The notes beneath the pieces are model-generated. The model saw nothing but the letters and a program-made list of their open reading frames with translations. It was not told where the DNA came from and made no database searches. From Candidatus Altimarinota bacterium (GTDB taxonomy: Bacteria; Patescibacteriota; Gracilibacteria; BD1-5; UBA2023): a stretch of 64,000 nucleotides of DNA. The translations under genes and the position numbers were made by a program. Location: NCBI GenBank assembly GCA_028685185.1, contig JAQUEK010000005.1:62001-126000 (forward strand), in the 5' to 3' direction. Positions 1 to 64,000 of the stretch are shown in pieces. How positions within the stretch are numbered: position 1 is the stretch's first letter; each line of letters begins with the position of its first letter.

Positions 1-1
1 T

Positions 2-136
2 CTTTATGATTGGTATACTGAATTGGAATCAAAGGAGGAAGAGGATGATACCATCCATATTGTTACGATATTACAGGAACATGTGAATAACATATTGTCT
101 GCAGTATGAAGATTAAGGGAAGTTGAGGAGGAATAA
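2..136 (+). CDS. C-terminal end of an unidentified protein (5' truncated)
   Basis: Open from the window edge with 44 codons before a TAA; one UGA is read as Gly. The visible part is acidic, with a Glu/Asp-rich stretch and an amphipathic region (HIVTILQEHVNN). It shows no family motif. The next gene starts 34 bases downstream on the same strand, so the two may be cotranscribed. Too little is present to assign a function. Confidence 0.45.
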
Positions 137-170
137 CCATCAAGGCTATTATATATTAACCTATGATAAT

Positions 171-905
171 ATGTGAGATAAAGTTGTAGCTTTCGACCAA
201 TCCAGAAGGAAGGAAAGGTCCCAGGAAAAATCTAGTGAAATGCCCCATAGACCTTTTTATAAGCCAGAGACTATAACTGATACTACTGATACGAACGCTT
301 TGAAAGTCACCTCAATACTTTGATCCATAGAACACAGAGCATATGATTTCGAGAATCCGAACAAGGATTTCTTCAATGTATGGAAAGATAAGTTCATGAC
401 ATTCTATTCATGAGTCGCGATATCCTATATCAGCAATGTTCAAGATGATATCTGAGAAAATGAAGAATTGGACAGATATCTTAGGAACTATCTTGAATCA
501 GTTGGGGAATATTTCCTTTGATTCTATGAAAGCATATTTTTCATGAATGAAAGATGAACAAGGATATCTAACCATAATTTTCTTGACTCTCCGAAATCAG
601 ACAAACTTCTGAAAGCTGAGATATTGCTTTATAAATTCCTTCTGAAATGAGATTATAATCTTTCAATCGAAGATTTCCTTGAAGATGACGGTTGCATAGA
701 TGATTTGAATGACCTTCTGATCGCCTACTCAAAAGTACATATGAAATGAAGGGAGAACCAATTGGTTTTCGATACCATAACATTGCATTGAAGCTACATA
801 ATGGCAAGTTTCCTGTATTTCGATTGATCCATAGATCTCATTGAGCTTTCAAATAGGTTTTCACTTCTTAAAAATCACAAAGACTGCAATTTAAATAGGG
901 TATAA
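171..905 (+). CDS. hypothetical protein, 244 aa
   Basis: Open frame of 244 codons from ATG to TAA, with about nine UGA codons read as Gly. I recognise no family. The N-terminal ~45 residues are polar and probably disordered (VVAFDQSRRKERSQEKSS); the rest looks alpha-helical and mixed charge, with no signal peptide or membrane segment. No Shine-Dalgarno precedes the start; ATG 171 is the first that keeps the frame open, since the ATG at 163 runs into TAG. A TATAAT lies over the stop codon (901-906) and may promote the next gene. Likely a lineage-specific cytoplasmic protein. Confidence 0.7.
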
Positions 906-971
906 TCTTTGCATTAAACAAAAAAATATGGTAAAGTTATTGTGAATTACAAAAATAAAAATAAATAAATT

Positions 972-2630
972 ATGAGCAAATTCAAAATTATCTGAGCGAT
1001 AAAGGCTGTATGGATTTTCAATCTGGTACTTGCATTATATTACGTTTCGACCTTCTATTGACTTCAATTCATAAAATCATCAGTGCTGGAATACAGCAAT
1101 ATCACTTCAGATCCTTTCGACTGAACAGTTTCACCTATCTCATATGTACCTAATTGGCTTAAGGCTAAGAATACAAACAAATCGCTCAATTTTCAAGATG
1201 AGCAATTCGATGTGACTGATTTCGTAGAGCTTCCGAAATATGATCTGAGCCTTCTTCAGGATGCATCTTGAAAGAATCAGAATTCGATAATGGCAAGATA
1301 TACATATCCGGTTGTCTATATGTGAAGCTATAGGCTTAACTATGAGGAATATGAATGAAGCCATCCTTGAGTCGATATCAGGGCTCCTATCTGAACACCT
1401 ATCTTATCGATTGCAAATTGAGTCGTGACTAAAGTCAAAGATACCGAAACTTGAGATTGAAAATATGTGGTGATCAGGCATGATAATGTCAATGTCGCAT
1501 GAATAACAGAAACCTTATATTCATGATATGAGCATCTGTCATCCATCGTTGCAGTAGAATGAACAAAGATCAGAAAATGAGAAGTGCTTTGATATGTCTG
1601 AATGACATGAATAACCACAACACCGCATCTGCATTTTCAGGTCGATAAGAAAGCAGCTGATTTCCATCCTTACTGGCCGTATACATTCAAGGATGCATCA
1701 ACCATATGACTCGATTTCTTCAGTGCTGTCAACGTATGACTTGGTAAGGAGAACGCGATGGCAAAGACAATCAATCCTATGGAATTCGTCCAAGGCAGCA
1801 TTTCACAATCGCAGGTTCTCAATTCTGCACCTGATCTGAATCAGATAAATGCAGTGAACGAATCTCCGAAGAATCTTTCAGCTGATACAACACAAAACAC
1901 TAAGATCTCAGATACAAATAACAGCATCGATAGTAATTTAACGCAAACCCAGACTACCGTAGTCACAGCTCAGGATATCTCCAAAAGCAATGCGATGGTT
2001 CAGGAAAATGTCTGAACAGATGTTTCTGTCAACCTGGATTCTCCTCTTGTGATACCTGATTCCAAAATAGAGGAAACAATCCCTGCTCCGATAAAAAAAT
2101 TAGAATCCTGACAGGTCTTCTATGATATCGCATTGAACTCAAAATATTATAAGGCAACGAAATTCCTATATGAAGCTTGAATAACAAAATGATATTCAGA
2201 CTGAAATTTCTGAAAAGATAATTGAATCTCAAGATGAGAAGCATTGATCTTCATATTCAAGACATACAAGATAAATCTCGATTCTAAAACCAAGCTAAGT
2301 TTTGCTGATATAAAATCCGGAACATTTTTGGTTCCATATCTTCAGAAAGCTTTGGATCTATGATATATCTCAAGGAATAAGAATTTCAGGCAGGATGATA
2401 AGGTGACGAGAGCTGAATTCATAACTATGCTTATCAAGGCATCTTGAAAAAGCATTGCAAGCAGAAGCGACTCATCATTTACTGATGTTTCGGCAACTGA
2501 TTGGTATTTTCCATATGTAAATACATTCGCAAACATGTTCCCATCTTCATCAAACCTTAATTTCTACCCGAATTCCATATTTAATCGTTGACAGATAGCC
2601 CTGATACTATATTCTATCACAAAGAAATAA
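972..2630 (+). CDS. membrane-anchored M23 metallopeptidase with C-terminal SLH domains
   Basis: A 552-residue cell-envelope protein. Residues ~7-34 form an N-terminal transmembrane or uncleaved signal segment. Residues ~120-225 are a LytM/M23 peptidase domain: the zinc motif HPGVDIRAP (His and Asp, near 131-135) and the HLHF motif (near 218-221) are intact, with SIANGVVTKV and YEHLSSIVAVEG typical of the family. A Ser/Thr/Gln/Asn-rich linker follows (~265-370), then about 180 residues with S-layer-homology features (AGITKGYSDGNFG, RGEALIFIFK, VTRAEFITMLIKA, SFTDVSATDWYFPYV). M23 enzymes cleave peptidoglycan cross-bridges; SLH domains bind secondary cell-wall polymers. It probably trims or remodels the wall while tethered to it. 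Many glycines, including that of HPGVD, are UGA-coded. Confidence 0.88.
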
Positions 2631-2646
2631 CAGTAAAAAATAACAA

Positions 2647-2656
2647 TTAACTTAAA
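2647..2656 (+). promoter_or_regulatory. TTAACTTAAA element 9 nt before a start codon
   Basis: The element TTAACTTAAA precedes the ATG at 2666. The same core lies upstream of the starts at 38568, 58927(-), 58781(-) and 58167(-). It could be a translation-initiation element used instead of Shine-Dalgarno, or the -10 region of a nearly leaderless promoter. I see the recurrence only; the role is inferred. Confidence 0.3.
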
Positions 2657-2665
2657 CGGGAAATA

Positions 2666-3331
2666 ATGAGTTCTTACGGCAACAATTGAATGTCTTCCAA
2701 TATGTCCAGCGAGTCTATCAGATGAGTTCAAAACCCAATAATCAGAACAAGGCTCGATAATGCAAAAGGCCTTATCGAGAAATGGAAAAGGGAAAATAGT
2801 CTGTATTTCACAATAAGAAGGAACCTTTCACAGATGGTAAAGATAGATAGCTGAAATCTGGTAATCTGACAGATTTGCTGGAATCTTGATTATATTATGT
2901 ACGATTTTTTTGAGAACTGAATGAAAGATATGGATAAAGCCGGATTAAGGCTGCCATCGATAGAAGATATACACGATAGTTCGGATTATCTGCCATGAGA
3001 TACTATCACAGAAAGGACTTCCAATCTTCTTTCACTTCTTTGATTCGAATTCAATAATGATCAAGCTATTTGGCTTAATGATATCGAGGATAAGAATATC
3101 GGCTCATGAAAAAAGCCTTATGATTCAGTCATAAAGAAAGTATCAGGAAAAATAAAGAGACTGACATGAAAGCATGATAAGAAGAAAGATTATAATGATG
3201 TCCTGAATATAGGACATGAAAAAATCGATAATCCTGAATCTGCTGCAGATCCTGAATACAGGATAAAAATGAGAAGATGAATCCAAAGCACGGATAAGAT
3301 ATGATATTTCGTGCCTATCATGAGAAGATAG
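2666..3331 (+). CDS. hypothetical protein, 221 aa
   Basis: ATG to TAG, 221 codons, 35 bases after the M23/SLH gene and probably cotranscribed with it. The N-terminus is Ser/Asn/Gly-rich (MSSYGNNGMSSNMSSES), followed by a helical region (RTRLDNAKGLIEKWKRENSL) and a basic, Lys-rich C-terminal third. No membrane segment, signal or family motif is recognisable. Several glycines are UGA. It is followed by a hairpin terminator at 3390, so it is likely the last gene of its unit. Function unknown. Confidence 0.65.
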
Positions 3332-3389
3332 ATTATTTTTCAGAATCATTTCAATTTCAGATATTTTTGGATATAATTCCATAAGACAT

Positions 3390-3414
3390 TCCGGGACTAA
3401 GTTCCGGATTATTT
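3390..3414 (+). terminator. hairpin terminator after the 221-aa gene
   Basis: An 8-bp stem (TCCGGGAC/GTTCCGGA, one G-T pair) with a three-base loop, followed by a T-rich stretch. It lies 59 bases after the stop at 3331 and just before the UvrD start. Confidence 0.55.
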
Positions 3415-3427
3415 AATTTAAGGAATT

Positions 3428-5620
3428 ATGCTGAATACTGAACAAGAAAAAGCCGTAAGGCATATAGAATGACCGCTTCTCATCCTGGCTTGAGCATGAG
3501 CAGGGAAGACACATACGCTTACGCAAAGGGTTGCATATCTGATAAAGGATATCTGAATAAAGCCTGAATCAGTCCTTTGTGTGACTTTTACGAACAAAGC
3601 CTCCAAAGAGATGAAGGAAAGGATATGAAGCTTTCTTTGAGTCGAGACTGAAAAGATGTCATTCTATAAGACAAGGAATTTTCCTCTGATATGAACTTTC
3701 CATTCGATCTGAGTCTATTTCCTTAGGCTTTTCATAGATAAGATATGATATGAGAAGAACTTCATAATATATGATGAGGATGATAAGATAAAGCTTGTTA
3801 AAGATATATTGGAAGCGAAGAATATCGATACGAAAGAATTTCCTGCACGAAAGGTTGCTTATGCGATATGATGAGCGAAAAACCTCTGAGTCAATGCAAT
3901 GGTTTATTCAGCGTCTGTATGAAATTATTTCCAGCAGGTGGTAAGCGATGTTTTCGGTGAATATGAGAAACGCCTTAAAGCTTATAATGCGCTTGATTTC
4001 GATGATATACTTCTGAAGACTTTCGAAATATTGAACATAAAGGAAGTTCTGGATTATTTCCATGAAAGATTCCAATATTTCCTTGTAGATGAGTATCAGG
4101 ATACCAATGAGATGCAATATAGGATAGTGAATCTTCTTGCTTCGAAAACCAGGAATATCTGCGTGGTCTGAGATGATTGGCAGGGGATATACAGCTGGCG
4201 TTGAGCGAACATACAGAATATTTTCCATTTCCAAAGGGATTATAAGGATTGCCATGTCGTAAAGCTCGAGCAGAACTACAGATCTACAAAAAATATAATC
4301 CATTGCGCGAATTGCGTTATCAAGAACAATTCATGAATACTCGATAAGACACTATGGACCGATAATGAGCAAGGTAGTAGTATAAAGGTCATAGAGGCAT
4401 ATAATGAGAAGAATGAAGCAGAATCCGTTGCTGAAAACATAAAGGTAAACATAGATAGCGGAGAGAATTTCGCTGTGTTATATAGGACAAACTGACAATC
4501 AAGGCTTATAGAGGAGGCTTTATTGAACAAATGAATCCCGTACAAGGTTTACTGATGAGTCAAATTCTACGAAAGAAAGGAAATCAAGGATATTTTGGCT
4601 TATATCAGGCTTATTGCAAACAGGAACGATATAATCAGCCTTAAGAGGATAATAAATGTACCATCAAGGAAAATCTGACAGAAATCAGTCGAGGTATTGA
4701 TGGAATATGCCTATAATTACTGATTGAGTCCGATAGACGTTATGGATAATATCGATGAGGTCACAGAACTCTGACCACAAGCGAGAAATTCGATAAGATG
4801 GTTTAAGGAGATGTATGTGGAATTCTCAGATTTCATTGAGAAAAATTCCATAGAATCCCTGATGCGTGAAATAATAAAGAAAACATGATATGAAGAATAT
4901 CTCCTCGATGAATATTGAAAGGATGAATGTGAATGAAAATTGGATAATCTGAAAGAATTCGAGAATATGGCATCAAGATATGCATGACTTGAATCAAGGG
5001 AAGCATTGAACATGTTTCTTGAAGATATCGCTCTTATTACCGATGCAGACAGGGAAGAGAACTCAAATATCAAGGTATCTCTCATGACCGTTCATCTTTC
5101 AAAATGACTTGAATTTGATAACGTATTTATAGTCTGATCCGAGGAATGAATATTCCCGCATTCCAGATCGCTTCTTGAGGCGAAGGAGCTTGAAGAGGAA
5201 AGAAGACTAATGTATGTCGCCATGACAAGAGCGAAGAAGAATCTTTATATTTCAAGAGCATTCGAACGCTATACCTTCTGAAATTATTCTGCAAATCCTC
5301 CTTCAAGGTTCCTTAAGGAAATACCGGAAGAATATATGGAGAAGCTGGAAACAAAAAAGAACAGTTTCTGAAGTTTCTTCTCCGATTCTAAGACTTCTGT
5401 CTCATTCGATTCAATAAAGGATTTCTCATTCGAACCAAAGGTCAGGACGATAATCCATAATGATGTATCGGCATTCTCACTATGAGATAGGGTTAACCAT
5501 GCTAAATTCTGAATATGAACCATAGTTTCGATAAAGGAAAATCTGGCTGATATAGCATTTACATGATGAGTCTGAATAAAGAAGATGAACATCGAGCTTG
5601 CACCTATCGAGAAGATTTAA
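3428..5620 (+). CDS. UvrD/PcrA-family superfamily 1A DNA helicase
   Basis: A 730-residue 3'-5' DNA helicase/translocase of the UvrD/Rep/PcrA group, acting in nucleotide-excision repair, replication restart and removal of RecA or RNA polymerase. Motifs in order: Q-motif LNTEQEKAV (2-10), Walker A LAGAGAGKT (~20-28, two of its glycines UGA), [14 protein letters not shown] (Ia), FHSIG (Ib), LDFDDIL, Walker [10 protein letters not shown] (~219), [13 protein letters not shown] (III), LEQNYRS (IV), [17 protein letters not shown] (V) and [15 protein letters not shown] (VI). The C-terminal [17 protein letters not shown] matches the Tudor-like PcrA C-terminal domain that contacts RNA polymerase, favouring PcrA over Rep. 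AAGGA lies just upstream of the ATG. Length is normal for the family. Confidence 0.96.
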
Positions 5621-5628
5621 GATATACA

Positions 5629-5664
5629 AAAACAAAAAAACGAGCTAGCTCGTTTTTTTGTTTT
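5629..5664. terminator. bidirectional terminator between convergent genes
   Basis: A near-perfect palindrome centred on ACGAGCTAGCTCGT, flanked by an A-rich tract on the left and a T tract on the right, so each strand has stem plus U-run. It ends the helicase gene and the minus-strand gene 5645-6688, whose stop codon lies inside the stem. Confidence 0.85.
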
Positions 5665-6688
5665 TGTGGATGTGAGATTTTATAGGAATGATATTCTTTC
5701 TCCTTTGTATTATCTGATGTGCCAATCAGAAAAGGAAAAGTCATCATATCATCATAAGGATCAACACAGTATTGGAATTCACTTTTGTCTCGTTCACTGA
5801 AAGCTTAAGGTTGTCATTCATAGTATTTCATCATTCATTCGGATCTGCTAAATCTGTGCTTGCCGGCGATATGATTTTTTCCATGCTTCATGAATTTCCA
5901 TCTTCTGTATCGGAAACTATGGCATTTTCAGATCCTGTATTGCTATCTTCTTTATCTGATGTGATCTGTTCAGCTTTTACTTCTGATTCAGTCGGTTTAA
6001 TTTCCTCTTTTGCCGTATCAGCTACGGTTTGAGTTTTTCTCTTATATATCTTTTTTACAGATGGCTTAATATCATTCTTGATTTCTGGAATGGTGTCGGT
6101 TTCAACTATCTCTATGAAATCCTTTTTCTCAAGATTGGGGCTGAAAAGTGAAATATATCAGCTTCATGAGAATATGTTATCAAGCGGAAAAGTCTGTCCT
6201 GCATTAAGAGTTGTTCAGTCAGGTACAGTATATATAGTTTCATCTTTCCTTAGTTCCCAATAGCTTATATCCATTGTTTTCTCATCATTATTGACCAGGA
6301 AAACTCAGCTTATCCTGTCTCAGCTTGTCTCTGTAGCTCCTGATAGGTTAATGGTATTAGGATAGATTATGGTGTAATCGTTTTGCTTTATCTTCGATTC
6401 GACTTGCGTATTCAGGAAACTGAAGAAAATCAGGGGAGTTGAGGATTTCAATAAGATAGCTCAGGTGTACAATAAAGCGTCATTTGGGGTTCAATTCGGA
6501 TTGAAACTGTAGAATGTCTTAGTATTATCGATTGTCGGAACCAATTCTATCTTGAGGACATGATCATAGCTTCAAGAAGGCAGATTGGAATTCACATCCA
6601 TACCATCTGCAAAGCTCAATGAAATATTAAGAAAGAACATTGCAATAATTGCATAGCTTAGGAATTTATATCTGTCTTTTATTTTCAT
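5645..6688 (-). CDS. secreted, C-terminally anchored surface protein with lamin-tail-like domain
   Basis: A 347-residue protein with a signal peptide (MKIKDRYKFLSYAIIAMFFL, then NISLSFADG). The middle contains WELRKDETIYTVPDGTTLNA, which closely resembles the lamin-tail domain (LTD) core found in many bacterial surface proteins. A long acidic Ser/Thr/Glu/Lys-rich stalk follows. Near the C-terminus lies a hydrophobic segment (VLILMMIGGLFLFGLAHQII) and a basic tail, the pattern of a stop-transfer anchor. The protein is therefore probably displayed on the surface with its tail inside. Its TAG stop sits in the shared terminator hairpin with the convergent helicase. Function unknown; adhesion or wall association is a guess. 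Confidence 0.75.
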
Positions 6689-6750
6689 ATTCCGTTTTGG
6701 TTTAAATATTAGATTATAATATAGGATTATTCCATAAAATCAAAAATATT

Positions 6751-6778
6751 TTGAAATATTTGTTTTTCTCAGTATAAT
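6751..6778 (+). promoter_or_regulatory. sigma70-type promoter of ssrA
   Basis: TTGAAA, a 16-base spacer and a perfect TATAAT (6773-6778). The predicted start near 6784-6786 is about 100 bases before the mature tmRNA 5' end and coincides with the left arm of the inverted repeat at 6784. Confidence 0.7.
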
Positions 6779-6783
6779 GCCAG

Positions 6784-6872
6784 TCTAGAATGTAACCCAT
6801 CCGCCCTTCGGGCACCCTCCCTTTATAAGGGAAAGGAAGGGAAAGGAAAGGAAGGGAATAGGGAATTCTAGA
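6784..6872 (+). repeat. GC-rich inverted-repeat element in the pre-tmRNA leader
   Basis: Terminal arms TCTAGAAT (6784-6791) and ATTCTAGA (6865-6872) enclose a short hairpin GCCCTTCGGGC (6803-6813), then CCCTCCCTTTATAAGGG and a purine run of GGAAA/GGGAA units. The C/T-rich left half can pair with the purine-rich right half. Its base composition is unlike its surroundings. It lies between the ssrA promoter and the mature tmRNA, so it should be transcribed as leader. It could be a processing signal or a captured small repeat. Confidence 0.55.
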
Positions 6873-6881
6873 ATATTTTTC

Positions 6882-7318
6882 GGGGATGCTAGGATTCTAT
6901 TAGGAGACCTAAGTTATTCTTATATGCTATCCGGGAGATGCTTGTGGCTTCCGTAATCAATACAAGCGAAAACAAACGCAAACAACAGAGTTGCAAGAGG
7001 TTTAGCTGCTTTTAGAAGCGCTTTTTCTCCAGTTTACGCGTAATAGCATAAACTGATAATATAGCCTTTCCTACGGGGATGTGTGCCAAATGGCCTGCTA
7101 TGAAAATAATGCGGTTTTAACCTTAGGGTCGCATTATCACAAATAAGGTCTTATCTCTGATTTCATGAATATCTTTCAGGAGAATAAGTATCAAAGATAT
7201 TTCTCGTAGAAGCTTTTTGCCGGCTTTTAACTTCCATGAGTATTAAAACACGGATATGATAGTAGAAATATTTGGGTAACCTTCTAAGACAGGAGTTCAA
7301 TTCTCCTCATCTCCACCA
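6882..7318 (+). ncRNA. ssrA: transfer-messenger RNA (tmRNA)
   Basis: The tRNA-like ends pair as GGGGATG (6882-6888) with CATCTCC (7308-7314), followed by encoded ACCA. The T arm AGGAG-TTCAATT-CTCCT is at 7291-7307. The proteolysis tag appears to start at GCG 6966 (AKTNANNRVARGLAAF...) and ends ...SPVYA at tandem stops TAA-TAG (7041-7046). These stops sit in the loop of a 7-bp helix (CAGTTTA 7030-7036 with TAAACTG 7049-7055), matching helix 5. The tag of about 25 residues is longer than most, ends in VYA rather than LAA, and avoids UGA as expected in code 25. Pseudoknots were not resolved in detail. It rescues ribosomes stalled on broken mRNA. Confidence 0.93.
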
Positions 7319-7350
7319 TTTTTAAATTTTGAAGTAAAAATTGAATTAAA

Positions 7351-7379
7351 GAATTGCCTTAAATGAGGTGATTTTTTTT
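7351..7379 (+). terminator. terminator of ssrA
   Basis: A ten-base-pair stem with several G-T pairs (GAATTGCCTT / GAGGTGATTT, loop AAAT) followed by a run of T. Confidence 0.55.
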
Positions 7380-7488
7380 ATTGTGAAGTTGGTTTTTATA
7401 CTTCAAAATCAACTTTTTAAATCACTGTTAAATTTGTTAAATTATTGATTTTAGGATAAAATGTAAGTAAATAAATGAAACATAAAAA

Positions 7489-8259
7489 ATGAATTTAACG
7501 TCATCAAATCCTCCAGAAAAAATACAAGATAAATCTTGGCCGATTTCTGTATGGGTAAATGATAAAGATTTTCTTGAAGAATTAACCGTGAAACATATAA
7601 ATGAAATCGTATCGAAATGAACAGTTCTTCATTTCGACGGTAGAATCGTCCAAAAATATGTAAGAGCCAGTAAAGAGTCAGAAGATATTGTTGCTATTGT
7701 GGCTCCCGGTTCAATAGTAAAATGAGAATGAAAACATTATTATATTATGTCTGATGTTTCAGAAGATGATAAATATTCGCTAGATTATAGGAATTGCACT
7801 TGAGTTATCATGACATGAATTGATAAGGTTTCTTGAAATAATATATCATTTATGACCCATCAGGATCCAGTATTCTTTTTACAAAATCAGTTGATGTTTG
7901 AGAAAGACCTAAAACAAAAAATAGATGAAATTAAAAATAGAGCAAAGCCTTGAAGTATAGATGTAATATTATTTTGATGATGGGAATGAGGTTATCTTGA
8001 ATTTGATGAATATGAAAGTTCAATTGGTTTATTAGATAAAATTATAACAAAAGAACTAGGTAAATCACCAATGGTAAAACCTTGACCTGCAATCAATTCA
8101 GCAGTACCTACAAATGCTTATTATGAAACAAAAAACAGACAATTATATATCACCAGAAAAGAGTCTGATTTTCCCGAAACAGATGAATCCTTTGTAGCTA
8201 AAAATGTTAAGGAATTTTTAGGGAAAATCAAGGATATCATTGAAAATTGTGATGATTAA
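7489..8259 (+). CDS. hypothetical protein, possibly CheD-like, 256 aa
   Basis: A soluble 256-residue protein with no signal peptide or membrane segment. The middle has the order Cys ... His in NCTGVIMTGIDKVSG / ISFMTHQDPVFF, followed by SIDVILFGGWEGG. This loosely recalls the Cys-His arrangement of CheD-type glutamine deamidases and related laminated folds, but the match is weak and no chemotaxis gene is nearby. It is flanked by the ssrA terminator and a strong hairpin at 8345, so it is probably monocistronic. I treat it as unassigned; structure prediction would be the useful test. Confidence 0.65.
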
Positions 8260-8344
8260 AAGTTTTCAATCTATTTAACAGAGCCTATTTTTTCGTATAA
8301 TTTATTCTCACTACTATTTTCATCTTCACCAAATTGTCTTATAT

Positions 8345-8382
8345 AAAGGTTTGCAGATTAATCTGCAAACCTTTATTTTGTA
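8345..8382 (+). terminator. strong hairpin terminator after the 256-aa gene
   Basis: Perfect palindrome with arms AAAGGTTTGCAGATT (8345-8359) and its complement (8360-8374), then ATTTTG. It is symmetric, but only plus-strand genes adjoin it. Confidence 0.75.
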
Positions 8383-8397
8383 TAAAAAAATAATGTA

Positions 8398-8425
8398 TTG
8401 TACTTGTGAGATATTTAGGTAGAAT
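8398..8425 (+). promoter_or_regulatory. promoter of the zinc-ribbon gene
   Basis: TTGTAC (8398-8403), a 16-base spacer and TAGAAT (8420-8425). The same TAGAAT with a 16-base spacer is found before the DUF2164 gene (10266-10293). Confidence 0.5.
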
Positions 8426-8431
8426 AGAAAA

Positions 8432-8466
8432 GTCAGAGATATTTATATTTTTCTGTCAGAGATATT
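8432..8466 (+). repeat. 12-bp direct repeat in the leader of the zinc-ribbon gene
   Basis: GTCAGAGATATT occurs at 8432-8443 and again at 8455-8466, 23 bases apart (about two helical turns), just after the -10 and before the ATG at 8494. It could be an operator or a site for RNA-level autoregulation. Confidence 0.5.
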
Positions 8467-8493
8467 ACATTATTAATTAAAATTCGATTTAAT

Positions 8494-9156
8494 ATGGATT
8501 ACAATAGAGATAGAAATAGCAGCAGATCTTGAGGTGGTGGCTATGGTTGAGGTGGTAGAGGTTGAAGAGATTCAGGTAGGAGAGACGGGTGAAGGGCTGA
8601 AATGTTCAGAACTGTCTGTGCTGATTGCGGTAACTGATGTGAAGTTCCTTTTAAGCCTACAGGAGACAGACCTGTTTTCTGTAGCGATTGCTTCAGAAGA
8701 GAGGAAAACTGATGAGGTTGAAGAGATTTTGATAGAGACGATAGAGGTTGAAGAGATAGGAATGATAGAGGAAGAAGAGATAGTTATGATTCTTGAGATA
8801 GGATGATGTTCGAAGCTGTTTGCGATGAATGCGGAAGCAACTGTGAACTTCCATTTAAGCCATCAAGCGATAAACCAGTTTACTGCAGCGATTGTTTCAG
8901 TAAAGTCGATAAGTCTAAATCAAAGAGGCCTGATGACAGCAAGATCGAGTTCGAGAAATTGAATGAAAAGCTTGATATGATAATCAGATTCCTTAATATA
9001 ACTGATGTTAAAACGGAAAAAGCTAAACCTGTAAAAGCTATGAAAAATGAGATTTTAGAGGATATATTTCTTGAAGCAGAAGATGAAATCATAGAATCTG
9101 AAACTCCTGTAAAAGAAAAAGCTGTAAGAAAAACTACAAAGAAGGAATCTATATAA
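8494..9156 (+). CDS. duplicated zinc-ribbon protein with Gly/Arg-rich linkers
   Basis: A 220-residue protein with two copies of the CPR-typical zinc ribbon CxxCGxxCE(V/L)PFKPxxD(R/K)PVxCSDCF: cysteines at 40, 43, 47, 61, 64 and at 107, 110, 114, 128, 131. The first copy is preceded by an RGG-like stretch (RSGGGYGGGRGGRD) and the two are joined by an Asp/Arg/Gly-rich linker (RDFDRDDRGGRDRNDRGRRD). The C-terminal 85 residues are helical and charged, ending in a basic Lys/Thr tail. RGG-type segments next to zinc ribbons suggest RNA or DNA binding. The family is frequent in Patescibacteria but, as far as I know, uncharacterised. Many linker glycines are UGA. Confidence 0.85.
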
Positions 9157-9175
9157 TCAATTCTATTCTTACGAT

Positions 9176-9213
9176 TTAAAAATTCCCCGGACCAAAGTCC
9201 GGAGAATTTTTCT
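9176..9213. terminator. bidirectional terminator between convergent genes
   Basis: Stem AATTC-CCCGGAC / GTCCGG-AGAATT with loop CAAA, flanked by A and T tracts. It serves the zinc-ribbon gene and probably the convergent CFI-box gene. Confidence 0.75.
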
Positions 9214-9236
9214 TGTTTCGCATCAGAACATTATTT

Positions 9237-10028
9237 CTAGGATCTGATGTCGCTGCTTACTTTTTTTGTTTTCAGGCTTTGGATGAATGATTCGAACGAT
9301 CTTGCGGCTTTCACTATTATCATGCCAGCATCGATCAACGTACAGAAGCTTTTTTTCATTTCTTCAGCATTTTCCGGTGTAACCAAATTATTTATTTTTG
9401 TTCTCATATCGTTTCTCCTTTTTGTTTTTTCTGATTCTTCAGATAGGTTTCTGATGAGTTTTTTGTATTTGTCCGTTGCTTCGCTATAGAACTCTTGTTT
9501 TGTAAGATCTATTATCGGGAGAAGCTCGGAGTAAATCTTCTTTGCTGCTTTGACTGGATCTTCGGAATCATGGATGTCAGATATAATACCTTCTGAAAGT
9601 ACCCTGTAATCCTCGAAAAGTGTTTTGCCTTCAGGAAGATTCAATACATAATGATCACGAAGGTGACGCAGGGTCTGAAGCTCATCGCAATCATCCGCTT
9701 TGCCGAGAATTTCACAGACAGCTGTCGTTACGAAACAACCTCCACTGCTTGGTCCGGTCCCGTCATAATGCCAATCTCCATCTCTGAAAACATATGTAAC
9801 CTCTTCTTTTCCGCTGCCTTTTTTGAAGTCGTCATTGACATGTTTCGATGACCAGATATTTGCACCATGATCGGTGTATTTACGTCCGCCTCCGCCGCAG
9901 CTGCTGCATCCGGAATAATCATCAGAATAGCATGATTGATCTTCCCAATGCTGTCCTTCATTGTTTGAGTGATACCCCTGGCCGTTACAGCTACTACATG
10001 TCCTTGTTTCTGTTTTTGTTCTTGACAT
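9237..10028 (-). CDS. CFI-box protein with DnaJ-like zinc fingers; likely recent acquisition
   Basis: A 263-residue protein. The N-terminus carries two DnaJ-type CxxCxGxG motifs (CSSCNGQG at 11-18, CSSCGGGG at 41-48). At about residue 96 is GGCFVTTAVCEILGKADDC, the 'CFI-box' signature of small helical domains often found at protein C-termini, continuing LQTLRHLRDHYV. The remainder is helical. All of its ~20 glycines use GGN and none uses UGA, whereas neighbours code most glycines by UGA. It also has a good Shine-Dalgarno (AAAGGAGAA) before the ATG, unlike most genes here. Both features point to transfer from a standard-code bacterium. The ATG at 10028 is preferred over the upstream in-frame start because of that ribosome-binding site. 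Function unknown. Confidence 0.88.
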   Translation of the reverse strand: MSRTKTETRTCSSCNGQGYHSNNEGQHWEDQSCYSDDYSGCSSCGGGGRKYTDHGANIWSSKHVNDDFKKGSGKEEVTYVFRDGDWHYDGTGPSSGGCFVTTAVCEILGKADDCDELQTLRHLRDHYVLNLPEGKTLFEDYRVLSEGIISDIHDSEDPVKAAKKIYSELLPIIDLTKQEFYSEATDKYKKLIRNLSEESEKTKRRNDMRTKINNLVTPENAEEMKKSFCTLIDAGMIIVKAARSFESFIQSLKTKKVSSDIRS

Positions 10029-10265
10029 GGTTTTTCTCCTTTCATTGTTTGATGTTTGAAAACATTGAAAAATTTCCGGATCCACCCTTTTTTATTTTTC
10101 CTGCTTATATCATTTTAATGAGCATTTTTTTTTGTAATCGCATACTAAGATTTATCAAAAGGAAAAAAACGGAAAAATTTATGAAAATATTTTTTTAAAG
10201 TAAAAAATATAGAAAATATTAATTGATGCTATTCTAAAATAATAGCAATTGAGCTTATAAATATG

Positions 10266-10293
10266 TTGATTTAAATGTAAAATACATTAGAAT
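10266..10293 (+). promoter_or_regulatory. promoter of the DUF2164 gene
   Basis: TTGATT (10266-10271), a 16-base spacer and TAGAAT (10288-10293), 21 bases before the ATG. A second possible -10, TATAAT, lies at 10300-10305. A 7-bp inverted repeat (TGCTATT/AATAGCA, about 10227-10247) lies just upstream in the otherwise empty divergent intergenic region. Confidence 0.5.
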
Positions 10294-10313
10294 CCGACCT
10301 ATAATCTAACTGT

Positions 10314-10577
10314 ATGAAAATGAGTAAAATCAAAAGGAAGTCAGATCTTCTTATTTCAAAAGAAAAGCGTGAAAAAGCCATAAGGGAAACTGTCGATTAT
10401 TTCAATAATGAGCAAGATCAGGATATCTGAATGATTGCAGCCGAGGATATTCTGGATTTCTTTCTGAATGAGATAGGGGATGAAATATATAATAAAGCTA
10501 TAGAAGATTCAAAGGCTTTATTGAAGTTATCATCTGAAAATCTGGAAATAAATCTCGATGCCTTGTCAAAAAGATAA
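10314..10577 (+). CDS. DUF2164 family protein, 87 aa
   Basis: The sequence follows the DUF2164 pattern: basic start, SKEKREKAIRETVDYFNNEQ, then IGMIAAEDILDFFLNEIGDEIYNKAIED and a short acidic tail. It is a small, all-helical cytoplasmic protein family without known function, and the size is normal for it. The conserved Gly in DQDIGMIA is UGA-coded. It lies alone between a promoter at 10266 and a strong terminator at 10633. Confidence 0.85.
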
Positions 10578-10592
10578 TAATTCATAGGTTTG

Positions 10593-10602
10593 AGACCGGT
10601 CT
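10593..10602. repeat. AGACCGGTCT palindrome after the DUF2164 stop
   Basis: A palindrome 16 bases after the stop at 10577, with the same core as the longer palindromes at 28927 and 31303. Confidence 0.5.
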
Positions 10603-10632
10603 TCTAATATAAGTAAATATACACTCTTTCTT

Positions 10633-10677
10633 AAAATTGCCTTTTAAAAATAAGTTTTTTAAAGGCAATTTTTTACA
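10633..10677 (+). terminator. terminator after the DUF2164 gene
   Basis: Long stem AAAATTGCCTTTT / AAAGGCAATTTT with an A/T-rich loop, followed by T residues. Confidence 0.8.
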
Positions 10678-10744
10678 ATAAATTTACATTGATATTGTAA
10701 CATTGCATTGCTTCTGATGAAACTTATTTTTTAATTTAATACGT

Positions 10745-11293
10745 ATGAAAAACACAAAAAAAATTATCATATGAGGTATAATGACAGCAACGCTATTCGG
10801 AACAGCGGTTTTCGCAGACGCTACGGAAACTAAGGCAACAAAGGCAAAGCAATACAGGGAATGGTCGAATTCATGAACGATAGCAAAGAAAAAAGCTCAA
10901 ATGGAAACATTTAAGTCTAAGGTAACAACAACAGTCACAGATATAATTGACTGAATCCAGATAACCCAAACAACATCTGATTCAGGTGCTTTAGCTAAGC
11001 TTAATGATATGTTCGTGAAATCCCAGAAATTCAAATCAAAAGATGCTAAAGCTCCCATAAAGATGTTTACATCACAGATAAGCAATTGAATAATAACCAC
11101 CATAACTTCCGATAATGCATCAATGATCAAGCAGATACAATCGCAAAAAAATATGCAATCACCCTGAATGACCAAAGATTATCAGAAGTGAAATGGAAAA
11201 ATCAAAAAAGTTACAACACAGACTAAAAATGATAAAGTTGTAAAGATTACAAAGAAGGATATGAAGAATTCTTCCAAAAAAACTGCCGAATAA
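10745..11293 (+). CDS. small exported protein, 182 aa
   Basis: The N-terminus is a typical signal peptide (MKNTKKIIIGGIMTATLFG, then TAVFADATE with a likely cleavage after FADA). The mature part is Lys/Thr/Gln-rich, with repeated TTTVT and ITT segments and a strongly basic C-terminus. There are no cysteines, anchor or known domain. Promoter details are unclear; TTAATTTAA precedes the start. It ends at a bidirectional terminator shared with the convergent DEAD-box gene. Probably secreted or wall-associated; a polycation-like role is speculation. Confidence 0.7.
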
Positions 11294-11320
11294 CGGTCAA
11301 AGCTTTTATTTATATGTTTT

Positions 11321-11351
11321 AAAAAAATCCCATATCTCTATGGGATTTTTT

Positions 11352-11353
<2 letters not shown>
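11321..11353. terminator. bidirectional terminator
   Basis: AAAAAAATCCCATA-TCTC-TATGGGATTTTTTT: a perfect stem with A and T tails. The TAA of the convergent helicase (11352-11354) overlaps the T tract. Confidence 0.85.
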
Positions 11354-12638
<1,285 letters not shown>

Positions 12639-12704
12639 TGAATTGATAATTTAAATATTAAAAATATAGTAAATAGAAAAATATATTTATATGTCTCTTG
12701 AAAT

Positions 12705-12736
12705 AAAATAAGATGCTTCGAAGCATCTTATTTTGA
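12705..12736. terminator. hairpin between the ABC-F and helicase genes
   Basis: The palindrome AAATAAGATGCTTCGAAGCATCTTATTT has a stem of over 12 bp with A/T flanks. It should end the minus-strand ABC-F transcript before the helicase gene. Confidence 0.8.
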
Positions 12737-12792
12737 ATAATTACTTTCTTAGAGTATATTCATTTCTTATGAAAAGTAAAGGAAGAACAAAA

Positions 12793-14250
12793 TTATTTGC
12801 TTCCAAGATCAAGCTCATCGTCTATTCTTATCTGCCATACGAATTCCTGTACGTGAGAAACCAGAATCATCGCTCATTCATACTTATCAAGCGCTTCTGC
12901 GATAACTGGGATATGACGGAAATTTATATGGTTCGTAGGCTCATCAAGAATCAATAATCATGGTTTCTGAAGTACAAGCCTTGCAAATGCAACCAATCAT
13001 TTCTGACCTTCTGAAAGCCTTCATATCTGGGTTTTCATTACATCTCATGTGATCAGGAATCAGGCAGCCATAGAACGAAGATCCTGTTCCAGGATTTTCT
13101 CATCGGATGCTTCCATAAGACATTGATAGACAGTCTGATCGAAATTAAGGTTTGAGAAGTCTTGTCTGTAATAACCGATTTTGACTCATGGAGTGATTAT
13201 CGCTCATTCTGATTTCCCTAATGCTATAGATTCAAGAAGAGTGCTTTTTCAGATTCCGTTTGGTCCTGATAATAAGAGATGCTGTTTTCTTCTCAATGAT
13301 ACTTCGACAGGAACAGTTGTTGCTTCATGGTCTCTGATTATCTTCACTGAATTTATCTTCAGAAGCTCTCATCAGATTCATTCCTGTAATGGTATCGTGA
13401 AATCACGGATCGTTCTATCTTCTTTACGTACGTCAACAGCAGCTTCTTCCAGCTCTTCAGCTTTTTCACGCATCTTTTTTGCTACAAGACGAAGCTTTCA
13501 TCATTTGTGCGCGAAAACATTTGCTTGTTCCTTATTTGCCTGAGCTTCTTTTGCAAGCTGGGCATTCTTCATATTCTCTTTTTTTATACGGGCAGCAATC
13601 TCATCAGTCACATTGTAATAATTACCGACATATTGCTCTATTTTCTTTGTGAATACATCAAGATATATGACTCAATCCGTAAATGAGTTCAGGAATTCAG
13701 CATCATGTGAAATAACCATGCAAGTTTTCTTATAGCTTATAAGAAAATCGGTAAGATGGGCTATCCCATCAACATCAAGATTATTAGTAGGCTCATCAAG
13801 AAGAAGTATATCAGGGTCTTGGATAAGAGCTGAAGCGAGAAGCAATCTTGCTTGCTGTCAACCTGAAAATGATTTTATGAAGCGATCAAGAGGAGCTTTA
13901 AGATTGACGACTTCAAGTATGTTTGCAATTTTTGCATCGACATTGAATCAGGCTTCCTTATAATATTTCTGGAAAAAAGCTCTGACCGTAAGCTCTCTGT
14001 CTGCTAAAGGTATAACCTGTTGAGCTATTGCTATGGAAGTATCCTTATCTATATGTATCTTTCCTCTTTTTGGTTTTAATTCTCATGTGATAAGTTTGAA
14101 GATTGTTGTCTTTCATCAACCGTTCTGTCACATCAAAGTGATTTTCGTACCTTTTCTCACATTGAAGCTCACATCATCTAAAATAGGTTTGAATTCTGCA
14201 AACTCGAAAGATACACCATCAAATCGTACAACTGTTTCATTGGAAGCCAT
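12793..14250 (-). CDS. ABC-F family ATPase (ribosome-associated, EttA/Uup-like)
   Basis: A 485-residue protein with two ATP-binding cassettes and no membrane segment, the ABC-F layout. Cassette 1 has Walker A GQNGGGKTT (three UGA glycines), signature SFSGGQQARLLL and Walker [16 protein letters not shown] charged helical linker follows ([20 protein letters not shown] and onwards, ~residues 225-290), the P-site tRNA-interaction region. Cassette 2 has SGPNGIGKSTLL, RLSEGQKGLVAFARL and [16 protein letters not shown] proteins act on the ribosome in translation control or antibiotic protection. The protein is shorter than typical (~530-640 aa), and the first-cassette arm looks reduced. It precedes the DEAD-box gene on the same strand, with a terminator between them. 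Confidence 0.93.
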
Positions 14251-14421
14251 AAAAAAAACTGAAAAAATAATAAAATAACTGTAAGAGTATATGGAAAAAA
14301 TGAATTTGTAAAGGGGATGGATTTGAATTCTAGTTTTATATATCATTTTTTTCACTTGTAAAAATGCTTACTTGGATATAATCAGAACTGATTATCTTTA
14401 AAAAATCCATATAACCGAAAT

Positions 14422-14670
14422 ATGCCGATGTCTCCAACAGTTTATATTCTCAAATGTTCCGATTCAACATTTTATATCGGGTCAACTAACAACATGGAAA
14501 AGAGGCTTCATGAGCATAATAATCTGAAATCAGGCGCTCACTACACGAAAATCCGCAGACCGGTTTCTATCGTATATTCTGAAATCTGCGAAACATTGAA
14601 TGAAGCGCGAAAAAGGGAATATGCACTTAAACAGCTATCAAGAAAAGAGAAAATGGAACTGATAGGATAA
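14422..14670 (+). CDS. GIY-YIG domain protein (UPF0213-like), 82 aa
   Basis: A single GIY-YIG nuclease-like domain: VYILKCSDSTFYIGSTNNMEKRLHEHN with the tyrosines, Gly and downstream Arg of the family, then YTKIRRPVSIVYSE and EARKREYALKQLSRKEK with the conserved Glu. Size and order fit UPF0213/YhbQ-type small proteins, whose role is not established. Its three glycines are all GGN, so it contains no UGA; with so few this is only a weak hint of recent acquisition. It starts at ATG 14422, with an in-frame ATG two codons later as an alternative. Confidence 0.9.
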   Translation: MPMSPTVYILKCSDSTFYIGSTNNMEKRLHEHNNLKSGAHYTKIRRPVSIVYSEICETLNEARKREYALKQLSRKEKMELIG

Positions 14671-14710
14671 TTATTCTATAGTATTAAATTAATTTAAGTC
14701 AAAATATATT

Positions 14711-14977
14711 TTATTTCATTGATATTTCATATTTTTCTAAAACCTGAAATAAAAAGGCAAAAGGATAAGCAATATCCCTATTCAGACAAGAGCCCAGATA
14801 TTCTCCACAAAATATGGATATATGCATAAGATAATGCCGCATATCATCGGCATACCAGTCGATGTGCTTTTTCAATACATGAAATATCATGTTCAGAATG
14901 ATCCAGCGATAATTCAGATTATCAAAATTGTAGAGTTCATAATATGATCGTTTAAATATTCGAAAATTATAATTCAT
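14711..14977 (-). CDS. hypothetical protein, 88 aa
   Basis: A small open frame from ATG 14977 to TAA, rich in Tyr, Phe, Ile and His (NYNFRIFKRSYYELYNF, HVLKKHIDWYADDMRHYLMH). It contains no UGA and only two glycines (GGA, GGC). No family is recognisable. It lies between the GIY-YIG gene and the promoter of the kinase gene, where no other coding potential is seen. It may be a real small gene or a remnant; composition differs from neighbours. Confidence 0.4.
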   Translation of the reverse strand: MNYNFRIFKRSYYELYNFDNLNYRWIILNMIFHVLKKHIDWYADDMRHYLMHISIFCGEYLGSCLNRDIAYPFAFLFQVLEKYEISMK

Positions 14978-15041
14978 ATCTGATAAAAGCAAAATTATTT
15001 TGGTTGCATATAATGCGAACCCCTGATTATATCCATAAATT

Positions 15042-15070
15042 TTGCTTAGTGATTATTTTTGTGGTATAAT
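15042..15070 (+). promoter_or_regulatory. sigma70-type promoter of the histidine kinase gene
   Basis: TTGCTT (15042-15047), a 17-base spacer and a perfect TATAAT (15065-15070), 26 bases before the ATG at 15097. Confidence 0.7.
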
Positions 15071-15096
15071 GGGGATAAATCTTAACAAAGAGCAAA

Positions 15097-16023
15097 ATGA
15101 ATGTCTTAGGCAGAACACCTAGATATAAGCACATGAAGAAAGAAAAATCCGATAGTGCTAGAAACCTTGTCAAAAGCAAAAGATTGAGGGTAGGCACTCT
15201 TTTGTCTGGTGAAAAATCGGAATTGCTGGAATCCATAAGAAGATTGGAAGAAAAGAATGAAAAACTGGCAGCAGAAAATTCTGATTTGAAAAATGCCACC
15301 TTAAGCATCAAGAAAAAAGAAAAGGATGATGAACTTAAAGAGTTCATAAAATGATGTGTAAATCATGATATAAATAATATCCTTGCCCAAGTGCAAGGCT
15401 ATTCGGATCTGCTGGAATCGAGTTTGGAATTTCTTTCTCCTGAAGACATTAAGAGATATCTGAGGATAATATCTTCCTGAATAAAGAAGATATGAATAAT
15501 AAAAGAGAATTATCTGAAAAAGATATCGAAGATATTTGAAATGAAATATCAGTATGAGCCAGAATTTTTCGATCTTATTCCGATTTTGTGCAATATTGAG
15601 GAAATGTTTGACAACCTTAAAAATTGAAAAGATATAACCATTAATTATGATATAAAAGGAAAAATCTGAAAAATTTGCGATATCTGAGATGAAACAGTGA
15701 GTTTCATTTGAGATGAATGACTTTTCCTATGTAACATCTTTCCGAACCTCTATAAGAATGCAATAGAGGCTGCCCCTAAGTGATCCAATATCAATATCAG
15801 ATTTTATACTGATGAGACAGGTAGGGATATATTTGAGATTGAAAATGAACCTGAAATGCCAAAGGATATCCTTGATAAGCTATTCAAACATAGGGTAAGC
15901 TCCAAGTGAGATCTGAAAAATAGATGATTCTGACTGGCTTTCGCAAACAAGCTTATAAAATCACAGAAATATAATCTGAGTTGCAGGACAATACCTTGAA
16001 AAACAATATTTACAGTCAAATAA
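15097..16023 (+). CDS. soluble histidine kinase-like protein, 308 aa
   Basis: A cytoplasmic sensor-kinase-like protein without membrane segments. Residues ~42-85 form a coiled coil (RRLEEKNEKLAAENSDLK). The H-box is VNHDINNILAQVQGYSDLLE with the candidate phospho-acceptor His90. The HATPase_c part shows the N-box NLYKNAIEAAPKGS (~218), a D-box in FEIENEPEMP, and the G-box RGFGLAFANKLIKS (~275) ending CRTIPGKTIFTV. Three glycines in the ATP lid are UGA. No receiver domain or partner regulator is adjacent, so it is an orphan. The input is unknown; the coiled coil suggests dimer-based or protein-protein sensing. Confidence 0.85.
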
Positions 16024-16051
16024 TTTATCCCCAATTTCGGAAATATATTTT

Positions 16052-16079
16052 TTGACATATCATAAACAATATATATACT
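16052..16079 (+). promoter_or_regulatory. promoter of the purLMN operon
   Basis: A perfect TTGACA (16052-16057), a 16-base spacer and TATACT (16074-16079), 79 bases upstream of purL. I saw no PurR-like box or purine-riboswitch fold in the short leader. Confidence 0.65.
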
Positions 16080-16157
16080 TCAAAAAATACATAAAACAAA
16101 AATAAAATATCAGTTTTGTCTATCAGGACAATTTTTTTATTTTTGTAATTTTCCACT

Positions 16158-19100
16158 ATGAAGAATAACGTTGGGCAGGATTCTGAAAATTTTGAGCTTT
16201 CAAAAATCAGAGAGCTTTTTGTGAATAAGAAAGATGAATTGGACTGATTATCCGATTCTCTTACGAATGCCATCACCAATTATTTGTGAATCAAATGAGT
16301 CAAGGCAAAGATATACAACAGATATCTCATCAAATGATTATCTGATAAGGAATTCGAGTATACCGTGCCTACTATTTTCGCTGAACTTCCTGTTGATAAT
16401 ATAAGCACGAAAGAACAATTCACTGATAGTGTAGTTTGAAATGACGATGTTTGAATGTCATTGAAAATAAAACTTAAAAATTGAGAATCACAATCCAAAA
16501 AATGGCTAATGCATGATTTATTTTGAGATGTAGAGTTGGAAAAATTTTTAGATAGAAAGGGGTGAGAACAAATTGAATGATCTTTTTATAATATCGGTAA
16601 AGATAAGAATATCTTGAATATAGAGGCATTGCCATGACAATATGATGCCAGGGTTGATGCTATAGGCCAATTATTGATGGTTCAGACATGAAGAAATGAT
16701 CATGATGTGAGATTTCAAAATACGATTGTGATTGAATGAGATATACTTGCGGAAGATATGGATAAGATAAGGAAATGGATAATAAATCCGGTTGAAAAGC
16801 ATGACAGCAAATTAGGGGATTACAAGGAAAGGATTATTCCTACTGAAGCTGAAGAAAGAGTGATAGAATGATTTACTTCCATGTCTCCTGATGAACTTAA
16901 ACAACTGATAAAAGAAGAGAAATTTGCGATGAATCTTGATGATATATTATTTGTCCAGGAATATTTCAAGAATGATGAATCAAGAGACCCTACATATACG
17001 GAACTTATAGTCATAGATACTTACTGGTCTGATCATTGCAGGCATACGACATTCAATACGATAATTGAGAATGTGGAGTTCGAATGAACAAATTGACTTA
17101 TCGATTCAATCAAAGAAACCGAAAGAAATTATAAGCATATCAAAGAATCACTTTGACGATGAGATAAACCTAATACATTGATGGAGATAGCAACCTTGCC
17201 TGCTAAATATCTGAAGGCAAATCCTGATTTGAATCCAGCTATAAAAGATATCGATGAATCCGAGGAAATTAATGCTTGCTCATTTGAGGTCGATATAGCG
17301 ATGGAAAACTGAAGCATTGAAAGATGGAAGATAATGTATAAGAATGAAACTCACAATCATCCTACTGAAATCGAACCATTTGGTTGATCTGCAACTTGTC
17401 TTGGTTGATGTATAAGAGATCCTTTATCTGGAAGATCTTGGGTTTTCTGAGGTATCAGATTAAGCGGTTCGGCTGATCCTACAGAACCTATTTCAGACAC
17501 GATTTCATGAAAGCTTTCACAATTGCTTATCTCAAGATTATCAGCTTCATGATTCTCAAGTTATTGAAATCAGATCTGAATACATACATGAGCCGTAAAG
17601 GAATATTTCCATCCTTGATACCGCGCTAAGCATTTCGAGGTTTGATATGTGATCGCATGAGTTCCAGCAGATCAGGTCAGAAGAGAAAGACCGGTTGCAT
17701 GAGATATTGTTATCATGCTTTGATGAAAGACATGAACTGATTGAGTATGATGAGCGAAATGATCTTCAGTTTCACACGATGAAAGCTCTGTTACAGAATG
17801 TTGAGCTGAAGTTCAAAAAGGTAATCCTGTGACAGAAAGAGCTATTTCAATATTATTCAGAAATCCTAAATTTTCTCGTTTCATAAAGAGATGTAATGAT
17901 GGTTGAGCAGGATGAATATCTGTAATGGTTGGAGAACTAGCAAGATGACTTGATATAAATCTTGATGATATTTCAGTAAAATATCCGATTTGACCTACAA
18001 TAAGAGCCATATCAGAATCACAGGAAAGAATGTCTATAGTTATCGACAGAAAGGATTACGATGAGGTTATGGAAATGATAGCCGAAGCCAATCTTCTAGC
18101 CGTGAAAATAGCTGATGTCACTGATTCAGCTACAGATCAAGATGAAGATCGTCTGACAATGAATTACAGGTGAAGGAATATTCTGAATATAAGCAGGAAA
18201 TTTCTTGATACCGAATGAGCGAAAAGAAAGACAAATGTAAAAGTTAAAGCCGATGAAAAGCTGAATTTCTTCGAAACCATACATGATGAGAAATTAGATT
18301 CACTCATTAAAGAAAGAAAATTTGCAGAAGCATTCCTATATAATCTTTCAAGGAAGGATGTTGCAAGTCAGAAATGAGTATGATCGATTTTCGATAATTC
18401 TGTCTGAGCTACGACTGTTCTTGCTCCATTCTGATGAAAGAATCAACTGACTCCTCAAAGCTGAATGGTTTCTAAGATTCCAACATTCAACTGAGTGGAC
18501 TCTGTAACCACAACAATAGCGACATTCTGATTCAATCCTAATCTTGCATCTCATTCGCCATTCTTATGAGCCATGTATGCGATAATAGAATCTGTTTCAA
18601 AATGCATAGCGACATGATGAGATCTGAATATGATATTCTTGAGCCTGCAGGAATACTTCTGAAAATTATGAGATGATGCTGTAAGATGGTGAGAAGCATA
18701 TCAATGACTTCTTTGAGCTTTCAAGGCACAAGTAGAGCTTTTCTATATAGCTCTTGGATGAAAAGATAGCATGTCATGAACATATATAGATAAAGATTGA
18801 AACAGATTAGATGTTCCACCTGGTGTCGTATCATTCGCAACTTGAATCTGAAACATCAACAAGACAATTTCAAGTGAATTCAAAGAATGATGAAACTCGG
18901 TCATATATTTTAATGTGCCGAGAAAGGAAAATTGAGTTCCAGATTTTCAAAAATACGCTGAAAATCTTGAAAAAATAAATAGATTAATTAAATTGTGAGT
19001 GGTTAGATCTTCAAGTGTCGTTGATGCTTGAGGTATTGCTGCTGCAATTTCAAAAATGTGTTTCTGAAATGATATATGATTTGAATTTGAAGAAAATGAA

Positions 19101-20258
19101 AATATTTTTAATGAGTGAATGTGATGAATAATATTAGAAATTGATGAGAATAAATTTTCAGAAGAGTACAGGGAAGAATATCTTGAATTATTCTGGCATC
19201 ATGATATACGCATCTGAGAAACTACCAATGAACCAGTAATAAGGGTTTGAGATGAAGAGATAAATCTGTCCGATGCGAAGATATCTTGGGATTGAACTTT
19301 GGAAAGCGTATATTCTACGAGCCAGTGATGATGAAAGACTTGAATGATTGAGACTTCTGTGAAAGCAGAGACATCTTCGATTCTACTTGACCAATTTTGA
19401 AAACCATTGAATTCTAATGTAGAAGCTTCTAATATAATATTGACTCCGCCAACCGTTCTTATTCCGGTTTTTCCTGGAACGAATTCAGAGCTCGATACTG
19501 CACATATGGCGATAAAGGCTTGATTTAGTCCTGTACCTTTCTATTTCAGGACTCAGACTTCGAAGGATCTTCTTGAATCCACTCAGGAATTTATCAGATT
19601 ATTGGAAACTGCTCAGATGGTGGTTTTCCCAGGATGATTTTCTGCAGGGGACGAGCCTGATGGATCAGGGAAATACACTTCAGCCGTATTCAGGATGAAA
19701 GCATTGAAGGATGCGATGAATGCATTCCTCTGAAAACCTGATACATTGACGCTTTGAATATGCAATTGATTCCAGACATTGATCAAGCTATGAGTATTCG
19801 ATAATTGACAGATAACAGATCATCTGATGGAAGATGATTTCACTCTTACTTTCAATCAGCAGCATAGGCACATCACCGATAATGTCTGATTGATCGTGAA
19901 TTCTGTAATGTCTCCTATGATGAGCCTATCAAAGATCTGAGAGCAATATGTGATTCCGGTTTCTCATGGAGAATGAAGATTATATATCGATCCTAGACAT
20001 AAAGATAAGCTTGATAGATATATTGAGAATTGACAGGTTGTAATGCAATATGTAGATAAATTCGGTAGACCGACTTCTGAATTCAATGGATCGCTTGATT
20101 GAATAGCTGCAATATGTTCTCCAGATTGAAGGATATTATGACTTATGCCGCATCCGGAAAGATCATCGGATAAATTATTCCAGAATATCCCATGAAACCA
20201 TAATCTTCCGTTATTCATGTCAGCAGGTTATGCAATGTGAATCAAACCTAAGATTTAA
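16158..20258 (+). CDS. purL: phosphoribosylformylglycinamidine synthase, single-chain
   Basis: A 1366-residue FGAM synthase that converts FGAR, ATP and glutamine to FGAM. The order is typical of the large single-chain enzyme: N-terminal PurS-like region, linker with DPTYTELIVIDTYWSDHCRHT (~285), the first AIRS-like half with YKNETHNHPTEIEPFGGSAT (~395), a second half containing LASHSPFLGAMYAI and ALGGKDSMSGTY, and a C-terminal class I glutamine amidotransferase with nucleophile Cys in LGICNGFQTL (~1202) and the His/Glu pair in LMPHPERS (~1332). Both AIRS halves are full length, so ammonia channelling should be intact. At 1366 aa it is slightly longer than E. coli PurL (~1295). Most glycines of the motifs are UGA. 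purM follows 24 bases later. Confidence 0.96.
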
Positions 20259-20282
20259 AGATTATTCATTAACTAACGAAAT

Positions 20283-21827
20283 ATGACAACAACTGACGAA
20301 TTAAACCAAGATGATTACTATGAAAAGGTAATCAAGCCAGGTGATGATGCTTCGGAAAAATACAAAGCAGCTTGTATAGAGGCTAATAAAGACAGTTTCA
20401 TCTGAAAGAAATGAATGTTGAAAAAATGAAAGATTTTTTTAGACAGTCAGGAGTTCTTTTCATTGGATGTTGAAATCGAAAACCAGATAGATTGAGTATG
20501 AACGAAAACCCATATCTATATGAAGCAGTTCGAAGGGCTTTATAGGAGTTATGAAAATGATAAATCTCCAGAAGCACTATCAAAATTACTAGAGGAATCC
20601 ACTGAATTGATGAATAGGATGCTTCATGATTTCTTTGCTATGAACGCTGATGATCTGAGAGATTGAGAAATGGCATTGGCCATGACAAATATCATTGATA
20701 TAAATCATCTTGACTGAGAGAAATGACAGATATTCTGAGAGGCAATGGCTCTTGCGATGAGCAAGATCATAAAAGAGACATGAATCGCTATAATAAACTG
20801 AGAAACTGCAGTCTTATGAGCAAGTCAGAATTGTGCTGAGGTCGTTTCATTGGTAAAGGATAAGATAAAGAATCTTGATATTGAGATATTCTCAAATGAA
20901 ACCGGATTGAAATTTCTGCAATATCATCTGAAAAATGCTGATGCTGATGTGCTTGATATTCTTGCTTGAATGTCAAAAACCATCGAACGAATGAAAAAAG
21001 CCACAGCAGAAACTACAAAATGAATCAAGATAATAAACGATCAGATTGAGATGAACTTATGATGAGCAATCACATGAATGAAAGTCAATGATAAGCTTAT
21101 TCCATTGAAGGAAGGACAGGTTATCATAGGGTTTCAAGAAATCCCTACTGAATCAGGTATAATCTGACCAAGATCAAATTGAATCAGTGCCATCAGAAAA
21201 GCAATGGAATGACTGCTATGATTTGAATGGCCTAATATGACATTCTGAGATTTCGTAGATACGGTTATGAAAAACAATGAATCCGATGAGAATTTCAAAG
21301 ATTCTTTGGCTTTCAAGAGATTGGATTCGATGATGCTTGAAATAGACCTAGATACAAAGCTCTGAGATATAGCTACATGAAAGACGACAGTTTTCAATCC
21401 TTTCATAAGCGAAGAATTATTGTTATGAGTAAGCTATGATAAGCCTGAAGTATGAATTTCAAGATTGATACATGTAACAGGTAACCCTGTAAAGAAGATT
21501 GCAAGTGCTGTCTGAAAAGAGAATTTCGACATTGAATTGGATATCACTGCAATGACCGTTCCTCAAATCATAAGGATGTGCCAGATAATAACTGGAATGT
21601 CAGATGACGATGTTATGAAGAAATGGAATATGGGATTGCCTTATGCTCTTATCTGCGATGAGAAGGATGTTGATGTGATAATTGTGAAATCATGGGCAAA
21701 ATGAATTAAAGCATGAGTCGTCTGACAGATCAAAAAATGTTCTTCTGATAAGCCTATGATGAACATATCATGAATCTGAGGTTCAGATGAAACGAAAAGC
21801 TATATGATAAGCGAAGCGATAAAATAA
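20283..21827 (+). CDS. purM: phosphoribosylaminoimidazole synthetase (AIR synthase), with insertion
   Basis: A 514-residue AIR synthase (FGAM + ATP to AIR). Recognisable family segments are IDGVGTKTHIYM, AMNADDLRDGEMALAMTNI (in place of the usual MCVND...), AIINGETAVLGAS, SGIIGPRSNGISAIRKAMEG, ISRLIHVTGN and the C-terminal DVDVIIVKSWAKGIKAGVVG. The normal enzyme is about 345 residues. The extra length lies mainly between about 175 and 270 (KNLDIEIFSNETGLKFLQYH through the MKKATAETTKG helix) and near ~335. It is the second gene of the operon, 24 bases after purL and 21 before purN. The family call is firm; the insertion is unusual. Confidence 0.88.
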
Positions 21828-21848
21828 ATCTATCATTAATTAAATATT

Positions 21849-22649
21849 ATGACAGCAATGGATATGCCAGTATTAGCTTTTGCAACATGATCCAAGGATT
21901 GAGGATGAAGTTGAGTCAGAAATCTCATAGAGGCTTCTCATCTGAATTCATGACCTTGAGCATTAGGGATAACAAGATTATATGCATATGAGATCATCTG
22001 AATCATCTCAAACCATGAGAACGGGTGAGTGAGAAAGATTGCTGATAAGAATAATATACCATTCAGACATATGACTGATTTCAGCGCAGATAGCTATCTT
22101 AAATATCTGCAAGAGTTCAATCCGAATCTTGTTGCGCTTAGCTGATGGCTTAAATATGTCCTGTGAATTCCATTTAACGGATGCATAAATATACATCCAG
22201 GGCCAGTCGGCGAATATTGATGAGAATGAATGCATGGTCATCATGTACATGAAAAGATCTATACCGATTGGAAAGCCTGAAAAATAGATAGGACTTGTGT
22301 TACAATGCATTTTGTGACTTATGATAAGGATAATTCTGCAACCAAGACCAAATTGTATGATAGATGACCTGTAATTTTCCAATTACCTGTTGAAATAAAT
22401 CCAGAAAACTGTGCAGATGAGAATCTGCAGATAACACCTGATTCCATAGGAAAAGCTGTAAATAGGATGGAACATGTTTATCAGCCGATAATCACAGCAC
22501 TCGTCGCTTCCTGAAAAATCAGATGGAGTTGAGTAGAATGAGATCATGTTATATTTCCGGATTGATATTTCTCACATCTGGAAGTGAATCTGAAAGGGCA
22601 AATCCCTTCTTGTCCAACACTTGAAATCCTTAAAGGATTTCTGGATTAG
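21849..22649 (+). CDS. purN: phosphoribosylglycinamide formyltransferase
   Basis: A 266-residue GAR transformylase of the 10-formyl-THF-dependent PurN family. The catalytic Asn/His are in CINIHPGPVGEYGG, with substrate-loop residues in EGMHGHHVHEKI. The N-terminal nucleotide site reads VLAFATGSKDGGGSGVRNLI, equivalent to VLxSGxGSNLQ with extra glycines, followed by IIGIISNHENGG. The C-terminal part is longer than the usual ~200-residue enzyme, and the usual catalytic Asp region is replaced by a less familiar segment. It catalyses the step before PurL; with PurM this gives the three consecutive reactions GAR to AIR. It ends the operon at TAG. Confidence 0.88.
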
Positions 22650-22788
22650 CAACTCAAGAAAAAATAATCAGATCTTCGTCATGAAAAATGATGGAGATTT
22701 TTTGTATATGAACTGTTTTCAGCATATAATTTTGATTTTCAGACCATTTTATGATAAGATAACGGTAATATTTTTTCATGATTTTGTA

Positions 22789-23547
22789 ATGATGCTATCT
22801 ATATTGCAGCAGATTTGACTGAATGAGAATGAAGCAAAAATCTATCTTGCTTCATTGGAGCTTTGAAATACACAAGCCTGAAGGATTATAAAGCAGACGT
22901 GACTTGCAAGGGCAACGGTATATGACTGACTTGAAAGGCTTATAAAAAAATGACTTGTTATCAAATCCACAAAAAAGGATACGACAGTTTTTTCGCCTGA
23001 TGATCCAGAGAAATTGGAATATTTCTTAGAGCTGCAACAGAAATCAATCAAGAAAGCCATGAATAATCTAGGTTGAATATTGCCTCAGCTTAAGAAACTG
23101 AAAAACCCATATATGCAATTGCCTTCTGTAAGGATGTATGAATGAATCGAATGAATAAAGACTATATTTGATGATTCGCTGTCAGCAAAAGAGATTATCT
23201 ATACCTATGTCAATGTATATGATATGGAAAAGCATATCGATAAGGATATGCATGACGAATATCTGAAAAAAAGGAAGGAATTGAAGATATTCAAGAAATG
23301 ACTTCTTATAGATACGCCATTTTCAAGGAAACATTATGAGAATTATGATAAATCCTGTTCTGAAGCGAGATTTCTTAAAAAAGAAGCGATGCCATTTCAT
23401 ATAGAGATGAATATCTATGATTGAAAGATCAGCTATGTTACATATAGGGATAAGAATCCTATCTGAATAATCATAGAAGATGAAGATATCTACCGTATAC
23501 ACAGAAGTACTTTTGAGATGATCTGGGAACAATCCGAAAAGCTATAA
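22789..23547 (+). CDS. TrmB-family transcriptional regulator
   Basis: A 252-residue DNA-binding protein. Residues 1-75 are the TrmB winged helix: LQQIGLNENEAKIYLASLEL, GNTQAGRIIKQTGLARATVYDGLERLIKKGL, then VIKSTKKDTTVFSPDDPEKL. A coiled coil follows (FLELQQKSIKKAMNNLGGIL), then a C-terminal effector-like domain with VRMYEGIEGIKTIFDDSL, RFLKKEAMPFHIEMNIYDGK and GIIIEDEDIYRIHRSTFEMIW, as in TrmB-like regulators. TrmB proteins are common in archaea and occur in Patescibacteria. The ligand is unknown. It lies 140 bases after purN and 26 before the next gene, so it may regulate either. Confidence 0.9.
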
Positions 23548-23572
23548 AAATAAATCCAAAATAAAAATAAAA

Positions 23573-25132
23573 ATGAATCAACCGTCATCTGCATGACATA
23601 ATATGAAGCGAGTAGCGAAAAAATGAATCAATGAAGTGGTAGAGACTGTCTCAATCACCAAATCTTTATTGTGAACATTGATAAGCTGATGAGCCAAAGC
23701 TGTCAGGGATTCTTTTGTTGCAGAAAAGCCTGATGAACTGACGAAAAACTGATGATTGCATAGTGTCGACATTTTCTCTAAGCATAATATAGAGGATAGC
23801 CTGGCTGTAATAGCAATATGATGAGAATCAAAGAATAAACCGAGATATCCTTCCAGTACCATTGCACAGATGGCATTATGGACTATCAGAAAACAATGAA
23901 AGAGTGAATTACCAGTTACAATCTCACTTAATATTTCACCATGACTTATCTTCAATGAGATAGATAAGGACTTGTTTTATTCTGAAAAAGAGCAGAGGGA
24001 AAGGATAATAAAGGATATGTCGCGAATGTGAGCGACTAAAGAGGAGTTCGACAGGGTAAAATTTGAATTGAGCTCTCAGAATCCTCCATACCTGAGCCTT
24101 ATATGATCCATACAAAAATGATCATTGAATGATTTCCCTTTATATAAGGCATTGCATGATGCATTTTTGGAATGAGGTGAATTCTCGAAAGATATCAAAA
24201 GATGTATTCCTGAACAGGTGAAGTCAAATTGAAACAATGAAATAACATTCCATTATGCGCTTATTGAGATATACCAGATAATCGAGGACTATAAGAAATG
24301 ATTGAAGATCAAGATATGATACAAGAGAGAAAAATTATATGATCAGATTTATATCAATATCCTTAATTGAAATTATCCAGAGCTTTTGAATATTTCGGAT
24401 TCCATCAATCCTATCAATGAAAATGGAAGAACCAAATGAAACGAACTTTTCGGCTCAGTCCATTGGGATGAGAGGGCAGATGAGAATAGCAAGAAACTAA
24501 GATTAAAGAACATTGCACAGACAAGGTTCAAGCAATTGCTTTTTGCAACTCCTATAGTCATTTCGACTATAATATGATGATGATATTTTTACAAGGCGAG
24601 TTATGAGAAAATGAAAAAAAATGCAATCCTTGAGGTGAAGTTCTCTGAATTAAGAAAGAATTCCGATAAGTTCAGAATCATCGATGAACTTAATAAGACG
24701 GCTAAATGATTTGATTATAAACTGAAAAATTCAGAGTACACATTATCTTCAATATATGAATGAAATGATTATAAGCTCTGAAATATAATGCACATAAGTT
24801 CGAACATTGCGCTTTATATCATTGATGTGAATCAATCCATCGTAAACGATCAATGAATGATATATGATAAATATAATAAGCCAAGAGAGCGTTCTATTCA
24901 GAGCAGATGGCTCGAATTGGAAATAGCAAACATAATATCTGAGAAAGCATATGATAAATATGTTTCACATTATGATATATTGAGGGATGTGATACATAGT
25001 GATCTACTTAGTATACTTTGAAATGATGCACGATTCAGCCAGATTTTCGAAATATCGACATGAGAAAAGTGGACTAATACACAAGAACAAAAACTAGAGG
25101 TTTTCAAAGGTTTATACAAAGTCGGAGAATAA
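23573..25132 (+). CDS. hypothetical single-pass membrane protein, 519 aa
   Basis: ATG to TAA with more than 20 UGA-Gly codons. Residues ~10-100 look like a folded domain (VVETVSITKSLLGTLISG, LAVIAIGGESKNKPRYPSST). One transmembrane helix is visible at about 322-340 (LLFATPIVISTIIGGGYFYK), followed by a charged, probably extracytoplasmic region (SELRKNSDKFRIIDELNKTA). There are no cysteine motifs and no recognised family. It lies 25 bases after the TrmB regulator and is probably in the same transcription unit. I cannot assign a role. Confidence 0.72.
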
Positions 25133-25290
25133 CCGAATAATATTTGTAAGTCCACTTGCATAAATAAGAAACAGTCATATGTCCATTTAAATCGTCGTGA
25201 CTGTACGACATATTTTTTTCTTTTAATTGAGCCAAAAACATAGATAGATAAAAAAATTCATTTTGTAAATATAAAAATATTTTTAAAGTA

Positions 25291-25318
25291 TTGTCAATGA
25301 AACAAAAACAAATATCTA
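25291..25318 (+). promoter_or_regulatory. possible promoter of the Cys-rich gene cluster
   Basis: TTGTCA (25291-25296), a 16-base spacer and TATCTA (25313-25318), 30 bases before the ATG at 25349. The rest of the preceding intergenic region is A/T-rich with no other signal I can name. Confidence 0.4.
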
Positions 25319-25348
25319 TCAAACTAAAACATTAACCAATTTTTTCAA

Positions 25349-27205
25349 ATGAAAAAGGATTTTTTTGACTCAATCGCAATTTCATCCAGTGATGAAATTT
25401 CTGAAATTAGGAAATGCAGATGGTGCAATGAAGATTTTGCTATATATTCGAAAGATCTGAAAATGCTTGATAAGTTATCGCCCATAATCGACGGTGAGAA
25501 ATTTTCCTTGATAGCTCCTGATATGTGTCCTGATTGTAGACAGATGAACAGATTGATCTTCAGGAACGAAAGGAAATACTACAATGCAAAATGTGACAAA
25601 TGCTGAAAAAATGAGATCAGCATAGTTTCTCCTGAATCTTGAAAAAAGATAATGTGTGTAAAATGCTGGCAAGAAGAGGATTTTTCAAAATATAGCGAGG
25701 ATTATAAATGAAATTTCAATGATTCACTTAAAAATCTATTCGACAAGGTACCTTATCTTTCCAGGATGATAATAAATATGGAAAATGCAGATTATTGCAA
25801 TCAGGAAACCGATGATAAGAACTGCTATCTGAATGCTGGATGACATTTCAATGAAGATAGTTTCTATAACACCTATTCGATTCATGGAAAGGATACGGTT
25901 GATAATTATTGGGTTATTGAAAATGAGATAGTATGGCAATCGATAAATATCTACAACTCAAGCAAGGTTTTCTATTCGCAATTTATAGAATGAAGCCATG
26001 ATATTTATTTCAGCAATGACCTTAAATGATGTAAAAATGTAATTTTCTGACATTGACTCGTGAATGATGAATATGTCTATAAAAATGAGAGATTGGAAAA
26101 ACCTGAATGGGAAATGAAAGCTAAGGAATTCAAAGATAGATTAAAAACTTATGATTGATTCTTATCCCTGATCAAGGAACATGCAGAATTCATGAATATC
26201 TTTCCAAGGAAAAACGTCTGGAACCTAAGCTCAGAAAATGTCATTTGAAATGAGAATACTCAAGTGAAGGATTGATTTTTAGTTACAGTCTGAGAGATAT
26301 GAGAAAATGTGAGATATTGACATATTTACATGCAGATAAAGGATTCCATGGATATAGAGGCAAATTGATGGTCTGAAAAATCATATAATGTCTCAAGCAG
26401 CATGAAGATGAATTCAGGAATTGTCGTATCTCATAACTTCAGCGAATCAAGAAATATAAATTATAGCTATTATTCTAACTGATGAAGCGATTATTTCGGA
26501 TGTTTCGGGCTTAATAACAAATCTTGCCATATCTTGAACAAAGAATATCCGAAAAAAGAATACGATGAGATGATCAAGAAAATCATAATAGATATGATAA
26601 ATGAATGAAAATGGTGAAATTTCTTTGATCCGATGCTTTCTCCGTATCCGTTCAATGATTCTGTGGCTATGGAATATTTTCCTGTCAATAAGATCATCTT
26701 CATAGATGATTCAACTAAAAAAATCATAAAAGAAATCATTTCCGATGAAAGATGAAGATGAACCGTTTATGTGCTGGAACCGAAAAAATTCATATCAGAT
26801 GCGATCCTTGACTTATGATGAGATGAAAAGATAAGAATAAGATGGAGAACGTCTGAAACTGAGATAAATGTTTCGAGTTCAATTGAGACAATCAAAGCTG
26901 AAGACCTGCCAAACGATATATCTGAAACAAATGAGGATATCTTGAAAAAAGCGATCATATGCGGAGCAAGCGGAAGACTATTCAGGATAATCAAGCCAGA
27001 ATTCGATTTCCATAAGAAATATTGACTGCCATTGCCAAGGGTTCATCCTGATGTCAGGCATATGAATAAGATGAAGAGAAAATCATGAAGGAAAATATAT
27101 CCGAGAATCTGCGATAAATGCAGCAAAGATATATTATCGGTCCATCCTGAAACATCAGATTTCAATGTTTATTGTGAGCAGTGTTATAAGAAGGAAGTCT
27201 ATTAA
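25349..27205 (+). CDS. large zinc-finger protein, paralogue 1 of 3
   Basis: A 618-residue soluble protein. The N-terminus has paired Cys motifs: CRWCNEDF (~26), CPDCRQMNRLIFRNERKYYN (~62), CDKCG and CVKCW. The central part is a run of irregular short repeats rich in Asn, Tyr, Cys and Ser (KNCYLNAGGHFNEDSFYNTY, IENEIVWQSINIYNSSKVFY), suggesting a beta-solenoid. The C-terminus contains AIICGASGRLFRIIKPEFDF, LPLPRVHPDVRHMNKMKRKS and a last finger ICDKCSKDI...CEQCYKKEVY. The same N- and C-terminal plan recurs in 27223-28929 and 29587-31305. Most glycines are UGA. I recall similar proteins in Patescibacteria under inconsistent names, but no known function. Nucleic-acid or protein binding through zinc is inferred only from the fingers. 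Confidence 0.8.
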
Positions 27206-27222
27206 TCAATTAAAAAGCTATC

Positions 27223-28929
27223 ATGCAACAGGAAAAAACAGTTGAAAGCAAAAAATGTTTTCATTGCCAGGAAAATTTTAAGATCACAGATTGGGACTTA
27301 GGTTTCTATGAAAAGATATCTCCGGTTTTTGCTTGAGTGAAATATGATATCCCAACCCCGAAGCTTTGTTATAGATGCCGAGAACAGAGAAGATTATCGT
27401 TCAGGAATGAAAGAAACCTATATAAGTCGAAGTGCGAATTGACCTGAAAGGAAATAATATCTATATATTTTCCGAAAAGCTGATATATTGCATATGATGA
27501 AACCGAATGGCATTCAGATAAATGGAGCCCTTTGGATTATTGAAGGGATTTTGATTTTTCAAGAGATTTTTTCAGCCAATTCTGAGAATTGCTTAAAGAA
27601 GTACCGAGAATTCCTCTTTCTGTTGTATTCAATGAAAATTCGCCATATGTGAATCAATGTTGGAATATAAAAGATTCATATTTATCCATAAATTGCTGAT
27701 TCTGAGAAAATCTTCTGTATTCTGAAGTCGCATATCACTCGAAAAATATCGTGAATTGCTATTCTGTGGATTCGCTTGAATTTTGCTATGAATGCATAGA
27801 TTGCCAAAAATCATATTTGCTTTTCAATTCCCAGAATTGCAGCAATTGTTCCAATTCAAGATTCTTGCATAATTGTACAGGATGCATAGATTGCTTCTGC
27901 TGCATAAACCTTTCAAACAAAAGATATTGTATATTCAATGAACAGTATTCGAAAGAGGAATACATGGAAAAATTATCGGATTTAACCGATCTGAAACATG
28001 TTAAAAACGCTTTTGAAAATCTGAAACTTAAACATCCTCAGAAAAATCTTCATATTTCATGAAGCGAAAATGTTTTATGAGATTACATCGTGGATTCAAA
28101 AAACTGCAATCAATGTTATGATGTATTTTCAACCTCTGACTCGAAATATTCTTTCAATATAGATTCGAATCTGAAAAATTGAATGGATCTGAGCTATTGC
28201 GCTGAATGAGAGCTTATATATGAAGCTATCAGTGTAGCTGGCTATAATAACCTGTTCTGTCATCTTGTAATAGGTTCCAATAATCATTACTGCAACTTAT
28301 GTCTCAATAATTCTTCTAATTGTTTCTGATGTGTATGACTTAAGGATAATTCTTCCTACTGCATCCTCAACAAGCAATACACTCGCGAAGAATATGAGAC
28401 TCTCGTACCAAAAATAATAGAACACATGAAAACAACATGAGAATGGTGAGAATTCTTTCCATCATCAATTTCTCCATTCTGATACAACGAGACAGTGGCA
28501 ATGGAATATTATCCAATATCCAGTAGAGATGCGATCAATCGCATCGCTACTGATTGAAAACCGATCTTCAAATGGTCCACCTACGAAAACCCAAAGCCAG
28601 ATGTAACAAAGATAATACCAGCATCAAAGCTTCCAGAAAACATAAAGGACATACCAGATGATATAACCAACTGGGCAATAGAATGTGAAGTAACTCAAAA
28701 ACCCTTCAGGATAATAAAGCAAGAGCTTGAATTCTACAGGAAGCATGATCTGCCAATCCCAAGAAGACATCCAGACCAACGTCACCTAGACAGGATGAAG
28801 CTAAGGAATCCAAGAAAGCTATATGACAGAAACTGCGACAGATGCAACAAAGAAATAAAGACAACCTTTTCTCCAGAAAGGCCAGAGATAGTCTACTGTG
28901 AGGATTGCTACAACAAGGAAATCATTTAG
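27223..28929 (+). CDS. Cys-rich zinc-finger protein, paralogue 2 of 3
   Basis: A 568-residue paralogue, 17 bases after the first. N-terminal fingers CFHCQENF and CYRCREQRRLSFRNERNLYK are followed by a dense Cys-repeat region (NCYSVDSLEFCYECIDCQKS, NCTGCIDCFCCINLSNKRYC, SYCAEGELIYEAISVAGYNN) with a Cys-x-x-Cys ladder, as in stacked solenoid coils. The C-terminal third is TQKPFRIIKQELEFYRKHDL / PIPRRHPDQRHLDRMKLRNP followed by CDRCNKEIK...CEDCYNKEI. At DNA level this third is nearly identical to that of paralogue 3, indicating recent duplication or gene conversion. The TAG stop is part of an 18-bp palindrome. Confidence 0.82.
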
Positions 28930-28944
28930 GAGACCGGTCTCCTA
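28927..28944. repeat. 18-bp perfect palindrome containing the stop codon
   Basis: TAGGAGACCGGTCTCCTA, whose first three bases are the stop codon of paralogue 2. The same sequence with one end mismatch lies at the stop of paralogue 3 (31303-31320). No T run follows, so it is not a standard intrinsic terminator. Confidence 0.75.
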
Positions 28945-28985
28945 ATGATAAGGAAGTTTATTGATTATAAATCAAGTGAAATCAT

Positions 28986-29576
28986 ATGGATAAAGAAAAA
29001 AATAATGGTTATACTGAAATTTTATTAGCAAAGGAAGTTGATCTGCAATGAATCATTGATCTGCAAAGAAAAAATCTTGCTTTTATAGTTTCAGATGAAA
29101 CTAAAGAAAATGATGGTTTTGTCAGCATAGAGACAAATATCGATCTTTTAAGTGATATTTCAAATGATATTTGAATCATTGTCGCAAAATATAAGAAAAA
29201 GGTAATCTGATATCTTTTTGCTGTTACTGTTTGAATATCAAAAAAGATGCCGATATTGGATAAGTTCGTTGAAGATATATGACAGTATGAATACATGTGA
29301 AAAAATGTGGATAAATATAGATATTGCATATTATGACAGATATGCATAGATAATGAACATAGAGGAATGTGAATCTTTGAGAAATTATATGCAAGCTTCA
29401 TAGATAACCTGAAATGAGATTATGACATATGAATATGATGAATCTGTTCGAATAATCCAAGATCATTACATGTTCATATGAAAAAGCTGTGACTTGAGGT
29501 TGTTTCGGAATATTCTGAATGATGAAAGCAATGGTATATAGTCGTATTGGATTTCAAGAAAATTTTATTTATTTAA
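28986..29576 (+). CDS. GNAT-family N-acetyltransferase, 196 aa
   Basis: A single GNAT domain. The acetyl-CoA-binding motif A reads LGQICIDNEHRGMGIFEKLY (~residues 118-137), the R/QxxGxG/A loop being HRGMGI. It is preceded by the core strand of motif D (IGIIVAKYKKKVIGYLFAVT) and followed by IGIGGICSNNPRSLHVHMKK and LGLEVVSEY, the motif B end. The substrate is unknown. It is inserted between the second and third Cys-rich paralogues with short gaps, so it may belong to the same operon and could modify a product of it. Most glycines in the CoA loop are UGA. Confidence 0.88.
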
Positions 29577-29586
29577 TTTTAGATAT

Positions 29587-31305
29587 ATGTCAGATGAAAT
29601 GATGATCGAGAAAAAAAACTGCAGATTATGCTCAGAAGATTTTGTAATTACAGATAAGGATCTGGAATTTCTTGATAAGATATCTCCGGTTTTCGCTTGA
29701 GAGAGATTTAATATCACATTGCCTACATTATGTCCGCGCTGCCGTGAACAAAGAAGGCTCTCATTCAGGAATGAGAGAAATATCTATAGAAGGAAATGTG
29801 ATCTGACCTGAAAGGATATCTTGTCGAATTATTCGCCAGACAAGCCTTATAGAGTATTTGAATACAAGGATTGGTGGTCGGATAAATGGGATGCGATGGA
29901 TTACTGAGATTCTTTTGATTTCAAAAAGACATTTTTCGAGCAGTTCAGCGAATTATCATTAAAAGTTCCTAAATATAGCTTATATAATATAGATACGGAA
30001 AATTCGGATTATAGCAATTACACGATACATAGCAGAAATAACTATTTGGTTTTCTGAGCTATGGAATCTGAAAACTGATATTTTTCAAGCAATATGATAA
30101 GAAGTAAGGATAGTCTTGATTGCAATTATCTGTTTGATAGTGAGTTGTGCTATGAATGTTCAAACGTTGAAAATAGCCATAACTGCTTTTTCTGACAGGA
30201 ATCAGTAAAATGCAATGAATGCTATTTCATGTGTGATTGCAGGAATTGCGATTATTGCATAGGATGTTGGAATCTTGATTGAAAAAAATATCATATATTG
30301 AATAAGCCTGTTTCAATGGAGGAATTCAATATCATGAAAAACAAGATATTCTCTTCATATTCTGATCTTATGGATTTCAAGGAAAAATATGGAAATATTT
30401 TGAAAAATCAAGCTATACATAGATCTAACCATGGATTCAATAATGAGAACATAGAATGAGATTATATATACAATTCCAAAAATATACAAAATAGCTTCAT
30501 AGTATATGATAGCGAAAATGTCAGGAATTCTACAAGATTCGCCAATCAAACGAACAGTAGTGATATTTACTGATGCTTTGAGTGATATAATCTTTATGAT
30601 TCGATATCTTGCGATTTCTGAAGCAATATGAGATTCTCAAAAGACAGCGAGAAATGCAAACAATCATTTTATCTTGATATATGTGATAATTCCTCCAACC
30701 TCTTCTGATGCATCTGACTTCGCAACTCCCAATACTGCATCCTCAACAAGCAATACACCAAAGAGCAATATGAACAACTGGTACCGAAGATAATAGAACA
30801 CATGAGAACAACCTGAGAATGGTGAGAATTCTTCCCATCATCAATTTCTCCATTCTGATACAATGAGACAGTAGCAATGGAATATTATCCAATATCCAGT
30901 AGAGATGCAATCAATCGCATCGCTACTGATTGAAAACCAATCTTCAGCTGGTCCACCTATGAAAATCCAATCCCAATCGTTTCAAAGACAATCCCTGCAG
31001 AAAAACTGCCGAATAATATTTCTGAAGTCCCTGATGATATATTGAACTGGGCAATACTTTGTGAAATAACTCAAAAACCCTTCAGGATAATAAAGCAAGA
31101 GCTTGAATTCTATAGAAAGTATTCACTCCCTATTCCAAGAAGACATCCTGATGTCAGGCATATGGACAGGATGAAACTGAGAAATCCAAGAAAGCTTTTT
31201 GAAAGGAGCTGTGACAAATGCAACAAGGAAATCAAGACAACATACTCTCTTGAAAGACCCGAGATAGTCTACTGTGAAGATTGTTATAACAAGGAAATCA
31301 TTTAG
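29587..31305 (+). CDS. Cys-rich zinc-finger protein, paralogue 3 of 3
   Basis: A 572-residue paralogue starting 11 bases after the acetyltransferase. N-terminal fingers NCRLCSEDF and LCPRCREQRRLSFRNERNIY are followed by the shared SNYSPDKPYRVFEYKDWWSD segment. The central region has repeated Asn/Ser/Cys units (NCNYLFDSELCYECSNVENS, CNECYFMCDCRNCDYCIGCW). The C-terminal third is almost identical in DNA to paralogue 2 and ends CDKCNKEIK...CEDCYNKEI. N-terminal and central parts have diverged much more than the C-terminal third, so the latter is either strongly constrained or homogenised. The stop codon again lies in a GGAGACCGGTCTCC palindrome. Confidence 0.82.
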
Positions 31306-31320
31306 GAGACCGGTCTCCTG
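31303..31320. repeat. second stop-codon palindrome
   Basis: TAGGAGACCGGTCTCCTG; it differs from the copy at 28927 only in the final base, and the stop of paralogue 3 is its first codon. Confidence 0.7.
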
Positions 31321-31426
31321 ATGAATAATAAGGAAATAACTTTTTTCTTAATTTTTTCAATATTTTTCTTCGACTTTAAATTTATCATTTTTTCCATATA
31401 CTCAATAAATAATATTATAAAGAATA

Positions 31427-33730
31427 ATGGGAAATCTGGAAAAAATACTGAAGGAAAAATTCAATCTTGAGAAGTTTCATGAGTGACAAAGGGAAATTAT
31501 AGAAAATGTCATCAATCAGTGAGACACTCTTGTTTTCATGCCAACATGATGATGAAAATCACTTACTTATCAATTGCCGTGAGTCATTTTAGATTGACTT
31601 ACCATTGTCATATCGCCACTTATTTCTTTGATGAAAGATCAGCTAGATAAGCTGAATTCATTATGAATCAGATCGGAATTGATAAATTCAACAATTTCCG
31701 CAAGCGAACAGAATATGATTCTCAGTGAATTGACTCAGACCGATCCTACAGAAAGCTGAGCGATAAAATTTCTTTATATCGCACCCGAAAGATTGAATTC
31801 ACAAGAATTTCTCAGAGTGATGCAGGATGTCAAAATCAGTCTTGTTGCAATAGATGAAGCACATTGCATAAGTCAATGGTGACATGATTTCAGACCGAGC
31901 TACATGAAGATAAAGGGTTTTCTGGAGAAGCTGAAGCAAAACCAGAATTTTCCAGTTATTGCACTTACAGCGACGGCTACGAAAAAAGTAAGGCTTGATA
32001 TAGTTGATAGGTTATGACTTGAAAGCTACAAGATTTTCACGAAATGATTCGATAGAAAAAACATTGTCATACTTGTAAGGGAAATAAGCAAAAAAGATGA
32101 TAAGCTTGATAAGACGCTGGAAATCATAGAGAAAACTCCATGATCAGGTATAATCTATTGCTCTTCCAGAAAAATGGTAGATGAAGTCTATACTTTCCTG
32201 CAATTGAATGATATAAATGTTTGAAAATATACATGAGCCATGACGCCTGAAACAAGAGAAAATATGCAGAATAAGTTCATGGATGATGAATATAAAGTCA
32301 TTGTCGCGACAAATGCTTTCGGTATGTGAATAGATAAGAAAGACATAAGGTTCGTGATACATTATAATCTTCCATGATCGATAGAGAATTATTATCAGGA
32401 AGTTTGAAGATCCTGAAGAGACGGAAAGAAATCATATTGAGTTGTTCTCGCTAGCTTCTGAGACACGAAAATCCAAGAATTCTTCATTGAAAATATCTAT
32501 CCGACAAAAAAAGAGATATTAGATTTTTATGATTATCTTTATAAGGATTTCAAGATATGAGAATGAAAATGATCCCAAATAATGAAAACGTATTCTATGA
32601 TGGCCTCTGAATCAAAAGTATGAAATGATATGAAAATATGAAGCATCCTTAAGGTTTTGGAAAAATATTGAATTGTGAACAGATGAGTGGATTGAGAGAT
32701 TGACGAATGATTCAGATGAAGATGAATAACATTATCACAGGAAAAAAGAATACAATCATGAATTCTTATTGATTGGAAAAGACAGGAATTATTGGAGTCT
32801 GAAGCTTATTTCAAGCTTGAGCAGATAAAGAAACTCCTTTTTTATCCTAGCTGCAGGAAAAGATTCATACTTGAATATTTCTGAGATGAAGAAGATTTGG
32901 CAACTTTGGAGGAAAATTGCAAATCCTGTGATTATTGCCTTGAAAAGGATAAATTCGATAGCTGAAAATCAATCAATCTCGTAAATCTTTCTGTTTTTGA
33001 AATTGTCCTTGATGTTGTCAGAAGATTCGATAAGAAATTCTGAGCGAATGTAATAGCAGGTTTCTTGTGATGAAGCACTGAAAAGAAAATACTTGATTGG
33101 TGACTTGCAGATAATGATGAATATTGAATCCTTAAAGAATACTCAAGCAAGCTTATCTTAGCACTGATAGAATCGCTTATAAGACAAGGTTTTCTAGAGA
33201 AGACGCCTTGAATGTATCCGCTTATTTGACTTACGGATAAATGACGTATCTCAATCATAAAGGAACATCTTCTGAAAAACGAAGAAAATGAATTACAGTC
33301 ATTCGTATCACTTAGAGCAAGAGATGATGTTTTCAATAAAACGAAAGAGAAAAAATGAAAATCAAAAAGCACTAAAAATGCAACCAAAACAAATTCAACT
33401 TCATCTTCAACTTTTGAGGAGACATTGAAGCTATTCAAATCATGATCCGATATAAGGGAAATCTCTGAAAGCAGAGAAATCTGACAAGTCACGATAGAAT
33501 GACATATCATAAGATTATATGAGGATTGAAGGATCGATTCAGATGAATTATTGAAAATAGTTAAGATCGATAATCTTAAGTTAGTCAAAAATATAATTGA
33601 TTCTCATTTCTCAAATGATACAGAAAAGCTGAAACCGATAAAAGACAAGCTCGAAGAGCTTTGAATGAAAGATATTTCTTATTTTGAAATCAAATCCTGC
33701 ATTGCGATGATGAAAAAGAATGAGATATAA
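31427..33730 (+). CDS. recQ: RecQ-family ATP-dependent DNA helicase
   Basis: A 767-residue 3'-5' helicase. Motif 0 is FHEGQREIIENVINQ, Walker A is MPTGGGKSLTYQLP with three consecutive UGA codons giving GGG, DEAH is AIDEAHCISQWGHDFRPSY, motif III ALTATATKKV, motif IV GIIYCSSRKMVDEVY, motif V ATNAFGMGIDKKDIRFVIHY, and motif VI YYQEVGRSGRDGKKS. The RecQ zinc site follows: CRKRFILEYFGD...CKSCDYC. Then comes a winged-helix RQC region and a C-terminal segment (~660-767: TFEETLKLFKSGSDIREISE and onward) resembling the HTH_40 domain of RecQ relatives; a classical HRDC is not evident. It repairs stalled forks and recombination intermediates. It is convergent with the 150-aa gene, with two bases between stops. 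Confidence 0.96.
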
Positions 33731-33732
33731 GA

Positions 33733-34185
33733 TTAAAGCTTCAGATAACCTATCAACTTATCCATTCATGTGATTTCTCATTTTTCATCCTCATTAATAT
33801 AATCTATGAGGTAAGCCCTAAGACTTGCGGTATTGACTTTACCGTCAAATGGTATATCTATGAGTTTAAAACCCGAAGTCCTCAGTTTCAATCTTAGATA
33901 CACAGGTTTATTTTTGTTGTACATGATTGAAAATGTCTCTATTTTAGGGTAATCATAAAATGTCTCTCAGATCTGGATTCAATTCTCATCTACAAAAATA
34001 TCGATCGTACTAGGTGAATTGTTTTCAACCAATATATAAACTCATGCAAATATGAATATAACAATGCTCATTATGTATAATCAGATTATGAATCACCATA
34101 TTATAATCGCCAATCAAATTATGATCGCAATAGTATACCAGGAAGAGCTTTTTTCTTTTTTAGCTGAAAAATTCCAGTTGAACAT
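33733..34185 (-). CDS. two-TM membrane protein with PH-like C-terminal domain, 150 aa
   Basis: Residues ~16-54 contain two closely spaced hydrophobic helices (WYTIAIIIGLAIIIWGFIIG, LYIMSIVIFIFAGVYILVEN). The rest is a compact domain beginning STIDIFVDENGIQIGETFYD and continuing YPKIETFSIMYNKNKPVYLR. This architecture (two TM, then a bacterial PH-like strand pattern) is frequent in Patescibacteria proteins of unknown function. It begins three bases after the stop of the T4SS-pilin-like gene and is probably translated from the same mRNA, so a secretion-related role is possible. Confidence 0.75.
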
Positions 34186-34188
34186 TTT

Positions 34189-35220
34189 TTATAGATTAGA
34201 GATTATTGTATTTATGATGAACCATGCTGATACTGAGACTGTAAGACCTATGATTCACATGGTGATAGCTTCTTTTCATTTCTGTACCTGATTATTAAGT
34301 GATCATAGTGCTATCTTATAAGCACCTATTATTATCATGATCATCGCAACCGTTGCTGCGATTCATAATAACCAAGTTGTTAAAGAATTTATCACTTTAG
34401 GAAGATCATCAAATCATATATCTCACTTTCTTAGTTTATCTGAATTGACTCAAAGATAAGTCGGAGTACTTACTGGTGCAGCTGCTACAGCAGCTGGATC
34501 CTCGCTTTCCTCCTCAGACTCGAAAAGTTTAGTTACATTATCCCATGCTTCAGAAGCAGTGCTTGCAACACTATCCCATGCATCTCAAATCATTGATGTC
34601 TCTTCTCAGGCCAAGGCATTTCATTCAACAGAAGAATCTGTATCTCGAGAATCAGCAGCAGGAGCATCTCAGGCCAAGGCATTTCATTCAACAGAAGAAT
34701 CTGTATCTCGAGAATCAGCAGCAGGAGCATCTCAGGCCAAGGCATTTCATTCAACAGAAGAATCTGTATCTCGAGAATCGGCAGCAGGAGCAGTTTTTGA
34801 TTCTGCTGCAGGAGTAACTTGAGGTATTGATTCTGATCAATAAACTTCGTTTACAGACTCTCAATTAGCAATTCTCTCATTTTGACTTGCTTCTATACCT
34901 GAAACGATTGCTTTATTCGAGTATGTTTCAATATCGTTTTTATAGCTATTCAATAATGCTTGCTCTTCTTTTAAATCAGTTTCTGAAAATTCTGATTTAT
35001 GTTCATCAATGAATTTCTGTTGTTCTATGGCATTTTGTTCAGCAGTTTTCTGTTGTTCTGCATATATGGTCTGATTTTCTTTTGCTATTGTAATATTCTC
35101 AGATGCCCTTAATCTTGTTGTGCTAGATGAAGGTAAGGAATTTGTAGACGTAGAAGCAAAAGATAAAGTTCAATTAAATAAAATCAATGAAAATATAAAT
35201 ATAATTCTTATTTTTTTCAT
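34189..35220 (-). CDS. secreted protein with tandem repeats and T4SS-pilin-like C-terminus
   Basis: A 343-residue protein. It has a signal peptide (MKKIRIIFIFSLILFNGTLS), then a Gln/Glu/Lys-rich coiled coil (~45-110), an acidic Pro/Ala/Ser region containing three 21-residue repeats (~143-205, unit GNALAGDAPAADSRDTDSSVE when glycines are UGA; first and last units vary), and WDSVASTASEAWDN spacers. The C-terminus is a pair of membrane helices joined by a basic loop (MIMIIIGAYKIAL...NNQVQKGKEAITMGIIGLT...AWFIINTIIS), the pattern of the TrbC/VirB2-like 'T4SS pilin' family of CPR bacteria. The repeat region would be a surface stalk. No other type IV secretion genes are in the window. Confidence 0.72.
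34604..34792. repeat. three tandem 63-bp repeats
   Basis: Units begin at 34604, 34667 and 34730, each with TCTCAGGCCAAGGCATTTCA at its left. They are identical except for an A/G change late in the third copy. The unit is 21 codons, so copy-number change would keep the minus-strand frame. Confidence 0.95.
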
Positions 35221-35291
35221 GTTGATAAATTATTTCTAAATTTTGCCTATTATATGATATTTTTCGCAGTTTCAAAAATTTTTCTTATTTT

Positions 35292-35318
35292 TTGATATTT
35301 TAATTTTTTTTATATAAT
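35292..35318 (+). promoter_or_regulatory. possible promoter of pheT
   Basis: TTGATA (35292-35297), a 15-base spacer and TATAAT (35313-35318), 31 bases before the pheT start. The spacer is on the short side. Confidence 0.4.
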
Positions 35319-35348
35319 CTTGTCCATTATTAGCACTAATTTTTTCCT

Positions 35349-37790
35349 ATGAAAATTTCACTCAATTGGATTTCAATGTTTACAGATATAGAAGGCGTAA
35401 TAAAAAATTTATGAGCTAAGGATCTTGCACATAAGTATTCAATTTATACTGCTGAAATAGAATGAATTGAATATTTCTGAAAAGAGTCTAAGGTTGTAGT
35501 GTGAAAAATCATCGAATCATTTGCACATCCTGACTCGGATCATCTTAATGTCGTTAAGGTTGATCTGTGAGATCTTTGAATCACACAGATAGTTTGCGGT
35601 GCAACCAATGTCAGGGAAGCGAAATATGTTCCGGTTGCTACAATCTGATCCGTTCTTTGAGAATGATTTGAGATAAAGGCTACAAAGCTCAGATGACAGG
35701 AAAGCAATTGAATGATCTGCAGTGAGGATGAATTAGGGTTCCAAGAAGAAAGAGCTCCTTGAATCATGATACTTGAAAATATATTCGACGAGAAGGTCTT
35801 AGAGAATCAGATATGAAAACCTTTTTTTGATTTAACCGTTTCTATCCCATGAATAGACTGAAAGGATTTTGAAATCAGATTATCAGACATTGTTTTCGAA
35901 ATCGACAATAAATTCATAACAAACAGACCGGACCTGTTCAGCATATTATGAAATGCACGTGAATTCTGAGCTATTTTCGATTTGAAATTCAGTTCATATG
36001 AAAATAAGGCTGTATTTAAGAATGATTTGAATACAAAGATATTGACTGATAAGGTACTAAGCTATCATTTGTATAAAGTGAGCAATGTCAATGCAGAAGT
36101 TTCACCTTTCGCAGTTTCATATCTGCTTCATAAATCAGGACTTCCTTCAAAATTCGATTTGGTGGATATGACAAATTATATCATGACAGAATTAGGTCAG
36201 CCAATGCATGCTTTCGATGCTGATAAGATAGAATGAGATATCTGTGTAAGGCAAGCTTTTGATTGAGAGAAGATTGAAGCTCTGAACTGAGAGACCTATG
36301 AATTGAAGATATCAGATATCGTAATTGCTGATGATAAGAAGGTTCTTGCAATTGCATGAATCATGTGATGAGCTTATAGCGCGATTTCAGAATCGACAAA
36401 AGACATATATATAGAATCAGCATGTTTCGATCCTAGTTCAGTTAGGCTGACAGCTCAAAGATTGTGACTTAGATCTGATTCTTCCACAAGATATGAGAAA
36501 TCCCTTGATCCGCTTCTTGCTGAAATAGCATTGAATAGGGCAGAAGATTTCCTTAAATATCTGAAGAAGGACTATAAGATAAAGTGAAGCTCGTTTTATC
36601 TTAATGCTGAAAAAATCAAGGATATAAGCATACCGCTTACAAGGGAATTCGTAGAAAAGAAAATCTGAATTGAAATCGATGAAAAGGAATTTGATAGGAT
36701 ACTTTGAGCTTTATGATTCAGCTTCGAAAAGAGATGAGACGAATATTCTGTTAGCGTTCCATCATGGAGAGCTACAAAAGATGTTTCAATAAAAGAAGAT
36801 CTGGCCGAGGAGATATGAAGGATTAACGGTTACGAGAAAGTCCCTGAATTACCGGTTTCTGGAAATATTTCAATCAAAAACAGAAATGAGATCATAGAGC
36901 TGAAAGATAAGATAAATGATTATTTTACATGAAAATGATTTCTTGAGGCATATAATTATTCTTTTCTCAATGAAGCTAAAGATGAGAAGATATGAATCAT
37001 CGATCATACGAACGCTATAAAGATTTTGAATGCTTTCAGCAATGAATTCACGATAATGAGAAGAAAAATGCTACCTTATCTTATTGAGAATGTATCAAAT
37101 AATGCAAAAGCCGAGAACAGCTTTTCTTTCTATGAGATTGCAAAGGTGATGGAAAAAATTGATTGAAAATTCAATGAAAAGCTTATGGTAGCATGAATTG
37201 CATACAAGGTAGAATTTGAATATTTGAGATCAGTATTGGATTGATTCATGAGTTCCATATTGCCGGAAATCAAATATAAGACAGTTCAGAAGACCGATAT
37301 CTTAAATTTTCCTTATTTTCATCCTAATAAATCTTGAAGCTTCGAGCTGGAGAGTTGAGAGAATCTTATAAATTTCTGATATGTGAATCCTATAGTTGCT
37401 TCCAATTTCGACCTTGATGATTCTGATCTTATTTACTTTGAGATGGATTTCAATCTCCTTTTCCAAAAATATCTGTCCTCATCTTTCTGTTTTTCTGAAA
37501 TATCAAGATTTCCTTGAATAAACAGAGAGCTTAATTTCGTCATGGAAGAGAAAACTCCTGTTTGAGATGTTATTGGAAATATCTGAGATGTTGATTTATT
37601 GATAAGAAATGTAACAGTTCTTGATATTTATAGGAACATTGAAAAGATCTGAACAGATATGAAGTCAGTCACTTTCAATATATTGATACAGGATTTCACA
37701 AAAACCATAACAGATGACATAGCTTTGGATATACAAAACAAGATAATTGCAAGATTAAAGAAATATTGAGTGGAATTGAGAGGAGTTTAA
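35349..37790 (+). CDS. pheT: phenylalanyl-tRNA synthetase beta subunit
   Basis: An 813-residue PheRS beta chain. Domains in order: MKISLNWISMF (B1), a tRNA-binding EMAP/B2 domain with GKIIESFAHPDSDHLNVVKV, ITQIVCGATNVREA and KLRGQESNGMICSEDELG (~50-135), the editing region B3/B4 with DMTNYIMTELGQPMHAFDAD and RLTAQRLGLRSDSSTRYEKS, B5 with PLTREFVEKKIGIEIDEKEF, the catalytic-like B6-B7 half, and the C-terminal FDX-ACB domain (FSEISRFPGINRELNFVMEE to KKYGVELRGV). It pairs with PheS to charge tRNA-Phe. PheS is not adjacent: it lies on the opposite strand at 42933-44240. Its last four bases overlap the stop of the convergent gene. Confidence 0.96.
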
Positions 37791-38407
37791 TTCTTTGATG
37801 CTTCTAATACAGGCCTTCATACGAAAAGCTGTACTAGAACCCTACGCATATCTATGCATTTGACCATCTTATCTCAAACCCTCTTTAAATTAACTCAAAG
37901 CGGAACAAGTCATAGTTCCAATAATTGTCTTTCAAGCTCTATATCATATTTTTCTAGCTTTTCTTTTATCAATGATTCTTCGCAACTATCAATATCAAAA
38001 TATACCTCACTAAGTCATTCGATTATATCTCACATGTAGAACGGATTATAGAAGCAGACTAATCTTCACTCATAATCCAAATATACGTATAACTCTATCT
38101 TGGTTCGCTTTGTCTCATCTTTATCTGTGTCTTCGATCATGTATGGGAAATAATTTCATTTTCTCATGATGTTATCAAGTCATGTTTTTTCCAGAAAATC
38201 TTCATCTGTATTCAGTTTTCTGAATCCGGTTTTAAGATATTCATGTAAATTCTTTTTTTTGGTATTTTCAACTTCAATTATATTTTCAGTCTCCTGTTTT
38301 TTCTTTCATATCAGAATCTTCAGCTTTCATCACAGATTAATCGCTTCCAAATTCATTTTCGGATTATGCTGCATATCTCATCTGTCCAGAAAAATTGTTC
38401 TTGTCAT
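37787..38407 (-). CDS. hypothetical protein, 206 aa
   Basis: Convergent with pheT; the two coding ends overlap by four bases (TTAA shared by both stops). The N-terminal third is basic (KLKILIGKKKQETENIIEVE), the rest mixed charge (YFPYMIEDTDKDETKRTKIE, CFYNPFYMGDIIEGLSEVYF). No signal, membrane helix or known motif is visible. The upstream region (38408-38567) is shared with the divergent lipoprotein gene and contains the inverted repeat ATTAAG/CTTAAT. Function unknown. Confidence 0.65.
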
Positions 38408-38567
38408 ATATATTATCATTAAGATTAACTTATATATAATAATTAAAATTTTTTTGTCAATTCGATTGTAACTTATTCACATATTAAGAATTTCTTAATA
38501 TTGATATTAATAATTGAAAATTACACATTTAAAAATATAATTAAAATTATCAATTAACTTAAATTTT

Positions 38568-38759
38568 ATGAAAAGAACATTAGCTATTGCCTTATTGCTT
38601 ATATCGTTCATGTTGGTTTCCTGTAATAACGCCAAAATTCAATCAAAACAAGTCTCTACTTGATCTGTGAGTTCATGAACAACTTCAAAAGAGATCGATG
38701 AAACCATGAATGAGATAGATAAGATAATCAATGAGATATCAACCTGATCAACTAAATAA
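38568..38759 (+). CDS. small lipoprotein, 63 aa
   Basis: A type II signal peptide MKRTLAIALLLISFMLVSCN with lipobox LVSC; the Cys at 20 would be lipidated. The mature part is only ~44 residues, Ser/Thr-rich then Glu/Ile/Asp-rich (DETMNEIDKIINEISTG). TTAACTTAAA precedes the start. It ends six bases before the polA start, so the two are probably cotranscribed. Function unknown. Confidence 0.75.
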
Positions 38760-38764
38760 TATCA

Positions 38765-40183
38765 ATGATGGCAAAATTTTTCGATATAAAGCTTAGGGAT
38801 TATGTGTATTCTCCGAATCATAAAAATGCGTGATTCGGTTATTATGGCGACAAGAAACATGATTATGTGGTATCTGAATACCCACAGGAAATGAGTGCTG
38901 AAAAATCATATTTCTCTTTTTTGGATAGTTCTGAAATAGGGAATGATGAAAATTCATGAAAATGACTTGAGTATATATTTGATCTTGAATCGGAATTGCT
39001 GCAGGTTCTTGCAAGGATGGAATATGAATGAGTGACTATAGATTCGACAAAACTTAAGGAACTCTGAGAATATCTCGAAAAGGAATCAAAAAGAATCGAA
39101 GTTGAAATCTATGAGCTGACATGAGAAAGCTTTAATATAAATTCCGCCAAGCAAGTTCAGGAGATGCTTTTCTGAAAATTGAAGATACCTACGAATAAGA
39201 AGATAAAGACATGATTCAGTGTTGATAACGAGGTATTGAGTTATATAGCGAAAGACCATGCGATCGCATGACTTATACTTGAATACAGATGACTTAAAAA
39301 ACTCCAATCGACTTATGTGGAGTGACTCCTTAAAAGCATTAATCCAAGAACAAAAAAGATACATACAACATATAATCAGACTCAAGCATCAACTTGAAGA
39401 TTATCAAGCGAAACCCCGAATCTTCAGAATATCCCGAGCTGAGATAAGAATAGCGATGAGATAAAATCCTGTTTCATTCCGTCAAAGCCAGGATATACAT
39501 TATTGGTTGCTGATTATTCCCAGGTTGAGATAAGGATTCTGGCAAATCTTTCAGAGGATGTTACTCTTATAGACGCATTCAAGAATAATGAGGATATCCA
39601 TATGAGAACCGCAAAGCTTCTTTTCTGAGAAGATACCATGATATCATCTGAGCTTAGAAGAAGGGCAAAAACAGTAAATTTCTGAGTAATATATTGAATA
39701 TCATGATTCTGACTTTCTAAAACAATGGATATCTCACCCAAGGAAGCGAGCGAATATATAGAAAAATTCTATGATAAATACAGTTGAGTCAAAACTTATT
39801 ATGAGAGAATCTTGGAAGAAGCAAGAAAAACATGATATGTCGAGACTTTCTTCTGAAGAAGAAGATATATCAGCGGTCTGAACGATGCAAACAAGATCAT
39901 CAAATGACAGGCCGAGAGAGAAGCTATAAATATGCCTATCCAATGAACAGCTGCTGATGTCATAAAGATAGCGATGATAAATATCGCCAATTTCCTGAAA
40001 GATTGAAACTACAGATCTAAAATGATATTGCAGGTGCATGATGAACTTGTATTTGAAATACATGACGATGAGATGATGATCCTGAAGGAAAAAATCAAGG
40101 AAATCATGGAAAATACGTTTCCTTTTGAAATAAAGCTTTTTGTCGAGATATGAACAGGAAAAAACTGGAAAGAAGCCAAATAG
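38765..40183 (+). CDS. polA: DNA polymerase I, polymerase domain only
   Basis: A 472-residue family A polymerase. Motif A is LLVADYSQVEIRILANLSED, motif B RRRAKTVNFGVIYGISGFGL, motif C ILQVHDELVFEI; the primer-grip region TGRLSSETPNLQNIPS and the ETFFGRRRYISGL segment are also present. The N-terminal ~95 residues (MMAKFFDIKLRDYVYSPNHK) do not show a 5'-3' FEN domain or a 3'-5' exonuclease with DxE motifs, so the protein is about half the length of canonical Pol I (~900 aa). It should still fill gaps, but nick translation and proofreading would need other proteins. UGA codes the glycines of NFGVIYGISGFG. I saw no frameshift or upstream continuation. Confidence 0.93.
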
Positions 40184-40270
40184 CAACATATATAACCATA
40201 TATTTCACATTGACATATTGAAAAATTTTTATATAAATCAGTTATATCATTCATTCTTTAATTTTACCAA

Positions 40271-41284
40271 ATGAATTTAGATAAGTTAAGCGATAATCTG
40301 GATCCGGATAAGAATTATCTTTTCACTTCTGAATCTGATGTAAGATATCTTCTATGAAATGCTTATTTTAAGACTGTAGAGATATTAGTGAAAGAAAAAA
40401 AAATCTGTATTCTTGCTGATACGCTCAATAAGGATGTGATAAGTAGTATGGTTTGAGACAAATATGCAGTTTATGACAGTAGAGATGATAAAACCGTTAA
40501 AAAGCTATTTTGAGATATCGATGAGATCATCGTCGATCCGACAAAAGTAACCATGGAAAAAGAATCCTCACTGAAACTGCTTTGAATAAAAAATGTATGA
40601 ACTCAGAAATCAATACTTTCTGAAATAAGAAGTATCAAGACAAATAGTGAAGTGGAAATGCTGAAACATTCCCAATCCATAAATATGAAGACCTTAAAAG
40701 CTGTAGAAGATTTTGTGAAGATTTGAATGTCTGAGGAAGAAATTGCAGATTACATAAGATTGAAGCATTTCGAATTTGGCGCAAGATGAGAGAGTTTTGA
40801 GCCGATGGTTGCATTTTGAGAGAATTGAGCAAATATACATCACATCAGTTCATCTGATAGAAAACTTAGAAGCACGGATCAGATATTGATAGATATATGA
40901 TGCATATACAGATGATATTGCTCTGATATGACAAGGGTTATATTTATGGATGAAGTCCAACAAAAGCAGAAAGATCTTTATGAATTGGTTAAGAATACCA
41001 CTTATGAATGTCTTAAATACTGAAAGATATGAATGACATTCTGAGAATTCAATGAAAAAGCAAAAGAGCTCCTATGAGAGCACAGAGATCTTTTTATACA
41101 TACTCTTTCCCATTGAATCTGAGTCGATGTGCATGAAATACCTCTTTGAAAAAAAGATTTCGATATGGTTATAAGGGAATGAAATGTCTTTTCAATCGAG
41201 CCATGAATATATTTCCCTGAAGAATTCTGATTCAGATATGAGATAATGGCTCTTGCTAGGCAGGATTGACTTGTTGAACTGTAG
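40271..41284 (+). CDS. M24 family Xaa-Pro aminopeptidase
   Basis: A 337-residue creatinase/prolidase-type metallopeptidase (PepP/PepQ-like). The N-terminal half is the creatinase domain (NLDKLSDNLDPDKNYLFTSE, VRY LLGNAYF). Metal ligands are in order: ILIDIGCIYRGYCSDMTRVI (two Asp), FIHTLSHGIGVDVHE (His), VFSIEPGIYFPEEFGF (Glu), and FRYEIMALA (Glu). It removes N-terminal residues next to proline and probably recycles imported peptides. The last 29 bases overlap the 3' end of the convergent gene 41256-42230, and its terminator hairpin (41336) lies inside that gene. Confidence 0.92.
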
Positions 41285-42230
41285 GATCTATATTATTCTG
41301 ATTCAGATATCAGATTTCTGATGTTGAGTTTCATGATTCCCTTTGAAGAAGGGAATTTATTTTGTTCCTTATGGAACATATGAATATATCACTACCGATT
41401 CTGCTGTCTTTCAATTTCAGAAGAATAATGATATCTTCAAGAAAATTTTTCAGCAGATCTCAATCGATGAGATCTGTTTTGAACTCGGAATAACTAAGTC
41501 CTGATGTGCGTAGCATTTCCTTGAATATATGCTCATTAGTGATTATGAATGATTTGAAGAGATTTCATATTTCTGGTCAGATAAGATGTTTTGTATAGAT
41601 CTCATACCATATCTTTATTAGATCTGACAGGTGATAATCTATGCGCTGTATGCTCAGATATTTTTCTATAACCTTTATCGCTCAATCATTATCGGAATTG
41701 AAATCGAGAAACAGACTATCATTCAGATATGCTCAGAATATATGTTTCTTGTTTCAGAATACGAGATTTTGACAATATGAAAGCATCTTATCAAAAGACT
41801 CGGGATTAATGCCTTCAATCTTGGATTTTTCCAACAAATCCGCATATAAATCTTCACAAACTCCATAATGGCTGTATTTACCGAAAGTTTCTGATATTTC
41901 AAGATTCTCATCATTATGTGAAATCACGTTTCAGATCTGTGCTAAGGCTATTACATTATCAAATCCTTGCCTTATGAAGAATCTTATAATTGAATCCCTT
42001 TCATTGTTTGTCTTTAATCATACTTGCTTAACAGGGAACAATGATTTGCTCATCGGTACGGTTTCCTCTAACGTAAAGTTTTTAGCATATTGAAAATCCT
42101 TGTCTGAAGATCACTTCTGGCTAGATTTATGTTTTGTTCTTATGTTATTCTTGTTTAAATCTTCCTGATTTTCTGGGAATAGCGATTGTTGGCTGTGTGA
42201 TTGTAAGTTCTGCAATTTATCGTGGTTCAT
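41256..42230 (-). CDS. hypothetical protein, 324 aa
   Basis: A 324-residue soluble protein. The first ~70 residues are Gln/Ser/Asn/Lys-rich and probably disordered; the rest is helical (RDSIIRFFIRQGFDNVIALA, AIKVIEKYLSIQRIDYHLSD, IITNEHIFKEMLRTSGL). The repeated helical pairs suggest an alpha-solenoid, but no family is recognised. Overlapping ends with the M24 gene are unusual but both frames are well supported. Function unknown. Confidence 0.65.
41336..41362 (+). terminator. terminator of the M24 gene, inside the convergent coding region
   Basis: Stem ATTCCCTT / AAGGGAAT with loop TGAAG, followed by TTATTTTG. It lies 52 bases after the M24 stop and within the coding sequence of the opposite-strand gene. 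Confidence 0.55.
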
Positions 42231-42374
42231 ATATAAATTTGCATGAATATATGCATTTTATCGCTTTTGTCAAAAGTATTCGAATGATTCTTCATATAAA
42301 CTGAATTAACCTTGATTTTAGGAACTTGTTCCATATTATGCTCATATAAAACATTATCGGATAATATCAAATAT

Positions 42375-42941
42375 ATGTTAAAGATATATATAGCAAGACA
42401 TTGAGAAACTTTAGAAAATAAAGCATGAATAGTCCAGTGACATATGGATTGAACCTTATCTCAAGATTGAATCTTTCAGGCAAATAAGCTTTGAGAACAT
42501 CTTAAAGATATCTGGTTCGATCATATTTACTGTTCAGATCTATGAAGAGCAAAAGATACTTTATCTGAAATCCTTAAATATGTAAGTTGTCCTGATATTG
42601 TCTATACGCAATGATTAAGGGAAAGAGATGTATGAGATTCAACATGAAAGTTATTTTCAGAAATCGATATGAACGTTGAAAAATGAGCTGAAACGAATAT
42701 CAGCCTAAAGGAAAGATCGGGAAAATTTTTGGAGGAAATAAAAAGTTCACATGATTCGTGAACTATATTATTTTTAACTCATTGATGATATATAAAATGG
42801 CTTTTCTCTTATATCAAAGATATTGCAGATGAAAATATGAAATGAAGATATTCAACCAATAACTGTTCTTTAAGTCTTATAGAATCTGATTGAGGAGATT
42901 TCAAGGAGATATTCTTCAATGATATCGGACACTTATCTTAA
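42375..42941 (+). CDS. histidine phosphatase (phosphoglycerate mutase-like)
   Basis: A 188-residue histidine phosphatase. The catalytic RHG motif is IARHGETLENKAGIVQGHMD (His9); other site residues are in CSDLGRAKDTL (Arg), LRERDVGDSTGKL (Glu) and ILFLTHGGYIKWL (second His). The glycine of RHG is UGA-coded, and several others here are too. Substrates in this superfamily range from phosphosugars to alpha-ribazole phosphate; nothing here selects one. Its stop overlaps the convergent pheS stop region by nine bases. Confidence 0.9.
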
Positions 42942-44240
42942 AACAGCATTGAAATCAGATTGAGTCCTGTTTCTGATTCTTTCTTGTATTTCATTCACTT
43001 CTTCATTTGTAAGTGTTTTTTCTGATGATCTGTAGGTCATTCTGAAAGTGTAGCTTATTCTGTCTGCTCAGAATTTCTTCTCATTCTCATATTTGTCGAT
43101 CATCTTTACCTCTTCTATTAGCTCTCATGCTTCATCCCTTACGATCTCAAAATAATTATTCACACTTTCTGATTTATCTATAACGAATGAGATATCTCTT
43201 TCTGTTGAAGGATATTTGCTCACCGGATTGAACTTTGTTTCAAGGTCTCACCATTGTTTAAGATATCTTTCATCCTTGCTCCAGAAAGATCTGATGTCAG
43301 GTATTCATTTCTTTATCATAGCTAATCTTTCGACTCAGAATCAGAATGCCCATCAGTTATATTTTGATGAGTCGATTCAATGGTTCTCAAGGACTTGAGG
43401 TGATACTATTCATCATCATAAGATTTCAAGCCAGTTATCTCAGAATTTCACTTCCATCTCAAGGCTTGGATCCGTATATGGATAGCTTTCATTGTTTATC
43501 CTATATTCTACATCTCAAAAAACTTCCTTGGCAACATCGATAAGAACCTTTTCAAGATCAGTCCTATCGATTATCTTCTTATCCTTTTCGATAAGATAAA
43601 GTCAATCGATCTGGTGGAATACGGGATGATGTTTACTATCTATTTCATCTTTCCTATATACCTTTCAATAGCTTATAGCCTTAACTGATCATTCATTTGA
43701 TAATTTCTGCCTTATCAGAGGATTTGAAAAATAATAGTACCACATTATCGTAGTATGAGTTTTCAATATATAGTTTTCATCAACATAGTATGTGTCTGAT
43801 TTTGTTCTAGCAGGATGGTTTTCAGGGAAATTGAACAAATCAAATGTTCAGAATGCAGGTACGATCTCAGGAGTCCTTATATGGTCGAATCAACTGAAAA
43901 CCTCAAGATTCGTGATATTATCTATTATAAGCTTCAATATGGAATTATCATCCCTTGTAAGATCAGGCATTTCCATATATCTCAATATTCTTGCATGCTC
44001 AGGAATAGAAGGGTCCAATGAAGAAATAAGCTGATTTTGGATATTTCTGGAAACCTCGATATTATAGACTCAATCCTCTCAAATTCAAGGCAAATCCATT
44101 ATTCATGATAAGGAATTGGTGACTTTTTCTATGACAGGCATAAGCTCTCACTTTTCTAGTAGGTCTGTTTTCCATTCAGTGGTGATAGCGCATCTTTGTG
44201 CTGGTATTGCAGCACCTTCTCATGGAGTTGTTTTTGACAT
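42933..44240 (-). CDS. pheS: phenylalanyl-tRNA synthetase alpha subunit with C-terminal FDX-ACB
   Basis: A 435-residue PheRS alpha-type catalytic chain. Class II motifs: motif 2 GKVYRKDEIDSKHHPVFHQI followed by DGLYLIEKD, then RINNESYPYTDPSLEMEVKF, GDNWLEILGGGIVSPQVLEN, and motif 3 GWAFGFGVERLAMIKKGIPD, IRSFWSKDERYLKQW. After it, residues ~340-435 (STERDISFVIDKSESVNNYF to RNRTQSDFNAVL) form an anticodon-binding ferredoxin fold (FDX-ACB). Bacterial PheS normally ends at motif 3 (~330-350 aa) and FDX-ACB is on PheT; mitochondrial monomeric PheRS carries it on the catalytic chain. Here PheT at 35349 also has one. The N-terminal coiled coil of bacterial PheS is not clear. Confidence 0.92.
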
Positions 44241-44333
44241 AATGCTATAGGTTATATATCATATATAATTTTTTTGATTATAATAAAAAAAAACCTATAG
44301 TCAATTTTTTGAAGCAAATTCAAAAAGATGACT

Positions 44334-44768
44334 TTATTTTTTGAATTTCACTATTTCCTTGATGATCTTATTTGCAATATTCGGATGAAGGTCTTCATTT
44401 TCGATTTCCTTTACTGAAAGCCATTTATATTCAGAATGTTCCAGATCCTTTCCGATTCAGAGGGTTATTTTAGGGCTGGTTTCATTTATATGGCAGAATG
44501 TAACATGTCAGTTTATCTCAAGAACATCACCATTAGGCTTATCCATCTCATCTTTTACTATCTTATGCAGAACGACATTATCAATGGTTTCGATTCATGT
44601 TTCTTCTTTAAGTTCTCTTCTTGCTGCATCGATATAATTCTCTCAATCCTCGATTCATCATTTGACGGCTTCCCATTTTTCATTGTCGAGCCTTTTCAGC
44701 AAAAGGACATTGTTCAAGGAATCGAATACGAATACCATCACGGCATTTACAATTATCTTATTTTTCAT
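44334..44768 (-). CDS. Nudix hydrolase, 144 aa
   Basis: The Nudix box GGIEDGENYIDAARRELKEE (then TGI; ~39-61) is complete, with the first two glycines both UGA-coded. The N-terminal IVNAVMVFVFDSLNNVLLLK and the C-terminal EYKWLSVKEIENEDLHPNIA fit the fold. It hydrolyses nucleoside diphosphate-linked compounds; the exact substrate cannot be read. It starts in a TAATG overlap with the stop of the AsnB-like gene, so translation is probably coupled to that gene. Confidence 0.9.
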
Positions 44769-45739
44769 TAAAAGTTCAGGATAGTGTTATTATATTGTAG
44801 CGTTCAGCATGTTGTGCAATGTACAGAATTTTCAGACCTTAGTTTTGATCTGCAGTATAGGCATGAATGTAAGCTTTCATCAGGATCATATCTTCATTCG
44901 TCAAGAAGGATCTTAAATAGGTGACATTCGAAAGGTGAGATGAAATCAATCTTATACTCATCTCTGAATTTTTCCATGTCATATAACTTGGAATATCTTT
45001 CTATCAGGGTATCAAGAGTTGAAGCTCAAGTAAATGCCATTGTCTGCGGTCTATAGGTCACGATTTCAGGAAGCATTCATCTGAAAGTCTCCCTTAATGC
45101 ATATTTCGTGACTTTTGTTCAGTCCGGATTCTCTAAAGTCCTGATTGAAAGCGGTAAGCTAAGTGTGAATTCTATAAGCTCCTTATCATGGTAAGGTAGG
45201 GCAACCTTGATTCCTGTTGATTTTGCTATCCTTTCTGTCATTACATCAATATCTTCCATTCTCCTGTTTATGAAATCAATCAGAGATTCATCTCAAAACT
45301 GCCAATTCTGCATTATAGGAAATGATCAGAAAAGATCATCAGAACCTTCTCATGTAGCTATATTATCGATTCATAATTCTTTAGCCGTTTCAAGTCACTT
45401 ATAAAGCACGATGGCTGCACTGACCCAATATATATTGAAGCAATTCAAAGACAAGACAACTTTATTGATTAGGCTTTCTATCTCATCTTGATTGATCGTC
45501 GCTATGATATGTTCGGCTCATAATTCTTTTGCGACCAGTGAAGCGAATTGCTTATCCGGTGAATCTTCATTTGTTATTACTGTAATACACTTCAGATCAG
45601 GATTATATTTCTTTCAGAGCATTGAAATTATACTGCTATCTACTCATCATGAGAGCAATACAGCATTTGGCCTGCAGTTTTTCACTGATTTATCCATCAA
45701 TTCATATATCTTTGATTTAACTGATTCATTATCTGTCAT
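44768..45739 (-). CDS. asparagine synthase-like ATP-dependent ligase with zinc ribbon
   Basis: A 323-residue protein with the AsnB C-terminal synthetase domain. The PP-loop is AVLLSGGVDSSIISML (~31), with IATGEGSDDLFGSFP as the second conserved loop and KVALPYHDKELIEFTLSLPL / RTLENPDGTKVTKYALRETF typical of the domain's end. The N-terminal glutaminase half of asparagine synthase, including Cys2, is absent. The C-terminal tail holds a zinc ribbon, CLYCRSKLRSENSVHCTTCG. Loss of the glutaminase and gain of a ribbon suggest an amide ligase or adenylating enzyme with another nitrogen or carrier partner. It is translationally coupled to the Nudix gene and follows the radical SAM gene by 23 bases. 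Confidence 0.88.
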
Positions 45740-45762
45740 TTGATCTGCTTTTAATAATAAAA

Positions 45763-47016
45763 TTAATTTTTGCCATTAAGTATCTCTTCGAAATTATTCG
45801 GATCTATGATGAGCTTATAATACGATTCTTTATCGATTCATTCAACTCAATATTTATAAAAAGTGAATTTATCATATGACTGGATAATATTTGTTGTCAG
45901 ATTTTCATTTTCTGCAAGCTCTTTCAATGGTGAGAATGATGTAGGTCGTATCGTTATATCATTATCCTTTAGAAGGCAAAAAAGCTCATATATGTCTTTT
46001 TTTGTCTGTTTAGGAACTCAAAGCATTATAAGTCATTTAAGAACAATATCATATTTCTTGAAATATCAGGCAACCCTTTTTATAAGATCTTTCGTGAATG
46101 TCTTATTCAGATATTTTGATGAATCGTTTATAGTCTCTATTCATACGGATACTTTATAACAACCTGATTTAGCCATGAGCTTCACGACCTCTTCATCATC
46201 TAGCAGATCAATCCTGCTTGAGCAGCACCAGGAAAATTTCAGTCATCTTTCTATTATCTTGCTGCAAAGCTCTATCACCCATTTCTGATTGAAATTGAAA
46301 GTCGGAGCGAATAGTTTGAAACTATCGAACCTGTTTGCATTTTCAGACATGAAAGCAATCACATCATCTGTGCTTTTTCTTCTTTCTCTGACTCAATATG
46401 TGGCAACCGATAAGCAATAGCTGCAATTGAAAGGACATCATCTTGCAACTGTGAAAGATAATTGTTTTCTTCAATTAAGGGAATTATAATAATCCGATGG
46501 CGCTTTATCTGGATTTGGAAAGCTCCACTCGTTTTCAAGATATGATCATTGAAATGTCTTTTTCTCCGTAACAAGATAAATTCAAGTCGGAACCGTTGTT
46601 CCTTTATTTTCTATATAATCAAGATAGCTTAAGATGGATATTTCCCAATCTCAAGAAACCACTATCGCATCGATGAATTCCGATTCTTTGAAAAATCAAG
46701 GGATATGATTTATTATATCTCAATATATTATTATCTTAGTTGAAGGTTTGATGGATTTTATGAATTCGGCGAATCGTAGGCTCTGCTTTAGATTTTCTGT
46801 TCTTACAAGTAGTACAAGTACTTTGTAATCCTCCTGAAGGAATTCCTTGCTTATATCATAGATGCTATATGTCGGATCTATGCAATCCAAAGATGTTACC
46901 TCGTGATGCTTTCATAGATATGCGCTGATCTCCCAAAAATAGGTGTATCTTTTCGGTATGGTAACATGAACCGGTCTGGTTCAATTCTGCCTAGGGTATA
47001 GATGCAATATTTTCAC
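45763..47016 (-). CDS. radical SAM protein, B12-binding-type architecture
   Basis: A 417-residue radical SAM enzyme. The iron-sulfur motif is ARGCPFNCSYCLSV (~188-200). The following half-barrel shows SRIDLLDDEEVVKLMAKSGC, YKVSVGIETINDSSKYLNKT and LKGLIMLGVPKQTKKDIYEL. The N-terminal ~180 residues (VKILHLYPRQNGTRPVHV, then a Rossmann-like alternation) resemble the cobalamin-binding domain that often precedes this core, though the DxHxxG cobalamin motif is not seen. The start is uncertain: GTG 47016 is the first plausible codon and no Shine-Dalgarno is present; TTG 47007 is an alternative. It lies upstream of the AsnB-like and Nudix genes, probably in one operon. Reaction unknown. Confidence 0.88.
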
Positions 47017-47096
47017 AAAACTATTATTGAAAAAATAATTTGGACTATTATAAGTTATTAAATCTATAAATCAAAAAATATTTATATGTTATCGGA

Positions 47097-48038
47097 TTAG
47101 CCTAGAATCTTACTTATAAATCTCTCAAGATTCATGTAGGCAATCTTTTCTAACTCAATCTCTGAGAAATCATTTTTCTCAAGTTCCTTCATCAGAATAG
47201 GGAAGTCAGATGCTTCGCGAAATCCTGTAATAGGGGTAAGGATCGGATTCACCATTCAATCGAAATCGCTTCAGATACAGACATTATCGATATATCAGTT
47301 TTCTTTCATATATCTGAAATGACCTATCATATCAGAGACATCATCTCATCAGATCATAAGGTTTATTCATATCATTCATAAAACCCCTCATCTTTCGCAC
47401 ACAGCTTCTATCTGACGTTTATTGATATTTCTTGGGTCACTGTCGCTAACTTCCATTATCGCTGTATGTGAAACCAATGGAGATTTAGAATAATGTTTCA
47501 TTATATCCCAAAAAAGCGTTTCAGTTGTATGTGCGAGATCGCATATGATAGGAAGTTTGTTCAATCGTTTTATAAGATCGATTCATAATGCTGTCAGTCA
47601 TCTCTCATCGTAAAATGCATTTCAATCCCTCCATGTTATTCAGATCGAACGAAGTCATAGATTATAGAAATATTCGAAATCTTCAATTGAAGATAGCGGA
47701 TTTGCTCATTCCATATGCAAAAGAAAACCTACCTTACCTTTTTCTATCCGCTTCAGATCTTCTTTTGATTTAACGAAAAAGATATCCCCTCTGCTATTCT
47801 CTATTATCTGCTCGTATATGCCGTATTGGTTTTTTGCTTCTTCCATATTCCTAGCAAAAATCACAGCAAAGACCAGTTGGACATCGCCTTCTAGAAGCCT
47901 AGGAAAATCAGATTGATTGACTCATTTGAACGATGGATTAATGGATTCTCAAAAAAGTTCATTCCTTTTGAAGAAATCCTTTGCTGTGACCAAATCTATG
48001 TTTGCAGCAATATCCTCATGCGCATCGAATATTTTCAT
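47097..48038 (-). CDS. membrane dipeptidase family M19
   Basis: A 313-residue zinc dipeptidase of the renal dipeptidase family. Metal and active-site residues: KIFDAHEDIAAN (HxD at 7-9, usually DGHNDL), LLHMEGANPLSS (bridging Glu), GLRSIGITWRDGNAFYDERG, PIICDLAHTTETLF and LVSHTAIMEVSDSDPRNIN (two His), and CIGSDFDGMVNP (Asp). It has no signal peptide, so it is probably cytoplasmic, cleaving dipeptides including D-amino-acid types. It sits between the radical SAM gene and two unknown genes on the same strand, with gaps of 16-80 bases. Confidence 0.92.
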
Positions 48039-48054
48039 GATTGAAATTTAAGGG

Positions 48055-49506
48055 TTAGTTATTCTTGTTCAAATTGTTCGTATACTTTATATGTTCTCAT
48101 AATTCATGCATACTTAAAGATCTCACCTGCTCAGGAATTCCTATCGTTTTTCAGTTATGCAGGATATCATATTGCGTTACGGGCAATTCATCGCTCATTG
48201 CAGAAATGCCGAACTGAAGATTTGCAATATCTGTCTTTATTCTCTGTATTGTATCTTTTATTGCTATAACCCTTCAGTCCAGCTCTATCGGATTTTCCTT
48301 TACCAAAAGCAGGCTTATTAGATTCTTACGGATAATCGGTTCTTTTTCCGGATCACCAAGCATCTTGAATGTCTGATCTGCCATCTTTCTGGATCAAGCT
48401 GGAATAGATGATAGATTATTGAAGATAGACTCGATTTCTGACTTCAAATCTTCAGATGACATAATGGCAACCTTTTCTTGCATAAGATCGCTTATTTCTT
48501 TCTGGATGTCTCATTTCAAGCGGAAATTTCACTGCAATTCCATATAGCTTTCTAAGATTGCCTCCTGTAGCTTTTTCTTTTCTGAATCTGTTGTAACTAT
48601 ATTTCATATTCATTCTGTGGAAACAAGATGAAATGATATCTTTTCAGGCAGATCATCAGGAAATTCCTTTTTCAGGATATTGAACATCTCGCATAGCTCT
48701 TTTTGGTTTTCAGTGGCAAGGGCTTTATTCCTTATAAGATAGTTCATCATCTGGGTTCATGAGAAGTGGATGGCATCCCATGATTTTCTCGGATCTCAAT
48801 TCAGCCTGTAGAAATCCACAAGGGTGCTTAATAATATATATATGTTGGATCTGAATATTATTCACTCAGAATTCTTTTCAGATCAACCATTGAATGTCTC
48901 TGTGGTTCATTTCAGGTTTTCAAATGCCATATCAGCCATCTGTTCCGGAGTCAGGAACATTTCTATATCTTCATTGAAGAATCTTTGGGATTCTGTATCG
49001 CTTGGCTCGCTGTTCAATATTGTTCAATTCTCAAGAATATAGTTTCAGAATTGCCTTGGATGGGTTTTTGCCAATACAAGAAGGAAATCATGAAGCTTTG
49101 GAAAACCAAGCAAGAACTCAGAACTGAGTGTAATATTTGATGACGGAAGCTTTTTAAGCGAATCGAAATGAATCTGAGCCGGACGGCTTGATTTTTCTCA
49201 TGGATCATATCATAGAACTTCCATGACCTGGTTTCTTATGAGCGATGTATCATGAGTAAGAGGGGAGTCAGGATTTTCAGAGATTGCAACTTTTGCATTT
49301 CATACCTTAAGGAAGGCTGGTTCATATATGTTAGCTGTTCATTTCAGGAATTCATGCAGTATGATAGGGAATCATTCCTGAGCAAGGAATATGGTAGGCA
49401 TATTGAAATTCCCGACATGAGCACTTCTTAATACGCTACCTCAGTTAAGCTGATGGGTTTTTATATCATCAAGTGATTTTCATTTTCAATCCAGTATCTC
49501 AAACAT
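48055..49506 (-). CDS. hypothetical protein, 483 aa
   Basis: ATG to TAA, with about 20 UGA-Gly codons and no membrane segment. The N-terminus reads MFEILDGKGKSLDDIKTHQL, then GGSVLRSAHVGNFNMPTIFL. A middle helical section and a C-terminal helical bundle follow (QKEISDLMQEKVAIMSSEDL, ELDGRVIAIKDTIQRIKTDI). No family recognised. It follows the 415-aa gene after 24 bases and precedes the dipeptidase by 16, so it is likely operonic with both. Function unknown; I cannot tell enzyme from structural protein. Confidence 0.7.
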
Positions 49507-49530
49507 AAGTTTTCAGATAATAAAATTAAA

Positions 49531-50778
49531 TTAGTCGTTGAATCATTTTTTCCAGATATCCATGATTTCCTTCTCTCATCTGAATATCCAGTCGTAAATA
49601 TAGGAAATCTTCTTGTATATATCATAATCATCTGCCTCTTTTCAGTTTGAATCAATGGGAATTCGGACTATCTTTCAATGTTCATCCTTTCATAAGACCA
49701 ATTCTTCGAAAAGCATTATTATTCACTGTATGAGGTTTCTGTAGTATTTCGATTTCAATCATCATCAGCTCAAGCTAGCTTCATATAGCTTTTTTATAGG
49801 ATCCTCGAACGGACTCAGAAGAAGCCTGTTTTCTTTCTGATAGCAGATATAAGGTGATTCTTTCTCAAGCTCTCAATTCACTCATGAATATAGCCTGGCT
49901 CAGGCGTTTGCATATGATAATGTAACTTTATTGTTTATATTGTTAAGTGCTGTGAATAGGTTATATCTTGCATGGAATGGCTGTTCATCCATTATATATC
50001 ATCAGTTTTTCTTATCTAGGTTTCGTATGAACCATCCGAGTTTGATACCTCATTTTTCCTGATTTACAAGGGACCAGATATCTGCCATCTCGATGGAATA
50101 ATGATGTCATCATACGAAAGATGTCTCATCAGCTTTCCTTATAAGCTTCTCATATCATTCTTTTGTTTCTTTTCAGATTATAGATTCTATGTCTGATTGC
50201 AGGAATATGTTCCATCATTCTGACATGGAAAATTTCTTTGTGACTAATTTCAATATTTCCTTTTCGGCCAGCATGACTGCATCTATTTTTTCTTCTGAGA
50301 ATTCACTGTTTTTCGGTATGTTCGTATATGTTATCCTGTTTGCAAGTAGAATCCTGCATTCTCATAATTCAAGTTCCCTTCGCATTTTCTCAGCTGTAAG
50401 AAGCATACTCAGAACATCAAACGGAAGTCATTTGCATAGAGCTTTGCTTCATCATCACATTCAGAAGAACAATGGCGGATGATTCTCAAATTCAGTGTGA
50501 GGATTAAGTCTCAATAGGCTTAAAGGATGATTTACCGTACGTAGCGATAATATTAGTTTCCTGTATTTTTCGAAATATGGTTTTCTTTCTTCTGGAATCT
50601 TTTGGTTTTGTTTATCCCTTATCTGCTTTATATGTTCGGAATCTCAGATCATATACTCAATATAATCCAACAGCTGGATAGCTGTTGGATTATCGTTTAT
50701 ATTTCTTATTATCTTTGAGATGTCTTCATCATTTATATCAACAAGATTCCTTAAGATTTCCAATCCTTTGATATTCAT
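49531..50778 (-). CDS. hypothetical protein, 415 aa
   Basis: A 415-residue soluble protein. The N-terminus is helical (MNIKGLEILRNLVDINDEDI). Near residue 110 lies FFGMGGGSKALCKGLPFDVL, a glycine-rich turn coded largely by UGA that could be a nucleotide or ligand loop. Later segments include EGYEKLIRKADETSFVGGHH, YSIEMADIWSLVNQEKGG and GWFIRNLDKKNGGYIMDEQP. No catalytic motif is certain. It is the first gene of the run ending at the Nudix gene, after a gap of 97 bases from the ABC exporter. It pairs with the 483-aa gene downstream. Function unknown. Confidence 0.7.
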
Positions 50779-50875
50779 ATAAAAAATTTTAAAATAAGTT
50801 TATCTTGAATATATTTATTTTAGCTGAATTGTCAATGTAATATATCCTATTATGTTGTTCTGACTATAAAAAATA

Positions 50876-52636
50876 TTAACTTTCCCTTTTTCATTTCAGA
50901 AGCATATCAAGTGCATTTTCCATTGTTCAGGTGCTGGTTATATCTCATGAGTTCACGAAAAATATCTCATCAGCATTCTTTATCGTGTTCAGCCTATGAG
51001 CTATGATAACCTTAGTTGTGTCTTTGGGTAATTTATTCAGCATCTCTTCTAGAATCTGCTCTGTGACAGTATCGATATTCGCAGTCGCTTCATCAAGTAT
51101 CAGTATTTCAGGTTTTCTTAGGATAGCACGCATGAATGCGAGAAGCTGTTTCTGTCAAAGGCTTATTGAATCTCAGCTTGCTGTGACCTCAGTTTCAAGT
51201 CATTTGTCAAACCTATTCAACAGATCCGTAAGTTCCATCTTTTCCAAAAGCTTCATTATCTGATCATCTGAACAATTCATGCAATCTTGGTTTCAATAAA
51301 GTATGTTATCTTTCACGGTTCATGTGAACAGGAATGGCTCCTGTAATATGAATCAGATTTTTTTTGTGAGTTCGGAAGGCTTGTATGATCTTATGTCTCT
51401 CTTATCTAAGAGCACCTTACCGCTTGTAGGATCATATAATCTTGCCATAAGTGAAGCTGTTGTCGTCTTTCATCATCAGGTAGGGCCGACAAGCGCATAT
51501 GTCTTTCATTTGCAGAGCTTGAAATTTATATTTTTCAATACTTCGCTCCCATCAGGATAATGGAAAAACACATCATTGAATTCTAATATCGAATCTGTTT
51601 CTTTCCTGCTATAATCCTTCGAGACCTTCATATCTGATTTCAGTGCCAGTACCTCAGATATCCTATCAAGAGATGCTAGCGCAAGCTGGAATGATGACCA
51701 AATCGAAGCCAACATCCTTAATGGCCCATAGAAATTGTTCACATAGAATTGGAAACCTATAAGAAGTCATAGTGTGATATTTCAATGTGTTATAAGGAAT
51801 ATTCAGTAGCTTATGGCGATAAGCTGAGCAAGATTCGATGCAAGTCAATAAAGCGGGATGAAAACATTGCTTGCGATTCATGCTTTCATCGATGCTCTGT
51901 AATTCCTTCTGTTATGATCTTCGAATTTATTTCTGAAATAATCGAGGCGGTTAAAAGCGACTATGACTTTGAAATTATTTAGGCTTTCTTGTATTTCGGC
52001 ACTCATTCATCATGTTGATTGTAGGCTTTCGAGATTAGTCCTCTTTACCCATGGAGAGATCATCTGCGTAACGATAAATACCAATACAGCAGGAAAAAGA
52101 GTTGCGGAACCAAGCTTTATATCAAGAATCAATATGAATATACCGGATCAAATTATAAGGAAGAAATTACCAAGAAATTGCATAAGTGCCTGAGATATGA
52201 ATTGGTTCAATTTTTCGGTATCGCTGTTTATCCTTGATATCAGATCTCAGGTTTTATTTTGATTGAAGAATGCAACAGGTAATTCCTGAAGCTTTGTGAA
52301 GACTGTATTTCTGAGATTGAAGAGAATCCTTCTTCAGACTCATCACATGGTCTTTGTCTGCACAAAGCTAGCATAGCTTCATACTATATAGACCAAGAGC
52401 AATATCGCTGAGTTGATGAGGATTCAATTGTAATCTTTTGATTTTATATAAGTATCTATCGTGCTTGCTATTATGACGGGTGCTATCAGAACTGAAAGGG
52501 AACTGAATATCACCGCAATAAGAGTTATCACCAGATTCTTTTTTTCTCATGACATCAAAGGCCCGATTCTTTTTATCGATTCGAGAAAAGGCTCCTTTTT
52601 CTTGTCATTGTCTTTTATATTAAGCTTGTAGTTCAT
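50876..52636 (-). CDS. ABC exporter half-transporter, catalytically competent subunit
   Basis: A 586-residue type IV (B-family) ABC exporter subunit. A six-helix membrane domain occupies ~20-330 ([30 protein letters not shown]); the ATPase follows from ~350. Walker A is [16 protein letters not shown], Walker [21 protein letters not shown] with the catalytic Glu, and the H-loop [13 protein letters not shown]. The signature is DSISLGQKQLLAF, where LSGGQ is degenerate. Together with 52620-54359, which has the complementary defects, it forms a heterodimer with one working ATP site. Its start lies 17 bases inside the upstream gene, indicating coupled translation. The substrate is unknown (drug, lipid or peptide). 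Confidence 0.93.
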
Positions 52637-54359
52637 AGTTGTTAGTTGAAAATTGTGAGTTGTATATCTGTATGTATTCAGGGCTTGTACCTATAAGCTC
52701 ATCATGTGTACCTATGGCAAGTACTTCTCATTCCATAAGCAGTATTATCTGGTCGTAATCCTTTATGGACTCTATCTTCTGCGTGACTGAAATCAAGGTT
52801 AAACCAGGATAGTTCAGGTAGACGTTTTCAATTATCTTCTTCTCGGTTTTCGTATCAAGCCTTGCAGTGAAATCATCGAGAAAAAGTATCTTAGGATTAA
52901 TCGCCAATGCACGCGCAAGCATTATCCTTTGCTTCTGTCATCCGGAAAGGCTTGTTCATCTTTCGGAAACCACCGTATCAAGCTTATCAGGAAGAAGATC
53001 TATGAATTCTCTGAGCTCAGCAGTATCTATGGCCTTTTCAAGGCTTTTATCATCTACAGTATTGCTGAAAGCAATATTTTCCCTTAATGTAAGGTTGAAT
53101 ATGTTGCTATCTTGGAACACAAGTCAGATTTGTCCGTGAAGCGATTTCTTGTCATAATCTGCCAAGTTTTCTCTGTCATATTCGATGGTTCATGATGTTT
53201 CCTTGATAAGTCAGGTCAGAAGACAGAGAAGCTGGGTTTTTCATGCTGCTGTCGGTCAGATTATTGCGGTTTTGGAATTCGGGTTTATAGTGAATGAAAC
53301 ATTGTTCAGTATGACTTTCTCTCAGAATTTCAGAAATACATCTTTCAATATTATCCCTCAATCCAACTCTCTGATTATCTTTCATTTTCATGTTTTTTCA
53401 CTCACTTCCAGAACTTCTTGGATTCTTCCATATGATGCTGAAGCCTGTGCAATCACTCAGCTCATGAAACCTATTATTATGATAGGGAATATAAGAATGG
53501 AAAGATAACCGTTGAATGCCGCGAAATCTCAAAGGGTCATATTACCGGTTATCACATAACGACCTCAAAGCAGAAGAATTATCAGCACTGCGATATTTGC
53601 AGTGAATGATATTATTGGAATCAGCATAGCAAACATACGCAGTATCTGTATTCATATATCTTTTGATCTTGTATTCGCTTCGAGGAACTTATTATACTCG
53701 TATGTCTGTGAATTCAATATCCTTATGAGAGATGAACCTAATATACTCTCATTTATTATCTTATTAAGCCAATCAACAGTTTCCTGACCTTCCTTGAAAA
53801 GCTTCCTGACCTTATTCAGCACGAATCAGAATGATATTCAGATAATCGGGACTATTGCAAGCACAGCCAAAGCAAGCTGCCAATTTATAAGAAACAGCAG
53901 AATACTCGCTCATATTATCAGAAACACCGATGAAATGATTGAAGATATCGCCTGAGAAACGAACATTTTTACAGAATCCACATCTGAAGTAAGATTCGTG
54001 AGAAGTTTTCAAGGAGTTGCTTCCTGTATGTAATTGAAATCCTGAACCGATATCTTAGCTGCTATCTTTGATCTGAGATCCATTGCTACTTTTTCTGAGA
54101 TATATGTCTGCATTATATTCTGCAGATATATGAATATGAAAATAAGGACAGAAACCGCAAAAAATTCAATTGCAAGAAATTGCGGATTGAATTTTTTCTG
54201 CACAAAAGTATCTATAGCTGATGAAATAATCTTAGGAATCAGAAGATTAAGAGCATTTCCTATCACTGTAAGTATCAGAAGGATCACGATAAGTGCAGCA
54301 TAAGGCTTCAGAATACTGAAGATGCTTCCGTTTTTCTTGTCTGTGTTTGCATGTGCCAT
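52620..54359 (-). CDS. ABC exporter half-transporter, degenerate-site subunit
   Basis: A 579-residue partner of 50876-52636. The membrane domain has six helices (YAALIVILLILTVIGNALNL, FLAIEFFAVSVLIFIFIYLQ). The ATPase has Walker A TAIIGPTAAGKTQLLC and an intact signature GTSLSGGQKQRIMLARALA. Walker B is KILFLDDFTARLDTKTEK with Asp in place of the catalytic Glu, and the H-loop position reads ISVTQKIES with Gln for His. Its own ATP site should therefore be non-hydrolytic, while its signature completes the partner's site. This is the TM287/288 and BmrCD type of heterodimer. The ATG at 54359 opens MAHANTDKKNG. Confidence 0.93.
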
Positions 54360-54419
54360 TTGAATTCTTTAGATATATCTTTATATTATATGTATTTTTT
54401 AAGTTTATCAATTTTTGAA

Positions 54420-55574
54420 CTAAATGAAAATCTCCTCTATGATCGCAAGCCATTTCTTATATTTTGGCACATCAGAGGCATAGATCCGTTTTGTATATTT
54501 GAGATCTTCCTTAAGTTGGATTCAGAGCTCTTTCGCGACAGGATTTCATTTCCTGAAAAACGCATTGGTCTCACGAAGTATATTGAAGCTGTTGTAAGTA
54601 AGGTTTGAGGATCACATTATAGCGACCTCATTATCTATGAGAATCACTTTAGAATGTATCATTCAGCTATACAGATAAACTTCCAGATTAGAGCTTCTTT
54701 TTCTGAGAAAAAGGCTGGGCTTCAGAAGCTTTTCTACCGAATGCATATTCGCATGGTAAACTCAATCAGACCTATCTGGCAATATTATCTTCACATTTAT
54801 TCAGTTGAAGCTTATCTTTCTGAGCTCGTGAACTATCTTATTGTCGGTTATATATCAATGTTCGACAATAACTGATTTCTTGGCATTCTTAAGCTCTTTG
54901 AATATTTCTTTTCTTATGATTCTTTTCGTCTTTATGTCTAGAAGAATCTCGGTATAGTTTATTATTTTCTTATATATCCATCTTTTCCTTTTTCAGTTTT
55001 TTCATATGAGTTTCTGTGTGGCTTCTCAATATATCCTGACCATATAATCATGCCATCATCATCTGTTCGGATTATCATGATTCTGGGCAGTCAGGCATTC
55101 ATCGGTTATGTTCATCCCTCATATTATAGCTACTGTATCTGTCGTATTCTCATCGAAAAGGAAAACCTTAGAATGATCATTTTCCTTAAGATATTTGAAA
55201 AACAATATGGATTTTGTTCAGATGCTTGAAAAATTTAAGTTTTTGTTGTTCTTTATGAAATCTGTTCATAGCTTGGTCGAAAATATATCTCATCATACTT
55301 TTCATATGGAGAGATATTTCTGGAAATCGTATACCTTTCATCAGAATATGTCTTTCTCTATGTACACCCGTATATCCTGATCGCTATCCATCTTTTTCTG
55401 CAAAGCATCCAATATCAATCTTCCGGATTCATCGTCACGCCACATGAAAACACGCAACCTGATAGTCTTTTTAGCATCCTTTATGCATGAAAGAATAGCA
55501 TTTCTGGCTTTTTCACCATCAACTATCAGTTTTGTTACCTTAGGCTCTGTAATGTATTTTTCCCTTATTGGCAT
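54420..55574 (-). CDS. phospholipase D / cardiolipin synthase-like protein
   Basis: A 384-residue PLD-superfamily protein with two HxKxxxxD motifs: NDHSKVFLFDEN (~136) followed by AIIGGMNITDE, and YSGMIHSKVILIDNEVAIMG (~308) followed by SSNLTYNSFNILRETNAFF. GHGYITDNKIV-type segments between them fit cardiolipin synthases, but the two N-terminal membrane helices of Cls are missing. The N-terminus is MPIREKYITEPKVTKLIVDG. It could act on phospholipids at the membrane face or be a nuclease-like member. It is 60 bases upstream of the ABC exporter on the same strand and may be cotranscribed. Confidence 0.9.
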
Positions 55575-55630
55575 ATATCTTTAAAATCAGTGAGAATGTT
55601 ATTATATATAACTTGAAAAAGTTTTATAAT

Positions 55631-55870
55631 TTAATTTCTTTGTCTTTCCTTTATTGTCCTTACATACAATCATTGGACCTGAAGACGTGCCCATTCGGTC
55701 TTTCTGAGGAATTTTAGGGATGATTCCTTGCTCGGATTGCTTTTGAAGCAATTTATCCTTATCAGCTGAGCTAATTCGTCGAAACCGTATTCCTTGATAA
55801 GGTAATCCATTATCATCGACAGGCTTACTCAGTGCAATATCTCATGATTCATATTATTAGCATCTTCCAT
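55631..55870 (-). CDS. VF530 (DUF2132) family protein, 79 aa
   Basis: The VF530 pattern is clear: LHGVSLSMIMDYLIKEYGFD, ELAQLIRINCFKSNPSKESS, LKFLRKTEWARLQVQGLY. VF530 proteins are small helical, DNA-binding-like proteins, some fused to other domains; their role is not settled. The ATG at 55870 gives the normal family length. The 251-base gap upstream contains a promoter region for the divergent phosphatase gene. Confidence 0.9.
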
Positions 55871-56053
55871 ATATGTGTGTTTGAATTATTGTTGATATTA
55901 TAGGAAAAATTTCTTATTTGCCCAATATTTTTTATAGCTTGAATATCCTGTCAGCTTGTTTTTCATGTTTTTTTCCGTTCTTTTCTTTTTTCATGATGAT
56001 ATTATGCAGTAGTTTTTAGTTTTGAATGAAAACCGGAACCATAAAAAATATTT

Positions 56054-56071
56054 GCATTGACTAAACAATGC
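56054..56071. promoter_or_regulatory. inverted repeat GCATTG/CAATGC upstream of the phosphatase gene
   Basis: Arms 56054-56059 and 56066-56071 with six bases between, followed 19 bases later by an extended -10 TGTTATAAT (TATAAT 56091-56096). It is placed where an operator for the gene at 56122 would be expected. Confidence 0.4.
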
Positions 56072-56121
56072 ACATAAATATATTGGATGTTATAATATGA
56101 TATTAATCCTAATCATAAAAT

Positions 56122-57294
56122 ATGAATAAAAATGCCCCTGAGCAGTTGTTTCCTAATTATGACTGATCGAATACTGTGAACCTGATATCATCCATTCAAT
56201 GATTTTGCTGAGTGGAACAAACTTATAAGGAGCTTGATTTCTTGAAATCAGAAGAGCTTGAAAAGTATGATAATGTTGTACTTTTTCTTGTAGATGCCTT
56301 ATGATACAATTGGCTTAGGGAATTCTGAAGCGAATCATTCCTATATAAGAATATGCTTTGCGATATGACATCAGTCTATCCTTCGACCACTGCGACTTCT
56401 GTCACCACATTTGTAACTTGAAAGACCGCATCCGAACATGCTGTAATGTGATGGAATATGTTCATCAAAAAAGCCTGATGCATAATCCAGCTATTGCCTT
56501 GGAGGAATAAAATCCTTTGAACAAGCCTATGAGATAAACTTCAATTGGAGCAAATATCAGCTGATAGTAATTTCTATGAAGGTTCGAACAAAGAAATCTT
56601 TGTAGTTACACATGACAAGATATTAAACTCGAAATTCAATCTTCATTACAATAAAGGTTCCAAAGCACTTTCTTATTCAGATCTGAATTCATGCTTCGAT
56701 TCTGTTTATAATGCAGTGACAATGAATAAGAAAAGAAAATATATATATGCATATTGGTCTTATTTCGATGATTATTGCCATGATTTCTGAATAGATTCAA
56801 AAGAAGCCATAAATCATTTTGAGGATATAGATTATCAGTTTGAAAAGCTTCAGGAAAACCTTAAATGAACGAATACTCTAATAGTAGTATCTGCTGATCA
56901 TTGACAGATAAATATTCCTGATGAGAACAAGATTGACCTTACGTTTTCTCATCCTGAGCTAGTAGATATGCTGACTATTCCTATGGCATGAGAATCCAGA
57001 TATCAATATTGCTTCGTAAAAGACTGATTGTTTGATAGATTCAGAGAATATGTCGAGACAAAATTATCAGATTATGTCACAATATATTCGAAAGATGAAA
57101 TCATCGAAAGTAAACTATATTGATATTGAGATAATGAGCAATTCAAGGATAGATTAGGTGATTTCGTACTTATTACAAAAAGCAATTACGCGATATTCAA
57201 TACTACCTTATGAGAGGAAATGAAGAAAGACAGAGGCTTCCACTGATGAGTGACTGATTGGGAAACACGGGTTCCTGTCATCTGCATAAAGTAA
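56122..57294 (+). CDS. alkaline phosphatase superfamily protein (nucleotide pyrophosphatase/phosphodiesterase type)
   Basis: A 390-residue protein of the type I phosphodiesterase/alkaline phosphatase superfamily. The first metal Asp is in NVVLFLVDALGYNWL (~60), the nucleophile Thr in SVYPSTTATSVTTFVTGKTA (~93), SEHAVMGWN follows as in the family, and metal ligands lie in YAYWSYFDDYCHDFG (Asp/His) and VVSADHGQINIP (Asp-His). The late His is in DRGFHGGVTDWETRVPV. It has no signal peptide or membrane segment, so it is probably cytoplasmic. The substrate is unknown (nucleotide, phosphonate or sugar-phosphate monoester/diester). It is monocistronic, ending at the hairpin at 57305. Confidence 0.9.
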
Positions 57295-57304
57295 TGTTAA
57301 AAAA

Positions 57305-57342
57305 ATTTAGAAATGCGATCGATCGCATTTCTAATTTTTTTG
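57305..57342. terminator. bidirectional terminator between convergent genes
   Basis: AATTTAGAAATGCGATC paired with GATCGCATTTCTAATTT, then T residues; the inner GCGATCGATCGC is a perfect palindrome. It serves the phosphatase gene and the convergent AstE-like gene. Confidence 0.85.
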
Positions 57343-57351
57343 TTTCATCTT

Positions 57352-58167
57352 TTAAAAATCTCAATCTATTATCTCCACGAATCATTCGACTCATATCTCA
57401 TTCCTATCCCTAGCAAACAGGATGTATCATCAATCCTTTGAATATACTGGATTTCATCAATCTGATCAAATCAGCTCTCAGCTTTTTATCGGTTCGAAAT
57501 CATCGAAGAATCTTGCAATTTTGAAATCATCTGTTTTTGTGATATATTTCGCATTGGCTATGAATTGCTTCTGAACATACTTTTTCTTCGGGAAATCAAT
57601 CATTCCCAATGATGACAATAATGCAAATGTACATTCTTTAGCTCTGATTGAAGCTATGGGATCTTCATGATATCAGCACTCTATTCAGATTCAGACTTTT
57701 CAGATGCTGTTGATGAAATATTCAGTGCTTCAAGGATCTATTTCATCGAATCATTCACATCTTATATCAAAAGGGAAGTATGAAGCTATTTCAATAGCAT
57801 TATTCTCACATATGATCATAGGTTTGCTTCATATGGTCGGACTTGAGTGGATATCAAGGGAATAATCGCATTCTTTCAGGATTTCCATGATATCTCGAGA
57901 TCTTCTGTATTCATATGTGCCCTTTTGCGTGGAATCAAGTTTCTCATCTTCCAGAAAAGCTCTGTTTAGGTTCATTCAGACCTGTCTCACTCATTTTGCT
58001 ATCGCTTCAGGATTTCCATATATCAATATCACCTTTCAGCTTTTTATTGTCAGATTATCCTTAAGAAAATCCAATAATCTTATTCAGCAGACCTCATTTC
58101 AGTGTGTTCATCAGATTATTGCGAGTGTAGGTCATGCTTTTTTTCATGTGATCATGATTGTTTCCAT
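57352..58167 (-). CDS. succinylglutamate desuccinylase/aspartoacylase family protein
   Basis: A 271-residue M14-like zinc deacylase (AstE/AspA family). The N-terminal zinc pair is in LAIIGGTHGNEVCGIRLLDF (HxxE), RQVGMNLNRAF matches the DxNR/NLNR segment, and the third ligand is in YSLDIHSSPTIG. The catalytic Glu region is VGIGIECGYHEDP. The C-terminal beta domain includes EPIKSGELIGSDGGNPVYSK. It removes an acyl group from an acylated amino acid; the exact substrate is unknown. The gene ends at the bidirectional hairpin and begins 23 bases after the stop of the GNAT gene, so the two are probably cotranscribed as an acylation/deacylation pair. Confidence 0.9.
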
Positions 58168-58190
58168 ATTTTTTTAAGTTAGATGTTATA

Positions 58191-58781
58191 TTATTGCTTA
58201 TCTAAAATATCAAGTATCAATCTTTTTTGTGAATCCTTGCTGTCAAGAAAATTCATCATGCATTTAGCCCTGCTTTCGAACTCAATGATTCATCATTTCA
58301 GAAGTGGGGATAGATATTTCCTTCATTCATCGTAGTATTCTTGTGGAAATCTTACATATTCGAATCAAAGTGATTTCCTTATGTTTTCCATCCTTTCATT
58401 TATGGTTGCACATATCAAAGCGTTGTACTTTTTTGATAATATTTTCATTGCTTTGGCAGAAAGTGCTTTTCAGAGTCATTTATGCCTTTTATCTATCTCG
58501 ACTACAGTGCTTCAGCATTCTCATATTTTCTGTCAGTTCAGCATATCTAACGGTTTCATCTTTGTAGGATAGATGCTCGTGTTTCATATTATCTTGTTAT
58601 CAAGCACTGCTATTATGCTGTTCTCATAACGGTTTCTTATTTCTTCTGCAGAATGCAGCACCAATGTAGGATCGTTTTTTATTGATCTTCTTACTAGGTT
58701 TTGCATCTGCATGACATAATCGTCCGGAGATAATATTTCCGGTGAATGTCATATGATCGGTTTCTGTTCATTTGATTGCAT
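58191..58781 (-). CDS. GNAT-family N-acetyltransferase, 196 aa
   Basis: A GNAT domain with motif A GSTVVEIDKRHKGLGKALSA (~100-120; the RxxGxG loop is RHKGLG) followed by KILSKKYNALICATINERME and the motif B ending NIRKSLGFEYVRFPQEYYDE. The central strand is IIAVLDNKIIGNTSIYPTK. The substrate is unknown. TTAACTTAAAA-like sequence lies just before the ATG (complement of 58783-58792). Upstream on this strand are two short-peptide/hairpin units ending with a terminator at 58803, so the gene may be controlled by read-through. Confidence 0.9.
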
Positions 58782-58802
58782 ATTTTAAGTTATTATTGAT
58801 AT

Positions 58803-58831
58803 AAAAAATCCGCCAATTTTTTTGGCGGATT
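58803..58831 (-). terminator. minus-strand terminator upstream of the GNAT gene
   Basis: Stem AATCCGCCAA / TTGGCGGATT (58807-58816 and 58822-58831), loop of five; on the minus strand it is followed by T residues. It ends the first short-peptide unit just before the acetyltransferase. Confidence 0.75.
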
Positions 58832-58867
58832 CATAGGAAAGGATTTGCATTGAAATATCCATTACCG

Positions 58868-58927
58868 CTAATGTGATAGGAAGTGATGCCAGATATTCAT
58901 GTAAAGCCTTTTTTTGTACATATTCAT
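58868..58927 (-). CDS. short peptide ORF, unit 2 (19 aa)
   Basis: MNMYKKRLYMNIWHHFLSH, ending at TAG. It is preceded by TTAACTTAAAA, the element seen before other starts here, and followed by a terminator hairpin. DNA around the codons for IWHH (ATCTGGCATCACTTCCTA) and downstream (CAATGCAAATCC) matches the second unit at 59000. It may be a leader peptide, a secreted mini-peptide, or part of a small RNA rather than a coding gene. Coding status unproven. Confidence 0.35.
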   Translation of the reverse strand: MNMYKKRLYMNIWHHFLSH

Positions 58928-58935
58928 TTTTAAGT

Positions 58936-58974
58936 TAAAAAAAATCTCCTAAAGGAAAAATTCCTCTAGGAGAT
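58936..58974 (-). terminator. minus-strand terminator between the short-peptide units
   Basis: Stem ATCTCCTAAAGGAA / TTCCTCTAGGAGAT (58944-58957 and 58961-58974), loop AAA, followed on the minus strand by eight T. Confidence 0.8.
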
Positions 58975-58999
58975 GGTTTGCATTTGTTCTAAGTAATTC

Positions 59000-59068
59000 T
59001 TATCACAGCAATAAACCCTTCCCGGAGGAAAGCTTCTGATGCCAAGATGTAAGAATCATTGTTTTCAT
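59000..59068 (-). CDS. short peptide ORF, unit 1 (22 aa)
   Basis: Begins MKTMILTSWHQKLSSG and ends GLLLG with UGA as the last Gly codon before TAA. It shares TCTTGGCATCA and AATGCAAACC with the other unit (58868-58927), and is likewise followed by a strong hairpin terminator. The two look like tandem copies of one element. Only one Trp is present, so a classical trp leader is unlikely. Coding status unproven. Confidence 0.35.
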
Positions 59069-59213
59069 ATTTTTCGTTTTTATGACTGAGATGAATATAA
59101 AAATAATTTCAATAATGTCAATTTTTTATTTTTTTGAATAATTATCAAAAGCGATTCCGTATAAACAAATGAAGACTTTTTTAATCAATATTTTATTATA
59201 TAAAAATCATCAT

Positions 59214-59708
59214 ATGAAAAAATTATTCATACCTGCATTTGTTATTGTTACTTTGTTACTTGCTTCATGCTGAACTTCAGAAACCACAAATACTGATATC
59301 GATCAAATTCAAGGTTCAATTTCTGTTCAGCCAGAAAGGAAAGTTGATATATACTGAAAAGTCCTATCTGTTGAATGAAATGAAATCACTCTTTTGCAGA
59401 TCGATACTTCCAAAGATCCTACATTCAATATGTCTCCTACAGAAAAGAAAAAGTATATGATGGCTATGGATGAAGCTGCAAGAATGGCTTTGAAAGAAGA
59501 AATAAATTCCGCAACATTATGAGAAGTCAAGATAATGATCCCCGTTGGGATTCCAATGATCAGAAAAACCGCTCAATGACCAGATGCGCCAAATGCCGAA
59601 GCTAGCCTTGCTGATATCAAAAACTGACAATATATTTCAGTTTGGTTATCATCAGAATCAAAAGCTGACAAAACATCCGAATTTGTAAAAATAGCATTCA
59701 CTCAATAA
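59214..59708 (+). CDS. lipoprotein, 164 aa
   Basis: A type II signal peptide MKKLFIPAFVIVTLLLASCG (lipobox LASC, Cys19), with the Gly after the Cys coded by UGA. The mature protein has RKVDIYGKVLSVEGNEITLL followed by IDTSKDPTFNMSPTEKKKYM and TLGEVKIMIPVGIPM, and ends with NGQYISVWLSSESKA. The strand pattern (YGKVLSVEGNEITL...GQYISV) resembles small OB-like domains of DUF5666 type. It is 43 bases upstream of the membrane-fusion protein gene, so it is probably an accessory protein of the efflux system. It resembles no known outer-membrane channel. Confidence 0.82.
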
Positions 59709-59751
59709 TCATTATTTTTGAATCAACCAATTTATCACTTAAAAAATTACA

Positions 59752-61746
59752 ATGTCTCTAGTAAATGAGGTGAAAAGAAATATTTCAAAAAATAGGATTA
59801 AGCAGATCCTGATAATAGTTCTTTTGTTTTGAATCTGATATTGAACCTATTGATATTTTTATTCAGATAAGGAAAATATTGAAATCAAAGAAAAGAAAAC
59901 CTATGCTGTAAGTATTTGAAATTTGAAGAATTCCATAGAATCAGATGGTAAGGTTACACTTAAGGATGAATTTAATCTTGATTTTGCGAATCCATGAATC
60001 ATCGATACTATTTTGAAAAATGAATGAGATGAAATCAAAAAATGAGAGATAATCGCTTCTCTTGATTCTGAATATCTTGATCTTGCTATAGATAAGGCAA
60101 AAATTGCATTGCAAATTGCCGAGGCGAATTATAATCTCAAGAAAAGATGATGAACAGCTGACGATATAAATATATCTCAGAAACAGCTCGAATCAAGCCA
60201 AGCATCATATGATTCCACTCTTTCTCAGACAGATATGGATATAAGGATCGCAGAGGATAATTATAAGATATCCTGAGAGAATCTGGATAATGCGAAAAAA
60301 CAAGCTGAGATCAATGTCATTAATTCAGAAAATAATCTGGATACTGCAAAACTTGATCTGTCAACAGCTGAAAACAATCTGAAATCAATTACAATCCAAG
60401 AAGATGAGAAATATATGAATTCAGAGAATAAGCTTTTAATGGAAGCAGGACAGCTTATTACGATAATTGAAAAAAATCTGTTTGATATAGATAGTCTTCT
60501 TTGAATAACAGATTGAAATAAATCCCTTAATGACATATATGAAGTTTATCTTTGAGCTAAAAAGCCTTCAGTCAAATTAGAGGCCGAAAATAGCTATAGG
60601 GAAGCAAAAACAGAATTTGATCGATTTTATTCTGAATGGAAAATCTTTAGACAGAATACTGATTTGGCAAAACTGGAAGAATACTCGCTTAGACTGAAAA
60701 ATATCGCTTCACTTACTAATAAATCGCTTAATTATTCTTTAGAAACCTTAAAAAACTCTATATCCTCATCTGTTTTTTCTCAAAGTTCGCTTGATTCAAT
60801 CCAATTGAATTTTGAAAACGCATTATTGAATCTTAAGAATGAAACCTCTTCATTTGCATCGACAATCCAGACAACTCAAGAATTGAAGACAAGCAAGGAT
60901 TTAAAGATAAATTCAGCTAAAGATCTGATCTCAAGCTTAACTCAGAAACTGAAGATTTCAGAATCTGCTTTGCAGAAAACAATTCTTGAAAATCAAGTAT
61001 CGATCAATGTTTCGACCCAAAAGCTTGATCAATCAAAAATGGCTTTAGATAATTCAAAGATAAAGAAAGACACCTCACTGATCAAGGAGAAATCACAGAT
61101 TGAAATATCTAAAAGCATGCTTGATGGTAAAAAATGAGCAGATATGCTTGAATTAGAGCCATTGTATATGGCTATAATAAGTGCAAAGAAAAATCTTGAA
61201 GAAGCAGAGAAGAAAAAAGAAGATTCATTCTTAAGAAGCCCTATAGATTGAAAGATAGCAAAAATTTCCTGAAAGGCCTGAGAAACGACAATCAATTTAA
61301 AAGAGTCTTTTGCAACTATCATCAATGATAAGACTTTCTTTGTAGAATCACAGGTTGCCGAAGAAGATATTATAAAGGTTAAGAAATGACAGAAAGTATA
61401 TATTACATTTGATGCGATCGAATGATTATCTGTTTCTTGAGAAGTTATCTATACCAGTGAAAAAGCTGATATTGACCTTAATTGAGTTGTTAGCTATAAG
61501 ACTCAGATAGTTTTTTCTTCAGATGATAAAAGGATTAGAGAATGAATGACAGCAACGGGCGAATTCATAACAAAGGAGGTAAAAAATGTTCTTGTCATAC
61601 CTGTGCAATCTGTGAAAACAATAAATTGAAAACCATCTGTATTACTTGAAAATTGACAATATAAAACAGTTATGACCGGTTTTACAGATTCAAAGATGGT
61701 TGAAGTGATCTCAGGCTTATCCAGATGAGATAATATCCTTTATTAA
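59752..61746 (+). CDS. efflux membrane-fusion protein (HlyD/MacA-like)
   Basis: A 664-residue periplasmic adaptor-type protein. One N-terminal membrane helix (IKQILIIVLLFGIGYGTYGY, ~17-37), a split lipoyl/barrel-sandwich motif (FANPGIIDTILKNEGDEIKK ... RSPIDGKIAKISGKAGETTI), a beta-barrel (FFVESQVAEEDIIKVKKGQK) and a membrane-proximal domain (IREGMTATGEFITKEVKNVL). Between lipoyl halves is an exceptionally long coiled-coil hairpin (~110-490) compared with MacA (~370 aa total). Such proteins link an inner-membrane MacB-type pump to an exit path. It is the second gene of an operon with lipoprotein, ATPase and permease. Confidence 0.9.
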
Positions 61747-61759
61747 ATTTATAAAAAAC

Positions 61760-62467
61760 ATGGAAAATACGCTTATCAGATTGGAAAATGTGAAGAAATC
61801 ATATTTTCTGACAAATAAAGAAGAGATACCAGTTCTTAAATGAATAGATTTAAAAATCCTTAAAAAGGAATTTGTAGTATTGATGTGAGAATCAGGAAGT
61901 TGAAAATCAACCCTTCTTAATATCATTTGATGTCTGCATTGAGTATCTTCCGGAAAATACGAATTCCAGTGAGAGGATATCTCTTTTTTGAAAGATGATG
62001 ATATGTTAAGCTATATCAGGAATAGGAAAATGTGATTCATCTTTCAGCAATTCAACCTGATTCCAAAATTGACAGCACTTGAAAATGTCATGCTACCATC
62101 TTTATATCTTGAAATGAGTAATCTTGAAAAAGAGAATAAAGCTAAGATGCTACTTAAAAAAGTATGACTTTGAGATAAGCTTATAAATAGGCCTTGAGAA
62201 CTATCAGGATGACAGCAGCAAAGGGTTAGCATTGCAAGAAGCCTTATGAATGATCCGGAAATCTTGCTTGCAGATGAGCCAACCTGAGCTCTCGATTCTG
62301 AAACTTCAATTGAGGTTATGAAAATCATCATGGATCTGAAGAATGATTGAAAGACCATAGTGATGGTTACGCACACCCCTTTGGTTGCAAGATATGCAGA
62401 TAGGATAATCTTTCTGAAAGATTGAAAGGTCGAGAACTGCAATCATAAATTAGAAGAGCATATATAA
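61760..62467 (+). CDS. MacB/LolD-type ABC transporter ATPase
   Basis: A 235-residue ATP-binding subunit. Walker A is LMGESGSGKSTLLNII with two of three glycines UGA; the Q-loop is GFIFQQFNLIPKLTALENVM (characteristic of the MacB/LolD group); signature PGELSGGQQQRVSIARSLM; Walker B PEILLADEPTGALDSE; H-loop TIVMVTHTPLVARYADRI. It energises the mechanotransmission permease encoded next (62489-63670). It starts 14 bases after the adaptor gene, so the operon order is adaptor, ATPase, permease. Confidence 0.95.
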
Positions 62468-62488
62468 AAACTATTAATCATTCAAAAA

Positions 62489-63670
62489 ATGCAGATACTT
62501 AAAATGGCATTGAAATCGCTATATAACAATAAATTGAGAACTTTTTTAAGTTCACTTTGAGTTATAATATGAGTCGCCACAATAGTCCTTGTGATTGCCA
62601 TATGATTATGAGCACAAAAGAAAATCGAAGAACAATATTCTAATCTTGCCGTTACTTCAATCCTTATCAATCCAGTGACTTCACCTACACAAAAGTCAAA
62701 GCTATCAGAAGAAGATGTGACAATATTGAAAAACGAAGCAATCAATCTGGAATCAGTAACTGCAATCCTTCAATGAAAAATGCTTTCCGCAAGTGATTTA
62801 AATTCCGCTTCTGCAACTATCTTATGAATATGATGAGAATTTCTGGATATTTCAAAGCTTATTTTGGAGAAATGAGAATTCTTTAAAACGGAGGATCTTG
62901 AATGAAAGCCAAAACTCGCAATTATTGGTAATTGAGCAGCTCTAGATTTTTTTGGAAGTTCAGAAGCGGCTATCTGAAAAACTATAATTGTCTGAAAGAA
63001 AAAACTTGAAGTAATTTGAGTTTTCAAGAAATCATGAAGTTCAATATGACCTATAACTTATGATGATTCTATTTATTTGCCTTATTTTACAGCTGAGTCG
63101 ATAATATGAGATTCATGAAGCCCTAGACTGATTGCTTTGGCGAAAAATGTCGACAGCATAGGCACTGCTATATCAGAAATATGAGATATCCTGAAGGTTT
63201 CACATAAGCTTAAATCAAGCCAAAGCGAAGATTTCAGAGTTGTAGATCAAGGTTCAAAGGTGGTAGCGGCTCAAGAATCAGCCGATACGATGACTCTACT
63301 TCTTACATGAGTTGCGATAATCGTTCTTGTGGTATCTTGAATAGGAATAATGAATGTGATGTTTGCTTGAGTAGCTGAAAGAACTAAGGAAATATGAATC
63401 CTAAGAGCTATAGGAATAAGAACAAAAGATATTCTCAACATATTTCTTCTTGAGTCTGTCATACTTTCTATATGATGATGACTTGTTTGAATACTTATCT
63501 GAGATATATTGATACCTACAATAACCTATTTTCAGCTTATTGAAGTCATTTCAAGTATGGTTTGAAGGATATGAGCATTCAGCTTTGCTGTATTTGTATG
63601 AGTGTTTTTCTGATATTACCCTGCATTCAAAGCTTCAAAGATGGATCCTGTAGACGCACTTAGGAGCTAG
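62489..63670 (+). CDS. MacB-type ABC transporter permease
   Basis: A 393-residue FtsX/MacB-type permease. The N-terminal helix with the KLRTFLSSLGVIIGVATIVLV signature is at ~15-36; a large extracytoplasmic domain follows (~45-270); then three C-terminal helices (LLLTGVAIIVLVVSGIGIMN, LLESVILSIGGGLVGILIGD, FSFAVFVGVFFGYYPAFKAS) and the family's RTKEIGILRAIGIRTKDI loop. This is the standard four-helix MacB plan. Most of the glycine pairs in the helices are UGA. Such pumps export antibiotics, toxins or lipids; no substrate clue is present. Confidence 0.94.
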
Positions 63671-63681
63671 TAGATATATTT

Positions 63682-64000
63682 TTAATAGAAATAACCTATC
63701 TTCATAGGGAAATAGATAAGATATGCCAGCAATAACACTAAAGATATCTGATAATTCGTAAATATAACGCCTTCCCTATAGACAGGCTTGTTTATTAGAT
63801 AATAGTTTATAAATCAAAATGCAAGGCATAGTACAAGCATTATGATATCTTTAAGAAAAATCCCTGCAAGCAGATATAATCAAATGAAAAACCATCAGAT
63901 GATTTTTTTCGATAATTCAAGTCATAGTATGACGGAAATCGTATTTATACCATTTTTTTTATCTCATTCATAATCCTTTATATCTATGAATTGGATAACG
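63682..64000 (-). CDS. UbiA-family prenyltransferase, C-terminal part (5' beyond the window)
   Basis: The last 105 residues of a membrane prenyltransferase. The second Asp-rich motif is FIDIKDYEGDKKNGINTIS, followed by VILG. Hydrophobic helices come next (IIGWFFIGLYLLAGIFL, IIMLVLCLAFGFINYYL, ISLVLLLAYLIYFPMKIGYF). UbiA enzymes attach prenyl chains to aromatic or other acceptors in membrane lipid or quinone synthesis. The N-terminal half with the first NDxxDxxxD motif lies outside the window. It is convergent with the MacB permease, with eleven bases between stops. Confidence 0.85.

What the first reader, a model, noticed from the sequence alone, without database searches (positions are those of the whole stretch)
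25349..31305. Tandem cluster of three large Cys-rich zinc-finger proteins plus a GNAT
Three 568-618-residue paralogues share N-terminal CxxC fingers, a central Cys/Asn/Tyr-rich solenoid-like region and a C-terminal RIIKQELEFYRK...PRRHPD...CDKC...CEDC module. No function is known to me. Their size, tandem expansion, an embedded acetyltransferase and conserved 3' palindromes suggest a dedicated, possibly undescribed system (nucleic-acid or surface-related binding, or zinc storage).
Basis: partly seen in the sequence, partly recalled or inferred. Interest (0 to 1): 0.65.

Follow-up and report, generated by a model that had tools for sequence, protein, structure and literature searches.

The report
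Zinc-ended cysteine-solenoid repertoire with motor ATPase
Three neighbouring genes belong to an undescribed family of tiny host-dependent bacteria whose proteins have fixed zinc-binding ends and a variable, cysteine-lined spiral middle, and whose presence is almost perfectly tied to a dedicated secretion-type motor ATPase, which suggests a recognition or delivery system nobody has described.

Summary
The three paralogues are real (genetic code TGA=Gly). Each is Zn-module / solenoid A / solenoid B / Zn-module; the two Zn modules are homologous to each other, and so are the two solenoids. AlphaFold is confident (pLDDT 92). The solenoid has 12-residue coils with Cys only at inward positions (43% against <1%); its only good PDB match is the Tenebrio antifreeze beta-helix (Z 9.5). 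No Pfam, NCBIfam, PHROGs or PADLOC model covers the proteins. The family reaches 40+ scored matches per genome in tandem arrays across Gracilibacteria and Peregrinibacteria. Within some genomes the ends are homogenised (97-99% DNA identity for one pair on different contigs) while solenoids are as different as between species.

Main new result: a dedicated VirD4/TraG-like ATPase subfamily, apparently lacking an N-terminal membrane helix, occurs in 16/18 family-positive and 0/41 family-negative genomes of the order, often adjacent. In five other lineages a lone solenoid lies directly behind such an ATPase, once fused to it. The GNAT is not conserved; the 3' palindromes are not family-specific. 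I infer a repertoire of adaptors or cargo served by one motor. Partnership is well supported; secretion, nucleic-acid binding or defence is undecided.

The parts
25349..27205 (+). Family member 1 (618 aa, divergent, low Cys)
   Evidence: table-25 ORF; 34% identical to P0002; family HMM 616 bits
27223..28929 (+). Family member 2 (568 aa)
   Evidence: table-25 ORF; C-terminal PF23477 above cut-off; 3' third 97-99% DNA-identical to a paralogue on another contig
29587..31305 (+). Family member 3 (572 aa), the modelled protein
   Evidence: table-25 ORF; AlphaFold pLDDT 92.1, pTM 0.91 with 109-row alignment
29611..29961 (+). N-terminal zinc module of member 3 (aa 9-125)
   Evidence: C12/C15/C49/C52 nearly invariant; homologous to the C-terminal module, hhalign E 3e-24
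29965..30414 (+). Solenoid A plus capping helices of member 3 (aa 127-276)
   Evidence: 12-residue coils; Tenebrio AFP 1EZG Z 9.5, rmsd 2.5, 80 of 82 residues; Cys at inward phase only
30415..30756 (+). Solenoid B of member 3 (aa 277-390)
   Evidence: homologous to solenoid A, hhalign E 3e-38
31045..31302 (+). C-terminal zinc module of member 3 (aa 487-572), CxxC-x17-CxxC
   Evidence: C542, C545, C563, C566 conserved; weak LIM-type matches in PDB at 535-564
28986..29576 (+). GNAT acetyltransferase inserted between members 2 and 3; a passenger, not a conserved part
   Evidence: PF00583; absent from all other loci and from the recurrent families of the flanking-gene tally
22546..23547 (+). TrmB-type HTH regulator upstream of the array (HTH at residues 87-155, so the true start is probably near 22780)
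   Evidence: PF01978 E 2e-14; TrmB genes are enriched beside arrays, about 15 of 39
28926..28945 (.). 20-bp perfect palindrome over the stop of member 2
   Evidence: not family-specific
31304..31319 (.). 16-bp palindrome after the stop of member 3
   Evidence: not family-specific

Best explanation
The three proteins are members of a large, diversifying family of apparently cytoplasmic proteins that work as partners of one dedicated VirD4/TraG/HerA-like motor ATPase (such ATPases are hexamers in known relatives), encoded elsewhere in this genome (contig C3, next to two other family genes). Each protein is a rod: two 12-residue-coil, Cys-lined beta-solenoids between two homologous Arg-rich zinc modules. 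Shown: the architecture (predicted structure), arrays, within-genome homogenisation of the ends, and co-occurrence, adjacency and fusion with the ATPase. Inferred: the constant zinc modules dock on the common ATPase (or on nucleic acid it handles), the variable solenoid surfaces bind different targets, and TrmB regulators control which arrays are expressed. Most likely outcome: the proteins are adaptors or cargo of a type-IV-secretion-derived motor used by these host-dependent bacteria towards hosts, prey or invading DNA. I put the physical or functional partnership with the ATPase at about 0.85, and 'adaptor or cargo repertoire for delivery or recognition' at about 0.4.
For: Co-occurrence: order, 16/18 family-positive against 0/41 negative genomes, Fisher 1e-12; phylum, 26/29 strong positives against 0/351, Fisher 3e-37. 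Adjacency across TGA=Gly and standard-code lineages, gaps usually 30-115 nt. In five other CPR genomes a lone solenoid protein lies directly behind a related ATPase (G067, G303, G346, G190), or is fused to it in a 629-aa ORF (G287). In G194 and G335 separate zinc-module and solenoid genes lie next to such an ATPase; in G230 the ATPase itself carries a CxxC-x17-CxxC finger above cut-off. Constant ends and variable middle: within G403, G417 and G419 the C-terminal zinc module is 76-85% aa-identical, solenoids 30-36%, equal to between-species values; one pair is 97-99% identical in DNA. Family members are rarely over 80% identical (3 of 188).
Against: The dedicated ATPase has no evident N-terminal membrane helix, unlike true coupling proteins, so a secretion role is doubtful. 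Three strong family-positive genomes of one GTDB family (G163, G358, G366) have only a shorter relative of the ATPase, and in G433 and G434 none was found. The window's own array is not beside the ATPase. Fisher values ignore shared ancestry, and most loci were chosen by their family match. No binding partner or substrate is known. Homogenised ends are clear only in TGA=Gly genomes, not in Peregrinibacteria.
Confidence: 0.45

Rival explanations
1. Nucleic-acid machine inside the cell: the Arg-rich zinc modules bind DNA or RNA, the HerA/VirD4-like ATPase pumps it, and the solenoids are recognition or mimic surfaces. This would be DNA processing, uptake or defence rather than protein delivery.
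For: Conserved motifs CPDCRxQRRLxxRNER and PRRHPDxRHxxRMxLRNPRK; the ATPase has no evident N-terminal membrane helix and matches HerA/DUF87 and DNA-transfer domains; weak PADLOC HerA and mad8 matches; pentapeptide-type rods appear among weak fold matches.
Against: No nuclease or relaxase recurs in the neighbourhood tally; PADLOC matches are partial; no nucleic-acid-binding fold has been demonstrated.
Confidence: 0.3
2. Metal or thiol store: the zinc modules and Cys-lined cores hold zinc, iron or polysulfide.
For: Cys about 6.4% of residues; Cys ladders in the solenoid core.
Against: Cys sit only at buried, every-third positions and alternate with Ser, Val, Leu, as expected of core packing; member 1 has few Cys; storage would not need variable surfaces, dozens of copies or a motor ATPase.
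Confidence: 0.06
3. Surface or antigenic-variation proteins exposed to hosts or phages.
For: Constant ends, variable middle, arrays and gene-conversion tracts.
Against: No signal peptide or membrane helix evident; Cys-rich; no covalent anchor.
Confidence: 0.1
4. Selfish or neutral tandem duplication with no common function beyond a generic scaffold.
For: High copy variation and patchy presence.
Against: Near-perfect tie to one ATPase subfamily, conserved capping and zinc residues, a fused form, and few disrupted frames beyond TGA codons.
Confidence: 0.05

Closest known systems
Treble-clef zinc fingers zf_Tbcl (PF13451) and zf_Tbcl_2 (PF23477) / TIGR04272 CxxC-x17-CxxC
   Same: Both end modules resemble a zf_Tbcl plus zf_Tbcl_2 pair; the stand-alone zinc protein of G194 passes both Pfam cut-offs.
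   Different: In the long proteins each module keeps about one intact finger and the other is degenerate; these models cover under 15% of the protein.
Tenebrio molitor antifreeze protein (1EZG)
   Same: 12 residues per coil, inward residue every third position, Cys-rich core; Z 9.5, rmsd 2.5 over 80 of 82 residues.
   Different: Predicted model only; 8% identity; no TxT ice-binding face in the consensus; bacterial, with no secretion signal seen; two solenoids with helical caps and zinc ends. Convergence is likely.
VirD4/TraG/TrwB type IV coupling proteins and HerA ATPases
   Same: The partner ATPase matches PF10412, PF02534 and PF01935 above cut-offs and PF12696 near its cut-off.
   Different: A separate subfamily without an evident N-terminal membrane helix, found only in family-positive genomes of the samples. 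PMC12102498 reports 5,713 VirD4 homologues in Patescibacteria, only 148 near virB4, and leaves their role open.
X-T4SS effectors with a conserved C-terminal recognition domain (from memory)
   Same: Constant C-terminal module, variable remainder, a VirD4-type partner.
   Different: No cognate immunity gene or toxin domain recognised, zinc modules at both ends; translocation untested.
phrog_15341 (Campylobacter phage Cys-repeat protein)
   Same: 12-residue Cys repeats, annotated there as insect-antifreeze-like; the G194 solenoid matches it at E 8e-19.
   Different: Beside an unrelated superfamily-2-type helicase, no zinc modules; the similarity may be repeat convergence.

Membership tests
zf_Tbcl_2 / TIGR04272 zinc finger (end modules) | CxxC-x17-CxxC | tested here: met
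   P0003 C542/C545/C563/C566, conserved in the family
zf_Tbcl_2 / TIGR04272 zinc finger (end modules) | curated model score | tested here: inconclusive
   P0002 passes PF23477 (29.1 against 27), P0003 does not (16.8); TIGR04272 cut-off 36 not reached by either
Tenebrio-type antifreeze beta-helix (fold) | 12-residue coils with the inward residue every third position | tested here: met
   Cys autocorrelation peaks at lag 12; inward phase 43% Cys against <1%; Z 9.5 to 1EZG
Tenebrio-type antifreeze protein (function) | regular TxT ice-binding face | tested here: not met
   per-position composition of 109 sequences shows no Thr ladder
T4SS coupling protein (partner ATPase) | VirD4/TrwB-type ATPase domain | tested here: met
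   PF10412, PF02534 and PF01935 above cut-off in dedicated members
T4SS coupling protein (partner ATPase) | N-terminal membrane helices | tested here: not met
   hydropathy scan finds no N-terminal hydrophobic segment of membrane-helix strength in the dedicated ATPases; the generic G194 relative has one
T4SS effector / substrate | transport into another cell through a T4SS | not testable with these tools
   sequence data only
Known anti-phage defence system | match to a defence-system model set | tested here: not met
   no PADLOC match for P0001-P0005; only partial HerA/mad8 matches for the ATPase
Known full-length protein family | model covering the solenoid or the whole protein | tested here: not met
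   Pfam, NCBIfam, PHROGs, PADLOC and PDB sequence searches give only the zinc finger or weak matches

The most novel reading that the evidence does not exclude
A protein-based recognition repertoire in host-dependent bacteria: dozens of paralogues per genome with constant zinc ends and diversifying Cys-lined solenoids, all served by one dedicated VirD4-derived motor; functionally a new class of host- or prey-targeting or self/non-self recognition machine, and an answer to what some orphan VirD4 homologues of Patescibacteria do.
Probability: 0.3. Interest if true: 0.92.

Novelty: categorically new. Interest (0 to 1): 0.72.

Why it matters
Patescibacteria carry thousands of VirD4-type ATPases, mostly far from T4SS genes and without known role (PMC12102498). 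Here a specific subfamily gets a partner: a very large, unnamed protein family that takes up much coding capacity in some 1.2 Mb genomes. A fold known to me only from beetle antifreeze proteins appears in bacterial proteins, with a fusion that makes a direct physical prediction. If the repertoire idea holds, it offers a testable route to how episymbiotic or predatory bacteria match hosts or meet foreign DNA.

Tried and rejected
GNAT as component: rejected. Palindromes as family element: 12 genome-wide sites against 0 for the reversed pattern, so a general feature of this genome. Known enzyme fold: the whole-protein Foldseek and VIA searches give only weak hexapeptide-type rods, Z below 4; viral library likewise, no E below 0.001. 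Phage or plasmid origin: no match to P0003 in phages or plasmids and only one partial IMG/VR contig. Phage relative phrog_15341: its neighbour is a different helicase, so the ATPase link does not extend there. Literature searches for the family, and for VirD4 with Peregrinibacteria, found no description; CPR family content (PMC6744442), Gracilibacteria hypervariation (PMC6851277) and metaproteomics (PMC11452946) main texts do not mention it in the passages searched.
Full report
WHAT IS THERE. The window belongs to a 1.17 Mb genome (G000; window = C1:62001-126000) that reads TGA as glycine. No library model covers them: Pfam and NCBIfam recognise only the treble-clef finger at one end, PHROGs gives weak hits to an unknown family, PADLOC nothing, and a profile search of the PDB only weak LIM-type matches at the last finger. 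The genome holds further copies on contigs C3 and C7.

ANATOMY. With a 109-row alignment AlphaFold gives pLDDT 92.1 and pTM 0.91 for member 3: zinc module, solenoid A, helical cap, solenoid B, helices, zinc module. The end modules are homologous to each other (hhalign E 3e-24) and so are the solenoids (E 3e-38). The solenoid repeats every 12 residues; Cys fills 43% of the inward positions and under 1% of the others, with Cys-Cys spacing at multiples of three peaking at 12. Modelled alone (pLDDT 81), its best solved relative is the beetle antifreeze protein 1EZG, Z 9.5, rmsd 2.5 over 80 of 82 residues; the next unrelated entry has Z 4.4. The matched part of the model is residues 3-83 of the domain. 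I read this as a shared fold, probably convergent, not as common descent or antifreeze function.

DISTRIBUTION AND ARRAYS. The family occurs in 49 of 380 sampled phylum genomes (about 29 with strong matches) and in 18 of 59 of the order, up to 40 matches above threshold in one 1.3 Mb genome (matches can be fragments). Related contigs are labelled Gracilibacteria, Peregrinibacteria, Peribacteria and Abawacabacteria. Arrays of up to ten genes in 20 kb are common; in the collected loci 161 neighbour pairs are tandem and same-strand. In some TGA=Gly genomes long genes alternate with a roughly 490-aa form that has the two solenoids but lacks the zinc modules.

CONSTANT ENDS, VARIABLE MIDDLE. Member 2 and a paralogue on contig C7 are 97-99% identical in DNA, with third codon positions 90-97% identical, over about 150 codons of the C-terminal part, while the solenoids are about 50% identical or less in DNA. 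In G403, G417 and G419 the C-terminal zinc module averages 76-85% aa identity within the genome, the solenoids 30-36%, no more than between genomes. At sites with the same amino acid, codons agree more often within G417 and G419 than between genomes in the C-terminal link and zinc region (0.80-0.83 against 0.53-0.60), and less so in the solenoids (0.67-0.75 against 0.64-0.67). This is the pattern of concerted evolution of the ends with independent solenoids. Peregrinibacteria arrays do not show it.

THE ATPASE LINK. A Pfam tally of 72 genes flanking family genes returned a VirD4/TraG/HerA-type ATPase 15 times and TrmB regulators 8 times; no acetyltransferase was among the recurrent families. 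Where adjacent, the ATPase usually lies 30-115 nt from a family gene on the same strand. Searching the same genomes with the ATPase showed that nearly all 59 order genomes have two or three generic paralogues, but the full-length dedicated type (E below 1e-140) occurs in 16 of 18 family-positive and 0 of 41 family-negative genomes (Fisher 1e-12). In the phylum sample 25 genomes carry it, all family-positive, plus G000. Exceptions: G163, G358 and G366 have a shorter relative; in G433 and G434 none was found. The P values ignore phylogeny, but the contrast holds within one order. The dedicated type lacks an evident N-terminal membrane helix.

OLDER FORMS. In G194 a 98-aa zinc protein, a 301-aa double-solenoid protein and the ATPase lie together as separate genes; G335 is similar. 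In G067, G303, G346 and G190 a single-solenoid protein of about 230-240 aa directly follows a related ATPase (from a short overlap to a 19-nt gap), and in G287 the two are one 629-aa ORF. In G230 the ATPase carries a CxxC-x17-CxxC finger above the curated cut-off. Fusions and persistent operons of this kind are the usual genomic sign of physical partners. All five lone solenoids found are next to, or joined to, an ATPase.

REGULATION AND PASSENGERS. About 15 of 39 TrmB genes above cut-off in 11 genomes lie within 5 kb of a family gene (counted by hand); if such regions were 10% of the genome the binomial P is 2e-6, at 15% 3e-4. The window has one at 22546-23547. The GNAT has no homologue in any other locus. 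The palindrome occurs at 12 sites in the genome.

MECHANISM. Shown: architecture, arrays, homogenised ends, tie to the ATPase. Inferred: zinc ends dock on the ATPase or on nucleic acid it handles; solenoid surfaces recognise different targets. Whether the outcome is delivery, recognition of foreign DNA or something else is open. The published survey of Patescibacteria T4SS found 5,713 VirD4 homologues with only 148 near virB4 and did not rule out that they are exapted for other functions (PMC12102498); the present linkage gives one subfamily a partner.

NOVELTY. The ATPase half is of a known kind. The partner family, its double-solenoid architecture and the repertoire organisation match nothing in the libraries or papers I could search; I rate it categorically new at the level of protein family and system, with the caveat that only open-access papers were searchable.

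Noticed in passing
window 8494-9153 +: 220-aa protein with repeated CxxC-x17-CxxC fingers (PF23477, E 5.5e-34), related to the family's zinc modules.
   Followed up: partly
window 34189-35220 -: T4SS pilin (PF18895) about 3 kb from the array, with tandem amino-acid repeats in its N-terminal half.
   Followed up: no
window 28926-28945, 31304-31319 and 10 further sites in G000: Dispersed perfect or near-perfect palindrome AGGAGACCGGTCTCCT; 12 sites with up to 2 mismatches, 0 for the reversed pattern. Function unknown.
   Followed up: partly
L125-L127, L133: Alternation of long (zinc-ended) and short (about 490 aa, without zinc modules) family genes; a short gene is preceded by a long one in 11 of 26 cases, gaps 20-116 nt. 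Possibly paired subunits.
   Followed up: partly
L204 2887-3312 (Campylobacter phage CPt10): Phage protein with 12-residue Cys repeats annotated as insect-antifreeze-like, directly behind a helicase gene.
   Followed up: partly
window 23480-25132 +: 550-aa protein without family match between the TrmB gene and the array; one probable membrane segment by eye (around residues 355-375).
   Followed up: no
L145 4398-6122 (G230): VirD4-like ATPase with its own C-terminal CxxC-x17-CxxC finger.
   Followed up: partly
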